64,000 nt of DNA from Dehalococcoidia bacterium (GTDB lineage Bacteria; Chloroflexota; Dehalococcoidia; Lucifugimonadales; UBA1123). Location: NCBI GenBank assembly GCA_009838465.1, contig VXRN01000015.1, positions 1 through 64,000 of the forward strand, given 5' to 3'. How positions within the stretch are numbered: the stretch's first letter is position 1; every line of letters begins with the position of its first letter. Positions 1-64,000 of this stretch are shown piece by piece. Both the position numbers and the translations under genes were made by a program. The notes beneath the pieces are model-generated. The model searched no databases and had not been told where the DNA came from. It saw nothing but the letters and a program-made list of their open reading frames with translations.

Positions 1-305
1 GTAGTCCGAGTGAGTCGGGGAGTCGGCAATCCCAAGCTGGACGCACCCCGGCCCCGCCCCTAGATTCCCGTCCCCGTTTTCACGAGGACAAGCTTTCACG
101 GGAATGACGGTAGTAGTGCAATGATCTCCATTGGTGGGAACGACGGTGGTTATGCAAAGGTCTCCATTCGCGGGAACGACGGTGGTTGTGCGAGGGTCTC
201 TCCCCTCCCCGTTTTCACGGGGACATGCCTTCGCGGGTATGACGTATGGGTGGCGCTCGATACAGGTTCCGGCTGTGTTGTGGCGGTGGAACCGGACTCT
301 TGTGG
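1..305. repeat. Intergenic region with short degenerate tandem repeats
   Basis: I see no gene here. Two copies of a 36-bp unit lie head to tail at 125-160 and 161-196, and a partial third begins at 197. The unit contains the word GGGAACGACGGTGGTT. Related words (TTCACGGGAATGACGG near 95; TTCGCGGGTATGACG near 230) show that this is one site of a dispersed GGGAATGACG-type repeat family also seen near 14035 and 53696. Open frames across it are short, mutually overlapping and repeat-derived. Confidence 0.6.
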
Positions 306-1190
306 TCAGGGCTGGGCGAGGAGGTCGCTGGGTTGGATGTCGAGGGCGTTGGCTATCTTCAGCGCGGCTTCGATGGTGAGGTTCTGTCTGCCGTTTTCTA
401 TCATGCTGATATAGGTGCGTTCGAGGCCGGAGGCCTGGGCGAGTTCTTGCTGGGTCATTCTGCGAGAAGTTCGCGCGGCGTTTATCCTGCGTCCCAACAG
501 AGTTAGTTGCTCGTCGAGGGTCAGTTTCCGCTTGGTCAGTCCGACCAGGCGGCGCGCTTCCCTTAATGCGTCCGGGATGTTGTGAGCGACGGCATCGCAT
601 CCCAAGGGGTCTGGATCCTGTCCGGCGTGTTTCAGAGCGTTTCCGCCGAGAAGAATCCTGGGGCTGTCCGGTCGGAGCTTGCGAATCGCCTCAACGGCAG
701 CGGTTACGTTGGGCAGGAATTCGGGCAAGGTCACCGAGAGGGCCAGGACGTCGGCGTCTCGATTGCGGACGAACTCAGCGAGGTCATTGGCCGGGGTCCC
801 GCTTCCGAGGAAGTCCACGTCCCAGCCGTCCATGGCGAGGAAGTCGGCGACCATTCGCGCACCGATGAAGTGCTGATCGTCCTCGACGGGAGTTACGACG
901 GCCCTGACTCCGAGGCTTGGTCCCCGCTCCATCCCGTTTCTCAGGAAGTCCATCATCTCCATCGTGATGGTGGTCGCCAGGTGTTCCTGCGCAACGTTGA
1001 TAACGCCTTCATGCCATAGCTCGCCGATCCTGACCTGAGCGGGGGCGAGTATCCGGAGATATATGTCCGCACGGCTTGCGCCGAAGCCGATCGCCTGGTC
1101 CACGACCGAACGCGCCAGGATGGATTCGCCTTGCATCAAGGCCGAAACGTATCTGGCACGGGCTTTGACAAGTCTGCCGGAGTCGTCCAT
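306..1190 (-). CDS. B12-binding sensor regulator with C-terminal XRE-type HTH (CarH-like photoreceptor domain)
   Basis: The 294-aa protein has the two-part cobalamin-binding module of CarH/LitR photoreceptors. A helical cap (about residues 10-90) carries the W-x9-EH signature (W59, E69, H70). A Rossmann-type B12 domain (about 95-220) carries DxHxxG (D105, H107, G110), then SVT and GG motifs. The DNA-binding part differs from CarH: there is no N-terminal MerR domain, and a cro/XRE-type helix-turn-helix sits at the C-terminus (about 232-290, core MTQQELAQASGLERTYIS). H107 would be the lower axial cobalt ligand and the W-x9-EH face the adenosyl pocket. Inference: a light- or adenosylcobalamin-responsive regulator, probably controlling itself and perhaps the divergent RND gene. 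The start ATG follows a weak GGTGA. The domains are secure; light sensing is not proven. Confidence 0.85.
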   Translation of the reverse strand: MDDSGRLVKARARYVSALMQGESILARSVVDQAIGFGASRADIYLRILAPAQVRIGELWHEGVINVAQEHLATTITMEMMDFLRNGMERGPSLGVRAVVTPVEDDQHFIGARMVADFLAMDGWDVDFLGSGTPANDLAEFVRNRDADVLALSVTLPEFLPNVTAAVEAIRKLRPDSPRILLGGNALKHAGQDPDPLGCDAVAHNIPDALREARRLVGLTKRKLTLDEQLTLLGRRINAARTSRRMTQQELAQASGLERTYISMIENGRQNLTIEAALKIANALDIQPSDLLAQP

Positions 1191-1229
1191 GTTAGTTCAC
1201 CATTCGAGGCGTTAATGTAAGCTATATTA

Positions 1230-1257
1230 GACATATCATCGTCAATATGTCATTATA
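1230..1257 (-). promoter_or_regulatory. Candidate operator and -10 box of the B12-sensor gene
   Basis: A perfect inverted repeat, GACATAT-N8-ATATGTC (1230-1251), lies 40-61 bp upstream of the regulator's start codon. Immediately upstream of it, on the minus strand, is TATAAT (1252-1257), so the palindrome covers the expected transcription start. This is the classic position for an autorepressor site. No good -35 box at 17 bp was found. Confidence 0.5.
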
Positions 1258-1401
1258 ATACCACAGAAGATCAAGTGCCTGTTAAGGAGGGCTTAAGTGG
1301 AAGTGATTCAGAAAGAGGCGATAATTCTGGCCGTGGTTGGGGGGTTGGTGGGGCGGAAATTGCTGTATCGCACTCGACACTTATCAACTATCATTGAATT
1401 G

Positions 1402-1413
1402 TGAAATATTTCA
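1402..1413. promoter_or_regulatory. 12-bp palindrome upstream of the RND gene
   Basis: TGAAATATTTCA is a perfect palindrome in the AT-rich part of the divergent spacer, 79 bp before the RND start. It may be a regulator site for the exporter. No convincing -35/-10 pair is visible, so this is a weak call. Confidence 0.3.
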
Positions 1414-1491
1414 TTATTGGACTGACTGGCCTGTGTGTATGGCCTTGACGAATGACAAACAGCAGCGTATCAGAGTGAGGGTTGACACAAA

Positions 1492-4400
1492 ATGGACTGG
1501 ATAACCAAGACGGCTTTGAATAGGCGGACGGTGACAGTGCTGGCTATTGTGCTTGTGCTGGCGGCGGGGGTCTTCACTTACAGGACGCTTCCTGTGGAGC
1601 TGTTCCCGGAGATCGAGTTTCCGCTGGTGACGGTCACGACCTTCTACCCGTCGGCGAACCCTGAATCGGTTGCGAGGGACGTTACCGCACCCATCGAGAA
1701 CGTGATGTCCGGGCTGGACGGGTTGGAAGGCGTGCAGTCGTTCTCGTCGGAGAACAGGTCAATCATCCTGGCGAACTTCGAGTTCGGGACGGACATGGAG
1801 AAGGTGGAGGGCAATCTGAATTCTTCCATCAACGGGATTTCGTTCCCTGACGGCGTAGTCGAGCCGATAGTGGGACGGATCAATCCTGACTCGTTCCCGG
1901 TGCTTCAGCTGAGCGTCACGGGAGAGCGTGAGTTGGTGGAGCTCCAGGACATTCTGGACTCGAGGATTATGCCGGAGATTTCGGGTGTGGAGGGCGTGTT
2001 CAGGGTGGAGGTTACGGGCGAGGTCCAGCAGCAGGCGCAGATAGTGGTTGATCCGGTCAGGATGAGTGAGAAGGGGGTCTCGCTCTTCCAGGTTTCGCAG
2101 GCGTTGTCGGAGAACAGCGTGGCGTTCCCGGGCGGGGCTATCAGCGACGGTGGCGGGCAGGTTCTTCCGATAAAGACGACAAGCGGCTACGAGTCTCTGG
2201 ACGATCTGCGAAATCTGGTAGTCGGGTTTTCGCAGCCGGCGATGGCGCCGGCAGGATCTCGACCTACGGGTTCGATGCCGTCCGGTCCAATGCCGTCCGC
2301 TCCACCATCACCTGTTACGCTGGGAGAGATAGCGGATGTCAGCCTGAGCTCTGGTACGGCGACCAGCATATCGCGCACCAACGGCAAGCCCAGCATCGGG
2401 GTGTCCATCGTCAAGGAGCCGGACGCCAACACGATAGACGTGACGACGGCAGTCCTGGACGCGCTGGAAGGGGTGGGGGACCTTCCGGCGGGTGTGGAAG
2501 TGGTTACGGTCTCAGACCAGGGCCCCGTGATAGAGAGCCAGATAGAGACGCTGGAGCGGGAAGCGATCCTGGGACTGATACTGGCTGTGATGGTGGTGTT
2601 CGTGTTCTTCCTCACGCTGCGGCCAAGCGCGATAGTGGGCGCCCTGACGTCGCTACGCCCGACAGTGGTGATAGCGCTTTCGATACCGCTCAGCATCTTC
2701 ACGGCCGTACTGCTGATGAGTTGGCAGGGGCTGGCGCTGAATTTCATGACACTGGGCGGCCTGGCCATCTCGGTCGGCAGGGTGGTGGACGACAGCATCG
2801 TGGTGCTGGAGAACGTGTACCGGAACATAGAGGGTGGGAGGGAGCGCTGGCGCGCCGCGCTGGACGCGACCACTGAGGTCGGTCCTGCGATCACCGCTTC
2901 TACCCTGGCGACCATCGTGGTGTTCGCTCCCCTGGGATTCATTCCCGGTCTGGTGGGCGCGTTCTTCTTCCCGTTCGCGCTCACTGTCAGCTTCGCGCTG
3001 GTCGCGTCTCTGCTGGTCGCGCTGACGGCGGTGCCGGTGCTGGGAGCGTACCTGCTGAGGCAGGGTGACCTGCCGGAGGGCGTTGGCGAGATAGAGGAAC
3101 TGCCGGAGTCGGACCGGGCCCGTGTCTCGGCAAGCGCGTATTGGATGCAGCGGATCTACACGCCGATACTGAGGTGGGCGCTGGGGCACAAGGCGATTAC
3201 GCTGGTGGCGGCTCTGGTCATAACGGTGGGCAGCGTGAGTCTCACGGCGTTCATTCCGGTCAACCTGTTCGAGAGCGCGGGGGACAGGTTCGCGAACATA
3301 GATATGTCCTTGCCGCCGGGAACTCCGGCGGAGGCGACGCTGGCGGAGTTGGCGAAGGTGGAAGCGGAGATAGCGCCGTACTCGGCGGTTTACATCTCCA
3401 CGGTCGGCAGTCCGTCCGCATCCTTCGGGGCGAACGTTCCGGGCGGGTTCAACCAGTCGAACACGTTCGTGCAGCTGAGCGAGGACGCGCCGGAGGATAT
3501 AATCGCTTCCCTCAGGGACAGGCTGGAGGGCGTCGAGGGGCGGACTATCAACATCACTGAGGTGAGCAACGGGCCGCCGACGGCGGGTCTGGACATCAGC
3601 GTTACGGGCAACGACTACGGGGATATTTCGTCGGTAACGCTCGATCTGATGGGCGAGTTGGAGACATTGGAGGGTGTGGAGAACGTAACCAGCAACGTGA
3701 GCGATGCTCGGGACGAGATAGTGGTGAACGTGGACCCGGCGCGGGCGGCCTCGATTGGTCTGAGCGCGCGGCAGGTGGCGTTCCAGGTAAACCAGTTTTT
3801 CGTAGGCCAGAACGTTACCCGCGTTCAGACGGATAACGGCACGGTGGACGTCGAGCTGAGTGTGGATTCGAGCGACGTATCGAACGTGGAGAGCGTGGAG
3901 TCTCTCGCTATCGCGGGACCCCTGGGTATGACGTCTTTGGGGGAGGTCGCGGAGGTGGTGGTACAGCCAGGGCCGGTGACTATCACGCGGACGGACGGGT
4001 TGCGCTCGGCGAGTATCACGGGGAGCATAACGTCGGACGACACGCAGGCTGTGGGCATAGCTATCCAAGAGAAGATAGACGCACTGTCGCTGCCGCCCGG
4101 CGTGGAGGTTACGAGCGGGGGCGTATTCGCGCAGATTGCGGAGGGCTTCCAGGCGATATTCCTGGCAATGGCGGTGGGCGTCGCGCTGGTGTACCTGGTG
4201 ATGGTGGCGAGCCTGGGGTCGCTGAGAAATCCGTTCGTGATAATAACGAGCCTGCCGCTGGCCGTCATCGGGGCGATGTTCGCGCTGTTCGTCACGGGGC
4301 GTTCGCTGGGTCTTCCGGCGATGATGGGTTTTCTGATGCTCATTGGCATCGTGGTTACGAATGCGGTGGTGCTGATAGCGTTGGTGGAGCAGTTGCGTCA

Positions 4401-4731
4401 GCGGCGGGGAATGAGCGTGTATGACGCGCTTATAGAGGGTGGACGAGTGAGGCTGAGGCCAATACTGATGACAGCTCTGACGACGAGTATGGCGCTGCTG
4501 CCGCTGGCGACTTTCGTGGAGGACGCGGGTGGTATCATCGGGGCGGAGTTGGCGACGGTGGTGATCGGCGGTCTGGTGAGTTCGACGGCGCTGACGCTGG
4601 TCGTGGTGCCGGTGGTCTATTTCTTGATGAACGAGAGCATCCCGGGGCTATTCAATCGCATCTTTCGGCGGCAGAGCGACGCGCCTCAGCCTGCACAACA
4701 AGGCGACTTTGCGGAAGTAAGCACATCCTGA
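1492..4731 (+). CDS. RND-family efflux transporter (HAE1/AcrB-like)
   Basis: This 1079-aa protein has full RND length and duplicated architecture. TM1 is at about residues 13-31, a first periplasmic-type loop follows, then TM2-6 (about 355-535), TM7 (about 560), a second loop, and TM8-12 (about 890-1055). The proton-relay segment GRVVDDSIVVLENVYRN keeps both TM4 aspartates; the TM10 lysine position reads GIVVTNAVV, so the AcrB Lys is Thr. A Pro/Ser/Met-rich insertion (about 250-270) interrupts the first loop. It likely exports drugs or lipids by proton antiport. No adaptor or outer-membrane channel gene is adjacent, as expected in a monoderm. It starts at ATG after GAGGG and is divergent from the B12 sensor gene. 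Confidence 0.9.
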   Translation: MDWITKTALNRRTVTVLAIVLVLAAGVFTYRTLPVELFPEIEFPLVTVTTFYPSANPESVARDVTAPIENVMSGLDGLEGVQSFSSENRSIILANFEFGTDMEKVEGNLNSSINGISFPDGVVEPIVGRINPDSFPVLQLSVTGERELVELQDILDSRIMPEISGVEGVFRVEVTGEVQQQAQIVVDPVRMSEKGVSLFQVSQALSENSVAFPGGAISDGGGQVLPIKTTSGYESLDDLRNLVVGFSQPAMAPAGSRPTGSMPSGPMPSAPPSPVTLGEIADVSLSSGTATSISRTNGKPSIGVSIVKEPDANTIDVTTAVLDALEGVGDLPAGVEVVTVSDQGPVIESQIETLEREAILGLILAVMVVFVFFLTLRPSAIVGALTSLRPTVVIALSIPLSIFTAVLLMSWQGLALNFMTLGGLAISVGRVVDDSIVVLENVYRNIEGGRERWRAALDATTEVGPAITASTLATIVVFAPLGFIPGLVGAFFFPFALTVSFALVASLLVALTAVPVLGAYLLRQGDLPEGVGEIEELPESDRARVSASAYWMQRIYTPILRWALGHKAITLVAALVITVGSVSLTAFIPVNLFESAGDRFANIDMSLPPGTPAEATLAELAKVEAEIAPYSAVYISTVGSPSASFGANVPGGFNQSNTFVQLSEDAPEDIIASLRDRLEGVEGRTINITEVSNGPPTAGLDISVTGNDYGDISSVTLDLMGELETLEGVENVTSNVSDARDEIVVNVDPARAASIGLSARQVAFQVNQFFVGQNVTRVQTDNGTVDVELSVDSSDVSNVESVESLAIAGPLGMTSLGEVAEVVVQPGPVTITRTDGLRSASITGSITSDDTQAVGIAIQEKIDALSLPPGVEVTSGGVFAQIAEGFQAIFLAMAVGVALVYLVMVASLGSLRNPFVIITSLPLAVIGAMFALFVTGRSLGLPAMMGFLMLIGIVVTNAVVLIALVEQLRQRRGMSVYDALIEGGRVRLRPILMTALTTSMALLPLATFVEDAGGIIGAELATVVIGGLVSSTALTLVVVPVVYFLMNESIPGLFNRIFRRQSDAPQPAQQGDFAEVSTS

Positions 4732-4769
4732 CTCATAGACACGAGCTGCCAGGAAATTGGAGTCGGAGA

Positions 4770-4903
4770 ACAGGGCCTTTTCATTTTCGCGTCGTCTTCG
4801 ATCTCTCGTTCGCCCTGAGCCTGTCGAAGGGCCGTCCGTTCATGGTTCGACAAGCTCACCACGAACGGACTACTCTAGTGACGCTTAATTATGAAAGGCC
4901 CTG
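4770..4903. mobile_element. MITE-like element, copy 1
   Basis: This 134-bp element has terminal inverted repeats: left CAGGGCCTTTTCAT and right ATGAAAGGCCCTG (one-base indel). It is flanked by an exact 9-bp duplication AGTCGGAGA (4761-4769 and 4904-4912). The core contains CGTTCGCCCTGAGCCTGTCG and a partly complementary GGTTCGACAAGCTCACCACG, shared with copies at 8649 and 40778. There is no coding capacity, so it must be non-autonomous. Confidence 0.75.
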
Positions 4904-4939
4904 AGTCGGAGAGCGGGAATCGCCCGTTCTCCGACCCAT

Positions 4940-5395
4940 ATGGATCGGGAAATGAGAGTGTTCACACTTCGGAATGAGGTCTGGCTTCCACGCCCTATCG
5001 GCGAGGTATTCGAGTTCTTCGCGGACGCGCATAACCTGGAGACGATCACGCCGCCCCTGCTCAGGTTCGAGGTGCTGACCTCTGCGCCGATCCGCATGGA
5101 GACCGGAACCCTGATTGACTATAAGCTGCGGCTCCGAGGGATACCCATGAGGTGGCAGAGCGAGATCACGGCATGGGAGCCGCCCCACAGGTTTGTGGAT
5201 GAGCAGCGCAGGGGGCCTTATAGTATGTGGGTGCATGAGCACACGTTCGAGGAGAAGGACGGCGGTACGCTCGCCCGAGATCACGTCAGCTATGCCGTAC
5301 CCGGCGGGGCGTTGGTAAACAGGCTGTTCGTGGCGCGGGACGTTCGGGGCATATTTGAGTACAGGACGGAGCGGCTGCTGGAAGCATTGGGATGA
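4940..5395 (+). CDS. SRPBCC (START-like) ligand-binding domain protein
   Basis: The 151-aa protein is a single SRPBCC domain, with the characteristic opening FTLRNEVWLPRPIGEVFEFF, the central ITAWEPPHRFVDEQ, and a C-terminal helix after RDVRGIFEYR. Members of this helix-grip family bind hydrophobic ligands in a cavity; the ligand cannot be inferred. Start is ATG 4940, or in-frame ATG 4952, which has GGGA upstream. Its stop overlaps the RNase III start by 4 bp (ATGA), so the two genes are probably translationally coupled. The transposable element lies just 36 bp upstream and may have displaced or supplied promoter sequence. Confidence 0.8.
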   Translation: MDREMRVFTLRNEVWLPRPIGEVFEFFADAHNLETITPPLLRFEVLTSAPIRMETGTLIDYKLRLRGIPMRWQSEITAWEPPHRFVDEQRRGPYSMWVHEHTFEEKDGGTLARDHVSYAVPGGALVNRLFVARDVRGIFEYRTERLLEALG

Positions 5396-6096
5396 TGAAA
5401 CATTCGGACAGCCAACTTCGGCGGATAGAGCGGGCGCTGGGAGTGGACTTCGCGGACATCGGCCTGTTGGAGCGGGCGCTTGTCCACGATTCGTTCCTTG
5501 CGGAGTTTCCGGGCGTGTTCGAGGAGTCCAACGAGCGACTGGAGTTTCTGGGCGACTCGGTTCTGGACCTGGTGGTGGCGGAAGAGCTGACTCGAAGGTA
5601 TCCCGGTCGTCCCGAGGGCGCGCTGACGCAGATGCGCGCATCTCTGGTGGACAAGGTCGCGCTGGCCGGGGTGGGGAGGCGGCTGGGACTGGGAGAGTGG
5701 CTGGTAATGGGCAAGGGCGAAACTGAGATCGGGGGAGCGGAGCGCGAGTCAAACTTGGCGAATGCTTTCGAGGCGCTTCTGGGGGCGCTGTTCTTGGATG
5801 GAGGATATGAGGCGGCGCGCGAGTTCTCGCTGTGTGTAATGCGCGATGAACTGGACGTTGTGGCAGATATGGAGAGTCCACCAAGGCACCCCAAGTCGCT
5901 GCTGCACGAGGCGGCGATGGAGCGTGGTTTTCCGCCGCCGGAGTATGAGGAGGTAGAGCGGTTGGGATCCGATCATGCCCCGACGTTCGTGGCGCAGGCC
6001 ATCCTGAACGGAAGACCGATGGGCAGGGGCGAGGGGGGCAGCAAGCAGGCGGCGGAGGCGGAGGCGGCACGGGAGGCGTTGCAGGCCCTCCAGTGA
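5392..6096 (+). CDS. rnc: Ribonuclease III
   Basis: The 234-aa protein has normal RNase III size. It cleaves double-stranded RNA in rRNA precursor processing and mRNA turnover. The catalytic domain (about residues 8-150) has the family signature ERLEFLGDSVLDLVVAEEL, with the metal-binding Glu and Asp, and a second acidic site at FEALLGALFLDGG. The dsRNA-binding domain (about 163-234) ends with GSKQAAEAEAAREAL. Translation probably starts at ATG 5392, overlapping the SRPBCC stop; ATG 5395 is a second possibility. Confidence 0.96.
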   Translation: MMKHSDSQLRRIERALGVDFADIGLLERALVHDSFLAEFPGVFEESNERLEFLGDSVLDLVVAEELTRRYPGRPEGALTQMRASLVDKVALAGVGRRLGLGEWLVMGKGETEIGGAERESNLANAFEALLGALFLDGGYEAAREFSLCVMRDELDVVADMESPPRHPKSLLHEAAMERGFPPPEYEEVERLGSDHAPTFVAQAILNGRPMGRGEGGSKQAAEAEAAREALQALQ

Positions 6097-6121
6097 TCTT
6101 CAGGCTGAAGGGGGTAGCAAT

Positions 6122-6165
6122 CCACCCTCACCCCAGCCCTCTCCCTCAGGGAGAGGGGGTTTGTT
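6122..6165. repeat. GAGGG-type hairpin repeat
   Basis: Contains CACCCTCACCCCAGCCCTC followed by CTCCCTCAGGGAGAGGGG, whose CTCCCT/AGGGAG arms form a hairpin. It lies between the convergent RNase III and rhodanese genes and may serve as a bidirectional terminator. The same family occurs at 7855, 10119, 10199, 14963, 23602, 39608 and 63659. Confidence 0.75.
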
Positions 6166-6217
6166 GACCGGTATTCATTGCTGACTGGACGTTCTGCCCA
6201 CCCTTGTGAGGTGGTAT

Positions 6218-7813
6218 TCAGGAGATGGGCGCGTATTTGTGGCCGAGTTCTTCTTCCCAGCGCAGGTAGTTGATTTTGTCGGCAAAGTTGCGGTCGGGGC
6301 CTGAGGCTACCATGTCGGAGGGCGTGTACATTACGCCGGTGAGACCCTTTTCGACTGCGCGACCAGATTCCTGCCATGCGCTCATGCCGCCATCCAGGGC
6401 GGACACGTCGGTGTAGCCCAAGTCGAGCAAGATCGCGGCGGCGAACACGGCCTGGCGGCTATCCGAGCCGGAGCAGGTGACGATTATCGGAACGGACTTG
6501 TCGGGCGCGACATCCTCTATTCTCAACTCCAGCCAGCCCCTGGGAACCCAGGATGCTTTAGGAACATGTCCCTGGGCGAACTCGGAACTCAGGCCGACAT
6601 GGATTAGCGTGGCATCGGATGACCGTTGGGTTTCATCGGGGGACAGGGCGCGAACCCGGTCAAGAGCCTCCGCGAGACCGAGTGGCTCAGAGTCCGGTGA
6701 ACCGGACTCCAGGGAGTTTCCCGCCTGGGTCCATGCGGCGGTTCCGCCATGCAGCGCGTACACTTCGTCGAAGCCCATCTGCCTGTACCATGAGGCGGTG
6801 AGAGCGGCGCGGGTCCTGCCGTCGCAGCAGAAGACTACCGGCGCGTTGTGGACAACGGCCACCTCGTCTGAGCGCTGAACGGCCTGACCGCCCGGGAACC
6901 AGCGGAAGCCGGGGATGTGGCCCGCGTTGTACTCCTGCTCGGTGCGAACGTCTATCAAGTAAACGCTCTCGCCGTCGGAGCGAGCGGCTATTTCACGGAG
7001 CGTGGAAACGTCTATGTATCGGACACCGTCCTGCTCGGCGAGACGGTCGGCGAACTCTTCGGCGGACGCTCTGCCCGCCTCGGTGGGTTGGGGCAAGATC
7101 GCTCTATCAGCTCCGGCTCCGGTCTCGAGCTCGTAACCCGCGAGTTCCCAGCCCGCGGTGCCGTTTTCCAGGCCGATGACGTTCTGCACTCCCATTCTCT
7201 GCAACAGGCGCGTACCTATGATGCTGCGGGTGCGTCCGGCGCAGTTGATGACCACGGTTGTATCGTCGTCGGTCTGTTCCACTATGTCCGTAATTCGAAG
7301 ACCGAGCTCGCCGTTGGGAACGCTGCGCCCGCCCGGAATGCAGAAGCGCCGGAACTCTTCGGGGGTGCGAGTATCCAGAATGATCATCTTTTCGCCGCTG
7401 TCCATGCGGCTCTTTAGCTCGACGGCGTCAATCTCGGGGACACCGTGCTGTACCTGCACCTTCTCGCCGAAGTCCTTGCTGGGGACGTTGACGCCCCACT
7501 CGGTGGGACGCCTCTCGGTGACCCACCGGTTCATGCCGCCTTCGAGAGCCGAGACGTTGGTGTATCCGATCTGTGCGAGTGTGTCGGCGGCGAGTTCGGC
7601 GCGGCGTCCGTCGTCGTCGCAGACAACAACCTGAGTTCCCAAGAATGGCACAGAGTCGGCCATGAGAAATTCGAGGTCGCGGCGCGATATGAGGCTGGAG
7701 CCTGGTATGTGGGAGCTGTTGTACTCTCCGGCTTCACGAACGTCTATGAGGGCGAAGGGGGTGTTGCCGTCGAACAGGTCGGCGAGTTTGGCGCAGGATA
7801 TGGTGGAGGGCAT
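6218..7813 (-). CDS. Four-domain rhodanese sulfurtransferase
   Basis: The 531-aa protein consists of four rhodanese domains in tandem, at about residues 5-105, 127-235, 260-372 and 380-497. All four keep the active-site Cys that carries the persulfide: C65 (CDDDGR), C191 (CAGRTR), C330 (CDGRTR) and C447 (CSGSDSR). Usual rhodaneses have one or two domains, often with only one active. There is no signal peptide, so it should be cytosolic. It starts at ATG after GGAGAG. The adjacent upstream gene on the same strand is a thiol-dioxygenase-like cupin, which suggests a role in cysteine or thiol sulfur turnover (inference). Confidence 0.9.
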   Translation of the reverse strand: MPSTISCAKLADLFDGNTPFALIDVREAGEYNSSHIPGSSLISRRDLEFLMADSVPFLGTQVVVCDDDGRRAELAADTLAQIGYTNVSALEGGMNRWVTERRPTEWGVNVPSKDFGEKVQVQHGVPEIDAVELKSRMDSGEKMIILDTRTPEEFRRFCIPGGRSVPNGELGLRITDIVEQTDDDTTVVINCAGRTRSIIGTRLLQRMGVQNVIGLENGTAGWELAGYELETGAGADRAILPQPTEAGRASAEEFADRLAEQDGVRYIDVSTLREIAARSDGESVYLIDVRTEQEYNAGHIPGFRWFPGGQAVQRSDEVAVVHNAPVVFCCDGRTRAALTASWYRQMGFDEVYALHGGTAAWTQAGNSLESGSPDSEPLGLAEALDRVRALSPDETQRSSDATLIHVGLSSEFAQGHVPKASWVPRGWLELRIEDVAPDKSVPIIVTCSGSDSRQAVFAAAILLDLGYTDVSALDGGMSAWQESGRAVEKGLTGVMYTPSDMVASGPDRNFADKINYLRWEEELGHKYAPIS

Positions 7814-7854
7814 GGCTGTGTTCTCTCCTGTATGAGCTGACAGGGGTTAGGTAT

Positions 7855-7895
7855 TCACCCTCACCCCAACCTCTCCCGGAGGGAGAGGGGGTTTA
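7855..7895. repeat. GAGGG-type hairpin repeat
   Basis: CACCCTCACCCCAACCTC followed by CTCCCGGAGGGAGAGGGGG forms a hairpin in the spacer between the dioxygenase and rhodanese genes, which are on the same strand. It may attenuate read-through. Confidence 0.7.
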
Positions 7896-7980
7896 TTAAT
7901 TGGTAGCCATAGCAGATTGCGCTTTGTTTACCCTTTGGGGGGGCCCACGAGGGACGCCCCTACGGAAGAATGCGCGGCAG

Positions 7981-8571
7981 CTAGCAGTTGTCGAAGCGGG
8001 TGGTGGCGAAGTGCTTCACCGCGCCGGTATCGAGGTTGTAGTTGCTGCGCTGGAGTCCTCGCAGGTCGTTCCCATAGACGTGGATCTCGACTGTGGGCCT
8101 GTCTGAGTAGTTGTCCATCTGGTGTATCTCGTCAACTTCGGGGATGAGCAGGCTGACGTCGCCTGGCCTGACGAGGGTCTCTCGATCCTTCTCGATGATG
8201 GCGTAGTCGTCGCGGGAGCGGTCGTCATGGCGGGTGAAGCGGGTCTCGGTGATTCCGTTGTCCATGACGCCGATCATGCCCCAGGTGCAATGGTCGTGGG
8301 GGCCGATGTGGTCGCCAGGTCCCCATACGACGGAGGTTACGAGCAGGCCGTTGTCTCCGTAGTGGAGTACGTAGGTGCCGTGGTTGGCCCTGCGACCGTC
8401 CCTGATGGCGGGGATTCTGTATTCCTCGGACACGGCGTCGGGGTTGTTGATGAGACGCTCGAGGTAGGTGGAGCCGAGGTCGAAGAGACGCTCCTGGTCG
8501 GGCTGTTCGTCCACCAGCGCGCTCATGTCGTGTACGAATTCGTCGAGGGAGTATTTCACGGTAGTGGTCAT
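7981..8571 (-). CDS. Cupin of the cysteine dioxygenase / thiol dioxygenase family
   Basis: The 196-aa protein matches the cysteine dioxygenase fold. Fe ligands would be H92 and H94 (GPHDHCTWG) and H150 (EIHQMDN). The downstream EIHVYG corresponds to the Ser-x-His-x-Tyr triad of cysteine dioxygenase, with the Ser position occupied by E162, then H164 and Y166. The substrate-carboxylate Arg of cysteine dioxygenase (YTRN) appears as YVLH. These changes leave the substrate open: cysteine, 3-mercaptopropionate or another thiol. The product would be a sulfinate. It starts at ATG with a strong GGAGG 6 bp upstream. It is followed by the rhodanese gene on the same strand. Confidence 0.75.
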   Translation of the reverse strand: MTTTVKYSLDEFVHDMSALVDEQPDQERLFDLGSTYLERLINNPDAVSEEYRIPAIRDGRRANHGTYVLHYGDNGLLVTSVVWGPGDHIGPHDHCTWGMIGVMDNGITETRFTRHDDRSRDDYAIIEKDRETLVRPGDVSLLIPEVDEIHQMDNYSDRPTVEIHVYGNDLRGLQRSNYNLDTGAVKHFATTRFDNC

Positions 8572-8648
8572 GGTCGGCCTCCAGTTGAATGTCTTTCGTC
8601 AAATGATATACCGAAATGGGCGTGATGCCAATGTCACGGGCTACTTAC

Positions 8649-8823
8649 CAGGGTCTTTCGATTGTCGAGCAGTTAAACCAAGTACGTTCGTGGTGAACCT
8701 TCGACAAGCTCCCTTCGACGAGCTCCCTTCGACGAGCTCAGGGCGAACGATGAACGGGCGGCCCTTCGACAGGCTCAGGGCGAACGACAGAAGTGGTACC
8801 GGGAAATAACCGAAAAACCCTGC
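8649..8823. mobile_element. MITE-like element, copy 2
   Basis: A 175-bp element with inverted ends CAGGGTCTTTCG and CGAAAAACCCTG (11 of 12 complementary). It is flanked by GCTACTTAC (8640-8648) and GCTTCTTAC (8824-8832), a 9-bp duplication with one mismatch. It matches copy 3 at 40778 in inverse orientation over its length, except for an extra roughly 35 bp made of repeated TTCGACGAGCTC words. Confidence 0.75.
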
Positions 8824-8876
8824 GCTTCTTACCGAGGTAACGAGGTCTCAGCAAAGTCAGCGTGGAACGAAACCCG

Positions 8877-10031
8877 CTACCGGGCGTGGCGGCGGAGCGG
8901 CTGGATGCTGCGGTAGGTGGCGCATCTCCAGAGCCATTCGGCGGGGCCGTAGAGGAAGCGGTCGAGCCAGGCCTGGGACCACCATATCTGAATCGCCCAT
9001 ACGGCGAAGACGAACACGAGGACTGCCGCCCGGTTCACCCAGCCGACATCTCCAAGCAGCATGGTAAGCAGAAGGACTCCCAGAATCGTCTGCGCCAGGT
9101 AGTTGGTGAGCGCCATCCTGCCGACGGCGCGCAGCCGTCGCCTGAATCCAGAGTCCCCGTGGTTGTTCCAGATGATGATCAGGCTCATGTATCCCAGGGA
9201 CGCCGGGATCGTGCCCAGCGTATTGGGGATCTGACCGATAAACGCTATCTCGCGCGAGTAGTCGTTGGCGGCGGTCACGATGACTCCGAGCGCGGCAAGC
9301 GGCAGACCGACCGCCAGCCCCACAATCGCGGTGGTTCGATAGACTTTCGGGGACAGGCTGCCGTTCATAAAGCCTGTGCGGTAGAGACCAGCGCCCATGA
9401 GAATCAGTCCGAGAGCGCGCAGGAAGTAGCCAAAGAGAAACAGGGGCGGTATTGGCGAATTGGTGTCAATCTGCCCCGCCGTCCAGATTCCGGACAGAGG
9501 ATCGCCGGTCGCGTTCGCAATTGACTGTACGAGAAGGGTGCAGACTGCGGACAAGGCAAACGAGACGACACCTACGGAGATCAAGGTCTTATTCTTCAGA
9601 TTTCGCAGGGCAATCAGAAAGACGGAGGAGACGGCGTACACCATCAGGACATCGCCTATCCAGAGCGTATAGTGCAGGGTGCCGATCAGCAGCAAGAGAG
9701 CGTTGCGCCAGAGGTTCAGCATCACGGCGCGCCTGCCCCTCTGAGCGGCGCGGTCTATGAAGAGAATCATTCCGGCGCCGAATAGCAGGGAGAACAACCC
9801 CATGAACTTCTGGTCAACGAAGATTTCGCCGAAGATTCCGACTGTCCAATCCAGGGCCGTCTCTGAGCCACCGGCGTTGAGGTTGAAATATGGGGACGTA
9901 CCGAACTTGAAGGACACGGCGTTCATCAGCAGGATTCCGAGCACGGCGACTCCGCGTATCAGGTCCAGGCTGGTTATGCGCGCAGACTCGCGGACGGGGC
10001 CGGCGTCGGAGGCCTGCTGGTAGGTTGCCAA
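8877..10031 (-). CDS. DUF418 family membrane protein (YeiB-like)
   Basis: The 384-aa polytopic membrane protein opens with SARITSLDLIRGVAVLGILL, the typical DUF418/acyltransferase-3-like first helix, and has about 8-10 hydrophobic segments. The C-terminal segment LTNYLAQTILGVLLL is typical of DUF418. The family function is unknown. Start is TTG at 10031 with GGAG 9 bp upstream. It stands alone, flanked by repeats on both sides. Confidence 0.85.
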   Translation of the reverse strand: MATYQQASDAGPVRESARITSLDLIRGVAVLGILLMNAVSFKFGTSPYFNLNAGGSETALDWTVGIFGEIFVDQKFMGLFSLLFGAGMILFIDRAAQRGRRAVMLNLWRNALLLLIGTLHYTLWIGDVLMVYAVSSVFLIALRNLKNKTLISVGVVSFALSAVCTLLVQSIANATGDPLSGIWTAGQIDTNSPIPPLFLFGYFLRALGLILMGAGLYRTGFMNGSLSPKVYRTTAIVGLAVGLPLAALGVIVTAANDYSREIAFIGQIPNTLGTIPASLGYMSLIIIWNNHGDSGFRRRLRAVGRMALTNYLAQTILGVLLLTMLLGDVGWVNRAAVLVFVFAVWAIQIWWSQAWLDRFLYGPAEWLWRCATYRSIQPLRRHAR

Positions 10032-10118
10032 GGGGTAAGACTCCGTTTACCTGGCGGGGTTGGCGACATTGCTAGAAGCTATCTCATAAGCATCAACCCT
10101 CGGTGGGAACCGTGTGTT

Positions 10119-10275
10119 TTCACCCTCACCCTTGCCCTCTCCCATCAAGGGCTAAGACGGGTAGGTATTTGAAGTATTCGCGCTTGCAGTCGAAGTTTCA
10201 CCCCCATCCTAACCTTCCCCCATCAAGGGGGAAGGGACTTTTACCTACCCTTGCGAGCCCATCAAGGGAGAGGGG
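10119..10275. repeat. Two or three GAGGG-type hairpin repeats
   Basis: A cluster in the 260-bp spacer. Copy one is at 10119-10150 (CACCCTCACCCTTGCCCTC). Copy two is at 10199-10240 (CCCCATCCTAACCTTCCCCC with the complementary GGGGGAAGGG). A fragment (CATCAAGGGAGAGGGG) is at 10260-10275. No gene is seen. Confidence 0.65.
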
Positions 10276-10291
10276 ATTAAATGGGTAATTC

Positions 10292-11431
10292 TCAGGTGAG
10301 GATTTCGCGGAGGCGGCGGGCTACGACTTCCTCCTCGCCGTTGCGGACGTTTACGGGAATGAAGAGGATGCTGTCGGTGTAGCTTCTGACTCTCACCCTT
10401 ATGCCAGGCTCGCCCTCTTCCAGCATACGCACGACCTCGTCCCTGGAAGGGCCCGTCCATTGCGGTGTGAAGTGGATTTCGGCGCTGGCGTGGTTGGAGT
10501 CGGGCTCCTCAAGTTCAGGCTGCGCTTCGAGTAGTTCGACGCGCAGGCCTGGGATGTCGCTGAGTCTGTCCACAACGTGAGCGGACTTGGCCCTCCAGTC
10601 GGCCTGGACGGCATCGAAGTCGGTGTCCACGAACATTTCCAGGGCGGTAACCAGGCCGGCTATCTCCTCTTTACAGACTTTGGCTGAGCGTCCGATGGAC
10701 TCTGAGTTGGGAGCGGAGTTGGCGTAGGCGGCCTCAATGAGGTCGGCGCGGCCAGCGAGGATGCCGGTGGACTGCGGCCCCATGACGCCCTTGCCTCCAC
10801 TGAAGCTGACCATGTCGGCCCCCTGCCGGATGTACTTGCTGAGGTTTTCGGGCGGGGGAAGCATGGCGGCGGCGTCCACTATGACCGGCACATCCCTGGC
10901 GTGGGCTATCTCGACGACCCTGGTCAGCGACAGCGCGCCTCCGGGCCGCGGGCCGAAGACGTAGGCGACGGCGGCGGTGTTTTCGTTGATGGCGGCCTCC
11001 AGCTCCCATTCGTGGGTCGCGCCGGTATTGCCTATTTCCACCAGCTTTGCGCCTGCCGTTCTGAAGTTGTGGTCGTAGTTGACCCTGTGGGCACGATGGA
11101 TGACGATTTCGTTCTTCATGCCGGTGGTGTCGGGCAACTGCCACACTTTGGATGGATCGTTTCCGGCTATGCAGGCAGCGGCTTCGAGGACCATGCCCGC
11201 CGCCGATCCCGCCGTCACGAGACCGGCCTCGGCGCCGGTCAGCCGAGCGATGACGTCGCCGGCCTTCTGATTGAGGTCGTGCATGTCCACGAACCAGCGC
11301 GACGCTTCCTCCATCGCCTGGACGACGGGGGGCGGCATAATGCTGCCTCCATGCACGGTTATCCAACTGGCGGCGTTTATTATGGGCTTTACGCCCAGTC
11401 TCTGGTAGAAGTCACTGCTCTGGGTTGTCAT
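10292..11431 (-). CDS. SelA-like PLP-dependent enzyme (fold type I, aminotransferase class V-like)
   Basis: The 379-aa protein resembles the SelA / D-glucosaminate-6-phosphate ammonia-lyase group. The N-terminal GVKPIINAASWITVHGGS is typical, VPVIVDAAAMLPPP carries the Asp that binds the pyridine nitrogen, and the PLP-binding Lys is in FSGGKGVMGPQSTG. There is no selB, selD or tRNA-Sec in the window, so it is more likely a catabolic ammonia-lyase or racemase-type enzyme than true selenocysteine synthase. ATG 11431 is preferred over ATG 11443 because GGAG lies 6 bp before it. It overlaps the upstream Uma2 gene by 20 bp, which suggests an operon. Confidence 0.8.
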   Translation of the reverse strand: MTTQSSDFYQRLGVKPIINAASWITVHGGSIMPPPVVQAMEEASRWFVDMHDLNQKAGDVIARLTGAEAGLVTAGSAAGMVLEAAACIAGNDPSKVWQLPDTTGMKNEIVIHRAHRVNYDHNFRTAGAKLVEIGNTGATHEWELEAAINENTAAVAYVFGPRPGGALSLTRVVEIAHARDVPVIVDAAAMLPPPENLSKYIRQGADMVSFSGGKGVMGPQSTGILAGRADLIEAAYANSAPNSESIGRSAKVCKEEIAGLVTALEMFVDTDFDAVQADWRAKSAHVVDRLSDIPGLRVELLEAQPELEEPDSNHASAEIHFTPQWTGPSRDEVVRMLEEGEPGIRVRVRSYTDSILFIPVNVRNGEEEVVARRLREILT

Positions 11432-12074
11432 CGTCGTCTCCATTCTGGGTATCGAGTTCTGGGTTTGGCTGCGCGGGAATGATGTCGTTGACCGAGATTT
11501 GGAGGTCTGGGAACGCGGTTGGGGATATGGTGTCGCCTCGGGTGTAGATGCGGGTGGAGCGATAGCCTTGCGGGGTGGGTTCTGTGTGGGCTTCGATGCG
11601 GTCGTCCTGGAGGTTCGCTATCCAGGATTCTGGGATTCCGAGGGAGGCGTAGTACGGGAGCTTTACTTCGCCGTCGTATTCCAGCGAGGAATCCGAGACT
11701 TCTATGAGCAACAAAACGTCCTGTGGGCGGGGTTTGCCGAAATCGTAGAGGTCGTCGCGGAAGGCGAGCAGCATGAGGTCGGGTTCGGGTTCGGATGCGG
11801 GAGACGTTACGACGGGGGACTGAACGGATACCAGGGTCCGATTAGCAATGTTCAATCCGGCGAATGCGCGGTTGAGCCGTACTACACAGGCTGAGTGTCT
11901 ATCTCCAACGGGGGACATGGCGATAATCGCTCCTTCGAGAAGTTCTACACGCTCGTTGGGGGCGAAGACGCCGGCTTTGCCCATGGCGTGGTATTCCTTA
12001 CGGGTGAAGAGTCTCTTTCTGGGGGCGTGGGTTGGAGTGTTGGGACTGGTTCGCGTGAGCGTCTGGGTCGCCAT
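11412..12074 (-). CDS. Uma2 family (DUF820) restriction-endonuclease-fold protein
   Basis: The 220-aa protein shows the Uma2 PD-(D/E)XK core: VELLEGAIIAMSPVGDRHS near residue 43, EPDLMLLA near 97, and LLIEVSDSSLEYDGEVKLPYYASLGI near 120-146, with the E...D...K residues. Uma2 proteins are abundant in Chloroflexota and Cyanobacteria; their biological role is not established. ATG start with GAGGAG upstream. It precedes and slightly overlaps the SelA-like gene. Confidence 0.85.
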   Translation of the reverse strand: MATQTLTRTSPNTPTHAPRKRLFTRKEYHAMGKAGVFAPNERVELLEGAIIAMSPVGDRHSACVVRLNRAFAGLNIANRTLVSVQSPVVTSPASEPEPDLMLLAFRDDLYDFGKPRPQDVLLLIEVSDSSLEYDGEVKLPYYASLGIPESWIANLQDDRIEAHTEPTPQGYRSTRIYTRGDTISPTAFPDLQISVNDIIPAQPNPELDTQNGDDDDNPEQ

Positions 12075-12269
12075 AACGGTATCTCCTCACGTGTGTCTAA
12101 CGAGGGCTTCAGTGCCTCTGTACCAGGGTGATCATGTGAGTCATGCGATTATAGCACGGGCAGTTACACAACCAACGCAGGTTTGTGATAACCTTGCCAG
12201 CGATGCGAATCTCGGAAGATAGACCATTTCCGGGCCGATTCACGAAGAACCCAATGTTAGGAGAGGTAC

Positions 12270-13913
12270 ATGAGTAAGGTTATCGGAAGTTATCTCATAT
12301 CGCGGACGCTGAAGGAGGAAGGCGTTGACACGCTGTTCTACCTGATGGGCGGCCCCAACTTCGATATAGTGATGGCGGCGGAAGACCAAGGTATCCGCTG
12401 CATTGACTTCAGACATGAGCAGGCGGCGGCTTTCGCGGCGCACGCGTACGCGCGCGTAACGGGCAAGCCCGGAGTATGCACGGCAGCCTCGGGCCCGGGC
12501 ACGCTGAACCTGCTGACCGGCGTTTACACAGCGGCGATTGACTGCGCGCCAATGGTCATTCTGGGCGGAGCCGGCCCTGTTCACGAGATCGGACGCGAGG
12601 CGTTCCAGGAAGTGGACCAGGTCGGCATCATGGAGCCGATGATGAAGTGGGTCCACCAGACCACGCAAGCGGCGCGCTATCCAGAGGTCGTGAGCATGGC
12701 TTTCCGCAAGGCAACGACGGGCCGACCGGGGCCGGTCTATATAGACTGCGGAGCGGACGTGCTGTATGAAGAGGTCGAGGAGGAGGACGCTGTCACTCCA
12801 TATCGCGCCTCGAGGCGAACCCGACCGGCCGCAGAGCCGAGCGCGGTCGCCGAAGTGATAGACCTGCTGGCGGCTTCGGAGAAGCCGATGATCTTCGCGG
12901 GCGGCGGGGCCTTCTTCTCAGGCGCGGCTCCCGAACTCGAACGATTCGTTGACCTGACATCCACGCCGTTCTACACCGCGCCGATGTCCAGGGGACTGGT
13001 GCCCGAGGACCACGCGGTATCGTTCCCGGCGGCACGAAGCACGGCGATGCGCGAGACCGACCTGGTGTTGGTCATCGGGACAAGGCTGAACTGGATGGTT
13101 CAGTACGGCCACAGGTTCAATCCCAACGCGAAGGTGATACAGATAGACATAGAGCCGAGCGAGCTGGGGCACAACCGGAACATTGACCTGGGCATCGTCG
13201 GAGACGCGAAGGCAGTCCTGACGCAGATGCTGGAGGAGGCCGAATCAAGAGAGGCGGACTGGGCCGGCAGGATCGAGTCGGACTGGGTGTTGCATCTGAG
13301 GGACGTGGAGGACGACAGGCAGGCGCGCGGAGCAGCGATACAGAACTCCGACAGTCTGCCGATGCACCCGCTCCGGCTGTGCAAGGAGATACGCGAGTTC
13401 CTGGACAGGGACGCTATTCTGTCGGTGGATGGGAACGAGATTCTACACTTCGGGCGACAGTCGCTTCCGACGTTTGTGCCGGGGCACAGGCTCAATTCCG
13501 GTGTTACCGGTACGATGGGCGTGGGACTGCCGTACGGAATCGGTGCGCAGTTGGCGAAGCCCGATAAACAGGTCCTCGTCCTGCACGGCGACGGCTCGAT
13601 GGGCATGAACGCGATGGAGCTGGACACCTGCGTCCGGCATAACATCCCGGTCGTGACAGTGATCTCGAACAACGCTGGCTGGACGGCTCGCACTCCTGAC
13701 CGCCGCAAGCCGGGCCGCGAGCTTGGGTTCACAAACTTCGACGGCATGGCGCGCGAGTTGGGCGCATACGGCGAGAGGGTGGAAGACCCGAACGAGATAA
13801 AGCCCGCTCTACAGCGCGCTTTCGACAGCGGCAAGCCAGCGGTCATCAACGCGATAGTGGAGCCGACGGCGGCGGGCGTTTCCCGCGCCTGGGGCGGAAG
13901 CCGGATGGAGTAA
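12270..13913 (+). CDS. Thiamine-diphosphate enzyme, acetolactate synthase large-subunit-like
   Basis: The 547-aa protein has the three-domain ThDP layout. The pyrimidine domain (about 1-170) holds the catalytic Glu50 in FRHEQAAAFAAHAYAR and the SGPGTLN loop. The central domain spans about 190-320. The PP domain (about 370-547) has GDGSMGMNAMELDT and the NN of VISNNAGWT, the metal and diphosphate motif. The family includes acetolactate synthase, oxalyl-CoA decarboxylase and benzoylformate decarboxylase. No small regulatory subunit gene is adjacent, so a catabolic decarboxylase or ligase is as likely as branched-chain amino-acid synthesis. ATG start, with GGAGAGG 5 bp upstream. Confidence 0.85.
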   Translation: MSKVIGSYLISRTLKEEGVDTLFYLMGGPNFDIVMAAEDQGIRCIDFRHEQAAAFAAHAYARVTGKPGVCTAASGPGTLNLLTGVYTAAIDCAPMVILGGAGPVHEIGREAFQEVDQVGIMEPMMKWVHQTTQAARYPEVVSMAFRKATTGRPGPVYIDCGADVLYEEVEEEDAVTPYRASRRTRPAAEPSAVAEVIDLLAASEKPMIFAGGGAFFSGAAPELERFVDLTSTPFYTAPMSRGLVPEDHAVSFPAARSTAMRETDLVLVIGTRLNWMVQYGHRFNPNAKVIQIDIEPSELGHNRNIDLGIVGDAKAVLTQMLEEAESREADWAGRIESDWVLHLRDVEDDRQARGAAIQNSDSLPMHPLRLCKEIREFLDRDAILSVDGNEILHFGRQSLPTFVPGHRLNSGVTGTMGVGLPYGIGAQLAKPDKQVLVLHGDGSMGMNAMELDTCVRHNIPVVTVISNNAGWTARTPDRRKPGRELGFTNFDGMARELGAYGERVEDPNEIKPALQRAFDSGKPAVINAIVEPTAAGVSRAWGGSRME

Positions 13914-13936
13914 GGTTCGCAGGGAATGTGAAGTAT

Positions 13937-13964
13937 CGGGGGCCGGGCTTAGTCTCGGCCCTCG
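13937..13964 (+). terminator. Candidate terminator of the ThDP enzyme gene
   Basis: A hairpin begins 24 bp after the stop codon. CGGGGGCCG (13937-13945) pairs with CGGCCCTCG (13956-13964), including one G-U, around a 10-nt loop. The following GCATCTTTGG has only a weak T tract, so this is a plausible but imperfect intrinsic terminator. Confidence 0.4.
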
Positions 13965-14118
13965 GCATCTTTGGCTAGTACGACTTCAATGTGTTTCTGA
14001 TGTATAGAAGCCGACCCGGCCCCTCACCCCTGGGTTCCCGCCTTCACGGGAACGACGAGTAGGTGTGCGGGAATGACGAGTAGTAATCGGAGTATGTCAT
14101 ATTCACATGGTTTTGATA

Positions 14119-14865
14119 CTAGTCCTCTATCTTCAGGCTGCCCATGACTACTGAGCCTTTGATGACAAGGTCGGTCTGACCGTCCCTTGTCTCGCGTGGT
14201 ATTCGCTCGTCCTTCAACTCGCCCATGACAGTGTCGTCGTCAACCCGCACGTTCCAGTCGCTCGGCACTCGCAGCTTTATTTCGCCCATGACGACGGAGA
14301 GTTCGAGGACGGCGGGCTTTTCCTGGATCGCGGACTCGCGGAGGTCTATGTTGGCCTCGCCCATGACGGCTGTGGCGCGTCCGCCCCGGAATTCGGGGGA
14401 GACTATCCTCTGTGCAGCAGACCCCATCACGCTCACCATGTTAATAGTGTCCTGATCTGCCGGAGCGACTTTTCTCTCGGACCCGAATACGCTGACCGAG
14501 TTAGGAGAATCCGTGTAGGCGTCGGGGCTCGCGTCACCACTTCTGCCGCCCCTGGACCGGAAGCTATTGATGACAACAGCAGCGCCGATGGCTATCAGTA
14601 TTACAGGCCAGTACCTACCCAGATCCACACCGAGTACCATGATCTGGATGAGAGCGGCAACCACGACGATCAGGATGGGTCCACCGACCCGTTGGAAGCG
14701 ACTGTTTACGAGCATCCACACGCCGAGAAGGATGAAGAGGGAGGGAATCCAGCGGAACACATAGCCGGTGTCCAGCACGCCGAGACTTCCGAGCAGGAGC
14801 AGGACGCCTAAGGCGATGATCACGAGTCCGAAAGCGAAACTGCCCGATAGTCTGCGTGTACCCAA
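14119..14865 (-). CDS. LiaF-like membrane protein
   Basis: The 248-aa protein has four hydrophobic segments in the first about 115 residues (LGVLLLLGSLGVLD, FRWIPSLFILLGVWML, then two more). A soluble beta-rich C-terminal half contains the recurring VMGE/VMGS motif: SVMGSAAQ, AVMGEANI, VVMGEIK, TVMGELK, VVMGSLK. This matches the LiaF / cell-wall-active antibiotic response C-terminal domain that senses envelope stress. No LiaRS two-component genes are adjacent. Start is TTG with GGAGTAGGGG upstream. Confidence 0.75.
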   Translation of the reverse strand: MGTRRLSGSFAFGLVIIALGVLLLLGSLGVLDTGYVFRWIPSLFILLGVWMLVNSRFQRVGGPILIVVVAALIQIMVLGVDLGRYWPVILIAIGAAVVINSFRSRGGRSGDASPDAYTDSPNSVSVFGSERKVAPADQDTINMVSVMGSAAQRIVSPEFRGGRATAVMGEANIDLRESAIQEKPAVLELSVVMGEIKLRVPSDWNVRVDDDTVMGELKDERIPRETRDGQTDLVIKGSVVMGSLKIED

Positions 14866-14962
14866 TTCCCCTACTCCTTCAATGAATCGTTAATCGGAAA
14901 CTCTCAGATGACTTCACTATAAGTATAGCAGTGATGTTCTATGAGATTAGTAAGTCGAGAGG

Positions 14963-15003
14963 TTCACCCTCACCCTAGCCCTGTCCCTGAGGGAGTGGGG
15001 ACT
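14963..15003. repeat. GAGGG-type hairpin repeat
   Basis: CACCCTCACCCTAGCCCTG followed by TCCCTGAGGGAGTGGGGA lies in the spacer between the divergent LiaF-like and HAS-barrel genes. The remaining spacer (15004-15108) shows nothing further. Confidence 0.7.
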
Positions 15004-15108
15004 TCCGTCCATAGGCGGTATGGATTGAGTTAGTGCAGGAACTATGGCAGTGATTGGATTCCCACTCGCCCCATGCCTCTGTTAGGATTCGTTCAGAGGA
15101 TGTAGAAC

Positions 15109-15717
15109 ATGTCAACTCGAGAGGCCAGTTGCGACAGAGATCTCCGGCTTGGGGAAGTGGTAGAGGCCACGACGACCGAGTTCGTCGTGCAGTGCTACGA
15201 GCTTTATACTGCGCCGGCGCTGGGCAGCCTGGTGAGGTGCGGCGATGATGAGGCGATATACGGGATAGTGCACGAGATCGGTACACGGAGTATAGACACG
15301 GGACGCAGGACGATTGCCAGGGGTAGAGACGAGGACGATGAGGACGCGATATACCAGGCGAATCCGCAGCTTTCGCGGCTGCTCTCTACCGAGTTTCGGG
15401 CACTGTCGGTTGGACACACCGAGGCTGGAGTACTGAGACGCTGGCTTGCGCCTCTGCCGCCACGAATACACTCGTTCGTGTACCCATGCTCAGACGACGT
15501 TGTAAGGGAATTCAGCGCAGAACTCGACTTTGCGTCCATACTGCTGTCGGCCCCGATATCCGCAGCGGACGATGTGCTGGCGGCATTTCTGAAGACGGCG
15601 GGCCGCGCGCACCCCGACCCCGACGCATTCCTGGTGAACTCAGGCAGGCGACTCACCCCGCTTCTGGGCGGCCAGATGCAGCGGCTGGATGGCATTCTGC
15701 GGAGGATGGCAACATGA
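15109..15717 (+). CDS. HAS-barrel protein upstream of HerA
   Basis: The 202-aa protein starts with a beta-rich segment (about residues 12-75: GEVVEATTTEFVVQCYEL, GSLVRCGDD, YGIVHEIGTRSID) that resembles the HAS-barrel found at the N-terminus of HerA and ATP synthases. An uncharacterised helical region follows. The stop overlaps the HerA start by 4 bp (ATGA), so the two are probably translated together and interact. HerA normally partners with the nuclease NurA; this protein lacks recognisable NurA motifs. Assignment rests on the barrel-like pattern and the neighbour. Confidence 0.6.
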   Translation: MSTREASCDRDLRLGEVVEATTTEFVVQCYELYTAPALGSLVRCGDDEAIYGIVHEIGTRSIDTGRRTIARGRDEDDEDAIYQANPQLSRLLSTEFRALSVGHTEAGVLRRWLAPLPPRIHSFVYPCSDDVVREFSAELDFASILLSAPISAADDVLAAFLKTAGRAHPDPDAFLVNSGRRLTPLLGGQMQRLDGILRRMAT

Positions 15718-17384
15718 CGATGGGTGCGAACGGCAGCGTAAGAAACAGAGATGTCGGCTGGGGCGGGTCTCAGAGACTGGGCATGGTGGTGTCGGGATCG
15801 CTGACCGAGGGAATGGAGGTGCGCCTGGACGCGGACACTTCGATAGAAGACATCAAGGTGGGAACGTTCGTGAACATTCAGGGGCAGCATATGAGGTTCT
15901 TCGGGGTGGTAACGGACGTTGCGCTCGCCTCGATGGACCCGGCGTTGCCATCATCCCCGCCGGACGTGTCGAACCCGTTCATCGCGCGCGTAGTATCAGG
16001 GACGGCGGCATACGGGACGATTACGGTGGAGCCGATGCTGACGCTGGGCGCGGGCGAGTCGGTCGCCGGGCTGGACGGTCCGCAGCCGGCGAAGACGATA
16101 CCTCCACACTTCTCCGCGGTCGGGTCGGCCACGGACGAGGACATACGTGTCGTGTTCGGCAGCGAGGACGACAGGCACTTCTGGATAGGCAGTCCGCTGG
16201 ACATGGATACGCAGTTGTGCCTCGACATCGAAGAGTTGGTCACTCGCTCCAACGGGGTGTTTGGCAAGAGCGGCACTGGGAAGACGTTCCTGACCCGCCT
16301 GCTATTGGCGGGGATACTTCAGAAGAACGTAGCGTCAAACCTGGTGTTCGATATGCACAATGAGTATGGCTGGCAGGGGACTTCGGAGGGCGCTACGAGC
16401 ACGGTGAAAGGACTGAAGCAACTGTTCAGTTCCAGGGTGGCGGTGTTTACGCTGGACGAGCAGAGTTCGCGCAATCGGGGTATCAACCCGGACTACGTGG
16501 CGCGCATCGGCCTGGAGGAGATAGAGCCGGAAGACATCCTGATGCTGCGTGAATCTCTGAACCTGTCGGAGGTGGCGGCGGACGCGACGTACTCACTCCA
16601 GCGCGAGTTCGGACGGAAGTGGCTGGGGACGTTCCTGGATATGTCCGGGGGCGAGGAGATGCGGGAGCTGGCGTCGCGGCTGAACGTGAACGACCGGGCG
16701 CTTTCTACTCTACAGAACCGCCTGCGCCGGTTGATGCGCCTGCCGTTCATAGACGCGGAGAGATCACACGATTCGGTGAACCGGATCCTGGACTACGTTC
16801 AGAACCAGGATATGCACGTGGTATTGGAGTTCGGACGCTACGGGAGCGATCTGTCAGCCTACATACTGGTGGCGAACCTGCTGACGCGGCGCATCTACGC
16901 ACGCTACCAGGATCTGACCGAGAAGGCGGCGGGCGACAGCGCGCAGAGTCCGCGTCCCCTGGTCATCACCATCGAGGAGGCGCACAAGTTCATGAGCCCG
17001 GGGATCGCCGACCAGACGATATTCGGCACGATAGCGCGGGAGATGCGCAAGTTCAACGTTACGCTGCTGGTCGTGGACCAGCGTCCGTCGGGCATTGACG
17101 GCGAGATAATGAGCCAGATAGGGACGAAGCTGACCTGTCTGCTAGACAGTGACCGGGACGTGGACGCGGTGCTTTCCGGGGTGTCGGGAAGCCGCAAGCT
17201 GCGTGCGGTGCTGTCTCGGCTGGAGTCGAAGCAGCAGGCGCTGGTGTTCGGGCACGCGCTTCCGATGCCGGTGGTGGTGCGGACGCGGGACTATGGCTCG
17301 TCGGAGTCCTATGCATCGTTCGGGTGGCGCGACGAAAGTGAACGGCTGGCGATGGCGGAGCGGGATGCGGCGGACCTGTTCTGA
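15714..17384 (+). CDS. herA: HerA-like ATPase / DNA translocase
   Basis: The 556-aa protein has an N-terminal HAS-barrel (about 15-110) and a FtsK/VirB4-type RecA core. Walker A GKSGTGKT is near residues 183-190, Walker B LVITIEEAHKFM near 417-428, followed by the sensor segment LLVVDQRPSGID. HerA forms hexamers that pump DNA ends in double-strand-break resection with NurA. The open frame extends 76 codons further upstream inside the preceding gene, but ATG 15714 is chosen because it overlaps that gene's stop and gives a conventional N-terminus. No nurA is nearby. Confidence 0.85.
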   Translation: MTMGANGSVRNRDVGWGGSQRLGMVVSGSLTEGMEVRLDADTSIEDIKVGTFVNIQGQHMRFFGVVTDVALASMDPALPSSPPDVSNPFIARVVSGTAAYGTITVEPMLTLGAGESVAGLDGPQPAKTIPPHFSAVGSATDEDIRVVFGSEDDRHFWIGSPLDMDTQLCLDIEELVTRSNGVFGKSGTGKTFLTRLLLAGILQKNVASNLVFDMHNEYGWQGTSEGATSTVKGLKQLFSSRVAVFTLDEQSSRNRGINPDYVARIGLEEIEPEDILMLRESLNLSEVAADATYSLQREFGRKWLGTFLDMSGGEEMRELASRLNVNDRALSTLQNRLRRLMRLPFIDAERSHDSVNRILDYVQNQDMHVVLEFGRYGSDLSAYILVANLLTRRIYARYQDLTEKAAGDSAQSPRPLVITIEEAHKFMSPGIADQTIFGTIAREMRKFNVTLLVVDQRPSGIDGEIMSQIGTKLTCLLDSDRDVDAVLSGVSGSRKLRAVLSRLESKQQALVFGHALPMPVVVRTRDYGSSESYASFGWRDESERLAMAERDAADLF

Positions 17385-17397
17385 GGATGGGTATGAG

Positions 17398-17847
17398 TCA
17401 GGCGATTGGGAGAGCGTCGGCCTCGGCGGGTTCGAGTAGGAGGACGCGGTTGGTGCGGTCTTCCATGAAGAGGGCGAAGTGGGAGAGGACGTCGCGCCCG
17501 AGCAGGGAGGGGACTGTTGGCTGTTGTCCGGGGATCGGTTGGAGGATGTCTATCTTCAGGCTGGTCGAGAAGTCTTCAAGTTGTAGCGTGGCTTGGGCTT
17601 CTCTCGTAGAGACTATTCCACCTATGCCTTGGGATGGAACTCCTTCATCCAAGTTTCCTGCATTGACACTGTAATATCTGGCCATCCGGTCTGAGTCAAT
17701 GTCGCCAATCAATGTGCGATCTGAGCCGGTATCAATCAAGAAACGTACTTCCATTCCGACTACACCTACTTCAGGTATGTCAATAAGACCAATTACGTAT
17801 GGAGGAGGAGCCTCCTGGTTGGTGGGCAGAAAGTATCCTCTAATCAT
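17398..17847 (-). CDS. Clan AA (retropepsin-like) aspartic protease
   Basis: The 149-aa protein has a single retropepsin-like domain with the catalytic motif FLIDTGSDRTLIG (about residues 38-50) and the C-terminal LLGRDVLSHFALFM typical of the bacterial and archaeal clan AA group. One catalytic Asp per chain implies an active homodimer. Start is ATG 17847 (MIRGYFLP...), whose ATGA overlaps the stop of the upstream DUF5678 gene. The neighbouring HerA gene is convergent. Substrate unknown. Confidence 0.8.
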   Translation of the reverse strand: MIRGYFLPTNQEAPPPYVIGLIDIPEVGVVGMEVRFLIDTGSDRTLIGDIDSDRMARYYSVNAGNLDEGVPSQGIGGIVSTREAQATLQLEDFSTSLKIDILQPIPGQQPTVPSLLGRDVLSHFALFMEDRTNRVLLLEPAEADALPIA

Positions 17848-18092
17848 CGGACCGGTAGGAACCACTTTACCTTTTTAGCAGTGACCCGATCTATTGACAT
17901 TCGGTTTAGCGGGAATCCTCGGGATTTCAAGTCGTCCAGCAATCTGCCATAGTCGGTGTCAGTTCCCACTACTTCTTTGTAGAAGACGGCTATCCAGTGT
18001 TCAGGGTATTTTTCTAACAACTCGTCGTAATGTTCGTAGAAGAACAACCCGTCTTCGTGGAAGCGCTTCATGTCTTCTTTCATGTCCAGCAT
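17844..18092 (-). CDS. DUF5678 small protein paired with the aspartic protease
   Basis: The 82-aa protein includes YEHYDELLEKYPEHWIAVF, the DUF5678 core (a surface-type motif of unknown role), and a VVG-x-DxDYGRLLDDLKSRG tail. DUF5678 and clan AA protease genes are often paired in Chloroflexota. ATG 18092 has GGGAG 8 bp upstream; the frame is open to 18158, but that extension has no ribosome-binding site. The 4-bp overlap with the protease gene suggests coupled synthesis. Confidence 0.75.
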   Translation of the reverse strand: MLDMKEDMKRFHEDGLFFYEHYDELLEKYPEHWIAVFYKEVVGTDTDYGRLLDDLKSRGFPLNRMSIDRVTAKKVKWFLPVR

Positions 18093-18227
18093 GGTTTTTC
18101 TCCCTGGACCGAGCCAGTAGGATACAGGTTCATTGTATCGAATTTTGGCGCTGAGCAATTGTTGAGGATGGCGGCGAGCAAGTACAGGACCTGCCCGCCG
18201 CGATTTTTACAGGGATCTTGGGCGTTG

Positions 18228-19145
18228 CTACCTTTCTATTCCGGCGTAGTGGAGAGCCTGGCCTACTATGTCCACGTCAACCAGTTCGCTGTGGGCGGCG
18301 AGAAGCTGCCGGGTGATCGGGCCGGGAGTGGACTCGCCGACGGGGCGCTTGTCCACCATGCTGACGGGGACTATGCGAGGGCTCGTCCTGGAGAAGAATA
18401 CCTCGTCGGCGGTGTAGATGTCGTAGGGCTGGAGGTCGTCCTCCTGGACGGGAATATCGAGTTGCTCGGCTATGTCGAATATGACGCTGCGGGATATGCC
18501 CTGGAGGATGCTGCGGTCGGTGGGAGTCTTGATTACCCCGTCTTTTATCAGGAAGACGTTGTAGCCGATACCCTCGGTGAGATTGCCGTACTGGTCGAGC
18601 AGGATTGGGGATGCGCCGGGGTCAACGTCGGCGGCCTCGAGCTCGGCGAGGACGAAGTTGGCGCGGCTGTGGTGCTTGACCTTGGGGTCCATGGTGTCGC
18701 TGGAGTAGCTGCGGGTCTTGGTGATGACGCCGTGCGCGCCGTCCACGTAGAACTGGGCGAAGGATGGGAACGCGACGGGCTTTATCATGATGCAGACTGT
18801 GGGGGTGAGGCCGTCTATGCCGTGTCCGACGCCGCGCGTTATGAACGGGTTGATGGCGAAGTCGCCCGCCTCGTCGAGATAGGCCCTGTTGCGCTCGACG
18901 CCTTCCTCGCAGAGCGCGGTCATCTCGTCGGGGGTGAGTCCGGGATCAATCCTCATGTACTTGAGGGACCTGTACAGGCGGTCTATGTGGCGGTCGAGGA
19001 CGAAGGGCTTGCCGGCGAAGGTGCGGGCTATGTCGAAAACGACGTCGGCAACGACGAAGCCCCTGTCTTCGGGGGAGATCCTGATGTCGCCGAGCGGGAG
19101 CCACTCGCCGTTGAAGTATGCGCTGAAAGTGTTCTGGTCAACCAT
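18228..19145 (-). CDS. Class IV aminotransferase (branched-chain or D-amino-acid type)
   Basis: The 305-aa protein matches the fold type IV PLP family (IlvE, D-amino-acid aminotransferase, ADC lyase). It starts AYFNGEWLPLGDIRISPEDRG. PKVKHHSRANFVLA contains the Schiff-base Lys, and NLTEGIGYNVFLIKDGVI holds the Glu that binds PLP N1. ILQGISRSVIFDIAEQ binds the phosphate. Substrate specificity (branched-chain versus D-amino acid or aromatic amine) is not resolvable by eye. ATG start with GGAGGAAT upstream. Confidence 0.85.
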   Translation of the reverse strand: MVDQNTFSAYFNGEWLPLGDIRISPEDRGFVVADVVFDIARTFAGKPFVLDRHIDRLYRSLKYMRIDPGLTPDEMTALCEEGVERNRAYLDEAGDFAINPFITRGVGHGIDGLTPTVCIMIKPVAFPSFAQFYVDGAHGVITKTRSYSSDTMDPKVKHHSRANFVLAELEAADVDPGASPILLDQYGNLTEGIGYNVFLIKDGVIKTPTDRSILQGISRSVIFDIAEQLDIPVQEDDLQPYDIYTADEVFFSRTSPRIVPVSMVDKRPVGESTPGPITRQLLAAHSELVDVDIVGQALHYAGIER

Positions 19146-19309
19146 GTAATTCCTCCGTATGCCGGGGTTGGATATCTATTGTCCGCATTGTAATGGCGCG
19201 AGAGAAGGTGGGCAATGGAATCTTCCGCGGAACCGGCGCTTTTTCAAAGTGCAGTAAAAGGTCGAGTATTGGCAAGGAGGTGAGTGATGGGCCACTTATG
19301 AACACCGCC

Positions 19310-19338
19310 TTGACACCATTTAGACTGTTGTTTAGGAT
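19310..19338 (+). promoter_or_regulatory. Sigma70-type promoter
   Basis: TTGACA (19310-19315), a 17-bp spacer and TAGGAT (19333-19338) lie 35 bp upstream of the small membrane protein gene at 19374. This is the clearest -35/-10 pair in the window and probably drives the genes from 19374 to 21690. Confidence 0.6.
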
Positions 19339-19373
19339 TCGAGTCAGGAATGGCGCAGTGAGGGGGCTTTGAG

Positions 19374-19778
19374 ATGTCGAGCAAGTACCAGCGCGAAATC
19401 GAGGAGATCCTTCAGAATGCGGGCGACATCGGTGGCGGTGGGCGACGGTCTAAGTCCTCATCCTCAAACAACGGCATCGGCTTCTTCAAGCTGGTCTGGA
19501 TGTACGTCAAGCAGTCTCTGGGGGGGCGATTCTGGTCTATTTCCCCCGGGCGCGTTATGCTGGTCGGGTTTGTGCTGATCCTTTCCACCCTGCTCGCAAG
19601 GCCCTTCGTGGGTGGAGTAGCCGGATGGCTGGGGTGGGCCGGCCTTCTCATGTTCATCATTGGCTATGGGATGGTGCTGGTAAGACCGCCCAAGGTGCAG
19701 AAGAAGTGGCGCGGAGAGCCAATCGAGGATGATTCTTCGTGGCTGGACAGGATTCGGCGGAAGATTAACCGACGGTAG
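19374..19778 (+). CDS. Small membrane protein of unknown function
   Basis: The 134-aa protein has a Ser/Gly-rich N-terminal tail (about 1-35), two hydrophobic segments (about 62-80 and 84-103) and a basic C-terminal tail ending WLDRIRRKINRR. I do not recognise a family beyond similar uncharacterised Chloroflexota proteins. It starts at ATG after GAGGGGG. The HAD gene begins 30 bp after its stop and may be co-transcribed. Confidence 0.7.
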   Translation: MSSKYQREIEEILQNAGDIGGGGRRSKSSSSNNGIGFFKLVWMYVKQSLGGRFWSISPGRVMLVGFVLILSTLLARPFVGGVAGWLGWAGLLMFIIGYGMVLVRPPKVQKKWRGEPIEDDSSWLDRIRRKINRR

Positions 19779-19807
19779 TGTGGTGCGAACTCGCCCCGGA
19801 GGCCAAA

Positions 19808-20524
19808 ATGCTAATCAATGAAGTCAAAGCCCTAGTTTTCGACGTGTTCGGCACGGTAGTGGACTGGCGCATGAGCATCGCCCGCGAGGGCAAGGAACTC
19901 GCCAAGCGCAAGGGCATCACCGGAGTGGACTGGCTGGAGTTCGCCGACGCCTGGCGCTCCGGCTACGGCCCGTCCATGAACAAGGTCAGGACGGGCGAAC
20001 TCCCCTGGACCCGGATTGACGACCTGCACCGCATGATACTCGACGAACTGCTCGCCAAGTACGGCATCGAGGGGCTGACCGAGGACGAAAAGCGCGATTT
20101 CAACAAGGCATGGCACAGACTCGACGGCTGGCCCGACTCCCCTCCCGGACTCATCCGCCTCAAGAAGCGTTACGTCATCGCTACCCTTTCCAACGGCAAC
20201 GTCGCGCTCCTGACCAACATGGCCAAGTGGGCCGGACTGCCCTGGGACTGCATCCTCTCCGCGGAGATAGCGCGCCACTACAAGCCGGATCCCGAGACCT
20301 ATCTCATGGCCGCAGACATACTCGGGCTCGAGCCTTCCGAGGTGATGATGACCGCGGCGCACAAGGGCGACCTCAAGGCAGCGCAAGCCCAGGGACTCAG
20401 GACGGCGTTCGTCCCGCGCCCGCTCGAACACGGTCCCCGCCGCGAGATAGACACTTCGCCGGAGGACTGGATTGACGTCGTAGCCACTGACTTCGAGGAC
20501 CTCGCTCTCAAGATGGGAACGTGA
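19808..20524 (+). CDS. HAD-superfamily hydrolase, 2-haloacid dehalogenase type II-like
   Basis: The 238-aa protein starts MLINEVKALVFDVFGTVVDW, with the nucleophile Asp in motif I (DVFGT), motif II Ser/Thr at LSNGN (residues about 127-131), the Lys near HYKPDPETY, and motif III VMMTAAHKGDLKAAQ. The DVFGTVVDWR start and size fit the L-2-haloacid dehalogenase subfamily, which hydrolyses 2-haloalkanoic acids; other small-acid phosphatase activities are possible. ATG 19808 is chosen over an upstream GTG at 19778 because GGAGG lies 5 bp before it. The stop overlaps the PFK start by 4 bp. Confidence 0.85.
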   Translation: MLINEVKALVFDVFGTVVDWRMSIAREGKELAKRKGITGVDWLEFADAWRSGYGPSMNKVRTGELPWTRIDDLHRMILDELLAKYGIEGLTEDEKRDFNKAWHRLDGWPDSPPGLIRLKKRYVIATLSNGNVALLTNMAKWAGLPWDCILSAEIARHYKPDPETYLMAADILGLEPSEVMMTAAHKGDLKAAQAQGLRTAFVPRPLEHGPRREIDTSPEDWIDVVATDFEDLALKMGT

Positions 20525-21690
20525 ACTCCGCCCTGGTTATGCAGTCGGGCGGGTGTACTCACGTGCTCAACCGCAGCCTGTACGGAATCGCGTCCGAATT
20601 TGCCAAAACGGGTTCAGGAACGCTGTACGGCGCGCCCAATGGACTGGAAGGAATACTCCGGGACCGCGTGGTCAACCTGTCCGCGGTATCGCACGAACAC
20701 TGGATGAGCGTGGCCGGCGCCCCTGGAGCCGCCATAGGCTCCACCCGCCGCCGTCTAAGGGACGACGACGTAGAACCTGTCTTCGAGTATCTCGACCGGC
20801 TTGGCATCCGCTACTGGTTCATCATAGGCGGCAACGACTCCGCCGAGACCGGTCACACGCTCCAGGCACGGGCTGACGAGACAGGCTACGACCTCTCCGT
20901 GATAAACGTCCCCAAGACGATTGACAACGATCTCGTCCTGACCGACCATTGTCCCGGATACGGCAGCGCGGCGCGGTTTGTCGCCACCGCCGTCGTCGGT
21001 TCCGGCCTCGATGCCGAGGCGCTCACCGGAGCCTCCCCGATAACCATACTCGAGGTCATGGGACGCGACGCAGGGTGGCTCGCAGCCGCGTCCGCCCTCG
21101 CCAGGCGCGAAGAGCGCGATCCACCCCACCTGGTGTATGTTCCCGAAATGCTGGTGGACGAAGACCAGTTCGTCGCCGACGTTCAGGATGCCTACACCAG
21201 ATACGGATACGCCGTCGCCGTCGTCTCCGAGAACGCGCGCACTGCGGACGGCATTATCGGAGCCGAGTCCGACCCATGGTTCGTGGACGACTTCGGACAC
21301 GAATATTACGACGGTCCCGCCCGCTACCTCGCCGCACTCGTCAGCCGCTCTCTTGGAGTCCGCGCGCGCTACGAAAAGCCCGGAACCATCCAGCGTTCCC
21401 TTGTCTGGGCCGCCTCCGAGTCGGATGTCAGAGAGGCCGAGATGGCCGGTAGGACCGCCGTCACCGCCGCTCTCGGTGGCATGAGAGACGTGATAGTCAC
21501 CCTCGAGCGCGAGGAAAGCACTGCGTACAAGTGCCGGACCGGATTCGCCCCGCTAGACCAGGTCGGCGGAAAAGTCCGCCCTATGCCCGAAGAGTACCTC
21601 TCCCCCTCCGACAACTTCGTCACCGACGCCTTCATCGAATACCTCAAGCCCCTCGCCGGAGACATACCCCACTTCCGCCGCCTCATGTGA
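20521..21690 (+). CDS. 6-phosphofructokinase, probably pyrophosphate-dependent
   Basis: The 389-aa PfkA-family protein interconverts fructose-6-phosphate and fructose-1,6-bisphosphate. The phosphoryl-donor loop reads GGNDSAE (103-109) and the catalytic loop PKTIDNDL (131-138). An Asp at the second glycine-loop position (D106) plus Lys in PKTIDND (K132) is the known signature of PPi-dependent enzymes; ATP enzymes have Gly at both. SGGCTHVLN and the effector-site MGRDAGWLAA also match the family. GTG start within the HAD stop (GTGA), so the genes are coupled. Confidence 0.88.
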   Translation: MNSALVMQSGGCTHVLNRSLYGIASEFAKTGSGTLYGAPNGLEGILRDRVVNLSAVSHEHWMSVAGAPGAAIGSTRRRLRDDDVEPVFEYLDRLGIRYWFIIGGNDSAETGHTLQARADETGYDLSVINVPKTIDNDLVLTDHCPGYGSAARFVATAVVGSGLDAEALTGASPITILEVMGRDAGWLAAASALARREERDPPHLVYVPEMLVDEDQFVADVQDAYTRYGYAVAVVSENARTADGIIGAESDPWFVDDFGHEYYDGPARYLAALVSRSLGVRARYEKPGTIQRSLVWAASESDVREAEMAGRTAVTAALGGMRDVIVTLEREESTAYKCRTGFAPLDQVGGKVRPMPEEYLSPSDNFVTDAFIEYLKPLAGDIPHFRRLM

Positions 21691-21771
21691 GACTGCTGGA
21701 TCCGGGCGCCGGGTATTGGATCGAGACCTCTCCTAATTTCATGTTCTTAGCGTAGCCTCGCCGGTCTTAGC

Positions 21772-21795
21772 TTGATATGAAATATCAATTGATAT
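21772..21795. promoter_or_regulatory. Triple half-site operator candidate
   Basis: Three alternating 7-bp half-sites occur back to back: TTGATAT (21772-21778), ATATCAA (21782-21788) and TTGATAT (21789-21795). The last two form a perfect 14-bp palindrome. The array lies 80 bp upstream of the solute-binding-protein gene, in a 185-bp spacer that otherwise shows only AT-rich sequence. No dedicated regulator gene is adjacent. Confidence 0.45.
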
Positions 21796-21875
21796 GAACC
21801 CTCAGTTTCATGTAGCATTTCCTCTTACGTAAAAAAGAGACTAAATATCATGACACTGAAAGGACTCGAAGAATA

Positions 21876-23582
21876 ATGACGTTCCGAACACTATATAAAA
21901 CCGCTGGCATCTGTATCGCCGCAGGGCTGATTCTCCTGGCGATCATGGCCTGCGGCGACTCTGAAAGCGAAACTGCTTCTCCGGCGTCCCAGCCCGTAGC
22001 TGAAACGGTAAAGCAGGTTTCCCCCACGGTGGCGCCCGCGCCAACCGCCATGCCCGCTCCTACCTCCGCGCCCGCGCCGACTGCCATGCCTGCGGTCGCA
22101 ACTCAGGCGCCGGTCGTGGATAGAGACGCCGGCCCATCCAAGATCACGACATCGGCTCCGTTCGCGCCCTCGAACAACGGCGCTGTTGAGACGGACGACT
22201 CTTTCATAGTGTCCAGGGCAGGCGTTACTGAGACCCTGGTCAAGATTGACTTCGACGGCGATGTAAAGCCGTATCTCGCGGAGTCGTGGAGCCTCCGCGA
22301 TGGCAACGCCTGGGAGTTCAAGCTCCGGGAAGACGTGAGTTTCCAGGACGGCGCCGCTTTCGATAGCGCGTCTGTCGTCACGGCGCTCGAATATCTTCGC
22401 GGGGTCCCGAATCCGCCCAGGGGATTTACCGAGGACACGCTGAAGAGCGTCACCGCCGCGGACTCCTACACCGTGATCATCGAGAGCGGCGCGCCTGACG
22501 TGCTTCTGCCAACCAGGCTGGCCGTGCCAACCACCGGAATCCTGACGCCAGCGTCGTATGAAGGCGCGGGCAGCGCCTCGCCAAGCGTCATTGGCGCCGG
22601 CACCGGCCCCTTCATCATCGAAGGCGAGGTGTCTATCGAGAGCATCAGCATGATGAAATTCGGAGACTACTGGGGTGGCAACGCGGAGCTTGACGCGGCA
22701 GAATTCTTCTTCGTGCCGGACGGAGGGGTCCGGTCCGCGATGCTGGAAACGGGGGAGGTGGACTTCGTGAGACACCTTCCGATTTCTCAGCTTCCGATTT
22801 ACATGGACAACTCCGATTACACCATATACAGAGAGCAGCAGCCCAGGACGGTTAGCCTGTATGTCAACAACAGGAACGGGCCATTCTCGGATGTGAATGT
22901 CAGAAAGGCGGCTCAGCACGCCATTGACCGGCGCGCCATCGTTGACTCGGTTCTGGAAGGAGTCGGGCAGCCTGCGATAGGGCCGTTCGCGCCAAGCGAG
23001 GCGTGGGTCAATTCCGACCTGGCGGCGTATGAGTTCGATCCTGAGACGGCGAAAGAGTTCCTGGCCAAGGCAGGGTACGAGGAAGGCGAGGTGAAAGTAT
23101 CGCTGTGGACGTATCCGAGCCGCGCCGAATTTCCGGCTATGTCGGTCGCCATTCACGAGATGCTCAATGACGCCGGATTCAGCGCTGAGATCAGGCTGGC
23201 GCCATGGGGTGCGCTGGTGGACGACGTGTTCGCGGGCGACTTCGATATGTTCCTGGTATCGAGAGGGCATCTCATAGACGCCTATGACCCGGAGGGCTTC
23301 TTCACCGCGGACTACTCCTGCTCCTCTATGGACGTCAGCAACTACGCCAACTACTGCAATCCGATGGTTGACGAACTGCTGGAACAGGCGCGCCCCTTGA
23401 GCGACACGGAGGCCAGATACGACATCTTCCGGCAGATACAGCAGATCCTCCATGATGACGCGGCGCATCCGTTCATAAACTACACGGAGCAGATCTACGC
23501 ATACGGTAATCATGTGAAGAACTGGCAGTCGCACATGCTGGAATACTACATGCTGACCACTGAACTGGATGTATCGAACTGA
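21876..23582 (+). CDS. Lipoprotein substrate-binding protein of an oligopeptide-type ABC importer (SBP_bac_5)
   Basis: The 568-aa protein has a lipoprotein signal ending LLAIMAC, with the lipidated Cys near residue 26, then an Ala/Pro-rich linker (about 45-85: repeated PAPTAMPAPTSAPAPTAMP). The family-5 binding domain includes VKPYLAESWSLRDGNAWEFKLREDVSF and VRKAAQHAIDRRAIVD. Family members bind peptides, nickel or other solutes outside the membrane. Two permease genes follow. ATG start. The linker is typical of monoderm lipoproteins that must span the cell wall. Confidence 0.9.
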   Translation: MTFRTLYKTAGICIAAGLILLAIMACGDSESETASPASQPVAETVKQVSPTVAPAPTAMPAPTSAPAPTAMPAVATQAPVVDRDAGPSKITTSAPFAPSNNGAVETDDSFIVSRAGVTETLVKIDFDGDVKPYLAESWSLRDGNAWEFKLREDVSFQDGAAFDSASVVTALEYLRGVPNPPRGFTEDTLKSVTAADSYTVIIESGAPDVLLPTRLAVPTTGILTPASYEGAGSASPSVIGAGTGPFIIEGEVSIESISMMKFGDYWGGNAELDAAEFFFVPDGGVRSAMLETGEVDFVRHLPISQLPIYMDNSDYTIYREQQPRTVSLYVNNRNGPFSDVNVRKAAQHAIDRRAIVDSVLEGVGQPAIGPFAPSEAWVNSDLAAYEFDPETAKEFLAKAGYEEGEVKVSLWTYPSRAEFPAMSVAIHEMLNDAGFSAEIRLAPWGALVDDVFAGDFDMFLVSRGHLIDAYDPEGFFTADYSCSSMDVSNYANYCNPMVDELLEQARPLSDTEARYDIFRQIQQILHDDAAHPFINYTEQIYAYGNHVKNWQSHMLEYYMLTTELDVSN

Positions 23583-23601
23583 GCGGAAAATGCCAGACAG
23601 C

Positions 23602-23643
23602 ATACCCCCTCTCCCTCGAGGGAGAGGGTTGGGGTGAGGGTAA
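23602..23643. repeat. GAGGG-type hairpin repeat (inverted orientation)
   Basis: CCCCCTCTCCCTCGAGGGAG followed by AGGGTTGGGGTGAGGG lies between the binding-protein and first permease genes. The perfect CTCCCTCGAGGGAG hairpin could reduce read-through so the binding protein is made in excess. Confidence 0.7.
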
Positions 23644-23695
23644 TTAGACCAAACACTTGCCCCTCTCGGCTGACAAAGGAAGAAAGGGAGCGGCA

Positions 23696-24634
23696 TTGTA
23701 CAGAATAATTCTGCGCCGGCTGCTCCTTATTCCCTTCATCGTTGCGGTCGTCTCGTTCCTCATCTTCCTGGCGCCCCTGGTAAGCGGCATTGACCCCGCA
23801 ACGGCGGTACTCCAGGCTCAGGTACTGGACCGCCAGCCCACTCCCGAAGCCATTGAGCGACTCAAAAGGGAGCTTGGCCTCGACCGCCCTCTCTTGGTCC
23901 AGTACGCCGCCTGGTTATGGAGAGCCGTCCGTGGCGACATGGGGCGGTCATACATGGGGCGCGTCCCTGTCAGCGAGAAGGTGTTCGACGGGCTGAAGGT
24001 CTCCGCGACGCTCAGTGTCGTTACCCTCGCCATTTCCCTGAGCGTGGCGCTGCCCCTGGGGATACTGTCGGCCATGAGACCCGGGACGCTCCTGGATACG
24101 TTTGTCGCTGTCACGTCTCAGTTGGGAGTGGTGGTTCCGGCATACGTACTCGCGCCGACCCTGATCCTGGTCTTCGGCATTCATCTGGGCTGGCTGCCTT
24201 CCGCCGGATGGCGCAGCCCGCTGCACCTGGCGCTGCCCTGTCTCACCCTCGCATCCGGAGCGACCGCATTCTTCACCCAGGTCGTGCGCGCTTCTATGAT
24301 CGAGGCGCTCTCGATGGAATATATGCGGACGGCCAGGGCAAAGGGTCTGGGAGAGGGGCTGCTGATACGCCGGCACGCCCTGAGGAACGCGATGATTCCG
24401 GTCGTGACCTTGTCCAGTATGTGGCTGGCCGGACTGATTGGCGGAGCGCTCATAGTCGAGGTGATCTTCTCTGTGCCAGGAATTGGAAGGGTCCTGTTCG
24501 ACGCCATCAACGCCAGCGACCTCCCAATGATACAGGGCAGCCTGATGACGATTGTCGCAATCGCCGTTCTCGTAAACACCGCGACGGACGTGATATACGT
24601 CGTGCTGAACCCGGCCATACGTATCGAGCGGTGA
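23696..24634 (+). CDS. ABC transporter permease, DppB-like
   Basis: The 312-aa protein has six TM segments and the family opening YRIILRRLLLIPFIVAVVSFLIF. The cytoplasmic EAA loop (EYMRTARAKGLGEGLLIRRHALRNAMIP) contacts the ATPase. I choose TTG 23696 as start because GGGAG is 6 bp upstream and it gives the canonical N-terminus; the frame is open to 23657. It pairs with the DppC-like permease to form the translocation channel. Confidence 0.88.
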   Translation: MYRIILRRLLLIPFIVAVVSFLIFLAPLVSGIDPATAVLQAQVLDRQPTPEAIERLKRELGLDRPLLVQYAAWLWRAVRGDMGRSYMGRVPVSEKVFDGLKVSATLSVVTLAISLSVALPLGILSAMRPGTLLDTFVAVTSQLGVVVPAYVLAPTLILVFGIHLGWLPSAGWRSPLHLALPCLTLASGATAFFTQVVRASMIEALSMEYMRTARAKGLGEGLLIRRHALRNAMIPVVTLSSMWLAGLIGGALIVEVIFSVPGIGRVLFDAINASDLPMIQGSLMTIVAIAVLVNTATDVIYVVLNPAIRIER

Positions 24635-24653
24635 GAGCCGGGATAGGATAGAT

Positions 24654-25532
24654 ATGCGCGGAATCGTTCGGAAAGACTCCCTCGATGAGAACTTGAAAGC
24701 GGTTCGACGGAAACTCGATTCCCTCGGCCTGTCCGTGTCGGCTGTGATTCTGTTCGCGGTCCTGGCAATAATAGGACTCGTCGCCCTCTTCGCGCCCATT
24801 CTCGCGCCCTACGATCCCAACGACCAGAACCTGACCGCCCGGCTGGAGCCTCCGAGTCTGGATCACCCTCTTGGAACGGACCACCTGGGCCGGGACGTGC
24901 TGTCGCGGCTTCTCATGGGAAGCCGCTTTTCCCTGGCCATCACGACGGTCGCGGTCCTGATTTCCGGTGTATTCGGCACACTTGTGGGCGCCATCGCCGG
25001 GAGGGTCGGCGGCGCGACGGACGAAGCCGCAATGCGCGTCGTGGACGTAGTTCTCGTCTTTCCCGAACTGGTGGTCGCTTTCGCGTTGGCCTCGATGCTC
25101 GAACAGGGCTTCGGGACCATCGTCCTCGCGGTGACCATCTTTGCATGGACTCCCTACGCGCGCCTGGCGAGAGCGGTAACGCTCGAGGTAAACACGCGGG
25201 AGTTCATGGAGGCCGCCGTGGCGCTGGGTTCCACGCCCTCGTTCATTCTTCGCAGGCACATCCTCCCGAACATCATGGGCCCCATACTGGCCATGGGGTT
25301 CCTCCGGTTCGGACAACTCCTCATCACCATTGCCGGCCTCTCATACCTCGGAGTGGGCGCCCAGCCTCCGACACCGGACTGGGGCGCGATGCTGTGGGAG
25401 GCGCAGCCCTACATGCGCCGCGTTCCATCACTCACTCTGATTCCCGGCGCGGCTATATTCATCACGGCCTTGAGCGTCACGCTGTTTGGACAGCGCATGA
25501 TGCTCCGCACCCAGCTTCGGACGAGGGCGTGA
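24654..25532 (+). CDS. ABC transporter permease, DppC-like
   Basis: The 292-aa protein has the DppC features LFAPILAPYDPN, LGTDHLGRDVLSRLLMGSR and the EAA loop (LEVNTREFMEAAVALGSTPSFILRRHILPNI, abbreviated here by its ends). It starts at ATG after AGGAT, 19 bp after the DppB-like stop. No ATP-binding subunits (DppD/F) follow: the next gene is an unrelated KAP NTPase. The importer must borrow ATPases encoded elsewhere, or they were lost. Confidence 0.88.
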   Translation: MRGIVRKDSLDENLKAVRRKLDSLGLSVSAVILFAVLAIIGLVALFAPILAPYDPNDQNLTARLEPPSLDHPLGTDHLGRDVLSRLLMGSRFSLAITTVAVLISGVFGTLVGAIAGRVGGATDEAAMRVVDVVLVFPELVVAFALASMLEQGFGTIVLAVTIFAWTPYARLARAVTLEVNTREFMEAAVALGSTPSFILRRHILPNIMGPILAMGFLRFGQLLITIAGLSYLGVGAQPPTPDWGAMLWEAQPYMRRVPSLTLIPGAAIFITALSVTLFGQRMMLRTQLRTRA

Positions 25533-25802
25533 CCCAGATTTCGCGCTGATCGGTAGCCTAAGCCATAAGACCACGGCCAAGGACGACATTCTTCCCGAGC
25601 GATTGGCCTAATATGGGCATAGGCTGTCAGGTTTAGGAACCGCGTTCAGGTATGATCGGCAGGCTCGATCAGGACATATTGCCCTATTTTGTCCCGCGCC
25701 AGTGTTAACGGTCAGCGATTCTTTCCGGCATGCAGCAAAACCAGCTTGGATATGGCTAGCCTTCGAGTCGATGGGATACTGAGAATTCCGATGTCGCCGA
25801 TC

Positions 25803-25832
25803 TTGTTTTTGCAGAGGCGCGGCAGGGATAAT
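25803..25832 (+). promoter_or_regulatory. Promoter of the KAP NTPase gene, probably leaderless
   Basis: TTGTTT (25803-25808), an 18-bp spacer and GATAAT (25827-25832) end only 7 bp before ATG 25840. This predicts a transcript starting at or next to the start codon, and no Shine-Dalgarno is visible. The rest of the 307-bp spacer (25533-25800) shows no gene or RNA that I can identify. Confidence 0.5.
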
Positions 25833-25839
25833 ATCCACT

Positions 25840-28800
25840 ATGGCTAAGGAAGAAAGCTACCCTACCAGACTTCTCAACGATAGCCCTGCCGACAAAGATG
25901 CGTTCGGAGGGCATGAGCGCGTCGCTCGTGCCATCGCGGAAGTAGTGCGGACTGAAGACGGCGGCAGATCTATCGGTCTTGAAGGAGGATGGGGCACTGG
26001 CAAATCCACGATCGTCAAACTTACCACGGACATACTTGATCAACGAAGAGATGGCGACTACAAGGTTGCTGTATTCGATACCTGGGCTCATCAGGACGAT
26101 CCACTTCGACGGACATTCTTGGAAAATCTCATTAAACGGCTCCAAGAGATCGGATGGGTGAAAGGAGCAAAATGGGATCAACGTACAGACGAACTTGCTA
26201 GACGCCGGCGCGAAGAAACAACGAGTGTGATACCCAGATTAACTGGTTGGGGCTTTGCGTTCGCCTTTACCCTGCTAGCCATAGCTCCAGGATCAGCCCT
26301 GATGGCTGCCGGCGCAACACTCTTAGCTGCCAAGGATCCAGATGAATCCTTGGCAGCTTGGCTGTTAGTAGCTGGCAGTGCTGCGGCTTTCGCGCCAGCG
26401 GTCTTTTTCGCCATCAGGACAGTGATTCGACTATGTGTTCGACTCTGGAGATTGATATTCAAGTCAGTGGGAAGTGATGAGGAATTGGGTCTAAGCGAGC
26501 TTCCATCCCTGGTGACCGGACAAGCTTCAACGAAGTCGAAGAGCGTAGTGTTTCAAACTCCAGATCCCACCTCTGTTGAGTTCGAATCAATATTTGGTGA
26601 ACTCCTCAATGATGCCCTAAAGCCAAAGAGACGCAAGTTGCTTCTGGTCATAGATAACTTAGATCGAGTGCAATCTTCAGATGCACTCTCGATCTGGTCC
26701 ACCCTACAGACGTTCCTCGGGCATAGTGACTACACCCAAGCCGAATGGATTAATCGCCTCTGGGTACTAATTCCATACGATGGCGATGCGATACTTCGTC
26801 TCTGGGACGGTTCGAGCAGAGACGGCACGGAATCCGAGGATGGCACTGTCCCAGATCCAGCCAAGTCATTTCTGGACAAGACCTTTCAGTTACGGTTCAC
26901 GGTTCCTCCGCTCTTGCTCTTGAACTGGCGCGAATTCCTTCAAAAAACCCTCCAACAGGCGTTCCCGGGTCACCAAGAGGCAGACTTTGATGGCGTGTAC
27001 CGGATCTTTGCCGTCGAAGGCGGACTTGAGAAGTCAGCGCCTACTCCCCGAGACCTTAAGCTTTTCGTCAACCAGATAGGAATTCTACATAGGGTATGGC
27101 AGGACAGATTCCCGCTTTCACATCTTGCTTGCTATGTACTCCTTCAGAAAAAAGGCAGAGATGTACGCACCTTGCTTCTCTCCGGAATTGACTGGCAGCT
27201 TGCAAGTCAGACAATTGGAAACAACTGGAGAGAAGTCCTTGCGGCGCTTCACTTCGGTGTCCCTCCACAGGAGGCGCGTCAGCTCCTATTGAGAGGCCCT
27301 ATTGAAAATGCACTTGGGAAGGGCGACGGGTGTGGGTTATCGGAGCTAGAGGGACGTCATCCTGAAGGTTTCTGGATCGTGCTTGAAGACACTCTACGCG
27401 CGGACAGCTGGGCCAACGTGGAACCTATTCAGTTTGCGCACATAGCCATTGCTCTTTCAGATAGTCGACTCATTGCTCAAAACGGCAGCCGGCAAGAAGC
27501 AACCAATCTCCAGTCAAGCATACAAACCGCTGCCGCCATGGTGCGATCTTGGGCCCCATTTGATAAGACAACTGCGGAAGGCATGGTTGCAGTTGCACAT
27601 CTGGTGAGAGATTTGGATGAAGTAGTCCCGGCTCTTCTATCGGGAGCGTCGAGCACCACAGTCGAAGAGTCAGGAAATGCCCCAGGCGTATGGATGACTT
27701 CTGTTTTCACACTCATTAAGGGCTTGTTAGATCTTGATCTCTCAAGTCAGATGGAGAAAGGCATCAGTGTTCCATTGAGTGTCCAAGACTGGCTCAACGC
27801 ATCAACGGAGGTAGCGGAGTCTGATCCGGACGGCCAACTATTGCAGTACCTCAACCTGCAAGCCATCTCACAGATTGACGAACAGATGGCTCAGTATATT
27901 GGCAGCAACCGAATGGACGTAAGCATACTAAACGCGGCAAATGCTGCACTTATGACAAAGTCTAGGGGCAGTATGGCTGATACAGCGGGAGCAGCGTTCT
28001 CGCGTGTCCGATCGGGTCAATCGTTTCAACTCGACCAGCTTTCCTCCATTTTAAAAATGCTTCGTTTCTCAAAAGAAGCAGGTCTCATCACACAAGATCA
28101 GCTTGTGGAACTTGCCAGGAGTGGCTACTACCTACACTACTTGTATTACGCTGTTGCAGAAGGACATTCGGAATCGATAGGAGAGTGCATGTTCGGTCAC
28201 TTGCAATTCTTTCCTGATGCAAGCCAACATGGTCAAGTCGGCAATTCCAGAGTTGGACACGATAGACTCACTCGCATCCTCCAACACCCGGACACCGTAC
28301 CTAGCGCCGTGGACTACTTCACTAGCATAGTGAAGCAAGCCCAACAGCTACCTGTTGTATTTGAAATGGCTGCTGCCGTACAGCCTGTCAGCCCATTTGT
28401 GGCAAAGGTTCTGAGGACACTTCTCATTTCCGGAGATGTTACTAAACCTCATAGCCTGGTGAGGACACATTGGCAGGTTATTCAGAACGTCTTGAGAAAC
28501 CAGGAAGACGACTCACCAAGTTTCGAAGTATTCCTGACAGAGTTGCCTGAACTTGACAATCTCGTTGCCAGTGTCGTGGATGGCGACTTTGATGTCAGTG
28601 AGGGTGGTCTGTACAGTGTTCTGCTGAGAATCAGCGATGACACAGATTTTCGCAGTTGGTGTACAAATCGTCTGTCCAATTTCAGTCAGGACATATGGTC
28701 ATCGGAAATAACCTCAGGGGGCGAACTCGTTGAGCTTGTCACTGAATTGAAAGCACGAGGGGCTCACATAGACCTCGGGAGCACATACTTTGATGCTCTC

Positions 28801-29253
28801 ATCGATCATGCCGAGAAAATCGCGGAAGGCCAGGACATGCTTCCTCCCGACGATAACTGGCACGAGCGCTTAACCCTCCTTAACCCTGACCAACAGAAGC
28901 TATTTCCCCGTCGAGCATACAGAATACTTGAGGAGTCGAACGGCAGAGCAAGTGCAGGGTTCTTCAACTTGTTCGGCGATATGATTTCTGATCGGCAACT
29001 CCTAGCAAACGAACAGAGATTTATTGACCGAGTTTGCACGCCTATCTTGGAAACGGAAAATGTGGCTGGAATGGCATGGGTAGCCGGAATCGCGAAATCC
29101 ATTCCCAAGCTACTGCGAGAGCATGGTGATCAGGCTGCTGCCAACGACTTCAAGGATCGGGTTCAAAATCATCTCTACAATAAACAAGATGACGACCCGA
29201 TATTCTCTGACCTGAAAACAATTGGAAAGAGCCTCAGGATCAAGGTGCCTTAG
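25840..29253 (+). CDS. KAP family P-loop NTPase with membrane insertion
   Basis: The 1137-aa protein has the KAP NTPase domain: Walker A GGWGTGKST (49-57), DTWAHQDDPLRR (80-91), a membrane-insert hairpin (about 136-164 and 172-198) between Walker A and B, and Walker B LLLVIDNLDR (267-276). The long C-terminal half (about 420-1137) is alpha-helical and unrecognised. Bacterial KAP NTPases are often membrane-anchored and linked to phage exclusion (PifA of F plasmid is a member). Base composition is clearly lower in GC and richer in A/T-ending codons than flanking genes, which suggests horizontal acquisition. It is followed by a hairpin and an opposing ASCH gene. An antiphage role is inferred. 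Confidence 0.82.
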   Translation: MAKEESYPTRLLNDSPADKDAFGGHERVARAIAEVVRTEDGGRSIGLEGGWGTGKSTIVKLTTDILDQRRDGDYKVAVFDTWAHQDDPLRRTFLENLIKRLQEIGWVKGAKWDQRTDELARRRREETTSVIPRLTGWGFAFAFTLLAIAPGSALMAAGATLLAAKDPDESLAAWLLVAGSAAAFAPAVFFAIRTVIRLCVRLWRLIFKSVGSDEELGLSELPSLVTGQASTKSKSVVFQTPDPTSVEFESIFGELLNDALKPKRRKLLLVIDNLDRVQSSDALSIWSTLQTFLGHSDYTQAEWINRLWVLIPYDGDAILRLWDGSSRDGTESEDGTVPDPAKSFLDKTFQLRFTVPPLLLLNWREFLQKTLQQAFPGHQEADFDGVYRIFAVEGGLEKSAPTPRDLKLFVNQIGILHRVWQDRFPLSHLACYVLLQKKGRDVRTLLLSGIDWQLASQTIGNNWREVLAALHFGVPPQEARQLLLRGPIENALGKGDGCGLSELEGRHPEGFWIVLEDTLRADSWANVEPIQFAHIAIALSDSRLIAQNGSRQEATNLQSSIQTAAAMVRSWAPFDKTTAEGMVAVAHLVRDLDEVVPALLSGASSTTVEESGNAPGVWMTSVFTLIKGLLDLDLSSQMEKGISVPLSVQDWLNASTEVAESDPDGQLLQYLNLQAISQIDEQMAQYIGSNRMDVSILNAANAALMTKSRGSMADTAGAAFSRVRSGQSFQLDQLSSILKMLRFSKEAGLITQDQLVELARSGYYLHYLYYAVAEGHSESIGECMFGHLQFFPDASQHGQVGNSRVGHDRLTRILQHPDTVPSAVDYFTSIVKQAQQLPVVFEMAAAVQPVSPFVAKVLRTLLISGDVTKPHSLVRTHWQVIQNVLRNQEDDSPSFEVFLTELPELDNLVASVVDGDFDVSEGGLYSVLLRISDDTDFRSWCTNRLSNFSQDIWSSEITSGGELVELVTELKARGAHIDLGSTYFDALIDHAEKIAEGQDMLPPDDNWHERLTLLNPDQQKLFPRRAYRILEESNGRASAGFFNLFGDMISDRQLLANEQRFIDRVCTPILETENVAGMAWVAGIAKSIPKLLREHGDQAAANDFKDRVQNHLYNKQDDDPIFSDLKTIGKSLRIKVP

Positions 29254-29285
29254 CGCGACGATTCCGAACAGAATCGCATCGCTAA
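29250..29285 (+). terminator. Hairpin at the end of the KAP gene
   Basis: TTAGCG/CGCTAA outer arms and CGATTC/GAATCG inner arms form an interrupted 12-bp hairpin with a CGAACA loop. It includes the TAG stop codon. There is no clear T tract, so it may be a terminator or an RNA-stability element. Confidence 0.45.
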
Positions 29286-29414
29286 TGTCCTGACTCTCCC
29301 TCTGTCGTATAGTTGTGGCACATATAATTTCCGATCTGTTGCTTCAACGGAAGGTGTTGCTAGGATTTCAACCATTTTTAGTTGACATAAGGAACATAGC
29401 GCGAACCCATCCGA

Positions 29415-29900
29415 TTATGCGGACAACCCCGCCTCTACCACCGCCGGCAGCGTCCAGACGCCCTGCCGCCCGTTTATCGAGACCGGGTCCACCCGCCGCA
29501 CATCCTGGAACACCCACATCCACCTGTCCACTGAAAAGTCGCCGTAGGGGTCCGTCTTTAAGACCGCCTCGTACTCCGGCGCATCGCCGAGCTCCCCGAA
29601 CCCACGGCAGTTGACCAGTCCATTCGAGTCCGGCTCGCTCACCACCTGCATGCACTCGATCAGCCGGCCCGTCGCAACGACCGCGCCCATCGGCATCGAG
29701 TGAGAACTTCCGGCGCGCTGGAGAACGACCCGCTGTACTTCGATGTTCCAGTCGGTGGGTCGAGGCTCGCGTTTTCCCGCGTGGATAGCTATGCGCTGGC
29801 CTATCAGGTTCCTGGGAGCTGCCCAGGAGCGGGTCTCGATGTTCTTGAGTCCCCAGGCCATAAGCTGCGCCCAGGGTTGGTGAAGGGTCAAGGCTCTCAC
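29415..29900 (-). CDS. ASCH-domain protein
   Basis: The 161-aa protein starts VRALTLHQPWAQLMAWGLKNIETRSW, the typical opening of ASCH (PUA-like, RNA-binding or nucleobase-binding) proteins, followed by LIGQRIAIHAGKR and an AVVATGRLIECMQV strand. ASCH proteins are thought to bind RNA; one group hydrolyses N4-acetylcytidine. GTG 29900 is chosen as start because GGAGG lies 8 bp upstream; the frame extends to 30008 but that part is not family-like. It converges on the KAP gene and may belong to the same island. Confidence 0.75.
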   Translation of the reverse strand: MRALTLHQPWAQLMAWGLKNIETRSWAAPRNLIGQRIAIHAGKREPRPTDWNIEVQRVVLQRAGSSHSMPMGAVVATGRLIECMQVVSEPDSNGLVNCRGFGELGDAPEYEAVLKTDPYGDFSVDRWMWVFQDVRRVDPVSINGRQGVWTLPAVVEAGLSA

Positions 29901-30240
29901 AGTTCCCACCTCCCTCCAAAGCTCCGAACACGTTCCTGCGGCGATGGTTCTCATTAGAAAGAGCGAGGCCGACGAAGTGAAAGTTCGGCGGCCCCTGGAC
30001 TGCGCCAACTATGGATGAAGGGCAGCTTGCGCTTTATCCTAGTCCGATTTTCTCCCAGACGCAACTGTGCGCCGCGTTACCGTCTTCAGGGGCAGTCCCT
30101 TTCGTTGCTGAACTCTCCCGAATTCGTCGGCTCAATCGGCTCTCAATTCACTACGCATTCGATCCCATGATTTGCTAAACTTATAGTATGAATCATACGA
30201 CTTATACCCGGACAGGCATAAACGGGATGTTATCTATGGC
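29901..30240. other. Intergenic, no gene seen
   Basis: This upstream half of a 570-bp spacer holds no supported ORF. It includes a near-perfect 13-bp palindrome GTATGAATCATAC (30187-30199) beside AT-rich sequence, possibly an operator for the ASCH gene or a promoter remnant. Confidence 0.4.
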
Positions 30241-30400
30241 GATTTTCTCGGCTGGAAAAATTCTCTTCTAGCTACAAATGCTGGTGAATGCTGGTCAAAT
30301 GCAGGTGGAGGATCACCTGCATCGGCCACCAGCACATCACCTGCAGACACCTGCAGAATCCACCAGCAGAAAAGCAATTATTATAAATATACCTTTATGC
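30241..30400 (+). repeat. Iterated-word element A
   Basis: The left end contains AAAAATTCTCTTCTAGCTA. A cluster of short words follows at 10-bp periodicity: TGCTGGT (30279, 30289), ATGCAGGTG (30299) pairing with CACCTGCAT (30314) as a 9-bp hairpin, CACCAGCA (30327, 30361) and CACCTGCA (30338, 30348). The right end is CCACCAGCA...AATTATTATAAAT and then TTTATGCAC. The same ends, with different inner words, occur in the reverse strand at 44041-44200. The TATAAAT at its right end may be the -10 box of the DM13 gene. Confidence 0.6.
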
Positions 30401-30471
30401 ACACTATCAATTCAGCCTACTGATGATACGAACGGTTAGTCAGCCAAAAAGCCCCTGACGGAGTTGACGCC

Positions 30472-31056
30472 ATGACATTGAAAAAGACACTCATTGGAGT
30501 CGCAGTAATAGTCGTGATCGCGGGCGCGGCCTTCGCATGGTGGCTGCTGTCCCCGCTCTTTCTGAACACAACCGTCGAGGAGGAATTCCCCTTCTCGGCC
30601 ACCGCCGATATGCCCGTCGGAATGACACAGACCGAGGCCGAGGACATCATGCAGGGCATGGCCAAGGTGGACATGGAAGAGATGGAGGAGATGCCCGACG
30701 AGATGGCCCAGGCCGTGGCGCTGTCGTCCGGTATGTTCAGGGACGCCGACAGCTTCCACAAGGGCAGCGGCACGGCGACCATTTACAGGCTGCCCGACGG
30801 CATGGGCGCGCTTCGCTTCGAGAACCTGGACGTAACCAACGGCCCCGACCTGCGAGTGCTTCTATCCACACATCCCGACCCGCAGAACAAGGCGGAGTTG
30901 AACGAGGCCGGGTATATCCACATCGAAAAGCTCAAGGGCAACCGCGGCAATCAGAACTACGAGCTGCCCGCCGACGCCGACCTGGAGTCCTTCGGCTCTG
31001 TCATCATATACTGTATGCCCTTCCACGTCATCTTCAGCGTCGCTCCGCTACAGTAA
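30472..31056 (+). CDS. DM13-domain membrane-anchored protein
   Basis: The 194-aa protein has an N-terminal signal anchor (about 6-28: TLIGVAVIVVIAGAAFAWWL) and a C-terminal DM13 domain (about 85-194): GMFRDADSFHKGSGTATIY, LRFENLDVTNGPDLRVLLS, KGNRGNQNYELP and VIIYCMPFHVIFS, with the family's conserved Cys. DM13 is proposed to act in electron transfer or redox signalling at the cell surface. The linker is Met/Glu-rich (about 50-75). ATG start with GGAG 9 bp upstream; element A lies upstream. Confidence 0.88.
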   Translation: MTLKKTLIGVAVIVVIAGAAFAWWLLSPLFLNTTVEEEFPFSATADMPVGMTQTEAEDIMQGMAKVDMEEMEEMPDEMAQAVALSSGMFRDADSFHKGSGTATIYRLPDGMGALRFENLDVTNGPDLRVLLSTHPDPQNKAELNEAGYIHIEKLKGNRGNQNYELPADADLESFGSVIIYCMPFHVIFSVAPLQ

Positions 31057-31150
31057 TCCGGGTGGGAACGATAACCCCAACCGAGAGATTGGTCTGAACT
31101 GGCCCAAATCCGCAGCCTCGCGCCTTGCGAGCGGGTAGTGGGTGCGGTGT

Positions 31151-31156
31151 TATAAT
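31151..31156 (+). promoter_or_regulatory. -10 box of dnaE
   Basis: TATAAT lies 59 bp before the TTG start of dnaE. The best -35 candidate, TTGCGA (31125-31130), is 20 bp away, so only the -10 is supported. Confidence 0.4.
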
Positions 31157-31214
31157 TGCCTGAGAGGGTCGGAGCCGCATGTCAGTCTGAAATCCGAACC
31201 GATGGAGCGCCAAT

Positions 31215-34200
31215 TTGTTCAGCCACCTCCACGTTCACACCGAGTTCTCCATGCTCGACGGCCTGAGCAGGCTGGACCCCTTGGTCGCTCGCGCCAAAGA
31301 GCTTGGAATGGACAGCCTGGCCATAACCGACCACGGCGGCATGTACGGCGCGATAGACTTCTACCGCAAGGCGAAGTCCGAAGGCATCCGTCCCATCGTC
31401 GGATGCGAGATGTACGTTGCGCCGGGCAGCAGGCACGAGCGCAACCCCAACGAGCGCAGCCCCTACCACATGACCGTTCTCGCCAAGAACAACGTGGGCT
31501 ACCAGAACCTCGCCAAGCTCATAACCATGTCCCACCTGGAGGGCTTCTACTACAAGCCCCGCGTGGACCGCGAGATACTCGAACGCCACCACGAGGGCCT
31601 GATAGTCATGTCCGGCTGCCCCAGCGGTGAGGTACCCACGCTCATAACCCAGGGCCGCATGGACGAAGCCCGCGCCACCGCCAACTGGTACCGGGAGGTG
31701 TTCGGAGACTACTACCTCGAGTTCATGCGCCACGGCGACGTTCCCGAACTGCCCCAGATAAACAAGAGTCTGCTCGACATACACAAAGACCTTGGCATCC
31801 CCGTCGTCGCCACAAACGACTCACACTACGTCCACAAGCATGAGGCGCACCTCCAGGATGTCCTCATCTGTATCCATACCAACACCAATATCCAGGACGA
31901 AAAGCGCCTCCGCATGGCAGAGGACTCGTACTACCTGACGAGCCCGGGCGAGATGAAGGATCTGTTCAATGACCTCCCCGAGGCGGTCACGAACACCCAG
32001 AAGGTCGCCGAGATGTGCGACCTGGACATTGACTTCAAGCAGCTCCGGCTGCCCCAATACACCGTCCCCGAAGGCGTCACCCCGTTCGAGTACCTGTCCA
32101 ACCTGTGTTGGGATGGGCTGAAACGGCGACTCCCCAACGCGGGCGAGGAAGAGAAGAAGCGACTCGAATACGAACTCGAAGTCATACGACAGACCAGCTT
32201 CGACAACTACTTCCTGGTCGTGTGGGACATCGCCCGTTTCGTGCGTGAGAACGACATCTTCTTCGCGGTGCGCGGCAGCGCCGCCGCCAGCCTGACGCTC
32301 TTCTGCCTCGGCGTCACCAACGTGAACCCTCTTCCGTACCGGCTCGTCTTCGAGCGTTTCCTCAACCTGGAACGCAAGGAAATGCCCGACATAGACATGG
32401 ACTTCCAGGACGACCGGCGCGAAGAGGTCATCAACTACGTCGTGCAGAAGTACGGACGCGAACACGTCGCCCACATCATCACGTTCGGCACGCTCGGCGC
32501 ACGCGCCGCGATCCGGGACGTCGGTCGCGCTCTTGGCATGACCTACGGCGACGTTGACCGCGTCGCCCGCATGATACCCACCAGGCTCGGCATCACCCTG
32601 GACGACGCCAAGGCGGACCCCGAATCCGAGCTTGCCGAGGCAATCGAATCCGACGATGCCATCCGCAACCTGGTCGAGACCGCCCAGGGGCTGGAAGGCG
32701 TCACTCGGCACTCCAGCACCCATGCCGCCGGAGTCGTCATTTCCCAGCAGCCCCTTGACGAGATAGTGCCATTGCAGCGTCCCCAGAAGGCGGACGACAG
32801 CGGCTCGGTCGCCACTACCACCCAGTACGCGATGGAGCCGGTCGCCGCGCTGGGACTGCTCAAGCTGGACTTCCTCGGCCTCGTGAACCTGACGGTGCTC
32901 GCCAAGGCCCGCGACCTGATAGCGGAGAGACACGGCATACACTTTGACCTGGTGGACATCCCCCTCGACGACGCCAGGACCTTCGATCTGCTCTCTCGCG
33001 GCGACACCGCAGGAGTGTTCCAGTTGGAAGGCGGCGGGATGACGCGCTACATCAAGGAACTCAAGCCCAGCGCCCTCGCCGACGTGGCCGCCATGATAGC
33101 GCTCTACCGCCCGGGCCCCATGGAACACATCTCGACGTTCATAGACGCCAAGCACGGGCGGCGAGCGGTGTCCTATCTGCACCCCGCCCTCGAGGAGATA
33201 CTCGAAGAGACCTACGGCGTCATCGTCTATCAGGACCAGGTACTCCATATAGCCAGGACATTCGCCGGGTACACGCTGGGCGAGGCGGACATCGTTCGCA
33301 AGGCGATGGGCAAGAAGATCCCGGAGATAATGGCGCAGGAGAAGGAGAAGTTCATCGAGGGCGCGCTCGACCAGGGCTTCGACCAGGAGCTTGCGGATAA
33401 GGTATTCGGTCTCGTCGAGCCGTTCGCCGGATACGCCTTCAACAAGGCGCACAGCGTCAGCTACGGACTAATCTCCTACTGGACCGCCTACCTGAAGGCG
33501 AACTACACCGCCGAGTACATGGTATCCCTGCTCAACTCATACGTCGGACACAACGACCGCATCAACTCCGCGGTCGCCGAGTGTCAGAGATTAAAGATAC
33601 CCGTCCTTTCGCCCAGCATCAACAGGGGCCGTGCCGAGTTCACAATAGAGGCCGGGCAGGATGGCAGCGACGCCATTCGCTTCGGTATGGGTGCGGTCAA
33701 GGGCGTCGGCGCGTCCGCGCTCGAAGCGGTCATAGAGTCCAGGGACAAGACCGGGCCCTTCGACTCCATCGAGCATATGTGCCGAGAGGCCGATATGGGC
33801 GGTGTGAATCGCAAGACGCTGGAATCGCTCGTAAAGGTGGGCGCCCTGGACGATTTCGGCGACCGCGCCGCGCTGCTCGAATCTGTGGACAGGATAGTCG
33901 GCCTCGCCCAGAGTGAGGCCAACCTGAAGAACTCCGACCAGTCCTCTATGTTCGACCTGTTTGGAGAATCCGTAACCGCGCCGCTTGCCGACATAGCGCT
34001 CCCCGACATCACCGCATCCGACCGCGAACGGGACGAGTGGGAACGCGAACTGCTGGGAATGTCGCTGTCCAACATCAACATACTGGCAAGCCTGCTCTCG
34101 GTCACAGACTCAGAGCACATCGTGTTCAGAAGCGACATACAGCCCGAAATGGCCGGTAAGAAGGTCTCGCTGGTCGGTCAGATATCCAGCGTTACCCGAA

Positions 34201-34949
34201 GGTTCACCCGTCAGAACAAGCCTTTCGTAATTGCCACGCTCGGCCTGATGGATGGGCAGATCGAGGTCTTCGTGTGGGAAGACAAGCTGGAAGACACGGA
34301 TGGACTGTGGGAAGAAGGCAAGATAGTAGTCATTGGAGGCTCCGTGAGAACGCGCGACGATGAGATCAGCATAAACTGCTATGAAGCGGGCGAATATACC
34401 CCGGCGACTGACGCTTCGGCCGCCGGAGCCGACGACGCTCGCATCCAGCCCGCTTCCCAGATGAATGAAACGCCTGCGTCCAATGGACAGGAACCCCCAT
34501 CCGGAGCCGTCAAGGAGAACGGAGCCGCCTACTCCAACGGTCACTCGGAACCCACTGAGCCTGCCGCTGCTGACGCTAAGACCAACGGATCTGTCAAGCT
34601 GCCCAGAGAGACCAACGGCGCGGCGTCCGCGCATTCCGAGACCAACGGCCATTCCAAGCCCGCCACAGGATTGGCCCACTCACAGGCGCAAGTTCCCTGC
34701 AGGCTCAACCTGAGAATCCGCGAGACCGACAGCGCGGTGGACGACCAGATGATGCTCGACGACGTGAAGCGCAAGCTGCTCGACTACGAGGGCAAAGACG
34801 AAGTGATGCTCGAAATTGCGTCGGGAGGCGCTATATACCGGATGGAATGGGCGTCTATCCATGTTTCCGTCTGCGACGAGCTCACCGACGAACTTTCGAG
34901 CATATTGGAGGGGGCAGGCTCAGTCAGCGTAGAGGCTGTACGAACTTGA
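31215..34949 (+). CDS. dnaE: DNA polymerase III alpha subunit
   Basis: The 1244-aa protein is the replicative polymerase catalytic subunit. The PHP domain (about 1-200) starts MFSHLHVHTEFSMLDG and has TDHGGM. The palm holds the catalytic Asp motif PDIDMDFQDDRRE (near 394-406). After the helix-hairpin-helix region comes an OB fold (VSLVGQISSVTRRFTRQNKPF). Residues about 1070-1155 form an Asn-Gly/Thr/Ser/Pro-rich linker with repeated NG words, followed by an unusual about 85-aa C-terminal domain. Start is TTG 31215 with GGAG 7 bp upstream; no in-frame ATG exists closer. The last codon overlaps the next gene. Confidence 0.95.
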   Translation: MFSHLHVHTEFSMLDGLSRLDPLVARAKELGMDSLAITDHGGMYGAIDFYRKAKSEGIRPIVGCEMYVAPGSRHERNPNERSPYHMTVLAKNNVGYQNLAKLITMSHLEGFYYKPRVDREILERHHEGLIVMSGCPSGEVPTLITQGRMDEARATANWYREVFGDYYLEFMRHGDVPELPQINKSLLDIHKDLGIPVVATNDSHYVHKHEAHLQDVLICIHTNTNIQDEKRLRMAEDSYYLTSPGEMKDLFNDLPEAVTNTQKVAEMCDLDIDFKQLRLPQYTVPEGVTPFEYLSNLCWDGLKRRLPNAGEEEKKRLEYELEVIRQTSFDNYFLVVWDIARFVRENDIFFAVRGSAAASLTLFCLGVTNVNPLPYRLVFERFLNLERKEMPDIDMDFQDDRREEVINYVVQKYGREHVAHIITFGTLGARAAIRDVGRALGMTYGDVDRVARMIPTRLGITLDDAKADPESELAEAIESDDAIRNLVETAQGLEGVTRHSSTHAAGVVISQQPLDEIVPLQRPQKADDSGSVATTTQYAMEPVAALGLLKLDFLGLVNLTVLAKARDLIAERHGIHFDLVDIPLDDARTFDLLSRGDTAGVFQLEGGGMTRYIKELKPSALADVAAMIALYRPGPMEHISTFIDAKHGRRAVSYLHPALEEILEETYGVIVYQDQVLHIARTFAGYTLGEADIVRKAMGKKIPEIMAQEKEKFIEGALDQGFDQELADKVFGLVEPFAGYAFNKAHSVSYGLISYWTAYLKANYTAEYMVSLLNSYVGHNDRINSAVAECQRLKIPVLSPSINRGRAEFTIEAGQDGSDAIRFGMGAVKGVGASALEAVIESRDKTGPFDSIEHMCREADMGGVNRKTLESLVKVGALDDFGDRAALLESVDRIVGLAQSEANLKNSDQSSMFDLFGESVTAPLADIALPDITASDRERDEWERELLGMSLSNINILASLLSVTDSEHIVFRSDIQPEMAGKKVSLVGQISSVTRRFTRQNKPFVIATLGLMDGQIEVFVWEDKLEDTDGLWEEGKIVVIGGSVRTRDDEISINCYEAGEYTPATDASAAGADDARIQPASQMNETPASNGQEPPSGAVKENGAAYSNGHSEPTEPAAADAKTNGSVKLPRETNGAASAHSETNGHSKPATGLAHSQAQVPCRLNLRIRETDSAVDDQMMLDDVKRKLLDYEGKDEVMLEIASGGAIYRMEWASIHVSVCDELTDELSSILEGAGSVSVEAVRT

Positions 34950-35176
34950 GGTGGGTAACGCTGGTTACGGCCCCCGACCAGTTGGCCGCGGAGATGTGGA
35001 GCGAACTGCTGAACCAGCATGGGATTCCGACTCTCGTCCGTCCGGGCGATACGTCGTCGTTTCTCGGCGTGTCCGCGTACCCGTGTCGGATTCTGGTGGA
35101 CGACGAATATCTGGACGAGGCGCGCCAGTTTCTAAGGGACGAACTTGGCGTCACAACCGACGAATCTGAGTCCTGA
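34946..35176 (+). CDS. DUF2007 (putative signal-transducing) protein
   Basis: This 76-aa protein contains LVTAPDQLAAEMWSELLNQHGIPTLVR and the SAYPCRILVDDEYLDEARQFL core of DUF2007, a small ferredoxin-like fold also found in PII-like contexts. Function unknown. TTG 34946 is inferred as start because it overlaps the dnaE stop (TTGA); longer frames upstream lie inside dnaE. Confidence 0.75.
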   Translation: MRWVTLVTAPDQLAAEMWSELLNQHGIPTLVRPGDTSSFLGVSAYPCRILVDDEYLDEARQFLRDELGVTTDESES

Positions 35177-35179
35177 TTC

Positions 35180-35707
35180 TCAGATCAGCCTGCGTTGCTT
35201 TGCGCCTTCGAGTTCCAGCAGGCGGAACTTCAGGTCAATACGTGTATCGCCGCTGCCGAATCCGCGCAGGCTGCCGTCGCTTCCTATCACCCTGTGACAG
35301 GGGACGATTATGGGAAGGCGGTTCCGCGCCATCGTCTGGCCTGCGGCCCTCGGCGCGTTGGGACTGCCCGCCATCTCGGCGAGCCACTTGTAGGTGCGCG
35401 TCTCCCCGCGCGGGATGGTGCGGCACGCCTGCCACGCCTTGCGATGGAAGTTGGGCGCACCCTCGAGGTCGAGCGCAATATCGCCGAAATCGGCGTCTGC
35501 CCCGTCGAAATAGCTCAGCAGCCTCTCGCACAGGTCCGCGAATCTCCCGGGAGCTAGTACGGCCTCGTTCGTTTCCAGTCCAAGATGCGAGATGCACAAC
35601 TCCTCGGAGTCCTCCGGCAGGGTGCTTCGCAGAAGCCCGTTATCCGAGGACAGCAGGCCCATCCAACCGAACTGGGTCTCGAAGATGTGGTAGAGCCGCT
35701 CGCTCAT
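35180..35707 (-). CDS. ogt: Methylated-DNA-protein cysteine methyltransferase
   Basis: The 175-aa protein transfers alkyl groups from O6-alkylguanine to its own Cys. The active-site motif is IIVPCHRVIGSDGSLRGFG, preceded by the recognition helix IPRGETRTYKWLAEMAGSPNAPRAAGQTMARN. The N-terminal ribonuclease-like domain (about 1-85) is present. ATG 35707 overlaps the stop of the upstream transglutaminase-like gene by 4 bp (ATGA). It ends only 4 bp from the convergent DUF2007 gene. Confidence 0.92.
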   Translation of the reverse strand: MSERLYHIFETQFGWMGLLSSDNGLLRSTLPEDSEELCISHLGLETNEAVLAPGRFADLCERLLSYFDGADADFGDIALDLEGAPNFHRKAWQACRTIPRGETRTYKWLAEMAGSPNAPRAAGQTMARNRLPIIVPCHRVIGSDGSLRGFGSGDTRIDLKFRLLELEGAKQRRLI

Positions 35708-38244
35708 GCGCCCGCCTCCTGGGATGGCTGGGGTATCAGACGCCTGAACATTCTGCCGACGAGCTTGAACCTGATTTCCTTCCACGCGTCGAGTAGCGCG
35801 CCCTGCTCGTTCTCGTCCGCCTGTCTGCCGCCATATCGGTGAGTGGCGTAGGATGTGGCTATCGTCACGGCCCCCTCGTTGGCTTCAGGGATCAGCCTGC
35901 CTATTCGGGCGCCGAATTCGATGGGCGTCTGGTCGTGTCTGCGACCAATACCGGCCAGCCAGCCAAGCCTTGTCAGCTTTGCGTAAAGCCTGGACTCAGC
36001 GGAAAGCGAGCCAAGCCCGAAGTTCCATATTACGGACCAGATGATCCAGATGCCGCCGATTACGCCTGCCGCGATTCCGGCGGGTACCAGGTATCGAAGT
36101 ATGTCTTCTATCGCAATGAACGAAACTGAGGAGCCGGAGGCGGGGAGGGGCAGGAAGCCGCCCTCACCCTCGACGTCGAACGGATCCAGGAGTTCGTCCG
36201 GATCTTCCTCGATGGGGTCGTCTCCGAATCCAGAAACCGGAAGCACCGGTTGGGAAGAGCGTTCGTGTTGGGGCCAGTTGGGTGTCGGCTCGAAGTCTAT
36301 CCAGCCGTAATCGGGGAAATAGACCTGGACCCAGCCGTGGCTATCGGAGTCCCGGATCACGCGCTGGCCGTGTTCGTTCAACTCACCGGGAGCGTATCCA
36401 GCGGCCATTCGCGACGGAACGCCGACCGCCCTCAGCATGACAGCCATGGAAGAAGCATAGTAGTCGGAATAGCCTGTTCTGGTATCCAACAGGAACCACT
36501 CCACGCCGTCCGTTTCCGCTGGAGGAGCGTCTATGTCCTGCGAGTAGGTGAAATCGGGGCCGCGCAGATAGCTCTCTATCGCGAGCGCCTTGTCCAGGGG
36601 GTTGTCCCGCCCCTCGGTGACCCGTTCCGCGAGCGCGCGAACGTCTTGCGGGAAGGCCGCCGGAAGTTGCAGGTAGTGATCGGTGACAAAGCTGCTGTAC
36701 TCGGTCGAGGCTTCTCTCAGGTCGTCGTCGGTCGCCACAGACACGTATGAGATCATACTGTACGGTTCGTTCTTCTCCAGGCTGTCGTCGAACTTCCAGG
36801 AGACCAACTCCGGGGTAATCGGGGCCTTGCGCTGGAGGACTACGGACTCAACCGAGTCGGACGAGTCCGTCTGAATCTCCAGGATGAGGAGGTCGTCCGG
36901 CAGACGCTGGCCTATCATACCCCTTGCGCTCTCCTCGCTGAGTCCGCGCAGGTCGAAGCGGAAGCCTTGAGCCAGTTCGCGCACATCCTGCGGGAAGGAC
37001 TGGTCAATGGATGGATCGTCCATATCTATGTAGAATTTTCTGGGAGCCAGAGCCTCGATGACGGCAGGCTCGCTCACCCAGTTGAAGTCCCCTCCGGACA
37101 GGAACTTCTCGGACGCGAAGTCCAGCTGCATCATCTGTGTCTGTGTCTCGCGCTTGAGGCTGTCTCGTCTGGCGGGCGGGAGAATCTCGGGCCCGACCTC
37201 GATGGGTTCGGACTCGGTGGCTATCCATCCCTGCGGGGTGTAGTAGTTGTACGTCTGGGACAGCCAGTAGGAAGGGTACCTGGTCGTGGCCCATCCGACC
37301 GGCTCGCCGCCAAAGGATATCTTCCCGATGAATGGAAGCCATTTGCCGAAGAAGCGGCCCGGTGTGTCCTTCTTAGTTGGCAGCGCCGCGAACAGCCTGG
37401 CGAAGAAGTCCTCAGCGGTGGCTACCGGAGCGCGTCCTATGTTCCACACCTGTGCGGCCGTCGTGTTGGTATATACGTTCAGTGGCATTACCACAGCCAC
37501 TATTATCACCAACGCGCTGAACCATGCCGTGGCGTGCAGCGCGAGCCAGCCGGTGTGCTCGGTGAACCTGATGTTGAGCCTCTGCCAGTACGCTTCCGAA
37601 TTTACTGTGCTCACCCTGACAATGAGGAGCATGGCAATGAACAGGAACAGGAAGAAGCGGGCGGCGTACTGTTCGGGCAGGAAGCTGAGGTTCGTCAGCA
37701 TGGCGGTGCCGAGCAGTATCACGGCAATCCAGACGTTGCTGCGCCTGAATATGAACCAGGAACCGAAGAACCCGACCATCCAGCCGATAGCGAGGAGCAT
37801 CAGCGCGAAGGGCAGGAGATCGGTGCTTATGCCGCCGCTGTTGGCGGCTTCCCACCAGACATCCAGTCTGTGGAACGTCTCCCTGAAACGTTCTATAACG
37901 CTGTCGCCCTTGACGCTTCGCGCCGCCGTCTGCCAGAGGACGGCGGCCGCGCCCAGAATCAGACCCACTGGCATGAGCAGGAACCACGGGGCGCGCAGTT
38001 TTGCCAAGATCAGGCCCGCTATCGCGGCCCACACCAGAATCGCTATAAGCCCGGGAGACTTCACCCACCCGGCGGCGTCCACGGATTCGCCGACCACCAG
38101 AAGCGCGAGGATAAGAAGCGCGAAGGCAGTCCAGCCCTGGCTCGGACTGTACTGCCTGAACCTGTCCATCCAGGTACGATGGGACCCGGCGACTTCCGGG
38201 TCCAGGCGGTGGTGAAGGAAGACTCCCGCTCCCTGCGCGCTCAT
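35704..38244 (-). CDS. TgpA-like transglutaminase-fold membrane protein with catalytic Cys replaced by Ser
   Basis: The 846-aa protein has an N-terminal membrane block (about seven TM segments, residues 30-270), a large extracellular region with a transglutaminase-like domain (about 545-660), a Pro-rich linker and a last TM segment (about 705-730) before a DUF4129-type tail. The family motif GYCxYYAS-MVVMLR here reads TGYSDYYASSMAVMLR: S593 (codon 36466-36468) replaces the nucleophile Cys. His H636 (SHGWVQVYFP) and the acidic WIDFEPTP are kept. The protein may be a non-catalytic binding or structural variant. It overlaps DUF58 and ogt genes by 4 bp each. Confidence 0.85.
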   Translation of the reverse strand: MSAQGAGVFLHHRLDPEVAGSHRTWMDRFRQYSPSQGWTAFALLILALLVVGESVDAAGWVKSPGLIAILVWAAIAGLILAKLRAPWFLLMPVGLILGAAAVLWQTAARSVKGDSVIERFRETFHRLDVWWEAANSGGISTDLLPFALMLLAIGWMVGFFGSWFIFRRSNVWIAVILLGTAMLTNLSFLPEQYAARFFLFLFIAMLLIVRVSTVNSEAYWQRLNIRFTEHTGWLALHATAWFSALVIIVAVVMPLNVYTNTTAAQVWNIGRAPVATAEDFFARLFAALPTKKDTPGRFFGKWLPFIGKISFGGEPVGWATTRYPSYWLSQTYNYYTPQGWIATESEPIEVGPEILPPARRDSLKRETQTQMMQLDFASEKFLSGGDFNWVSEPAVIEALAPRKFYIDMDDPSIDQSFPQDVRELAQGFRFDLRGLSEESARGMIGQRLPDDLLILEIQTDSSDSVESVVLQRKAPITPELVSWKFDDSLEKNEPYSMISYVSVATDDDLREASTEYSSFVTDHYLQLPAAFPQDVRALAERVTEGRDNPLDKALAIESYLRGPDFTYSQDIDAPPAETDGVEWFLLDTRTGYSDYYASSMAVMLRAVGVPSRMAAGYAPGELNEHGQRVIRDSDSHGWVQVYFPDYGWIDFEPTPNWPQHERSSQPVLPVSGFGDDPIEEDPDELLDPFDVEGEGGFLPLPASGSSVSFIAIEDILRYLVPAGIAAGVIGGIWIIWSVIWNFGLGSLSAESRLYAKLTRLGWLAGIGRRHDQTPIEFGARIGRLIPEANEGAVTIATSYATHRYGGRQADENEQGALLDAWKEIRFKLVGRMFRRLIPQPSQEAGA

Positions 38245-39437
38245 GCGCTCGCCTCCACCGTATCCGCCTCGGACGCGGTAACTGTGTAGGTATGGGAAAG
38301 CGCGAGAGGCACGTCGTCTCCCATGCGGACTACGTAGGGGTCAACAGCGGCTTCGTAAAGCGACGGGACTATGGACATCGTGTCGAACATACCCCCAAAC
38401 GACTGGCCGTCCACCAGAATCGTCGCAATCCTTATGCGACGGCGGGCAAGCTCTTTCACCGCCACTGCCCACGCTTCGCGGTGCGACGAGGTTATTACGA
38501 CGAGGGCGCTCTGCGTCCCCCATAGCTGTTCCTCTCGGACCAGGACGTCTTCAAGGGGCAGGCTGCCCTCGGCCTTGCTCATCGCGAGGTATTCCATGAT
38601 TCGCTCGTACTGGCCTGAGCCGGTGTCGGCGGGGATCACGTAGCGGGCGTCGCCGTAGGATACGAGGCCGACGGGCATCTGGGCGCGTTCGTACTTGCGG
38701 GCAAGGGAGGCGGCTATGGAGACGGCGTACTCGTCGGTGCTCTCTTCCAGTTCGCCCGCCTGGACGTCCCTGTGAAGGTCAACGATCAGCCACACGTCGC
38801 TGGCGAGGCCAAGGTCGAACTCCTTGGACATGAGCCTTCCGGTTCGGGCGGTGCTGGCCCAGTGTATTCTGCTCAAGCTGTCGCCGAAGGTGTATTCGCG
38901 GACGCTCGCGGCGTGAGGCGTCAGGTTGTGAGACCTGCGCTGCGCCGAACTGTCGCCGCTTATGTAAGCGGAAGGCATCTCAAATTCGGGGAGGTCGTAG
39001 ATACGAGGATATACGAGAAGCGAGTCCTGCTCGCCGAAGTCGCGCTCGCGCCTGAACAGTCCGAACAGGTCTGTGTTGGAGACACGCACCGGGCCAAGGG
39101 TGTACGCCCCTCGCTTGCGGGCGGGAGCGCGCGCAAGCCAGGATCTGAAGCTGTTGTTAGATAGGCTGAGCGCCATCCCGTTGGAATAGCCCGGCATATC
39201 TGTGATATCTTCTACTTCCAGCGTGGGCTTGGGCAGCCGGCTGTTGTTGCGGACGACTATGCGCTCTTCGATGTCGTCGCCGACCCTGACGCGGCGGGTG
39301 CGTCGCTCGATTGCGACGTCCAGTCCCTGCATCGTCAGCCAGTTCCAGACGAACGCGAGCACGGCAGTGAGTCCCATAACGTATATGAGCCTGTAGAACA
39401 GCGCGAAACCGGTGGCCATGCCGGTGAAAATGGTCAC
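38241..39437 (-). CDS. DUF58 domain protein
   Basis: The 398-aa protein has one or two N-terminal TM segments and a vWA-like DUF58 domain, with the family core VREYTFGDSLSRIHWASTARTG followed by LMSKEFD and VWLIVDLH. It forms a MoxR-DUF58-transglutaminase system, a set thought to assemble or modify cell-envelope complexes. GTG 39437 is the first standard start, but in-frame codons upstream (39438-39482) encode KRFYLVLGLIVVTIF, which would complete TM1; ATA 39476 with AGGGA upstream is a possible non-canonical start. Confidence 0.85.
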   Translation of the reverse strand: MTIFTGMATGFALFYRLIYVMGLTAVLAFVWNWLTMQGLDVAIERRTRRVRVGDDIEERIVVRNNSRLPKPTLEVEDITDMPGYSNGMALSLSNNSFRSWLARAPARKRGAYTLGPVRVSNTDLFGLFRRERDFGEQDSLLVYPRIYDLPEFEMPSAYISGDSSAQRRSHNLTPHAASVREYTFGDSLSRIHWASTARTGRLMSKEFDLGLASDVWLIVDLHRDVQAGELEESTDEYAVSIAASLARKYERAQMPVGLVSYGDARYVIPADTGSGQYERIMEYLAMSKAEGSLPLEDVLVREEQLWGTQSALVVITSSHREAWAVAVKELARRRIRIATILVDGQSFGGMFDTMSIVPSLYEAAVDPYVVRMGDDVPLALSHTYTVTASEADTVEASA

Positions 39438-39607
39438 GACTATCAGGCCGAGTACCAGGTAGAAACGTTTTTGTATGAAGAGTTTCCCTGAGAAAATAGT
39501 TCTAACTCCACGCCCGGCTATTTCCGACTGCCGAGGTCTCTGATTGCCGAACGGCGAGCCCTTCGGGGTTCCCGCTTTCGCGGCAATGGCTGGATTGTAG
39601 CTGGGGT

Positions 39608-39655
39608 TTCGCCCCCATCCTGGCCTTCCCTCATCTAGGGGGAAGGGATTTAATA
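39608..39655. repeat. GAGGG-type hairpin repeat (diverged)
   Basis: GCCCCCATCCTGGCCTTCCC followed by CTAGGGGGAAGGGA; CTTCCC pairs with GGGAAG. It lies between moxR and the DUF58 gene, next to a GGGTTCCCGCTTTCGCGG word (39570-39587) of another repeat family. Confidence 0.65.
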
Positions 39656-39660
39656 TAAAT

Positions 39661-40632
39661 CTAGCTCCTGGCGGCTGCCTGCGCCTGTCCGCCTGGAACT
39701 GGGGTCTGTTCCAGGATGGTTTCTACCACGTCCAAGCTGGATACGCCTCTCATCCTGGCGGCTGGCGAGACGATCATCCGGTGGCTGAGCATTGGCTGGG
39801 CGAGGTCTTTCACGTCGTCGGGGAGAACGAAGTCGCGCCCACGTATGAGTGCGATTGCCTGGCCGCCCCTATACATTGCCAGGGAAGCGCGTGGCGACGC
39901 ACCCAGCGATATGTCGGTGTGGGAGCGCGTGGCGTCGGTCAGGTTGACTATGTACTGCTTCACAAGGTCGTCAACGTAAATGGTGCGGATGGCGCGCTGG
40001 AGGTCCATCACTTCCTGCGCCGAGGCGACAGGTTCGAGAGACTCGATGGGATGGGCTATCTGCTGGCGTTCGATGATCTCCAGCTCTTCCTCGATGGTGG
40101 GATATCCCAGGCTGATGATGAGCAGGAAACGGTCCAGCTGGGCTTCGGGGAGCGGGAACGTGCCCTCGTATTCGACCGGATTTTGCGTCGCCATGACCAT
40201 GAATGGGCTGGGAACGCTGTGGGATATTCCTTCGACGGTCACCTGCCGCTCGTCCATGGCTTCGAGCATGGCGGACTGCGTCTTGGGGGTGGCGCGGTTC
40301 ACTTCGTCGGCGAGGACCATCTGCGCGATGATGGGGCCTTCCCTGAACTCGAACTCGCCCGACTGCTGGTTATAGATGGAGACGCCGGTGACGTCGGTGG
40401 GCAGCAGGTCGGGGGTGAACTGGATTCTCTTGAAGGAGGCGCCGACGGATCGGGCGATACTTCGGGCGAGCATCGTCTTGCCCACGCCCGGAACGTCCTC
40501 TATGAGCGCGTGTCCCTCGCACATCAGGGCGATTACGCCAAGCTCGACGGACCTGCTCTTGCCCACTATGACTTTCTCTATGTTATCTATGATCTTCTGC
40601 GCCAGTTCCCTGGCCGAATCGTGCTGCTCCAA
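39661..40632 (-). CDS. MoxR-type AAA+ ATPase
   Basis: The 323-aa protein has Walker [10 protein letters not shown] (45-53), [12 protein letters not shown], Walker [14 protein letters not shown] and sensor [23 protein letters not shown], all typical of MoxR ATPases that act as chaperones for vWA-domain partners, here the DUF58 protein. TTG 40632 is the start, with GGAG 6 bp upstream. It is the first gene of the MoxR/DUF58/TgpA/ogt series. Confidence 0.92.
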
Positions 40633-40777
40633 GAGGATCTCCTAATCCAAAGGCATAGCCTAACGTTGAGGGGATTATACATGATACGCAAGCGCGCGAA
40701 ACCCGTCTGCCTGAGAGACGCGCCATACCTATTTTATAGCATACGGATGTCAGGCGTGTATGGATTGTGGAAGGGTA

Positions 40778-40913
40778 TCCAGGGTCTTTCGGTTATTTCC
40801 CGATACCACTTCCGTCGTTCGCCCTGAGCCTGTCGAAGGGCCGCCCGTTCATGATTCGACAAGCTCACCACGAACGTACTTGGTTAAATTGGTTGATAAT
40901 CGAGAGACCCTTG
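40778..40913. mobile_element. MITE-like element, copy 3
   Basis: A roughly 136-bp element with inverted ends CAGGGTCTTTCGGTTATT (left) and GATAATCGAGAGACCCTT (right). The duplication GGAAGGGTA flanks it exactly (40769-40777 and 40914-40922). It is the inverse-orientation counterpart of copy 2 at 8649 and shares its core with copy 1 at 4770. It sits upstream of moxR. Confidence 0.75.
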
Positions 40914-40989
40914 GGAAGGGTACCTAGCCGATGCGAGCGCCTATGATATAAGCAAGTTCACGAAGGCGATTGGGGAAATCGGCCTCACA

Positions 40990-41046
40990 ATGCCAGTAGT
41001 TGATGCCAGCTACGCGACCATGTTCCTGGGTTCTGTTGATATTTGA
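40990..41046 (+). other. 18-codon orphan frame, possible gene remnant
   Basis: ATG to TGA encodes MPVVDASYATMFLGSVDI, with GATATA about 45 bp upstream. It reads like the start of a protein cut short. I do not recognise it. The rest of the spacer (40923-41060) shows nothing else. Confidence 0.2.
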
Positions 41047-41060
41047 GTTACGGCCGGTCT

Positions 41061-41978
41061 TTAGCTCGAGTGTCCACTCCCTCGCCGCAACTCCACCCGC
41101 GCCCGCTCCTCCTGCACCTGCACCACCGCGGACCCGCCAAGATGACCTATCCCCGCAGCCACCGCAGCCACATACTTCTGGTCCACCGCAGCCGCAATGT
41201 CGGCCGGCACATCCACCTCACGCGCAAGCTCAGTCGCCAGCCGCACGTCCTTCGCATCCGATCTCACGAACGCAAACCCCGCCGGGTCGAAGTCCCGGTC
41301 GAACACCGACTCGAATCTGCGTATCCTGGGACTGGATGCCGACCCCGCCGCCATCACCTCGGCAAGCGTCTCCAGCGGCACACCCGCCTTCAATCCAATC
41401 GTAAGCGCCTCAGCCATCACGCCGAACGTCGCATGGCTCACGAGATTGTTGCACAGCTTGCAGACCGCTCCGGCACCCACAGGCCCACAGTAAAAGATGA
41501 GATCCGGATCTGCGATAGCTTCGAGCACAGGCCGCACACGCTCCAGCGTCTCCGGACCGCCACCCGCCATCACGGTCAGCACACCTCGATCCGCCGAATC
41601 CGCCCCAGACCCCTTGCTTACCGGCGCGTCTATGTATTCGACACCCTTATCGGCGCATATTCGATGCAGCTTTCGCACCATGCTCGGCGAGTTCGTCGCC
41701 AGGTCTATATAAACGGCACCCTTCTCAGCCCCATCGAGTACCCCCTGCTCTCCACTCACCACCGCCTCCACCTCCAGCGGCCCCGGCAGCGATCCCATCA
41801 CCACATCGTTTCCACGCGCCGCATCAGCCGGCGTCTCCGCCCACGTGGCGCCCGCCTCCAGCAAGTCCGTCACCGCCTCCGGCCTGATGTCGTGCACCAC
41901 CGTCCGGTGTCCTGCACCCACGACATTCAGTGCCATAGGCTTCCCGATATTGCCCAGCCCAATAAACCCAACCTTCAT
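41061..41978 (-). CDS. 3-hydroxyisobutyrate dehydrogenase-family NAD(P)-dependent oxidoreductase
   Basis: The 305-aa protein has the N-terminal Rossmann motif VGFIGLGNIGKPMA, the substrate loop DAPVSKGSGADSADRG and the catalytic Lys in VGAGAVCKLCNNL. The family oxidises beta-hydroxyacids (3-hydroxyisobutyrate, tartronate semialdehyde, 6-phosphogluconate-like); the exact substrate is not clear. ATG 41978 is chosen, with GAGGAGAG upstream; the open frame to 42077 runs into the tRNA gene and is not part of the protein. Confidence 0.9.
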   Translation of the reverse strand: MKVGFIGLGNIGKPMALNVVGAGHRTVVHDIRPEAVTDLLEAGATWAETPADAARGNDVVMGSLPGPLEVEAVVSGEQGVLDGAEKGAVYIDLATNSPSMVRKLHRICADKGVEYIDAPVSKGSGADSADRGVLTVMAGGGPETLERVRPVLEAIADPDLIFYCGPVGAGAVCKLCNNLVSHATFGVMAEALTIGLKAGVPLETLAEVMAAGSASSPRIRRFESVFDRDFDPAGFAFVRSDAKDVRLATELAREVDVPADIAAAVDQKYVAAVAAGIGHLGGSAVVQVQEERARVELRRGSGHSS

Positions 41979-42033
41979 GCCGCTCTCCTCGGGTACCCCG
42001 CTTATCAATGGACGATGTGCTTTCGGACAGTCA

Positions 42034-42119
42034 TGGTGCCGAAGGTCGGATTCGAACCGACACGGGATCGCTCCCAATGGTTTTTGAGACCATCGCGTCT
42101 ACCATTCCGCCACTTCGGC
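42034..42119 (-). tRNA. tRNA-Leu (anticodon CAA)
   Basis: The 86-nt minus-strand sequence folds as a class II tRNA. The acceptor is GCCGAAG/CTTCGGC, with an encoded A-CCA end. The anticodon stem ATGGT/ACCAT has loop CTCAAAA (anticodon CAA), a long variable arm follows, and the T-loop is GGTTCGAATCC. It decodes UUG. Confidence 0.97.
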
Positions 42120-42162
42120 ACGAAACAGGTGCATTAAGTTTACAGATTCATGCCGTCGGTTG

Positions 42163-42966
42163 TCAGTCTTCTTTCAAGAAGCCTGAGAGGATACTGGCGA
42201 ACTCGTCGGGATTCTCGATCTCGGGACGGTGGCCGCAATTGTCCAGGACAGCGAGGCGCGACCCCGGGATGGACTCATTGTACAACTGTCCCGCGCTCAG
42301 AGGGATGACGGCGTCGTCGCGCCCCCAGACTAATAGCGTCGGCAAACGCTTGAGCCTGTGAAGGAGATGGGGCAGGTTCGGGTTGTGCATATAGGGACGC
42401 CAGCCGATCATACAGGCGACCTCGCGCACGTCCTCCCAGTCCATTACCTGGTCGGGAGTCGGTTCATCGGGACAGATTAGTGGGAACTCAGCTACGCTGT
42501 CCTTGTCGGCGACGGATGCTTCCAGGAGTATCGGAACGGTTATCAGGAAAATGTCGAGTATTTCGCCGACGGGCGGCCTTACCCCGGCCGCCGACACCAG
42601 GACGAGCTTCTTGAATCGTTCGGGGTTCATGGTGGCTAGTTCGGCGGCAAGCCAGCCTCCGAGCGAAAATCCGACCACGTTGACCTGGCCGATGTCCATG
42701 TCGTCCAGCGCCTCCAGATACCAGCCCGCCATGTCGCGCATCGTCATAGCCCATTCAAGCCGGGATGAGCCGCCATAGCCTGGCATCATCGGTATGTTCA
42801 GGGTGAAGTCCTGGGACAGGTTCTCATGCCAGCGCATCCATCCGGGATGTCCGGTCTCGTCGTGCAGAACGAGTAGGGGCTCACCCTGTCCGCCGGTCAC
42901 CAGGCTTGTCTGTATTCCGGCCAGTTCGCGGGTATGGCGAGTGTGAGTGAGTTCGGCGGTGGTCAT
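42163..42966 (-). CDS. Alpha/beta hydrolase
   Basis: The 267-aa protein has the nucleophile elbow VVGFSLGGWLAAE (Ser near 102), an acid at LVWGRDDAVIP (Asp near 218) and His in NCGHRPEIENP (near 247), the complete catalytic triad of the fold. It resembles C-C hydrolases and haloperoxidase-like esterases; the substrate is unknown. ATG start with GGAGAA upstream. It ends just before the tRNA-Leu gene on the same strand. Confidence 0.88.
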   Translation of the reverse strand: MTTAELTHTRHTRELAGIQTSLVTGGQGEPLLVLHDETGHPGWMRWHENLSQDFTLNIPMMPGYGGSSRLEWAMTMRDMAGWYLEALDDMDIGQVNVVGFSLGGWLAAELATMNPERFKKLVLVSAAGVRPPVGEILDIFLITVPILLEASVADKDSVAEFPLICPDEPTPDQVMDWEDVREVACMIGWRPYMHNPNLPHLLHRLKRLPTLLVWGRDDAVIPLSAGQLYNESIPGSRLAVLDNCGHRPEIENPDEFASILSGFLKED

Positions 42967-43050
42967 GGCGGTTCTCCCCGTTTGTATTGGATTTCAGTCT
43001 TAGGTTCCGCTCCAATGCGGGATGTATCTTACACCTTCCAGCCTGCATTT

Positions 43051-44004
43051 TCAGTCCGCCTGGTCAGTGGCGAACAGGCTTTCGACGAAGTCGCGAGGGT
43101 CGAAGATTGCCATGTCTTCGGGGCTCTCGCCGGTGCCGATGAACAGGACAGGGAGGCGCAGCTCATCCGTTATGCCCAGGACGACGCCGCCCTTCGCCGA
43201 CCCGTCGAGTTTGGTGAGAAACACCCCTGCGCAGCGCATATCCTCTACGAAGGCGCGGGTCTGTATGAGTCCGTTCTGGCCTGTGGTGGCGTCCAGGGCG
43301 AGTATGACGCGGTTCGAGGACTCGAATCCTTGCCTGTCTATGACGGTACGCATTTTGCGGAGTTCGGCCATCAGGTTGGAGCGGGTGTGCAGCCTGCCCG
43401 CGGTGTCTATAATCACGACGTCAATGCCGCGTGAAACGGCGGCCTGTATGCTGTCGAACGCAACGGCGGCGGAGTCTGCGCCGTGCCTGTGGGCTATCAC
43501 GTCCACGTCAAGCCGCTCTCCCCACTCGCTGAGCTGCTCGATGGCAGCGGCCCTGAACGTGTCGCCCGCGCCGAGCAGGACGCTCTTGCCCTCGTCCTGG
43601 TAGAGCCTTGCCAGGCGCGCTATGGCGGTCGTTTTGCCGACGCCGTTCACGCCGACCATAAGTATGACCAGGGGCGACTCCTCGACCTCCATCACGCTGT
43701 CGGCCCCCTCGATGCTGAGCATAGCCACCATCTCGTCCTTGAGCGCTTCGAACGCCTCGTCGGGCCTGGTTATACCGTACTCGCGTATGCGGTCGCGCAG
43801 GGTATCGAGTAGTTTCATGGTGGTTTCCACGCCAACATCCGAGGAAATCAGGGACTCTTCCAGTTCGTCCCACAAATCGTCATCTATTTCGCTTCGCTGG
43901 AAGACGTCGGTGAGCCGACTGAACCACTGGCGACGGGTCCTGCGAACGGCGGCCTGGGTTCGTTCGCGGTCCTCGCGTTCACCTCTTCTGAAGAATCTGA
44001 GCAT
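43051..44004 (-). CDS. ftsY: Signal recognition particle receptor FtsY
   Basis: The 317-aa SRP GTPase targets ribosome-nascent-chain complexes to the membrane. The N domain helix bundle (about 15-95) is followed by the G domain with GVNGVGKTTAIARLA (P loop), DTAGRLHTRSNLMAEL (G3) and TKLDGSAKGGVV (G4). The acidic A domain of E. coli FtsY is absent; the short basic N-terminus MLRFFRRGERED is typical outside Proteobacteria. ATG 44004 is chosen with GAGGAC upstream; the frame to 44067 is non-coding spacer within element B. Confidence 0.95.
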   Translation of the reverse strand: MLRFFRRGEREDRERTQAAVRRTRRQWFSRLTDVFQRSEIDDDLWDELEESLISSDVGVETTMKLLDTLRDRIREYGITRPDEAFEALKDEMVAMLSIEGADSVMEVEESPLVILMVGVNGVGKTTAIARLARLYQDEGKSVLLGAGDTFRAAAIEQLSEWGERLDVDVIAHRHGADSAAVAFDSIQAAVSRGIDVVIIDTAGRLHTRSNLMAELRKMRTVIDRQGFESSNRVILALDATTGQNGLIQTRAFVEDMRCAGVFLTKLDGSAKGGVVLGITDELRLPVLFIGTGESPEDMAIFDPRDFVESLFATDQAD

Positions 44005-44040
44005 TCGGTAAAGTCCTCGTCCGGGTTGAGTGCATTTACT

Positions 44041-44200
44041 TTGATTTATAATTATGCTGGGTTGCACTGGTCAGTCAACAGGGAGAGTACAGGGGGCAAC
44101 TGGGGCGATTTTCGCCCAGAGATGCCCAGCGTTTTCCCAGCGTTAGCTACGAAGGAAATTTTTCGTGGCGGATAATTTTCGATATTATAAGTTTTAATTT
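44041..44200 (-). repeat. Iterated-word element B
   Basis: Read on the minus strand, this shares with element A (30241) the left end GAAAAATTTCCTTCGTAGCTA, written here in two parts as GAAAAATTTCC and TTCGTAGCTA. Tandem GCTGGG words follow (CCCAGCGTT on plus at 44125 and 44136, 11 bp apart). A GGGCGA/TCGCCC hairpin is at 44103-44117, and the right end is CCCAGCATAATTATAAAT and then AAATGCAC. The element lies directly upstream of ftsY, with its TATAAAT facing that gene. Confidence 0.6.
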
Positions 44201-44350
44201 ATGCTATTGGGGAGATCGGACCTGATTGGGAGTCTGGTCGCCAGGCTCAATTGTAGCATAGCGCGGGAGTGTGAATGTAGTGATTTTAGAAACGCATCCA
44301 GTATAGTGTAAAATAACAACAGTCAGTAAAAGAACTGAGCTTGGAAGCAG
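44201..44350. other. AT-rich spacer before the zeta-toxin-like gene
   Basis: No gene is seen. The spacer is AT-rich (for example TAGTGTAAAATAAC near 44307) and probably carries the promoter of the toxin-like gene, but no confident -35/-10 pair was found. Confidence 0.3.
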
Positions 44351-44875
44351 ATGATGGCATCGAAGAAGATTCGGATAATCGCGGGGCCGAACGGGGCGGG
44401 CAAGACGACGTTCGCCACGGAGTTTCTGCCAAACGAAGCTGATTCTCTGGCTTTCGTGAACGCAGATATGATAGCGGCGGGGTTGAATCCGTTCGAGCCT
44501 GAACGTTCGGCTGTGCAGGCGGGCAGGCTGATGCTGAGAATGATTGGCGATTACGTCAGCCGAGGGGAGAGTTTCGCTTTAGAGACCACGCTGAGTGGAC
44601 GGGGATACGCGCGGCAAATCCCAATCTGGCAAGAGCGGGGTTATTGGGTTCAGTTGTATTTTCTGCGCCTGCCGAAGCCGGATATGGCTGTGGCTCGCGT
44701 GCGTAACAGGGTCCGGGAAGGGGGACACCATGTACCCGAAGACGTGGTGCGGCGGCGATTCGACGCTGGCTGGCGCAATTTCAGTGAGATATACCGTGAT
44801 ATAGTGGATGAGTGGGCGTTGTACGACGCATCCGGGGGTTCTCCAATCATAATCGAGGAGGGAGGCAAGCCATGA
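44351..44875 (+). CDS. Zeta-toxin-like P-loop kinase
   Basis: The 174-aa protein begins with Walker A IIAGPNGAGKTTFATEF (residues 9-25). FVNADMIAAGLNPF supplies the Asp of the zeta-toxin substrate site. FALETTLSGRGY and the Arg-rich lid (RVRNRVREGGHHVPEDVVRRRF) follow. Zeta toxins phosphorylate UDP-N-acetylglucosamine and poison wall synthesis; some relatives are housekeeping kinases. Start is ATG 44351 or 44354 after GGAAG. Its stop overlaps the next small gene (ATGA). Confidence 0.82.
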   Translation: MMASKKIRIIAGPNGAGKTTFATEFLPNEADSLAFVNADMIAAGLNPFEPERSAVQAGRLMLRMIGDYVSRGESFALETTLSGRGYARQIPIWQERGYWVQLYFLRLPKPDMAVARVRNRVREGGHHVPEDVVRRRFDAGWRNFSEIYRDIVDEWALYDASGGSPIIIEEGGKP

Positions 44876-45051
44876 ATGAGCAGCACATGGAAGGCAAGAA
44901 GGCGAAAAAGCGGCCGCGTTCAAAGGACTTTATAGGAGCGGAGGCGGCGCTGCGGCGGGCGGCGGTCAAGGCTCGGCGGCGGGCGATAGAGACTACGGGT
45001 TCGGTTCCCACGTGGAAGGACGGGAAGATAGTGTATGAGACTGAGGTGTAG
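44872..45051 (+). CDS. Small basic protein, putative partner or antitoxin of the zeta-like kinase
   Basis: The 59-aa protein is very basic (EGKKAKKRPRSK, then AALRRAAVKARRRAIETTG) and ends TWKDGKIVYETEV. I do not recognise a family. It overlaps the kinase gene by 4 bp and has GGAGGGAGG 8 bp upstream of its ATG, so it is strongly translated from the same mRNA. Classical epsilon antitoxins precede the toxin; here the order is reversed. An antitoxin role is inferred from position only. Confidence 0.65.
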   Translation: MNEQHMEGKKAKKRPRSKDFIGAEAALRRAAVKARRRAIETTGSVPTWKDGKIVYETEV

Positions 45052-45122
45052 GACGGCTGGCGAGGGCTGGCGGGATGATTCGGACACGCGCTTTCTCATA
45101 TACGCAGGTTTGCGTTCCACGC

Positions 45123-45128
45123 TATAAT
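45123..45128 (+). promoter_or_regulatory. -10 box, near-leaderless promoter of the DUF2298 gene
   Basis: TATAAT ends 8 bp before ATG 45137, predicting an mRNA with almost no leader. No good -35 at 17 bp was found. Confidence 0.4.
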
Positions 45129-45136
45129 GCGGCGGT

Positions 45137-47491
45137 ATGTTTGATGTTCTGCTCTGGCTGATAACTGTCGAGATAATCGGGCTGGCGGCTTTCGCGCCGG
45201 CCTATTTTTTGTTGCCCAAGCTGGCCGACCGGGGCTGGGGACTGAGCAAGCCCCTCGGAATACTGGTCGTCGGCTACGCGGCCTGGATTCTCAGCGTCCT
45301 GCGGGTGGTTCCGAGCGTTCGCGTGACGCTTCTTGCCATCGTGATAATTCTGGCTGCGGGAGCGGTTGCGCTGTTCTACACGCGGCGGGATGAGATATTC
45401 GCGTTCGTAAGGCGGGAGTGGCGGCTGTTGCTGGCCGCCGAACTGGTCTTCCTCTTCTTCTTCGCGCTGTGGACGCTGTTCAGGGCATACGACCCTGCCA
45501 TAAACCACACCGAGCAGCCCATGGACTTCGCGTTCCTGAACGCGTCCATACGCTCTGTGCTTGGCCAGCCCGAGGACCCGTGGCTGCGAGGGGAGTCCAT
45601 CAGCTACTACTACTTCGGCTACTGGATGATGGGCGCTCTGAGCGAGCTGTCCGGGGTAGCGTCGAACGTCTCTTACAACCTATCGCTCGCGCTCATTCCC
45701 GCGCTGGCCTCGATGGGTATCTTCTCAATCGTGTCCAGCCTGGTGAAATCAGAGGGCGCGGGATTCAGGATCAGTGTCGTGTGTGGAGTGGCGGGCGGTG
45801 TGATCCTGGGAGCCGCCTCCAACCTGGAGGGCATACTGGAGTTCATGCGAGCGAACGCCATAGGCTCTCAGGGACTGTATGACTGGGTGGCCGTGGACAA
45901 GGTGGACGGGCCGGCCGAAACCCCGTCAGACAACTGGTATCCTGACGAATTCTGGTGGTGGTTCAGGGCCACGCGGGTCATCAATACGTTCGTGGATGGA
46001 CGCGGGATAGACTACACCATCCAGGAATTTCCGTTCTTCAGCTTCATACTGGGCGACCTACATCCTCACGTGTCGGTGATACCGTTCGCTCTGCTGTTCA
46101 CAGGGCTGGCGCTGAACTTCTTCAGGGCCGACCTGCCAAACATACTCAAACCCAACTACCTGGCATTTACGGGACTGTTCGTAATGGCGCTGTCGCTGGG
46201 CGGACTGGCCTTCACGAATATGTGGGACCTGCCGACCTACGCCGCGCTTATAGTCGTTATAGCGATGCTGAAAGCCTATCACGAATTCACACGGCAGCCT
46301 GAAGACGAGGGCGAGAACCCGACGCTCGGCGCGCGGATAGTTGACGCGGCGGCGCTTGCGCTGATGGTGGTTGCTGTCGCCATCCTGCTGTACCTGCCCT
46401 ACTATCTCGGATTCTCGGCTTCGGTCAGCGGAATAGGGGCGGTCGTTACTCCAACTCGCTACGTGCATATGTTCATAGTCTGGGGTGTGCCATTGGTCAT
46501 TGTCGCTCCGTTCGTGGTTGCCAGTTTCTGGCAGACGGTCGTCGGCCCTGAATGGCGCGGCATGACGGTACTCTCACTGCTGGTAGCGCTGGGGCCGTTC
46601 GTCCTATGGATGGTACTGAGACTGCAATCGGTTGACCCCGTCGGAAGTCTGGAAAGCCGGCTTGTTCATATACTGCCGCTCGTTGTGCTCATCGGTATGA
46701 GCGCATGGTCGGCCCTGCATGAAGTGAAATCTCGAGGCCCATCGGGGAAGGCGTTCGCGCTAATCCTGGCGACGTTCGGCTTGCTGCTCATAATGGGGCC
46801 TGAGCTGATGTTCGTGGACGACTCGTTCGACACTCCCAGCCAGCGCATGAACACGGTGTTCAAGCTGTACTACCAGGCATGGATCCTGCTCGCCCTGGCG
46901 GGAGGATTCGCGCTGTACTTCTGGGTGTCCTCGCGCCCCAGGCTGAAGGGGTGGAGAAGAATACTCTCCACGCTGTGGGCGATAGCGGCCGTCGCGCTCG
47001 TGTCGGGCAGCCTGTACTACACCGCGGCGGCATTCGTAAGCAAGTCGCAGGACTCCACCCAGGCCACCACCCTGAACGGCCTGGAGTTCGTGCGGGAGTC
47101 CGACCCGGCGGAGTACGACGTGATCCGGTACATCAAGAACAACTTGCCGGAAGACTCCGCGATTCTGGAGGGCGTCGGTGAGTGGTTCAACGCCGGCCTA
47201 ATCTCCCGCAGCACCGGACATCCGACTATCTACAACTGGCCGGGACACGAGTTGCAGTGGCGCGGACCTTCGAATGAATTCGTCGAGCGGGATCGTGATG
47301 TGGCGACGATATACCAGACGCTCGACTTCGAGGAGGCGCGCGCGCTTCTGGACAAGTACGACGTGGACTACGTGTACGTCGGGCCGAGGGAGCGGAACAA
47401 GTACGGCGGCCCGGGACTTGATAAGTTCCCCGAACACATGGACACGCTTTTTCAGCAGTACGACGTGGCCTTATATGGGATGCGGCGCTAG
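45137..47491 (+). CDS. DUF2298 (YYY-type) multi-pass membrane protein
   Basis: The 784-aa protein has about 14-16 TM segments, with the family motifs GESISYYYFGYWMMGALSELSG (the YYY motif, near 153-175) and IDYTIQEFPFFSFILGDLHPH. A C-terminal soluble portion includes ILEGVGEWFNAGLISRSTGHP. The family is restricted mainly to Chloroflexota and archaea and resembles GT39/oligosaccharyltransferase-type enzymes; its reaction is unknown. Together with the Agl23-like gene downstream it probably acts in surface glycan or glycolipid assembly. Confidence 0.85.
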   Translation: MFDVLLWLITVEIIGLAAFAPAYFLLPKLADRGWGLSKPLGILVVGYAAWILSVLRVVPSVRVTLLAIVIILAAGAVALFYTRRDEIFAFVRREWRLLLAAELVFLFFFALWTLFRAYDPAINHTEQPMDFAFLNASIRSVLGQPEDPWLRGESISYYYFGYWMMGALSELSGVASNVSYNLSLALIPALASMGIFSIVSSLVKSEGAGFRISVVCGVAGGVILGAASNLEGILEFMRANAIGSQGLYDWVAVDKVDGPAETPSDNWYPDEFWWWFRATRVINTFVDGRGIDYTIQEFPFFSFILGDLHPHVSVIPFALLFTGLALNFFRADLPNILKPNYLAFTGLFVMALSLGGLAFTNMWDLPTYAALIVVIAMLKAYHEFTRQPEDEGENPTLGARIVDAAALALMVVAVAILLYLPYYLGFSASVSGIGAVVTPTRYVHMFIVWGVPLVIVAPFVVASFWQTVVGPEWRGMTVLSLLVALGPFVLWMVLRLQSVDPVGSLESRLVHILPLVVLIGMSAWSALHEVKSRGPSGKAFALILATFGLLLIMGPELMFVDDSFDTPSQRMNTVFKLYYQAWILLALAGGFALYFWVSSRPRLKGWRRILSTLWAIAAVALVSGSLYYTAAAFVSKSQDSTQATTLNGLEFVRESDPAEYDVIRYIKNNLPEDSAILEGVGEWFNAGLISRSTGHPTIYNWPGHELQWRGPSNEFVERDRDVATIYQTLDFEEARALLDKYDVDYVYVGPRERNKYGGPGLDKFPEHMDTLFQQYDVALYGMRR

Positions 47492-47545
47492 GGCGCGGGA
47501 ATCCGGGGCGGTGAATTCAGAACCTTCCCGCTCCTCCCGCTTACG

Positions 47546-47782
47546 CTATTCGTCCCCAAACACATCCCGGAACTCATCATCGTCGAACAGTTCCTGCTTT
47601 CGCGCTATCGCTATCCATGTACGGCGCGTCTGACGGTTCTCACGACGCATCTCGACTACCATTTTCCGGGTCTCGATCAACAGTTCACCCATGGTAGCCA
47701 CAATGTCTTCGAGTCTGTCCTGGCGTTGTTCCACCCGGTCAACACGCTGTTCCATCGCCATCATGTCCTCCTGGACGGTCAT
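47546..47782 (-). CDS. Small coiled-coil protein
   Basis: The 78-aa protein is mostly a heptad-type coiled coil (MEQRVDRVEQRQDRLEDIV, ETRKMVVEMRRENRQTRR) with an acidic tail (LFDDDEFRDVFGDE). Function is unknown. ATG 47782 is preferred because the upstream extension to 47872 is Pro/His-rich and not helical. The ribosome-binding site is weak. Confidence 0.5.
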   Translation of the reverse strand: MTVQEDMMAMEQRVDRVEQRQDRLEDIVATMGELLIETRKMVVEMRRENRQTRRTWIAIARKQELFDDDEFRDVFGDE

Positions 47783-47927
47783 TTTACCATAGGCATGGAC
47801 AATCAGGTCTTGATACGGTCTCGGATGCCGACAACCGTGCCAGTGGGTATCGGGTATATGGTGATTGCCCACTTCTGATAGCCGAGCTTGGAATCGTACA
47901 TGAATGTCCGCGATGGGCGAGCGGTGG

Positions 47928-47933
47928 TATAAT
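47928..47933 (+). promoter_or_regulatory. -10 box of the second Uma2 gene
   Basis: TATAAT preceded by GGTGG lies 64 bp before ATG 47998. There is no convincing -35. Confidence 0.35.
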
Positions 47934-47997
47934 CAGGGAGCATACAACCTCGTCCAGAGGGAGACTCAGGTGAAACAGCGTCGCGGAGATTCGGACC

Positions 47998-48861
47998 ATG
48001 GCTATTCAGAGGGTACTCACAAAACCCCCCTTACGGGACTACTCGGACATCGAGCCGTTACCCGATCCGCCCCAGGTTCCTGACATGGAGCAGTTCGACG
48101 GAATAAGCGCCTTCGCCTGGGCGCTCGGCTCCCGATGCAAGCGCCGGGACGGATACCTGGTTTCAGGCGGTGGATACCTGCGAAGCGACGCCCAGGACAA
48201 TGGCGACTTCGCTCCGGACATCACATTCGCCGAGAACGTAGGAGACGTCCAGAGGATCGTGCGTCGCAATGGCTACGTGATAAGCGAGGTGGGCAAGCCG
48301 CCCGACCTGGTTCTGGAGGTGGGTTCACGCAGTACCGGAAGACGGGACTACACCGTGAAGCGCGAGGGATACGCGCGCTACGGGGTGCGCGAATACTGGC
48401 GGTTCGACCCCAGCGGCGGAGACTATCACGACGCGCCGCTGGGAGGCGACTCCCTGGTTGACGGCGAATACGAGCCCATCGAGATAGTGAGCGAGTCCGA
48501 GACGCGCCACTGGGGATACAGTGAAGTGTTGGGACTGGAAATATGGTGGTACGAAGGTCTTCTGCGCCTGCGCGATCCTGTCACAGGCGAGTTTCTTCAC
48601 GGGACGCCAGAGGAATCTCAGGACGCCGTCGAGTCGGAGCGCACAGCGCGTGAGTCAGCCGAACGACGTGCCGAGACAGAGCGAGCGGAGCGTGAGTCAG
48701 CCGAACGACGTGCCGAGACAGAGCGAGCGGAGCGTGAGTCAGCCGAACGACGTGCCGAGACAGAGCGGGCAGCGCGCGAGGCGGAACGAGTGGCGCGGGA
48801 GTCAGCCGAAGCGCGGATGGCGGAGATGGAAGAGGAGTTGAGACGGCTGCAGGGCGGATAG
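47998..48861 (+). CDS. Uma2 family protein with C-terminal repeat coiled coil
   Basis: The 287-aa protein has a Uma2/DUF820 nuclease-fold domain (about 1-195: PDITFAENV, PPDLVLEVGSRSTGRRDYTVKREGYARYGVREYWRF), including the D...E-x-K-type residues. It is followed by an Arg/Glu/Ala-rich coiled coil (about 210-287) built from a 14-residue unit encoded by perfect 42-bp DNA repeats. The repeat gives a variable-length rod. Function of Uma2 proteins is unknown. ATG 47998. Confidence 0.85.
   Translation: MAIQRVLTKPPLRDYSDIEPLPDPPQVPDMEQFDGISAFAWALGSRCKRRDGYLVSGGGYLRSDAQDNGDFAPDITFAENVGDVQRIVRRNGYVISEVGKPPDLVLEVGSRSTGRRDYTVKREGYARYGVREYWRFDPSGGDYHDAPLGGDSLVDGEYEPIEIVSESETRHWGYSEVLGLEIWWYEGLLRLRDPVTGEFLHGTPEESQDAVESERTARESAERRAETERAERESAERRAETERAERESAERRAETERAAREAERVARESAEARMAEMEEELRRLQGG
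48649..48774 (+). repeat. Three in-frame 42-bp tandem repeats
   Basis: Copies at 48649-48690, 48691-48732 and 48733-48774 are identical except for the last few bases of the third. Each encodes RESAERRAETERAE. Near-identity at synonymous sites indicates recent expansion, so copy number may vary between strains. Confidence 0.9.
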
Positions 48862-48946
48862 GGTCTGCCGGAGAGAGAATCTGTTGCGGTCGTCGCTTTC
48901 GTATTAAGGGTTGATTCCCCGATTGCCAATACCTGATACTCTATCA

Positions 48947-51154
48947 ATGGCCTCAGAGCAGACAGTCTCAGAAACCACGACCTCCACTCCCTCCGTCCCA
49001 CTGACCGCGCGACTGGGCTCCGCATTTAACGAGATGCGCGCCAGCGTTCGCTGGTGGGAGGCAGCGGGCTACGCTTCGCTGGTAGTCGTCGGACTGACGA
49101 TGCGCTTGTGGGACCTGGGCGCGCGAGCGATGCACCACGACGAGAGCCTGCACGCCCTGTATTCCTGGAAGCTCGCCACCGGCGACGGATATGCCCACAA
49201 CCCGATGATGCACGGGCCGCTCCAGTTCGAGGTGAACGCGGCTCTGTTCTTCGCGCTTGGCGATAGCGAGGTGACCGCCAGGCTTCTATACGCCTTCATG
49301 GGAACCGCTCTCATACTGATGCCCCTGCTGTTCAGGAGCAGGCTCGGGCGCCTCGGCGCGCTGTTCGCCGCCGTGCTGCTCACAGTTTCGCCGGCTATGC
49401 TGTATTACAGCCGCTTCGCGCGAAACGACATACTCATGGCGGTGTGGACTTTCGGCCTCGTCATCTGCATGTGGAGATACTTCGACGAGGGCCGCCACCG
49501 ATACCTGTACATATCCGCTGCTTTGCTCGCGTTCATGTTCGCTACCAAAGAGTCGGCTTACATGGTGGTCGGAATGGTGGGACTCTGGTGCTTCCTGATG
49601 GCGATGCAGCCCAAGCTGTCCCGGGCATGGTCGAGTATCGAAACCCAGGGCGTCTCGCCCCCGGTGGCGCTGGGCCGCATAGTAGGCAGCGTGTGGAACT
49701 CGTTTCTGGATGTGCTGAACGAATCAAGACGCGGAGGCCCCGCGTCCTTCATGGTGTTCCTGATAGTAGTGACGCTGCCGATGTGGTCTGCGTTCGCCGC
49801 CCTGTTCCAGGACACTCCACTTCTGAGCTGGATGAACCTTACCCTAGCCGCGGGCGAGGGCAGCGCGCGTATCGGCGACCCGGTGGGCGGGGGAAACGTC
49901 ATCGCGTTCGCAATCGTGGTCGGCATGATAGCGCTGTCCGCCTACTTCGCATCCCGGTGGAACCTGTGGCTCTGGCTGGGATGCGCGAACATATTCTACA
50001 TCATCTGGATCCTGCTGTACACCACGTTTCTGACCAACTTCGCTGGCGTAAAGAGCGGCATATGGCAGGCGCTGGGCTACTGGATAGTGCAGCAGGGAGA
50101 AGGACGCGGAAGCCAGCCCTGGTACTACTACTTCCTGATCACCTCGATATACGAGTTCCTGCCCTTCCTGCTGGGGATCGCAGCCGCAATCTACTACCTG
50201 CGCAAGCGGGAGACGTTCGGCGTATTTTTGGCGTTCTGGGCGCTCATGACTTTCGCGCTGTACACCATCGCCAGCGAGAAGATGCCCTGGCTTCTGGTGA
50301 ACATCGCCCTGCCCTTCATCATAATGACCGGCAAATTCCTCTCCGAAGTCGTGCGGAAGGTGGAGTGGCGCGCAATGATGAGAGAGGGACGGTATCTCCT
50401 GATATTCGGCGTCCCACTCTTCGCGATCCTGCTGTGGAGTCTGATCAGCTACTCTCCAAGCGGCGCGGCGGGGCAGGACATTCTGATCCAGGCGTTTGCG
50501 GCCCTCGCCCTGCTTGGAATGGTAGGCGTGGGCGTATATATGTATCGCAGAGTCGGACGCGCCCAGTTCCTCAGCGTCTCAGCCCTGGGACTCACGGCGC
50601 TGCTGCTCGCGCTTAGCGTGCGGTCCGGGGTAATCGCCGCGTACCAGAATGGCGATATTCCGGTCGAGATGATCGTCTATACCCAGACGTCACCGGACAT
50701 AACCCGTCTCCTGGACACATTCGACGAGACCGGGACGGGTACTGAACTCCCCGTAGAGATTGATTCCACCTCGGGCTTTAGCTGGCCCTGGGCCTGGTAC
50801 TTCAGGGACGCCAAGAATGTGCAGTATCCCGTGCATAATGAGAACTCTTTCAGCCGGTCCTACGAAGACCGGGTCCTGGTTGTCCATTCCTCCAACCAGT
50901 CCTGGGCGGACACCGGACTCAGCGAAGTCTATCTCGATGGCGAGCGTATCCGGCACCGCTGGTGGTTCCCAGAGCACACTTACAGGGGTCTTACGCCCGG
51001 CAAGATAGTGAGCGGACTTCTGGACAGGTCGGCGTGGCGGGGCGCCATGCACTATTGGCTGAACAGGGATGGCGTGTACCATATCCTCGGAAGCGAAGAT
51101 TCCTACGTCTATTTCAACGCCACCGTTCCGCAGGACTACAGGGGAGCGCCCTGA
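48947..51154 (+). CDS. Agl23-like (TIGR03663-type) membrane glycosyltransferase
   Basis: The 735-aa protein has about 11-13 TM segments. The first extracellular loop motif DLGARAMHHDESLHALYSW has the Asp/His/Asp-Glu pattern of GT39/GT83 lipid-linked sugar transferases. FSRFARND-type sequence (LYYSRFARNDILMAVW) and KESAYM are also typical. A soluble C-terminal domain (about 580-735) carries an NxSWADTGLSE segment. Probable role: transfer of sugars from a polyprenyl carrier in envelope glycan synthesis. ATG 48947 is preferred; a TTG at 48911 is also open. Confidence 0.8.
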   Translation: MASEQTVSETTTSTPSVPLTARLGSAFNEMRASVRWWEAAGYASLVVVGLTMRLWDLGARAMHHDESLHALYSWKLATGDGYAHNPMMHGPLQFEVNAALFFALGDSEVTARLLYAFMGTALILMPLLFRSRLGRLGALFAAVLLTVSPAMLYYSRFARNDILMAVWTFGLVICMWRYFDEGRHRYLYISAALLAFMFATKESAYMVVGMVGLWCFLMAMQPKLSRAWSSIETQGVSPPVALGRIVGSVWNSFLDVLNESRRGGPASFMVFLIVVTLPMWSAFAALFQDTPLLSWMNLTLAAGEGSARIGDPVGGGNVIAFAIVVGMIALSAYFASRWNLWLWLGCANIFYIIWILLYTTFLTNFAGVKSGIWQALGYWIVQQGEGRGSQPWYYYFLITSIYEFLPFLLGIAAAIYYLRKRETFGVFLAFWALMTFALYTIASEKMPWLLVNIALPFIIMTGKFLSEVVRKVEWRAMMREGRYLLIFGVPLFAILLWSLISYSPSGAAGQDILIQAFAALALLGMVGVGVYMYRRVGRAQFLSVSALGLTALLLALSVRSGVIAAYQNGDIPVEMIVYTQTSPDITRLLDTFDETGTGTELPVEIDSTSGFSWPWAWYFRDAKNVQYPVHNENSFSRSYEDRVLVVHSSNQSWADTGLSEVYLDGERIRHRWWFPEHTYRGLTPGKIVSGLLDRSAWRGAMHYWLNRDGVYHILGSEDSYVYFNATVPQDYRGAP

Positions 51155-51210
51155 GGAGGCTATCGCCTCCAAGCGCCACGTGTTCTACCGCAAGAAATGA
51201 GTCAGCGTAA

Positions 51211-52302
51211 ATGAAGACACCCTCCGGCCCGCAGCCTTCCTGTTCGAATACGGGTGAAGGCTCAGCATTCCTTAGAGGTAATAAGAAATACTGGATCGGC
51301 ATCGGAGTCAGCATAATTCTGCTGGCTTATTTTCTATATACCGTTGAAATAGGTCGGATGATGGACGCGCTCGCCGGCGCGAACTACTGGTACATCTTCC
51401 CGGCGGTCGCCATGTATTTCATTTCAGTGTACTTCCGCTCGATGCGATGGAGCATCATGCTCAGGCACCTCAAGCCCGTCAGTACCCGTCGGCTGTTTCC
51501 GGTCGTCGTAGTTGGATACATGGCCAACAACATACTTCCCATGCGCCTGGGCGAAATCGTGCGGAGCTACTATCTGAGCGAACGCGAGGGCGTGAGCGCG
51601 ACGTCCGCGCTGGTGACGGTCTTCGTCGAGAGGATTTTCGACGCGCTGGCGCTGCTGTTCTTCATCGCGCTGATAACGCCCTTCGTGCCTGTCGCAGGTC
51701 TGGTGGAGGATTTCGGGGAACGTTGGGGATTGCCCCCAAGCCTGTTGATGCTCGGACTTACCCTGCCCTTCATAGGAGCGTTCTGCGTGCTCGTTCTGCT
51801 GTCCGCGTACCCTGACCAGACCCGGTCGCTGGCTCTCCGGCTATTGGGCAGGTTTCCCGAAAGGCTGACATCCATTCTGGATGGTCTGCTGACAAGGGCT
51901 CTTGACGGAATCGCGCCCCTGCGCAGCCCCCGGACTCTTGCCGCGCTTTTCGGACTATCAATTCCGATATGGCTCACCGAGGTGGCAGTCTTCTGGCTAA
52001 TGGGCTACTCTTTTGGAATAGAGGCATACCACGACGGGACTGTACTGATGGGCGTCAATATGACCCTGGTAACCGCGATCACCAACATCGGCGGCTCTAT
52101 ACCCGCCGCGCCCGGAGGTCTGGGGCTGTTCGAGCTGATAGCGCGCGAGATACTGGTCCTGGGACCGCTGGCCTCGGTTGACAGGTCGGTTGCGGGCGGC
52201 TACGTTATCGCGCTTCACGCAGTCATTCTGCTGCCCGTGATAGTCTTAGGGCAGATAATCCTGTGGACAGGCAATCTTTCACTGAAAAGGCTGTCAAGGT
52301 AA
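51211..52302 (+). CDS. Flippase-like / LPG-synthase TM-region membrane protein
   Basis: The 363-aa protein has about 8 TM segments and belongs to the UPF0104/AglD-type family. Motifs are YFRSMRWSIMLRHLKPV, YMANNILPMRLGEIVRSYYL, ERIFDALALL and GSIPAAPGGLGLFE. Members may flip lipid-linked substrates or act with glycosyltransferases. The position after the Agl23-like gene supports a shared envelope-glycan job. ATG start; its last 40 bp overlap the longest frame of the next gene. Confidence 0.85.
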   Translation: MKTPSGPQPSCSNTGEGSAFLRGNKKYWIGIGVSIILLAYFLYTVEIGRMMDALAGANYWYIFPAVAMYFISVYFRSMRWSIMLRHLKPVSTRRLFPVVVVGYMANNILPMRLGEIVRSYYLSEREGVSATSALVTVFVERIFDALALLFFIALITPFVPVAGLVEDFGERWGLPPSLLMLGLTLPFIGAFCVLVLLSAYPDQTRSLALRLLGRFPERLTSILDGLLTRALDGIAPLRSPRTLAALFGLSIPIWLTEVAVFWLMGYSFGIEAYHDGTVLMGVNMTLVTAITNIGGSIPAAPGGLGLFELIAREILVLGPLASVDRSVAGGYVIALHAVILLPVIVLGQIILWTGNLSLKRLSR

Positions 52303-53651
52303 ACACATCAGGCGGGGGACGTGAAACTTTGAGAGTAGGAATCATCGGCGCGGGAGCGACAGGGCTTCCGGCGGCCTACGACCTGCTGAAAGCGGGCCAC
52401 CAGGCGGTCGTTTACGAGCGAGCGCCCTTCATCGGCGGACACGCCTCCACATTCGACGTCGGCGGCGAGCGGCTGGAGCGCGGCTACCACCACTGGTTCA
52501 CCTCCGACACCGACATCCTCGACCTGCTCGAAGAGATAGGACTCGGGCACACCATCCGCTGGATAGACTCCACCGCGGGCACGCTCTACGACGGGCAGAT
52601 CTACGACTTCGTCACCCCGTTCGACCTGCTCAAGTTCAAGCCCCTCAGCCTGCCCGACCGCGTCCGCCTCGGACTGATGACCCTCTACCTTCAGCGTCAG
52701 AAGGACTGGCGTAAGTACGAGGGAGTCACCACAGTCGAATGGCTCAGAAAGTACGGCGGACAGCGTATGTACGACACCTTCTGGGGACCTATGCTGCGCG
52801 GCAAGTTCGGCGAGGACTACTTCGACCAGGTCACGATGGCCTGGCTGTGGGGAAAGGTCAACACCCGCGTCAAGTCGCGTGGCAAGAGCATGGTGCGCGA
52901 AATGCTCGGCTACCCCATGGGCAGCTTCGGGTTGGTGTTCGACACGCTTGCCGACAAGATACGCGATATGGGCGGCGAGGTACACATTTCCGCCTCCGTG
53001 AACCGCATTGTGGTAGAGGACGGCAGCGTTCGCGGGCTGGAAGTCCAATTCGGGCAGAACGACCCGGTCGAGGAGCCTTTCGACGTTGTTCTGGCAACGA
53101 CTCCCTCACCAGTGTTCACCCGTCTTGTCCCCAAGCTCCCGGAGGACTACCAGGCCAGGCTGGACAGCGCGCGCTATATGTCCGCCGTGCTGATAGTCAT
53201 GGTGCTGGACAGGAAGCTGTCCGACGTGTACTGGCTCAACGTCGCCGACCGCTCCATCCCCTTTGTCGGCGTGATCGAGCACACCAACCTGATAGGGCCC
53301 GAACACTACGGCGGCAAGCACATAGTCTATCTGTCAAACTATCTCACAACGGACAACCCGCTCTACCGCATGGACCAGGACGAACTCATGCAGGAGTACC
53401 TGCCCCACCTGCGCAAGATAAACCCCGACTTCTCGCCCGACTGGATAGAGAAGATATACCACCACCGCGTTGACGGAGCCCAGCCCATAATCGGAGTGAA
53501 CTACTCCGACCACATCCCAGGCCATCGCACCCCCTTCGACGGCGTCTATCTCGCCAACACCACCCAGATATACCCCGAAGACCGCGGCACCAACTACAGC
53601 GTTCGCATGGGTCGCCAGCTCGCCCGCATGATAATCCAAGACCGCAGCTAG
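52263..53651 (+). CDS. FAD-dependent amine oxidase / phytoene-desaturase-like protein
   Basis: The up to 462-aa protein has the ADP-binding motif VGIIGAGATGLPAAYDLLKAGH, followed by VYERAPFIGGHASTF, and a C-terminal FAD motif (GVYLANTTQIYPEDRGTNYSVRMGRQ). It resembles UDP-galactopyranose mutase-, protoporphyrinogen oxidase- and desaturase-type enzymes; the sugar-envelope context makes a nucleotide- or lipid-sugar substrate conceivable. Start is GTG 52263 (overlapping the previous gene) or TTG 52329 (LRVGIIGAG...), which leaves a more typical N-terminus. Confidence 0.8.
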   Translation: MDRQSFTEKAVKVNTSGGGRETLRVGIIGAGATGLPAAYDLLKAGHQAVVYERAPFIGGHASTFDVGGERLERGYHHWFTSDTDILDLLEEIGLGHTIRWIDSTAGTLYDGQIYDFVTPFDLLKFKPLSLPDRVRLGLMTLYLQRQKDWRKYEGVTTVEWLRKYGGQRMYDTFWGPMLRGKFGEDYFDQVTMAWLWGKVNTRVKSRGKSMVREMLGYPMGSFGLVFDTLADKIRDMGGEVHISASVNRIVVEDGSVRGLEVQFGQNDPVEEPFDVVLATTPSPVFTRLVPKLPEDYQARLDSARYMSAVLIVMVLDRKLSDVYWLNVADRSIPFVGVIEHTNLIGPEHYGGKHIVYLSNYLTTDNPLYRMDQDELMQEYLPHLRKINPDFSPDWIEKIYHHRVDGAQPIIGVNYSDHIPGHRTPFDGVYLANTTQIYPEDRGTNYSVRMGRQLARMIIQDRS

Positions 53652-53957
53652 TACCAAAACCATACGAATTTGTCGTAATCCAGCAGCGAACCGTCATTCC
53701 CGCGAAGGCGGGAATCCAGGGGTGGGGTGGGGTGGCCGGTGCGAGCAGCTGGAAATTTACGAATTCACTCACCCACTTAGACCACCAAAACGAAGTTCAA
53801 GCGGGTTACGCACAGGTCTCTGAATACAGGAACCCCGAAGGACTCGCCGCTAGGCAATCCAGGGGTGGGGCCGGGACGTTCCTTCCCGAAAGTTGTCGCC
53901 TCTTGACTCCTGATATACCATCGCCTGAAGACTTCAACTTCCACGGAGGTAGCCCCA
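53652..53957. repeat. Intergenic region with a GGGAAT hairpin repeat
   Basis: A perfect hairpin ATTCCCGC-GAAG-GCGGGAAT (53696-53715), followed by CCAGGGGTGGGG, belongs to the common GGGAATGACG/CCAGGGG repeat family; CAATCCAGGGGTGGGG recurs at 53856-53871. No gene is supported here. The hairpin may terminate the FAD gene. Confidence 0.55.
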
Positions 53958-55139
53958 ATGACAGACCTTCTTCTCAAAGGCGGCAGAGTCCTCGACCCCT
54001 CACAGGACATAGACGCCCAGTTGGACGTCGCAGTGACCAACGGCGCGATCTCACAGGTCGCCCCGGACATCGCCCCGGATCCCGACACCCGCGTGATAGA
54101 CGTCGCAGGCAAGCTCGTCACGCCCGGGCTCATAGACCTGCACACCCACGTCTATCACGGAGTCAACCAGACAGGCGTAGATCCCGACCTGGCTGGCGTT
54201 TACGCGGGCGTCACCACCGTCGTGGATGCCGGAAGTGCGGGCTGCTACTCCTTCGGAGGCTTCCCGGAGCACGTCGTCCCCAACGCCAGGACCCGCATCG
54301 TGTGTATGCTCCACATATCCCGCACCGGGCTAAGCTACCAGCCCGAACTATCCCGCCGCGAGGACATTGACCTTGAGGAGACAGTGCGCGTCATTCTCGC
54401 CAACAAGCCCCTCATACAGGGAGTGAAGATAAGGGCCATCGGCCCAGCCGTGCCAGTCATGGGCGTCGAGATAGTGAAGCTGGCCAAGCAGGCCGCTAAC
54501 GAGACGGGAGTCCGGCTCATGGTCCACATCGGCGACCGCTCCATCAACGACGAGGGCAGGACGATCACCCACGAACTGCTGCCGCTGCTCGAATCGGGCG
54601 ACATCATCACCCACCTGTTCAGCGGCAACGCGGGACGCATCCTCGACGCCGACGGCAAGATCCTGCCAGAGGTCATGGACGCCCAGCAGAGGGGAGTTTT
54701 CCTCGACACCGCGCACGGGCGGCAAAACTTCAGCTTCGACGTTGCCAGGTCCGCGCTCGAGCAGGGAGTGGAGCCGCGCTCCATAAGCACCGACCTCACC
54801 ATCCCAGGACGGCTCAACACCGTCCACAGCATGGTCGAGATGATGTCGCGCTTCCTCGCGCTCGGATTCAGTCTCGAAGACGTGATACGCATGTCCACCG
54901 TCAACCCCGCCTCCGCGCTCGACATGGAAGACACCCTCGGCAGCCTCGCCGTGGGACGCGAGGCCGACATCAGCGTGCTGGAAGAAGCCACCGGAAACTG
55001 GCTGTTCCACGACACCGAGGGCGCGACCATCACTGGCGACAAGGCTCTCAGCCCCATCCTCACCGTCAGGAGCGGCGAGGTATTCACCGCCGAATGGGGC
55101 CCCCGTCCCTGGGGCTGGCTCCCCGACACCGCCGACTGA
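53958..55139 (+). CDS. Amidohydrolase / deacetylase-type metallohydrolase
   Basis: The 393-aa protein belongs to the dihydroorotase-like amidohydrolase superfamily. The metal motif is LIDLHTHVYHG (HxH), the likely carboxylated Lys is in QGVKIRAIG, further ligands are MVHIGDRS and ITHLFSG, and the catalytic Asp is in RSISTDLTI. The C-terminal composite domain (VGREADISVLEE) is complete. Closest recognisable group is the EF_0837-like amidohydrolase/deacetylase family acting on cyclic or N-acyl amides. ATG with GGAGG 8 bp upstream. Confidence 0.87.
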   Translation: MTDLLLKGGRVLDPSQDIDAQLDVAVTNGAISQVAPDIAPDPDTRVIDVAGKLVTPGLIDLHTHVYHGVNQTGVDPDLAGVYAGVTTVVDAGSAGCYSFGGFPEHVVPNARTRIVCMLHISRTGLSYQPELSRREDIDLEETVRVILANKPLIQGVKIRAIGPAVPVMGVEIVKLAKQAANETGVRLMVHIGDRSINDEGRTITHELLPLLESGDIITHLFSGNAGRILDADGKILPEVMDAQQRGVFLDTAHGRQNFSFDVARSALEQGVEPRSISTDLTIPGRLNTVHSMVEMMSRFLALGFSLEDVIRMSTVNPASALDMEDTLGSLAVGREADISVLEEATGNWLFHDTEGATITGDKALSPILTVRSGEVFTAEWGPRPWGWLPDTAD

Positions 55140-55150
55140 GCAATATAGGG

Positions 55151-55552
55151 ATGCGCCAATTTCACGCTAATACGACACTGATTTTCCTGGGTTCGTGCCT
55201 GCTGTTTGCGGAAGGCGCGCTTGGAGTCATAGCCGCCGTCACCGATGTTGACCCGACCCTGCTTGCCATATTCGCTCTGATAGCGCTGGGCATGGTATTG
55301 ACCGCCTTGGTTATAATGTACATGCGTGACCCTGCCTTTTTGATACTCAGCGGACAGCAGGCTCATGACCTAAGAAGACTGGAGATTTTGATTCGCGGCA
55401 CACCCGATAATCTGGCTGATCTGATTGTCGAAGATCTGAAATCCACAGTCGCGCCTCCCGTCATAGGTACGGGAATTGGGAGTGAAGACACGTTGACTCC
55501 AATTGATGCAGAGGAATCTGAATTAGATACTGATAGCGACTCGACAGGATAG
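55151..55552 (+). CDS. Small two-TM membrane protein, unknown function
   Basis: The 133-aa protein has two hydrophobic segments (about 8-30 and 36-57) and an acidic soluble tail (SEDTLTPIDAEESELDTDSD). No family recognised. ATG 55151 lies 12 bp after the amidohydrolase stop, so it may be co-transcribed with it. Confidence 0.6.
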   Translation: MRQFHANTTLIFLGSCLLFAEGALGVIAAVTDVDPTLLAIFALIALGMVLTALVIMYMRDPAFLILSGQQAHDLRRLEILIRGTPDNLADLIVEDLKSTVAPPVIGTGIGSEDTLTPIDAEESELDTDSDSTG

Positions 55553-55554
55553 GC

Positions 55555-55860
55555 ATGATGACTAAGTTCATAAAAGACCTCGTATGGCAAGAGCATCCCG
55601 ACGACTTCATACCTGCGGAACGAAAAATCTTGCTGTCCCTGTCCATGGAGCGTTGGCATTGGTTAACGATGGACGGCCTTCGCAAGGCTGCTGCCCTCTC
55701 CGAGCAAGAATTCAATGAAGGCTTGGAGTCCCTTATGAATGATGGCTACGTTCGCGCCTACGTTAACGACGACTGGAGCGAACTGATCTTCGGACTGACG
55801 GAACGTGTAGGTCGCGGTGCCCATCCTCTCAAAGATCGCAGGCTGGCCACCAAGAACTAA
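55555..55860 (+). CDS. Small winged-helix-like protein, unknown function
   Basis: The 101-aa protein has a helical pattern compatible with a small winged helix (ERKILLSLSMERWHWLTMDG, LSEQEFNEGLESLMNDGYVRAY). It starts 3 bp after the stop of the two-TM gene, which suggests an operon. DNA binding is a guess based on the fold pattern; it could equally be a protein-interaction domain. Confidence 0.6.
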   Translation: MMTKFIKDLVWQEHPDDFIPAERKILLSLSMERWHWLTMDGLRKAAALSEQEFNEGLESLMNDGYVRAYVNDDWSELIFGLTERVGRGAHPLKDRRLATKN

Positions 55861-55878
55861 ATTGCCACTATCCGAATC

Positions 55879-56058
55879 CTACTCATAGACCGCCCTGCCG
55901 GTCTCGTGCGCTCCTACGAAGCCCCAGTCGTACTCCACAAGACCGACGCCTTCCTGCACGTCCACGCAGCCCTTCTCGTCCACCGCGTCATACCCGTCCC
56001 TGTGCCCCTGCACCGGGATGCTCATACCCTCTATCCCGTAGAAATTGGCGTTTCGCAT
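55879..56058 (-). CDS. 59-aa small protein, unknown function
   Basis: The minus strand encodes 59 residues, beginning MRNANFYGIEGMSIPVQGH and ending EYDWGFVGAHETGRAVYE. The composition is protein-like (Gly, aromatic and charged residues evenly spread), and AGAGG lies 6 bp before the ATG. It converges on the winged-helix-like gene and is divergent from the next gene. I do not recognise it; it could be a fragment of a larger protein family. Confidence 0.5.
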   Translation of the reverse strand: MRNANFYGIEGMSIPVQGHRDGYDAVDEKGCVDVQEGVGLVEYDWGFVGAHETGRAVYE

Positions 56059-56164
56059 CGCCGCCTCTCTCAGAACTCAACCAGAACAACCGTTGCATTA
56101 ACTCTGGATGCTTGATAACATAATAGAACATAATTACTGCTTCAGTCGAAAGGTGATCCCATCC

Positions 56165-56881
56165 ATGCCCAACCCGAAACCCCGATGCTCAGCCCTCAAC
56201 AGCAAAGGAAAACCCTGCAACGCTCGCCCCATACAGCCTGAAGGACTCTGCTTCGGACACCACCCCAAGGCTGACGAGTGGCGGAAGAAAGGCGGACGCC
56301 CCCGCTCCCGGAAACGTGCCGCTCTACCCGCTCCGACTCCCGTGTCCGAGCTCATGGGTGACAGCGCGCTCAACCCCTTGCTGAGAAATATGGAAGAAAT
56401 CATCGCCCAGGTCCACCGTGAAGACCTCGCGCCCGACAGGGCAAGAGCTATGGTCACCGTCGCCAACGCCATGATGAAGATGATAGACAAAGCCGACGAC
56501 TACCCTGCCCTGGATCCGGTTCCTCCCTCCGTGCAGCGCGCCCCTAGTAATTCGGTATTCGACGATCCCCCCGATTGGCTCATAGAACGCATGGGTTACG
56601 CCAGGGGCCTGCTCGAATCTCATGAAGAGCGGCTCGAAACCGACGAAGAATACCGCGAACAGTGGGAACGCGACGAGGAAGAGCGGATACGTGAAGAAGA
56701 CGACTTCGACTACGCTATGGCCAAAGCCCTAAATAGCCTGGCTGACGCAAGCTCGGCTGGCGCAGACCTATCGCAGCCCCCCAGCGACGACAGCTATCGG
56801 GACGCCGCAGATGAAATCGTCTGGAAGACGTTCAGCCACGCCATCGCCGAGCGCAGGCAAGCCGACCCGACACCAGTTTGA
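56165..56881 (+). CDS. Cys/His-motif protein (DUF5763-like N-terminus)
   Basis: The 238-aa protein starts with a probable zinc-binding motif CSALNSKGKPCNARPIQPEG followed by LCFGHH (C-x10-C-x10-C-x2-HH), as in DUF5763 proteins, then GGRPRSRKRAALP. A helical region (NMEEIIAQVHREDLAP...ANAMMKMIDKADD) resembles the small-terminase-like part of mobile-element proteins. An acidic repeat-like tail follows (EYREQWERDEEERIREEDD). The last codons (ACA CCA GTT TGA) coincide with the first copy of a downstream repeat word. ATG 56165 after AGGTG. Confidence 0.65.
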   Translation: MPNPKPRCSALNSKGKPCNARPIQPEGLCFGHHPKADEWRKKGGRPRSRKRAALPAPTPVSELMGDSALNPLLRNMEEIIAQVHREDLAPDRARAMVTVANAMMKMIDKADDYPALDPVPPSVQRAPSNSVFDDPPDWLIERMGYARGLLESHEERLETDEEYREQWERDEEERIREEDDFDYAMAKALNSLADASSAGADLSQPPSDDSYRDAADEIVWKTFSHAIAERRQADPTPV

Positions 56882-57010
56882 CCCAAAAATCCCGGGTTAC
56901 TGGTGAAACTGGTCTGATTCGACCAGTTTCCAACCAGTTTCTCTCCAAAACTGGTACCAGTTTCAACACCAGTTTTACCCTGAAACTGGTATCTGTTTCT
57001 GCACCAGTTT
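56872..57010. repeat. ACCAGTTT iterated-word cluster
   Basis: ACCAGTTT occurs at 56872, 56922, 56933, 56956, 56968 and 57003. Its complement AAACTGGT occurs at 56906, 56948 and 56983, plus a partial ACTGGT at 56899 and a degenerate ATCTGTTT at 56991. The copies at 56948 and 56956 abut as a perfect 16-bp palindrome. Several spacings are near 11-12 bp or multiples. The first copy overlaps the stop codon of the upstream gene. Confidence 0.85.
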
Positions 57011-57043
57011 CAAAGAGACGCTGACACCGGCCTGATAACTCGA

Positions 57044-57073
57044 TTGCCCAACCCACCGACCGGACTCTATAAT
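57044..57073 (+). promoter_or_regulatory. Promoter of the enoyl-CoA hydratase gene
   Basis: TTGCCC (57044-57049), an 18-bp spacer and TATAAT (57068-57073) lie 39 bp upstream of ATG 57112 and just downstream of the ACCAGTTT cluster, which could therefore affect this promoter. Confidence 0.5.
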
Positions 57074-57111
57074 CCACGACGCGACAACCCAAACACCGGA
57101 GATAAGACCGC

Positions 57112-57900
57112 ATGACCGACGACATTCTCGTATCCACGCAGGACCGCATAGCGACCGTAACCTTCAACCGGCCGCGTCAGCGCAACGCGATCAGCTATCA
57201 CGGCTGGCTCGAACTCAGGCGCATAGCAATGGACCTGGATCGCGACCCGGAAGTGCGCGTCGTAGTGTTCACCGGCGCGGGCGACGCCGCCTTCTCCGCC
57301 GGAGCCGACATCAAGGACTTCGAGGACTACCGCGACAACTCCGAGAAGGCAGTCGTCTATGCCGAAGCATTCGACGGCGCGATGGACACCATCGAGTCTA
57401 TGTCCAAGCCCACAATCTGCCTGATTAAGGGCTTCTGCGTCGGCGGAGGATGCGAACTCTCCATGGCGACCGACATACGCATCGCCGCCGACAACAGCCG
57501 CTTTGGAATCCCGGTAGCCCGCCTCTCCATCCTCGTTGGGTACAAGGAGATGCGCCGCCTCGTGCAGCTCGTCGGGCCCGGCAACGCTGCCTACATCCTG
57601 CTCTCCGCTCGTCTCATCGACGCGCAGGAAGCGTACAGGATCGGACTGGTCACCCAGACTGTCCCATTGGAAGAAGTCTCCGACGTAGCCTACGATCTCG
57701 CCCGCGAGATGGTCCCGCTCGCGCCCCTGTCCCAGGCGCGCCACAAGGAGATACTCCAGACGGTCCTCAAGAACCCCGGCCTCAAGTCCCTGTCCGAAGA
57801 GGAAGAACTGCTCCCCTTCACCAACTTCGACAGCGAAGACTTCCAGGAAGGCCGCAGCGCGTTCATCGAACGCCGCACTCCGACCTTCCAGGGCCGCTGA
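57112..57900 (+). CDS. Enoyl-CoA hydratase / isomerase family protein
   Basis: The 262-aa crotonase-fold protein has the oxyanion-hole motif AFSAGADIKDFEDY (about 63-76), the second motif IKGFCVGGGCELSMATDIRIA and the trimer-interface tail ARHKEILQTVL. The catalytic Glu positions are only partly conserved (FGIPVARLSI), so the reaction may be hydration, isomerisation or other acyl-CoA chemistry. ATG with GGAG 10 bp upstream. It is followed after 29 bp by the YciI gene. Confidence 0.88.
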   Translation: MTDDILVSTQDRIATVTFNRPRQRNAISYHGWLELRRIAMDLDRDPEVRVVVFTGAGDAAFSAGADIKDFEDYRDNSEKAVVYAEAFDGAMDTIESMSKPTICLIKGFCVGGGCELSMATDIRIAADNSRFGIPVARLSILVGYKEMRRLVQLVGPGNAAYILLSARLIDAQEAYRIGLVTQTVPLEEVSDVAYDLAREMVPLAPLSQARHKEILQTVLKNPGLKSLSEEEELLPFTNFDSEDFQEGRSAFIERRTPTFQGR

Positions 57901-57929
57901 GGATATTCATAATCTGAGGAGACGACACA

Positions 57930-58352
57930 ATGCGAGTCATGGTATTGGTAAAAGCGACTAAAGACAGCGAAGCGGGCATCATTCCCTCCCCCGAACTCTT
58001 CGAGGCCATGGGCAGGTTTAACGATGAGTTGATGGAGGCCGGCATACTCCGGGAAGGCGAGGGGCTTAAGCCGTCGTCCGAGGGCAAGCGAATAGCGTTC
58101 GACGGCCCCGCCCGCACCGTCAGCGATGGCCCGTTCGCACACACCGGAGAACTCGTCGCCGGATTCTGGCTATGGGAAGTCGAGGACATGGACGAAGCAG
58201 TCGAGTGGGTGAAACGTTGCCCCAACCCGATGCCCGGCCCCAGTGAAATCGAGATCCGCCCCCTCTACGAGCTCGCCGACTTCGCCGACGCCATCCCGAC
58301 CGAAGTCGCCGACGCTGAAGAGCGGATGCGGGAGGAGATGGCGGGTAACTGA
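57930..58352 (+). CDS. YciI family (DGPF-domain) protein
   Basis: The 140-aa protein starts MRVMVLVKATKDSEAG and contains SDGPFAHTGELVAGFWLWEV, the DGPF variant of the YciI ferredoxin-like fold, with AVEWVKRCPNP following. Such proteins are often encoded near ECF sigma factors; none is present here. Function unknown. ATG with GAGGA 8 bp upstream; likely co-transcribed with the enoyl-CoA hydratase gene. Confidence 0.85.
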   Translation: MRVMVLVKATKDSEAGIIPSPELFEAMGRFNDELMEAGILREGEGLKPSSEGKRIAFDGPARTVSDGPFAHTGELVAGFWLWEVEDMDEAVEWVKRCPNPMPGPSEIEIRPLYELADFADAIPTEVADAEERMREEMAGN

Positions 58353-58391
58353 GCGCTCTCGTTCGTCTAGCTTTCGCGACCGCATTTAGCT

Positions 58392-61202
58392 TTAGTCGGA
58401 GGTCTTAGCCGGAGACCCGATGACTGGGATATACACAACGTCTCCGGGGTCGAGGGGAAATCGGTTGGGACTGGCCGATATGTTGAAAGAACGTTCTCGA
58501 ATCGCGTCGGGAATCCGTAGCTCGATGCCGTACTCACCGTTCACCGCTTTAGTGATGTACTTGTGACAAGAACTGGGCTCCCGAACATCGAAAAGCCACT
58601 CGACCTCGTACTCCAATATCTGGAGGGTGTCTTCGTCGAGAGTCAGGACTACTTTCAGCGTCTCACCTCTCGACCATGTCACTCTGGCGTAAGCGTCGTC
58701 CAATGTAGCCCTGAGAGTGATCTGGCTGTCGCGGTTTCTGGATATGTGAATGTTGTCAGCGGCGGCGAAAAACAAGATGCTGGCAAGTACCGTGTGGGGA
58801 CTGGAAAGACTAGCTCGCCATTTAGTATCGTCGTAAACTCCTTCTTGCCCGATTTCTCTCCATTGTCCGAGTTCGTAACTCCAATACTCCCAATCCGAAT
58901 CTCTGTCTTTCGGAGCAATGAGGAAATAGCTCTGGCCACCATCTTCAAAATGGGTGATATTTGCATAGCTCGGACCGAAATCCGCGACTTCGTAGTCCGC
59001 CCATCCAAATAAATGGTTGCATCTTGAGCTTTTCCATCCGCCGCTTATTCTGAACCGCGCCGAATCCGCCTCCTGGAGCGCGGCGAACGCGCTCCTGGCC
59101 AGTTCATATCCATCCAACTCCCGGGGCGGAGGCGAATCGAGCAAGTCTTCTCTGAAGACTATCAGTCGCTCTATCTCGTTCATACCCATCCCCGGCTTCA
59201 CAAGGCGATGCTGGTGGAGCCTGATCAGGTCTTCGTCCATACGGCTCAGTGTAGGCAGAGACAGGGATTTACGTGTACTCATTATGCTGGCAGGATCCGT
59301 ACGGTGGGCGATAGGAACTAGGGCGTGCAGCGCTTCGTGGACCGTTACGTGTTTTATTAGTGTCTCCAGCAGTCCCACATCCGTCCACCAGCCACTTTCG
59401 TCCAAGTATCTCCATACGCCGAAGTCCCCACTTTCCACCAGGCCTCCGTGGATAGGTGTATTAGGTCCGCCGCACCCGGCAACGCGTTCTCCCGCGCAAA
59501 ACTCAGGAAACCCCGCTGAAACGACCTGCGATTTGGGAATACCCATGTACGCTTTCAGTGTGGCGTCTTGCTCTGAATCCACTCGGACGAAATCGAGTCC
59601 CAGCAGCGGGGACAGTTCATACAGAGTTTCATCCAACGTTGCTATGTAGTCTTCACGTCCCGTCACCCAGATATTGACGGGTATATCCTGGTTCCATTTC
59701 CACATAGCTGAGTTGCCCCATCCCCAGCCCGCACAGTCTCCGAAGTATCCACTATGGTGTGGATCATTCTGGTCAGGTTCCAATGTATTCGGAGGGTCTT
59801 CGAAGCACTCCCAGACGTCTCTCTCCACACCCAGGATGCGCGTCGGAATGTCGATATGCAGCGTCAAAGATTCGACGCCTCCGAAGTCGAACTCGAACGA
59901 TACGGTGCCCATAGGCGTCCGCAGGGCGACGTTCCCTATGACCGCTTCGCCACCACCGGGCAGCGTAACCTCCAACTCATCGCCGCATCCTTCTATGACT
60001 TCTGCACCTTGTCTGCATACGATAGATATGGTCTGGACGCCTTCACGCCACGGATGCTGCGTGTCCGACAGCGACAGCGTTACGTCCACGCTCGCCTCGT
60101 CGTTAGAGTAGTAGCCTGCCAACTCAGCCGTGACTTCTAGAGCAAGGCTGGCATCAGGAGTTGCAATCGCGGCAGGGGTGGACACCGGAGTAGTAGTCGC
60201 GGTCGGCGTCCCGGCCGTGGACGGCGCTGGAAGGTCGTATTCGGTCGAGTCGAAGGCGTCTGCCAGACCCTCGATGTCGGCCCCTTTAAGATATGCGGAC
60301 GCGCCGCTCAAATCCGTGCTCGTGATGAATGTATCCACATAGTATCGCGCCAGCAGGTTGTGCAGTATGTTCAGCAGAGTGTGATCCGAGGCCAGACGGT
60401 ATGACTCCACCATCACGGCGATGAACCTGTCTTCTTCGGGAACGGATTGGAGACGTGCTTCGACCTGTTCGGGAGTCTCGTCCGTGAACGGGGTTATGAA
60501 GCCGATTATGTATATTTCGGAGAGCCTGGTGTCCAAGGGGGCGAAAAAAGCGGCAAGCAAGTTCTGATCTACGTCGGCGGGCGTGGGCTGAGAGCGGATG
60601 TACTGCATTACAGCCACAAACTTGGCCAGGTCGTCGGAGTCAACGGCGTCCTGAGACCGAGTTGACGGTGGTGGCGTCCCAGTCGCGGACGGCGCTGGTA
60701 GGTTGTAGTCGGTCGAGTCGAAGGCGTCTGCCAGACCTTCGATGTCGGTCCCTTTAAGATATGCGGACGCGCCGCTCAAATCCGTGTTCGTGATGAATGT
60801 ATCCACATAGTATCGCGCCAGCAGGTTGTGCAGTATGTTCAGCAGAGTGTGATCCGAGGCCAGGCGGTACGACTCCACTATTACCGCCGTGAACCTGTCT
60901 TCTTCGGGGACGGCTTGGAGACGCGCTTTGACCTGCTGGGGAGTCTCACCCGTGAACGGGATTACGAAGCCGGTTATGTAAATTCCCGAGAGCCTGGTGT
61001 CCAGGGGGGCGAAAAAAGCGGCAAGCAGGTTTTGATCTACGTCGGCGGGCGTGGGCTGAGAGCGGATGTACTGCATCACAGCCGCAAATTTTGCCAGGTC
61101 GTCGGAGTCAACGGCGTCCTGAGCCTGAGTCGAGATTGGCGCCATTGCCGCGATCAACACAATGGCAATCACACCCATGAGTATGCACTTCTGTGCCTTC
61201 AT
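58392..61202 (-). CDS. Large secreted metzincin-like protein with duplicated N-terminal module
   Basis: The 936-aa protein has a signal peptide (MKAQKCILMGVIAIVLIAAMAPISTQA, residues 1-27, cited by position). Two near-identical 144-aa modules follow (28-171 and 184-327), then a Thr/Pro linker, a beta-sandwich-like region (about 352-455) and a protease-like domain (about 500-660) with HEALHALVPIAH (H622, E623, H626, H633) and a Met-turn candidate SIMS (M641). In metzincins the third His follows at H+10; here it is H+11. The C-terminal region (about 690-936) resembles a lipoprotein-type beta fold. No sortase or membrane anchor is visible. ATG 61202 after GGGGCAGG; the upstream frame is non-coding. 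Confidence 0.75.
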   Translation of the reverse strand: MKAQKCILMGVIAIVLIAAMAPISTQAQDAVDSDDLAKFAAVMQYIRSQPTPADVDQNLLAAFFAPLDTRLSGIYITGFVIPFTGETPQQVKARLQAVPEEDRFTAVIVESYRLASDHTLLNILHNLLARYYVDTFITNTDLSGASAYLKGTDIEGLADAFDSTDYNLPAPSATGTPPPSTRSQDAVDSDDLAKFVAVMQYIRSQPTPADVDQNLLAAFFAPLDTRLSEIYIIGFITPFTDETPEQVEARLQSVPEEDRFIAVMVESYRLASDHTLLNILHNLLARYYVDTFITSTDLSGASAYLKGADIEGLADAFDSTEYDLPAPSTAGTPTATTTPVSTPAAIATPDASLALEVTAELAGYYSNDEASVDVTLSLSDTQHPWREGVQTISIVCRQGAEVIEGCGDELEVTLPGGGEAVIGNVALRTPMGTVSFEFDFGGVESLTLHIDIPTRILGVERDVWECFEDPPNTLEPDQNDPHHSGYFGDCAGWGWGNSAMWKWNQDIPVNIWVTGREDYIATLDETLYELSPLLGLDFVRVDSEQDATLKAYMGIPKSQVVSAGFPEFCAGERVAGCGGPNTPIHGGLVESGDFGVWRYLDESGWWTDVGLLETLIKHVTVHEALHALVPIAHRTDPASIMSTRKSLSLPTLSRMDEDLIRLHQHRLVKPGMGMNEIERLIVFREDLLDSPPPRELDGYELARSAFAALQEADSARFRISGGWKSSRCNHLFGWADYEVADFGPSYANITHFEDGGQSYFLIAPKDRDSDWEYWSYELGQWREIGQEGVYDDTKWRASLSSPHTVLASILFFAAADNIHISRNRDSQITLRATLDDAYARVTWSRGETLKVVLTLDEDTLQILEYEVEWLFDVREPSSCHKYITKAVNGEYGIELRIPDAIRERSFNISASPNRFPLDPGDVVYIPVIGSPAKTSD
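60222..61121 (-). repeat. 432-bp direct duplication inside the secreted-protein gene
   Basis: 60690-61121 and 60222-60653 encode the two N-terminal modules. Most positions, including synonymous ones, are identical over long stretches, so the duplication is recent. Both copies are in frame and separated by a 12-residue linker. Confidence 0.85.
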
Positions 61203-61258
61203 CCTGCCCCATTCCACGAATATTAGCTTGATTTGCCATCCCCGTACTCGGACTGACA

Positions 61259-63586
61259 TCATAGGGACTCTGGAATGTCTGACAGCAGCCCTTCCAGTAC
61301 CATTCGCGCCACCTCTTTGTCCAGCGGCTGGTTGTTGTTGCCGCACTTGGGCGAGTGGATGCAGGACGGGCAGCCCGCTTCGCACGGGCACTGGGATATA
61401 ACCTCGTAGGTGGCGCGCCACAGGTCTTCGATGACCTCGTAGCCGTGTTCCGCAACCCCGACACCGCCCGGGTGTCCGTCATGGATGAACACCTGCGGCC
61501 TGCCTGTGTCCGGATGCAGCGGAGTCGAGATTCCGCCTATGTCATTGCGGTCGCACATCGCGAACAGCGGCAGCAGTCCGATTGCGGCGTGCTCGACGGC
61601 GTGAAGTCCTCCGGCCAGGTCGAGCTTCTCCGCGTGGATTCGGTCCAGCGTGTAGCGGTCGGGAGTGAACCATAGCGCGGTCGTTTCGTACTCCTGCGGC
61701 GGCAGTTCGACGTACTCGTCGCCCAGCACCTCCTCGGTCTGGTGCTTCACTCGCTTGAATCCCACCACGTGAGTTGATACGTTCACCTCCCCCAGGAACA
61801 CCGACACCTCTCCAACTTGCCTGCTCTTGTACGTGTTTAGTATGCGTGTCTCGGTATAGTCGCGCACCTGCGTATAGTACGGCGCGTCCGTGAGCGAGCA
61901 GTACGCGGTGTGCGAGTCCAGGTCGAGGTCCTTTACCAGGTACGACTCACCCTGGTGAAGATAGATCGCCCCCGGATGAAGCTGCATGAACGCGGTCTCC
62001 TCGGACACGGTTTCCAGGATGGCCCCCGTATCCGAGTCCACCAGCGTATAGAACGCACCGGACGCCGAGCGTATGTTGACGCGCTCCGCCGGATACGTGA
62101 CCTCCGGCAGCAGGTGCCAGCGCGAATGCCGGACGTGGAGGTACTCATCCTCGATTAGCTCATCCGCGTACCAAAGAAGTTCAGGCCCGAAGAACTCGGT
62201 GTCGTTCATCGTGAGCGGCGCTTCATACGCCGCGCAGATCAGGTGCGGCTTCATGATGTACGGGTTGGCCGGAGATATGCGGGCGCTTTCGTGACTCTTG
62301 CCGAAGAATGATTCTGGATGTCGCATAAGATACTGGTCGAGCGGGTTGTTGTTGGCGACCATGACGCTGAGCGAGCGTTCACCGCCCCGACCGCTGCGAC
62401 CTGCCTGCTGCCACGCGCTCGCGATGGTGCCCGGGTATCCGGTTAATATCGTCGCGTCCAGGTTGCCCACGTCAACGCCGAGCTCCATCGCATTGGTCGT
62501 GGAGAGTCCGAGCAGCCTGCCCTCGAACAGATCCCTTTCGATGCGCCGCCTGTCCTCGGGCAGGTAGCTGGCACGGTAGGGAGATATGCGCTTGGCCACG
62601 ATTGGATGCGTCAGCTTGAGCTGGTCGCGTGCGTAAACGTGTATCAGCTCTGCCTGTCTTCTGCTGCGGACGAAGGTCATCGTGCGCGTATGACGCTTCA
62701 GCAGTTCGGCGAACACCTGTGTAGCCTCCGAATTGGTCGAGCGGCGCGAGCCGTCCGCCAGGTCTATCATCGGCGGATTCCACAGGACGAAGTCCTTGCC
62801 GCCGTAGGGCGAGCCGTCGTCCTCGACTACATCGAACGGCTCTCCGACCAGCCTCTCTGCGTGCTCACCCGGGTTGGCTATCGTCGCCGAGCACAGGATG
62901 AACTGCGGACTGCTGCCCACCAGCCGGCACAGTCGCCTGAGCCTTCTCATAACGTTCGCCACGTGCGTCCCGAACACGCCCCTATATACATGGGCTTCGT
63001 CCAACACGACGTACTTCAGCCCGCGCAGCGTCCGATACCAGGCACGATGGTTGGGCAGAATCCCCAAGTGCAGCATATCCGGGTTGGTTATGACGATGTT
63101 GGAGCTTCGCCGGATTGTGGCCCTGTCCGGCCTGGGCGTGTCTCCGTCGAAGATAGCGTGCCTGATGCCGCGCGGACCGTCGGACGCCGGCATCAGCTCG
63201 GCGAGCTTCTTTTCCTGATCCTGTGATAGCGCCTTCGTCGGGTACAGGTACAGCGCGCGCGACGTGCGGTCTTCCAGCAGCGCTTCCAGCACCGGCAGGT
63301 TGTAGCACATACTCTTGCCGCTCGCCGCCGGGGTCGCGACTATGACGTTCTTGCCGTCCCGCAGTTTCTCCACCGCCTCTGCCTGGTGCGTATAGAGTCC
63401 GGAGACGCCCATGTCCTCCAGACTCTGTACGAGACGCGCGTCGAGCGGTGGATCGAGGTCGCGCGTCCGCGCCTCCCTGGATGGCACCTGCTCCACGTGG
63501 ACGATCTGCTCCTGGTACCAGAGCAGACTCTGGATGTGTCTGAGGAAGTCGGCGGTGTCCATTTCGCCATTGTACACTCCGAACAT
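61259..63586 (-). CDS. DEAD/DEAH-box helicase with DUF1998 zinc domain (Hrq1/YprA-like)
   Basis: The 775-aa SF2 helicase shows motif I ATPAASGKSMCYN, motif II VLDEAHVYRG, motif III LCSATIANPGE, motif V TNAMELGVDVGNLDATILTG (cited by its core) and motif VI QQAGRSGRGGE. The C-terminal DUF1998 has the Cys cluster CPCEAGCPSCIHSPKCGNNN. Relatives (Hrq1, MrfA) repair crosslinked DNA. It starts at ATG 63586 or in-frame ATG 63562. It is upstream of the secreted-protein gene on the same strand (56-bp gap). Confidence 0.92.
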   Translation of the reverse strand: MFGVYNGEMDTADFLRHIQSLLWYQEQIVHVEQVPSREARTRDLDPPLDARLVQSLEDMGVSGLYTHQAEAVEKLRDGKNVIVATPAASGKSMCYNLPVLEALLEDRTSRALYLYPTKALSQDQEKKLAELMPASDGPRGIRHAIFDGDTPRPDRATIRRSSNIVITNPDMLHLGILPNHRAWYRTLRGLKYVVLDEAHVYRGVFGTHVANVMRRLRRLCRLVGSSPQFILCSATIANPGEHAERLVGEPFDVVEDDGSPYGGKDFVLWNPPMIDLADGSRRSTNSEATQVFAELLKRHTRTMTFVRSRRQAELIHVYARDQLKLTHPIVAKRISPYRASYLPEDRRRIERDLFEGRLLGLSTTNAMELGVDVGNLDATILTGYPGTIASAWQQAGRSGRGGERSLSVMVANNNPLDQYLMRHPESFFGKSHESARISPANPYIMKPHLICAAYEAPLTMNDTEFFGPELLWYADELIEDEYLHVRHSRWHLLPEVTYPAERVNIRSASGAFYTLVDSDTGAILETVSEETAFMQLHPGAIYLHQGESYLVKDLDLDSHTAYCSLTDAPYYTQVRDYTETRILNTYKSRQVGEVSVFLGEVNVSTHVVGFKRVKHQTEEVLGDEYVELPPQEYETTALWFTPDRYTLDRIHAEKLDLAGGLHAVEHAAIGLLPLFAMCDRNDIGGISTPLHPDTGRPQVFIHDGHPGGVGVAEHGYEVIEDLWRATYEVISQCPCEAGCPSCIHSPKCGNNNQPLDKEVARMVLEGLLSDIPESL

Positions 63587-63658
63587 ATCATCGGCGAATA
63601 TGGCGGCCAGGCTAGATGCTGTACCAATTTAGTCGGCGCTGCCTGTGGCGAGAGAATT

Positions 63659-63697
63659 CCCTTCCCCCTTGATGGGGGAAGGCTAGGATGGGGGTGA
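63659..63697. repeat. GAGGG-type hairpin repeat (diverged)
   Basis: CCCTTCCCCCTTGATGGGGG followed by AAGGCTAGGATGGGGGTG; CTTCCCCC pairs with GGGGGAAG. It lies between the helicase gene and the truncated transporter gene. Nothing else is seen in 63587-63758. Confidence 0.7.
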
Positions 63698-63758
63698 CTC
63701 CCTACCGACCAAACTGATACAGGTTCGCTTGGCTATCAAGGATTTCGGCTGGCGTCCC

Positions 63759-64000
63759 CTACCTCACAAGCGGCTCACCCACCAGATTCCAGTACGGGAG
63801 AGTGAGGAATACTACACCGAGGGCTACAACCGTCATTATCAGTCCGAAACGGATAACCTCGCTTGCCTTGACCGCCGCGCGCTCGAATATGAACACGCCC
63901 GACGTGGAGCCGGCGGGATAATAGACGGGTGTGTCTCCGATTACTACTATCGCCATTCCGCATACCAGCGGGTTCAGACCCACCGCTTCGCCCGCCGCCA
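63759..64000 (-). CDS. C-terminal end of an SLC13/ArsB-type permease (partial)
   Basis: The frame is open to the window edge, so the N-terminal part lies beyond 64000. The last about 79 residues include LNPLVCGMAIVVIGDTPVYY and two hydrophobic segments ending YWNLVGEPLVR, typical of the final helices of the divalent-anion:sodium symporter (SLC13) family. The substrate is unknown. Confidence 0.7.
   Translation of the reverse strand, partial: AAGEAVGLNPLVCGMAIVVIGDTPVYYPAGSTSGVFIFERAAVKASEVIRFGLIMTVVALGVVFLTLPYWNLVGEPLVR

Follow-up and report, generated by a model that had tools for sequence, protein, structure and literature searches.

The word array of the window

Between a Cys/His-motif gene and an enoyl-CoA hydratase/isomerase gene, the window (the whole 64-kb stretch of DNA analysed here) carries nine perfect ACCAGTTT words, six direct and three inverted, within 139 bp at 56872-57010, which raises the question of whether this array is a site belonging to the neighbouring gene or part of something larger. 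All nine words were found where the original prediction had placed them (56872+, 56906-, 56922+, 56933+, 56948-, 56956+, 56968+, 56983- and 57003+), the 16-bp palindrome that it described is exact, and the first word does overlap the last codons and stop of the 238-residue open-reading frame (...ACA CCA GTT TGA). The rest of the window contains a single further copy, at 3791. As 0.91 copies of ACCAGTTT are expected per 64 kb, a chance origin of the nine-word array is excluded, and none of 100 shuffles reached 10 copies.

The array is a worn, old copy of a dispersed transposon-like element. Of one end of this copy, CGATTGCCC at 57041-57049 is all that is left, and the opposite end is not recognisable; the promoter half of the element is missing and its own -10 box is absent. 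The -35-like hexamer of the promoter predicted for the downstream gene falls inside the terminal-repeat remnant. An orthologous array, flanked by the same two genes, is present in a congener (G002). The features of the window are collected in Table 1.

Table 1 Features of the window that bear on the word array
Feature	Position	Strand	Basis
Cys/His-motif gene, 238 aa, small-terminase-like	56165..56881	+	sequence; position of viral relatives
ACCAGTTT array, central part of a family-A element copy, facing the 57112 gene	56872..57010	+	nhmmer family A, 61 bits, 57012-56863
16-bp perfect palindrome AAACTGGTACCAGTTT, a recurrent minus/plus word junction in the family	56948..56963	.	sequence
GATTGCCC, putative terminal inverted repeat remnant (family end GATGCGATTGCCCTG)	57042..57049	+	position and sequence
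Predicted promoter of the 57112 gene: TTGCCC, 18 bp, TATAAT	57044..57073	+	consensus match only
Enoyl-CoA hydratase/isomerase gene, 3′ of the array and faced by it	57112..57900	+	PF00378, E 4.4e-53
Superfamily member with GCAGGTG/GCTGGTG, CACCTGCA and CACCAGCA words	30135..30413	-	sequence and profile matches
Superfamily member with CCCAG/CTGGG words	44032..44258	+	covariance model hit 44032-44150 (+)

A dispersed family with transposon ends

A pattern search of genomes located the same word architecture at 8 loci in the window's own genome (G000, 3.55 Mb in 75 contigs) and at 12 in G002. Among the 60 relatives searched, all genomes compared being metagenome-assembled with 6-9% contamination, G002, a congener, was the only one with ACCAGTTT arrays, and none was found in two further congeners. 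Word order and spacing are alike at all of these loci (orientation and offset: -0 -10 +26 +36 -52 +60 +71 -85 +94), with words lost or gained in steps of whole repeats.

Alignment of 17 copies with their flanks gave a conserved unit of ~340 bp, bounded in family A, the family to which the window copy belongs, by terminal inverted repeats (TIRs) CAGGGCAATCGCATCTAAATTTCGG, with ends CAGGGCAATCGC; TIRs of the CAGGG type are present when the copies of family A or of B2 are aligned. Two elements (G002 C3:172342 and G001 C66:900) have a perfect (10/10) target duplication of 10 bp, and a duplication of at least 80% identity was seen in 8 of 12 rows, one element being counted twice, against 0.8% of random sites. 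In G002 (C2) and G000 (C48), remnants of ISAs1-family transposase genes (NF033564) start inside matching TIRs, at distances of 90 and 174 bp, and the TIRs beside them in the two genomes have 3 mismatches in 20. ISAs1 elements duplicate 8-10 bp of target. On the ~340-bp unit, the TIRs, the target duplication and the transposase remnants with the same ends, all read from sequence, we classify the family as a non-autonomous ISAs1-type MITE; no intact autonomous ISAs1 copy was found in the array-bearing genomes. At syntenic sites in close genomes, copies were present, absent or replaced, and no clean empty site was found.

The IS1595 transposase downstream of a core at G002 C1:173.6 kb was considered as the autonomous partner and rejected: it is part of a nested IS, which has ends of its own and a AAAGTTTT duplication. 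At G002 C2:89112, two TIRs spaced 1.8 kb from each other flank ordinary reading frames and no transposase. The IS1595-family element inserted in that core (L111:13400-16130, G002 C1:173.5-176.1 kb) has a DNA methyltransferase (TSPPYN) and a further reading frame as passengers. Copies of another IS, with the end GGGTGTCTGAGAAG, occupy one and the same position of the array in two separate cores (L124:15300-16500 at G002 C1:436 kb and L133:6990-7880 at 607 kb) and are flanked on each side by CTGAGA; this IS may prefer the array word.

Short elements with the same terminal repeats and no array were also observed. One of 134 bp (L092:900-1033) lies on contig C66 of G001, a congener without arrays, and is flanked by a perfect 10-bp duplication, CGGTTGGATA; a similar one of 135 bp lies at L050:13584-13718.

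One layout, several words

A search with the terminal repeats brought up elements of the same layout built from different words, and profile searches with both kinds gave 87 distinct copies in 2.0 Mb of G002 together with the G000 loci. By a sequence-only covariance model, G000 has no fewer than 59 copies and G002 no fewer than 63; none was found in the 58 other relatives. The subfamily words are ACCAGTTT; CAGGTG/CTGGTG with CACCTG/CACCAG; CAGGGC/CAGGCG with GCCCTG; and GCAGGTG with CACCTGC; all have C[A/T]GG in common. Their cassettes are 300-350 bp long and keep a fixed order: terminal repeat, AT-rich palindromic box, word array (words of 6-9 bp, in both orientations), a TAGCTA/T-run segment, another AT box, a promoter that points outward and has an extended -10 box, and the other terminal repeat. 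Most copies of the other-word subfamilies have no recognisable TIR, so mobility is established for the TIR-bearing copies only.

The resemblance that had been noticed between the nine-word array and word clusters at 30.3 and 44.1 kb is thereby confirmed: both clusters are real members of the superfamily, with other words. The 30.3 kb member has a -10-like TGCTAAACT at 30173 (+) that points to a plus-strand reading frame starting near 30473, and the 44.1 kb member a -10-like TGCTACAAT at 44250-44258 on the minus strand, pointing through the array towards lower coordinates. The words differ between the two species at three orthologous sites (the 30.3 kb member against G002 C3:331.6 kb, L233 and L247). 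At the first of these, flanks and promoter half align, whereas the G002 core is of a different word type and has a CAGGACAATCG end, which we read from the alignment as a probable switch of the array word in place. Around the 44.1 kb member, a block of ~1070 bp (44027-45097) has no counterpart in G002, where the syntenic interval (C2:542330-542434) measures 104 bp; the block holds the array element, a P-loop gene at 44351 that looks zeta-toxin-like by eye, and a small downstream reading frame.

Placement upstream of genes and a predicted promoter

Copies are intergenic, with a coding overlap of 2% on average, and nearly all of them are placed in one orientation. With genes called by a simple ORF scorer, 54 of 58 copies in G002 have, on the side of the first AT box, a neighbouring gene that points away from the core, against an intergenic background of 62% (P = 7e-8); the core therefore lies upstream of that gene. 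Fresh loci in G000 repeated the bias (19/20, P = 1e-3), so that the same element end faces a gene start in 73 of 78 copies from both genomes, and no clear bias was seen on the opposite side of the core. An extended -10 box, [TC]GCTAN[AC]AT (TGCTANAAT boxes), stands at a fixed position on the gene-ward strand of 53 of the 87 copies, against 0 on the opposite strand and 0.74 on average in shuffles. From the orientation-locked placement and this gene-ward box, we infer that the element is a portable promoter whose leader contains the array. The cassette promoters are predicted from consensus matches, and several downstream genes have a canonical promoter of their own closer to the gene than that of the cassette. 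A resemblance between the right half of family A and the promoter of the Cys/His genes, although above shuffles, involved a -10-like AT-rich stretch in the opposite orientation and was not used.

The facing genes are diverse, metabolic and housekeeping, and a search for a common function among them found none. They bear on the suggestion that the window array serves a plasmid or a replication origin as an iteron or partition site beside its binding protein. Clusters of direct and inverted short words beside a gene for a small, DNA-binding-like protein are indeed what iterons and ParB/parS-type arrays look like. The cassettes differ from these in being dispersed genome-wide with TIRs and target duplications, in at least 60 chromosomal copies that lie upstream of metabolic genes, recA, chorismate synthase and suf genes. 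Nor does a replication or partition gene lie beside the window array; no Rep or ParA/ParB family was found among the four proteins scanned around it. About 100 intergenic copies upstream of metabolic genes do not fit such a role, and we regard it as extremely improbable.

Constraint on the words and folding of the array

Comparison of the window array with its G002 orthologue, with words defined in either genome, gave 0/50 mismatches in words and 8/51 in spacers (P = 0.006). In five other orthologous cores the words differ by 9.9% and the flanks by 17.4% (P = 0.017); spacers differ by 16.7%, so that the contrast of words with spacers alone is marginal in these cores (P = 0.076). Within family A, the majority base is present at 94% in words and 81% in spacers. 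Taken as sequence comparisons, these figures indicate that the words are more constrained than the spacers.

This constraint bears on whether the elements are purely selfish, with uniform words produced by slippage and gene conversion, an orientation bias produced by insertion near promoters, and no function for the host. The TIRs, the target duplication, the loss and gain of words as whole repeats, the patchy distribution and the replacement of array types at orthologous sites would all be expected of such an element. Word conservation in excess of spacer conservation at orthologous sites and the conserved gene-ward -10 box speak against it, and the bias in orientation would be hard to obtain from TIR transposition alone. 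We consider it unlikely that selfish spread is the whole explanation.

A function at the RNA level is a further possibility. Plus and minus words could pair with each other and give the transcript a long 5′ leader of many hairpins, on which termination, stability or translation of the facing gene would depend. The uniformity of words inside an array would then follow from the need of each plus arm to pair with minus arms. The promoter motif would put the array in a leader, and the window array folds better than shuffles (z = -6.4), as do twelve other arrays (z = -1.2 to -5.0). Native halves folded slightly better than chimeras on the predicted RNA strand (P = 0.017) and not on the other (P = 0.20), and the outermost words co-vary (25 A-U, 3 U-A, 1 mismatch). 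Against this, the variable A/T position in the inner words changes independently of the nested partner (p4-m1, 20/29 against 18.5 expected; p2-m3, 22/32 against 21.7), and the whole array keeps one word type while this position varies. No single structure common to all array copies was found, and a search of Rfam families gave no match. A leader acting as RNA is a tentative explanation, one that we would not place first. For the role of the array, we put protein binding to the DNA words somewhat ahead as the more probable, with leader hairpins close behind.

The Cys/His gene and the arrays beside it

If a protein reads the words, the product of the gene that ends in the first of them is an obvious candidate. 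Its Cys/Cys/Cys/His pattern is invariant in seven relatives. The resemblance to Pfam DUF5763 is very weak (E = 0.27 at 11.2 bits) and does not amount to membership, as scores of 11.2 to 13.4 bits fall short of the cut-off, 26.3. Searches with PHROGs and Pfam profiles assigned the protein to no family, tblastn against a phage collection gave no matches, and Foldseek with a low-confidence model (pLDDT 66) matched no known fold. The guess that it resembles a small terminase gains support from position: in two IMG/VR contigs, the next gene downstream of its relatives encodes the terminase large subunit (TerL), and one G002 paralogue adjoins TerL, which puts the protein at the place of a small terminase. 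No large terminase lies beside the window gene; TerL adjacency was seen in the two viral contigs and the one G002 locus. At that locus (L161:14097-15948, G002 C2:374.1-375.9 kb) a terminase large subunit gene (PHROG 979) stands alone behind the Cys/His gene, and the segment appears to be a remnant of a prophage or gene-transfer agent.

All four independent Cys/His loci in the two genomes have an array within ~500 bp, compared with 8% of all genes. The array lies downstream in the window and at G000 C62, where it follows the stop directly and uses another word, and upstream at G002 C2:374 kb and C1:794 kb. The C62 array (L061:7300-7830, at about 12.7 kb of that contig) consists of GCAGGG/CCCTGCA words after a 132-residue paralogue and is without the AT boxes of core elements. 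The expectation that each homologue would be accompanied by its own array thus holds at these four loci, two downstream and two upstream, and fails in the viral relatives (L209, L210), where no array lies beside the gene. Nor is the array a site private to the Cys/His gene, given the 8 and 12 ACCAGTTT loci and the other-word cores, at least 59 in G000 and at least 63 in G002, that stand without it. Overall, the original prediction is partly supported.

The Cys/His protein could nevertheless act in trans, binding words at all copies as a regulator or a packaging-type recognition protein, with each neighbouring array being a paralogue's own site. Small terminases recognise pac sites, and the arrays resemble phage pac/cos sites in that a repeat array lies near a small-terminase-like gene at four loci. 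For small terminases, a helix-turn-helix ring has been described (PMC4737164). Besides the adjacency, the protein was found in the same 2 of 60 genomes as the arrays, which counts as one event because the two genomes form one clade. On the other hand, each genome has two to three Cys/His genes for at least 60 arrays, most arrays being dispersed without the gene, in departure from pac/cos sites; viral relatives sit beside TerL with no array; the adjacency was noticed after the fact; and the low-confidence protein model leads to no fold that would help. We hold action in trans by this protein to be doubtful. In a bolder version, a domesticated phage-type zinc small-terminase family and the transposon-borne promoter-leader cassettes would form one system, in which the protein reads arrays in one orientation before some hundred genes and the word switches as paralogues diverge. 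This we consider quite improbable.

A probable mobile promoter-leader cassette

The reading that we prefer, with a probability of roughly 0.6, is that the cassette is a mobile promoter-leader MITE in which the array acts as a multi-site target. The promoter of the cassette would drive transcription through the array into the neighbouring gene, so that the array would serve as this target within the transcribed leader or just downstream of the promoter. Transposition would supply further genes with the cassette, and any copy not pointing at a gene start would be lost. The array of the window would form the central part of an old, non-autonomous MITE copy of the ISAs1 type, now placed between the Cys/His gene and an enoyl-CoA hydratase gene whose predicted -35 lies in what is probably the terminal-repeat remnant.

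Among known systems, the closest are ISAs1-derived MITEs of the H-repeat/ISAs1 group, with which the cassette shares a TIR starting CAGGG, a target duplication of ~10 bp, short copies without coding capacity and, in both genomes, ISAs1 transposase remnants that carry this TIR. It differs from them in the long array of 8-mers at its centre, in its outward promoter and its AT boxes, and in being strongly orientation-locked to gene starts; an intact autonomous copy was not found. Correia, ERIC and REPIN-type elements and mobile promoters are short, dispersed, intergenic and palindromic, and can carry promoters or protein sites. The cassette is likewise short, dispersed, intergenic and palindromic; unlike them, it exchanges the word from one subfamily to the next under a constant layout, and turns one end to a gene start in 73 of 78 copies. 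In the literature searched on MITEs in Chloroflexi/SAR202, on ISAs1 MITEs and on DUF5763, no description of this element was found.

If this reading is right, a mobile element has recently put the same gene-facing module of promoter and array before many unrelated genes in two uncultured Dehalococcoidia species. Those species stand close to relatives without the element, and would thus offer a natural case of wholesale rewiring by transposition, in which subfamilies keep the layout and exchange the word, and the word has been switched at some orthologous sites. The element would then give a direct comparative test of arrays that are read by proteins against arrays that act as RNA.
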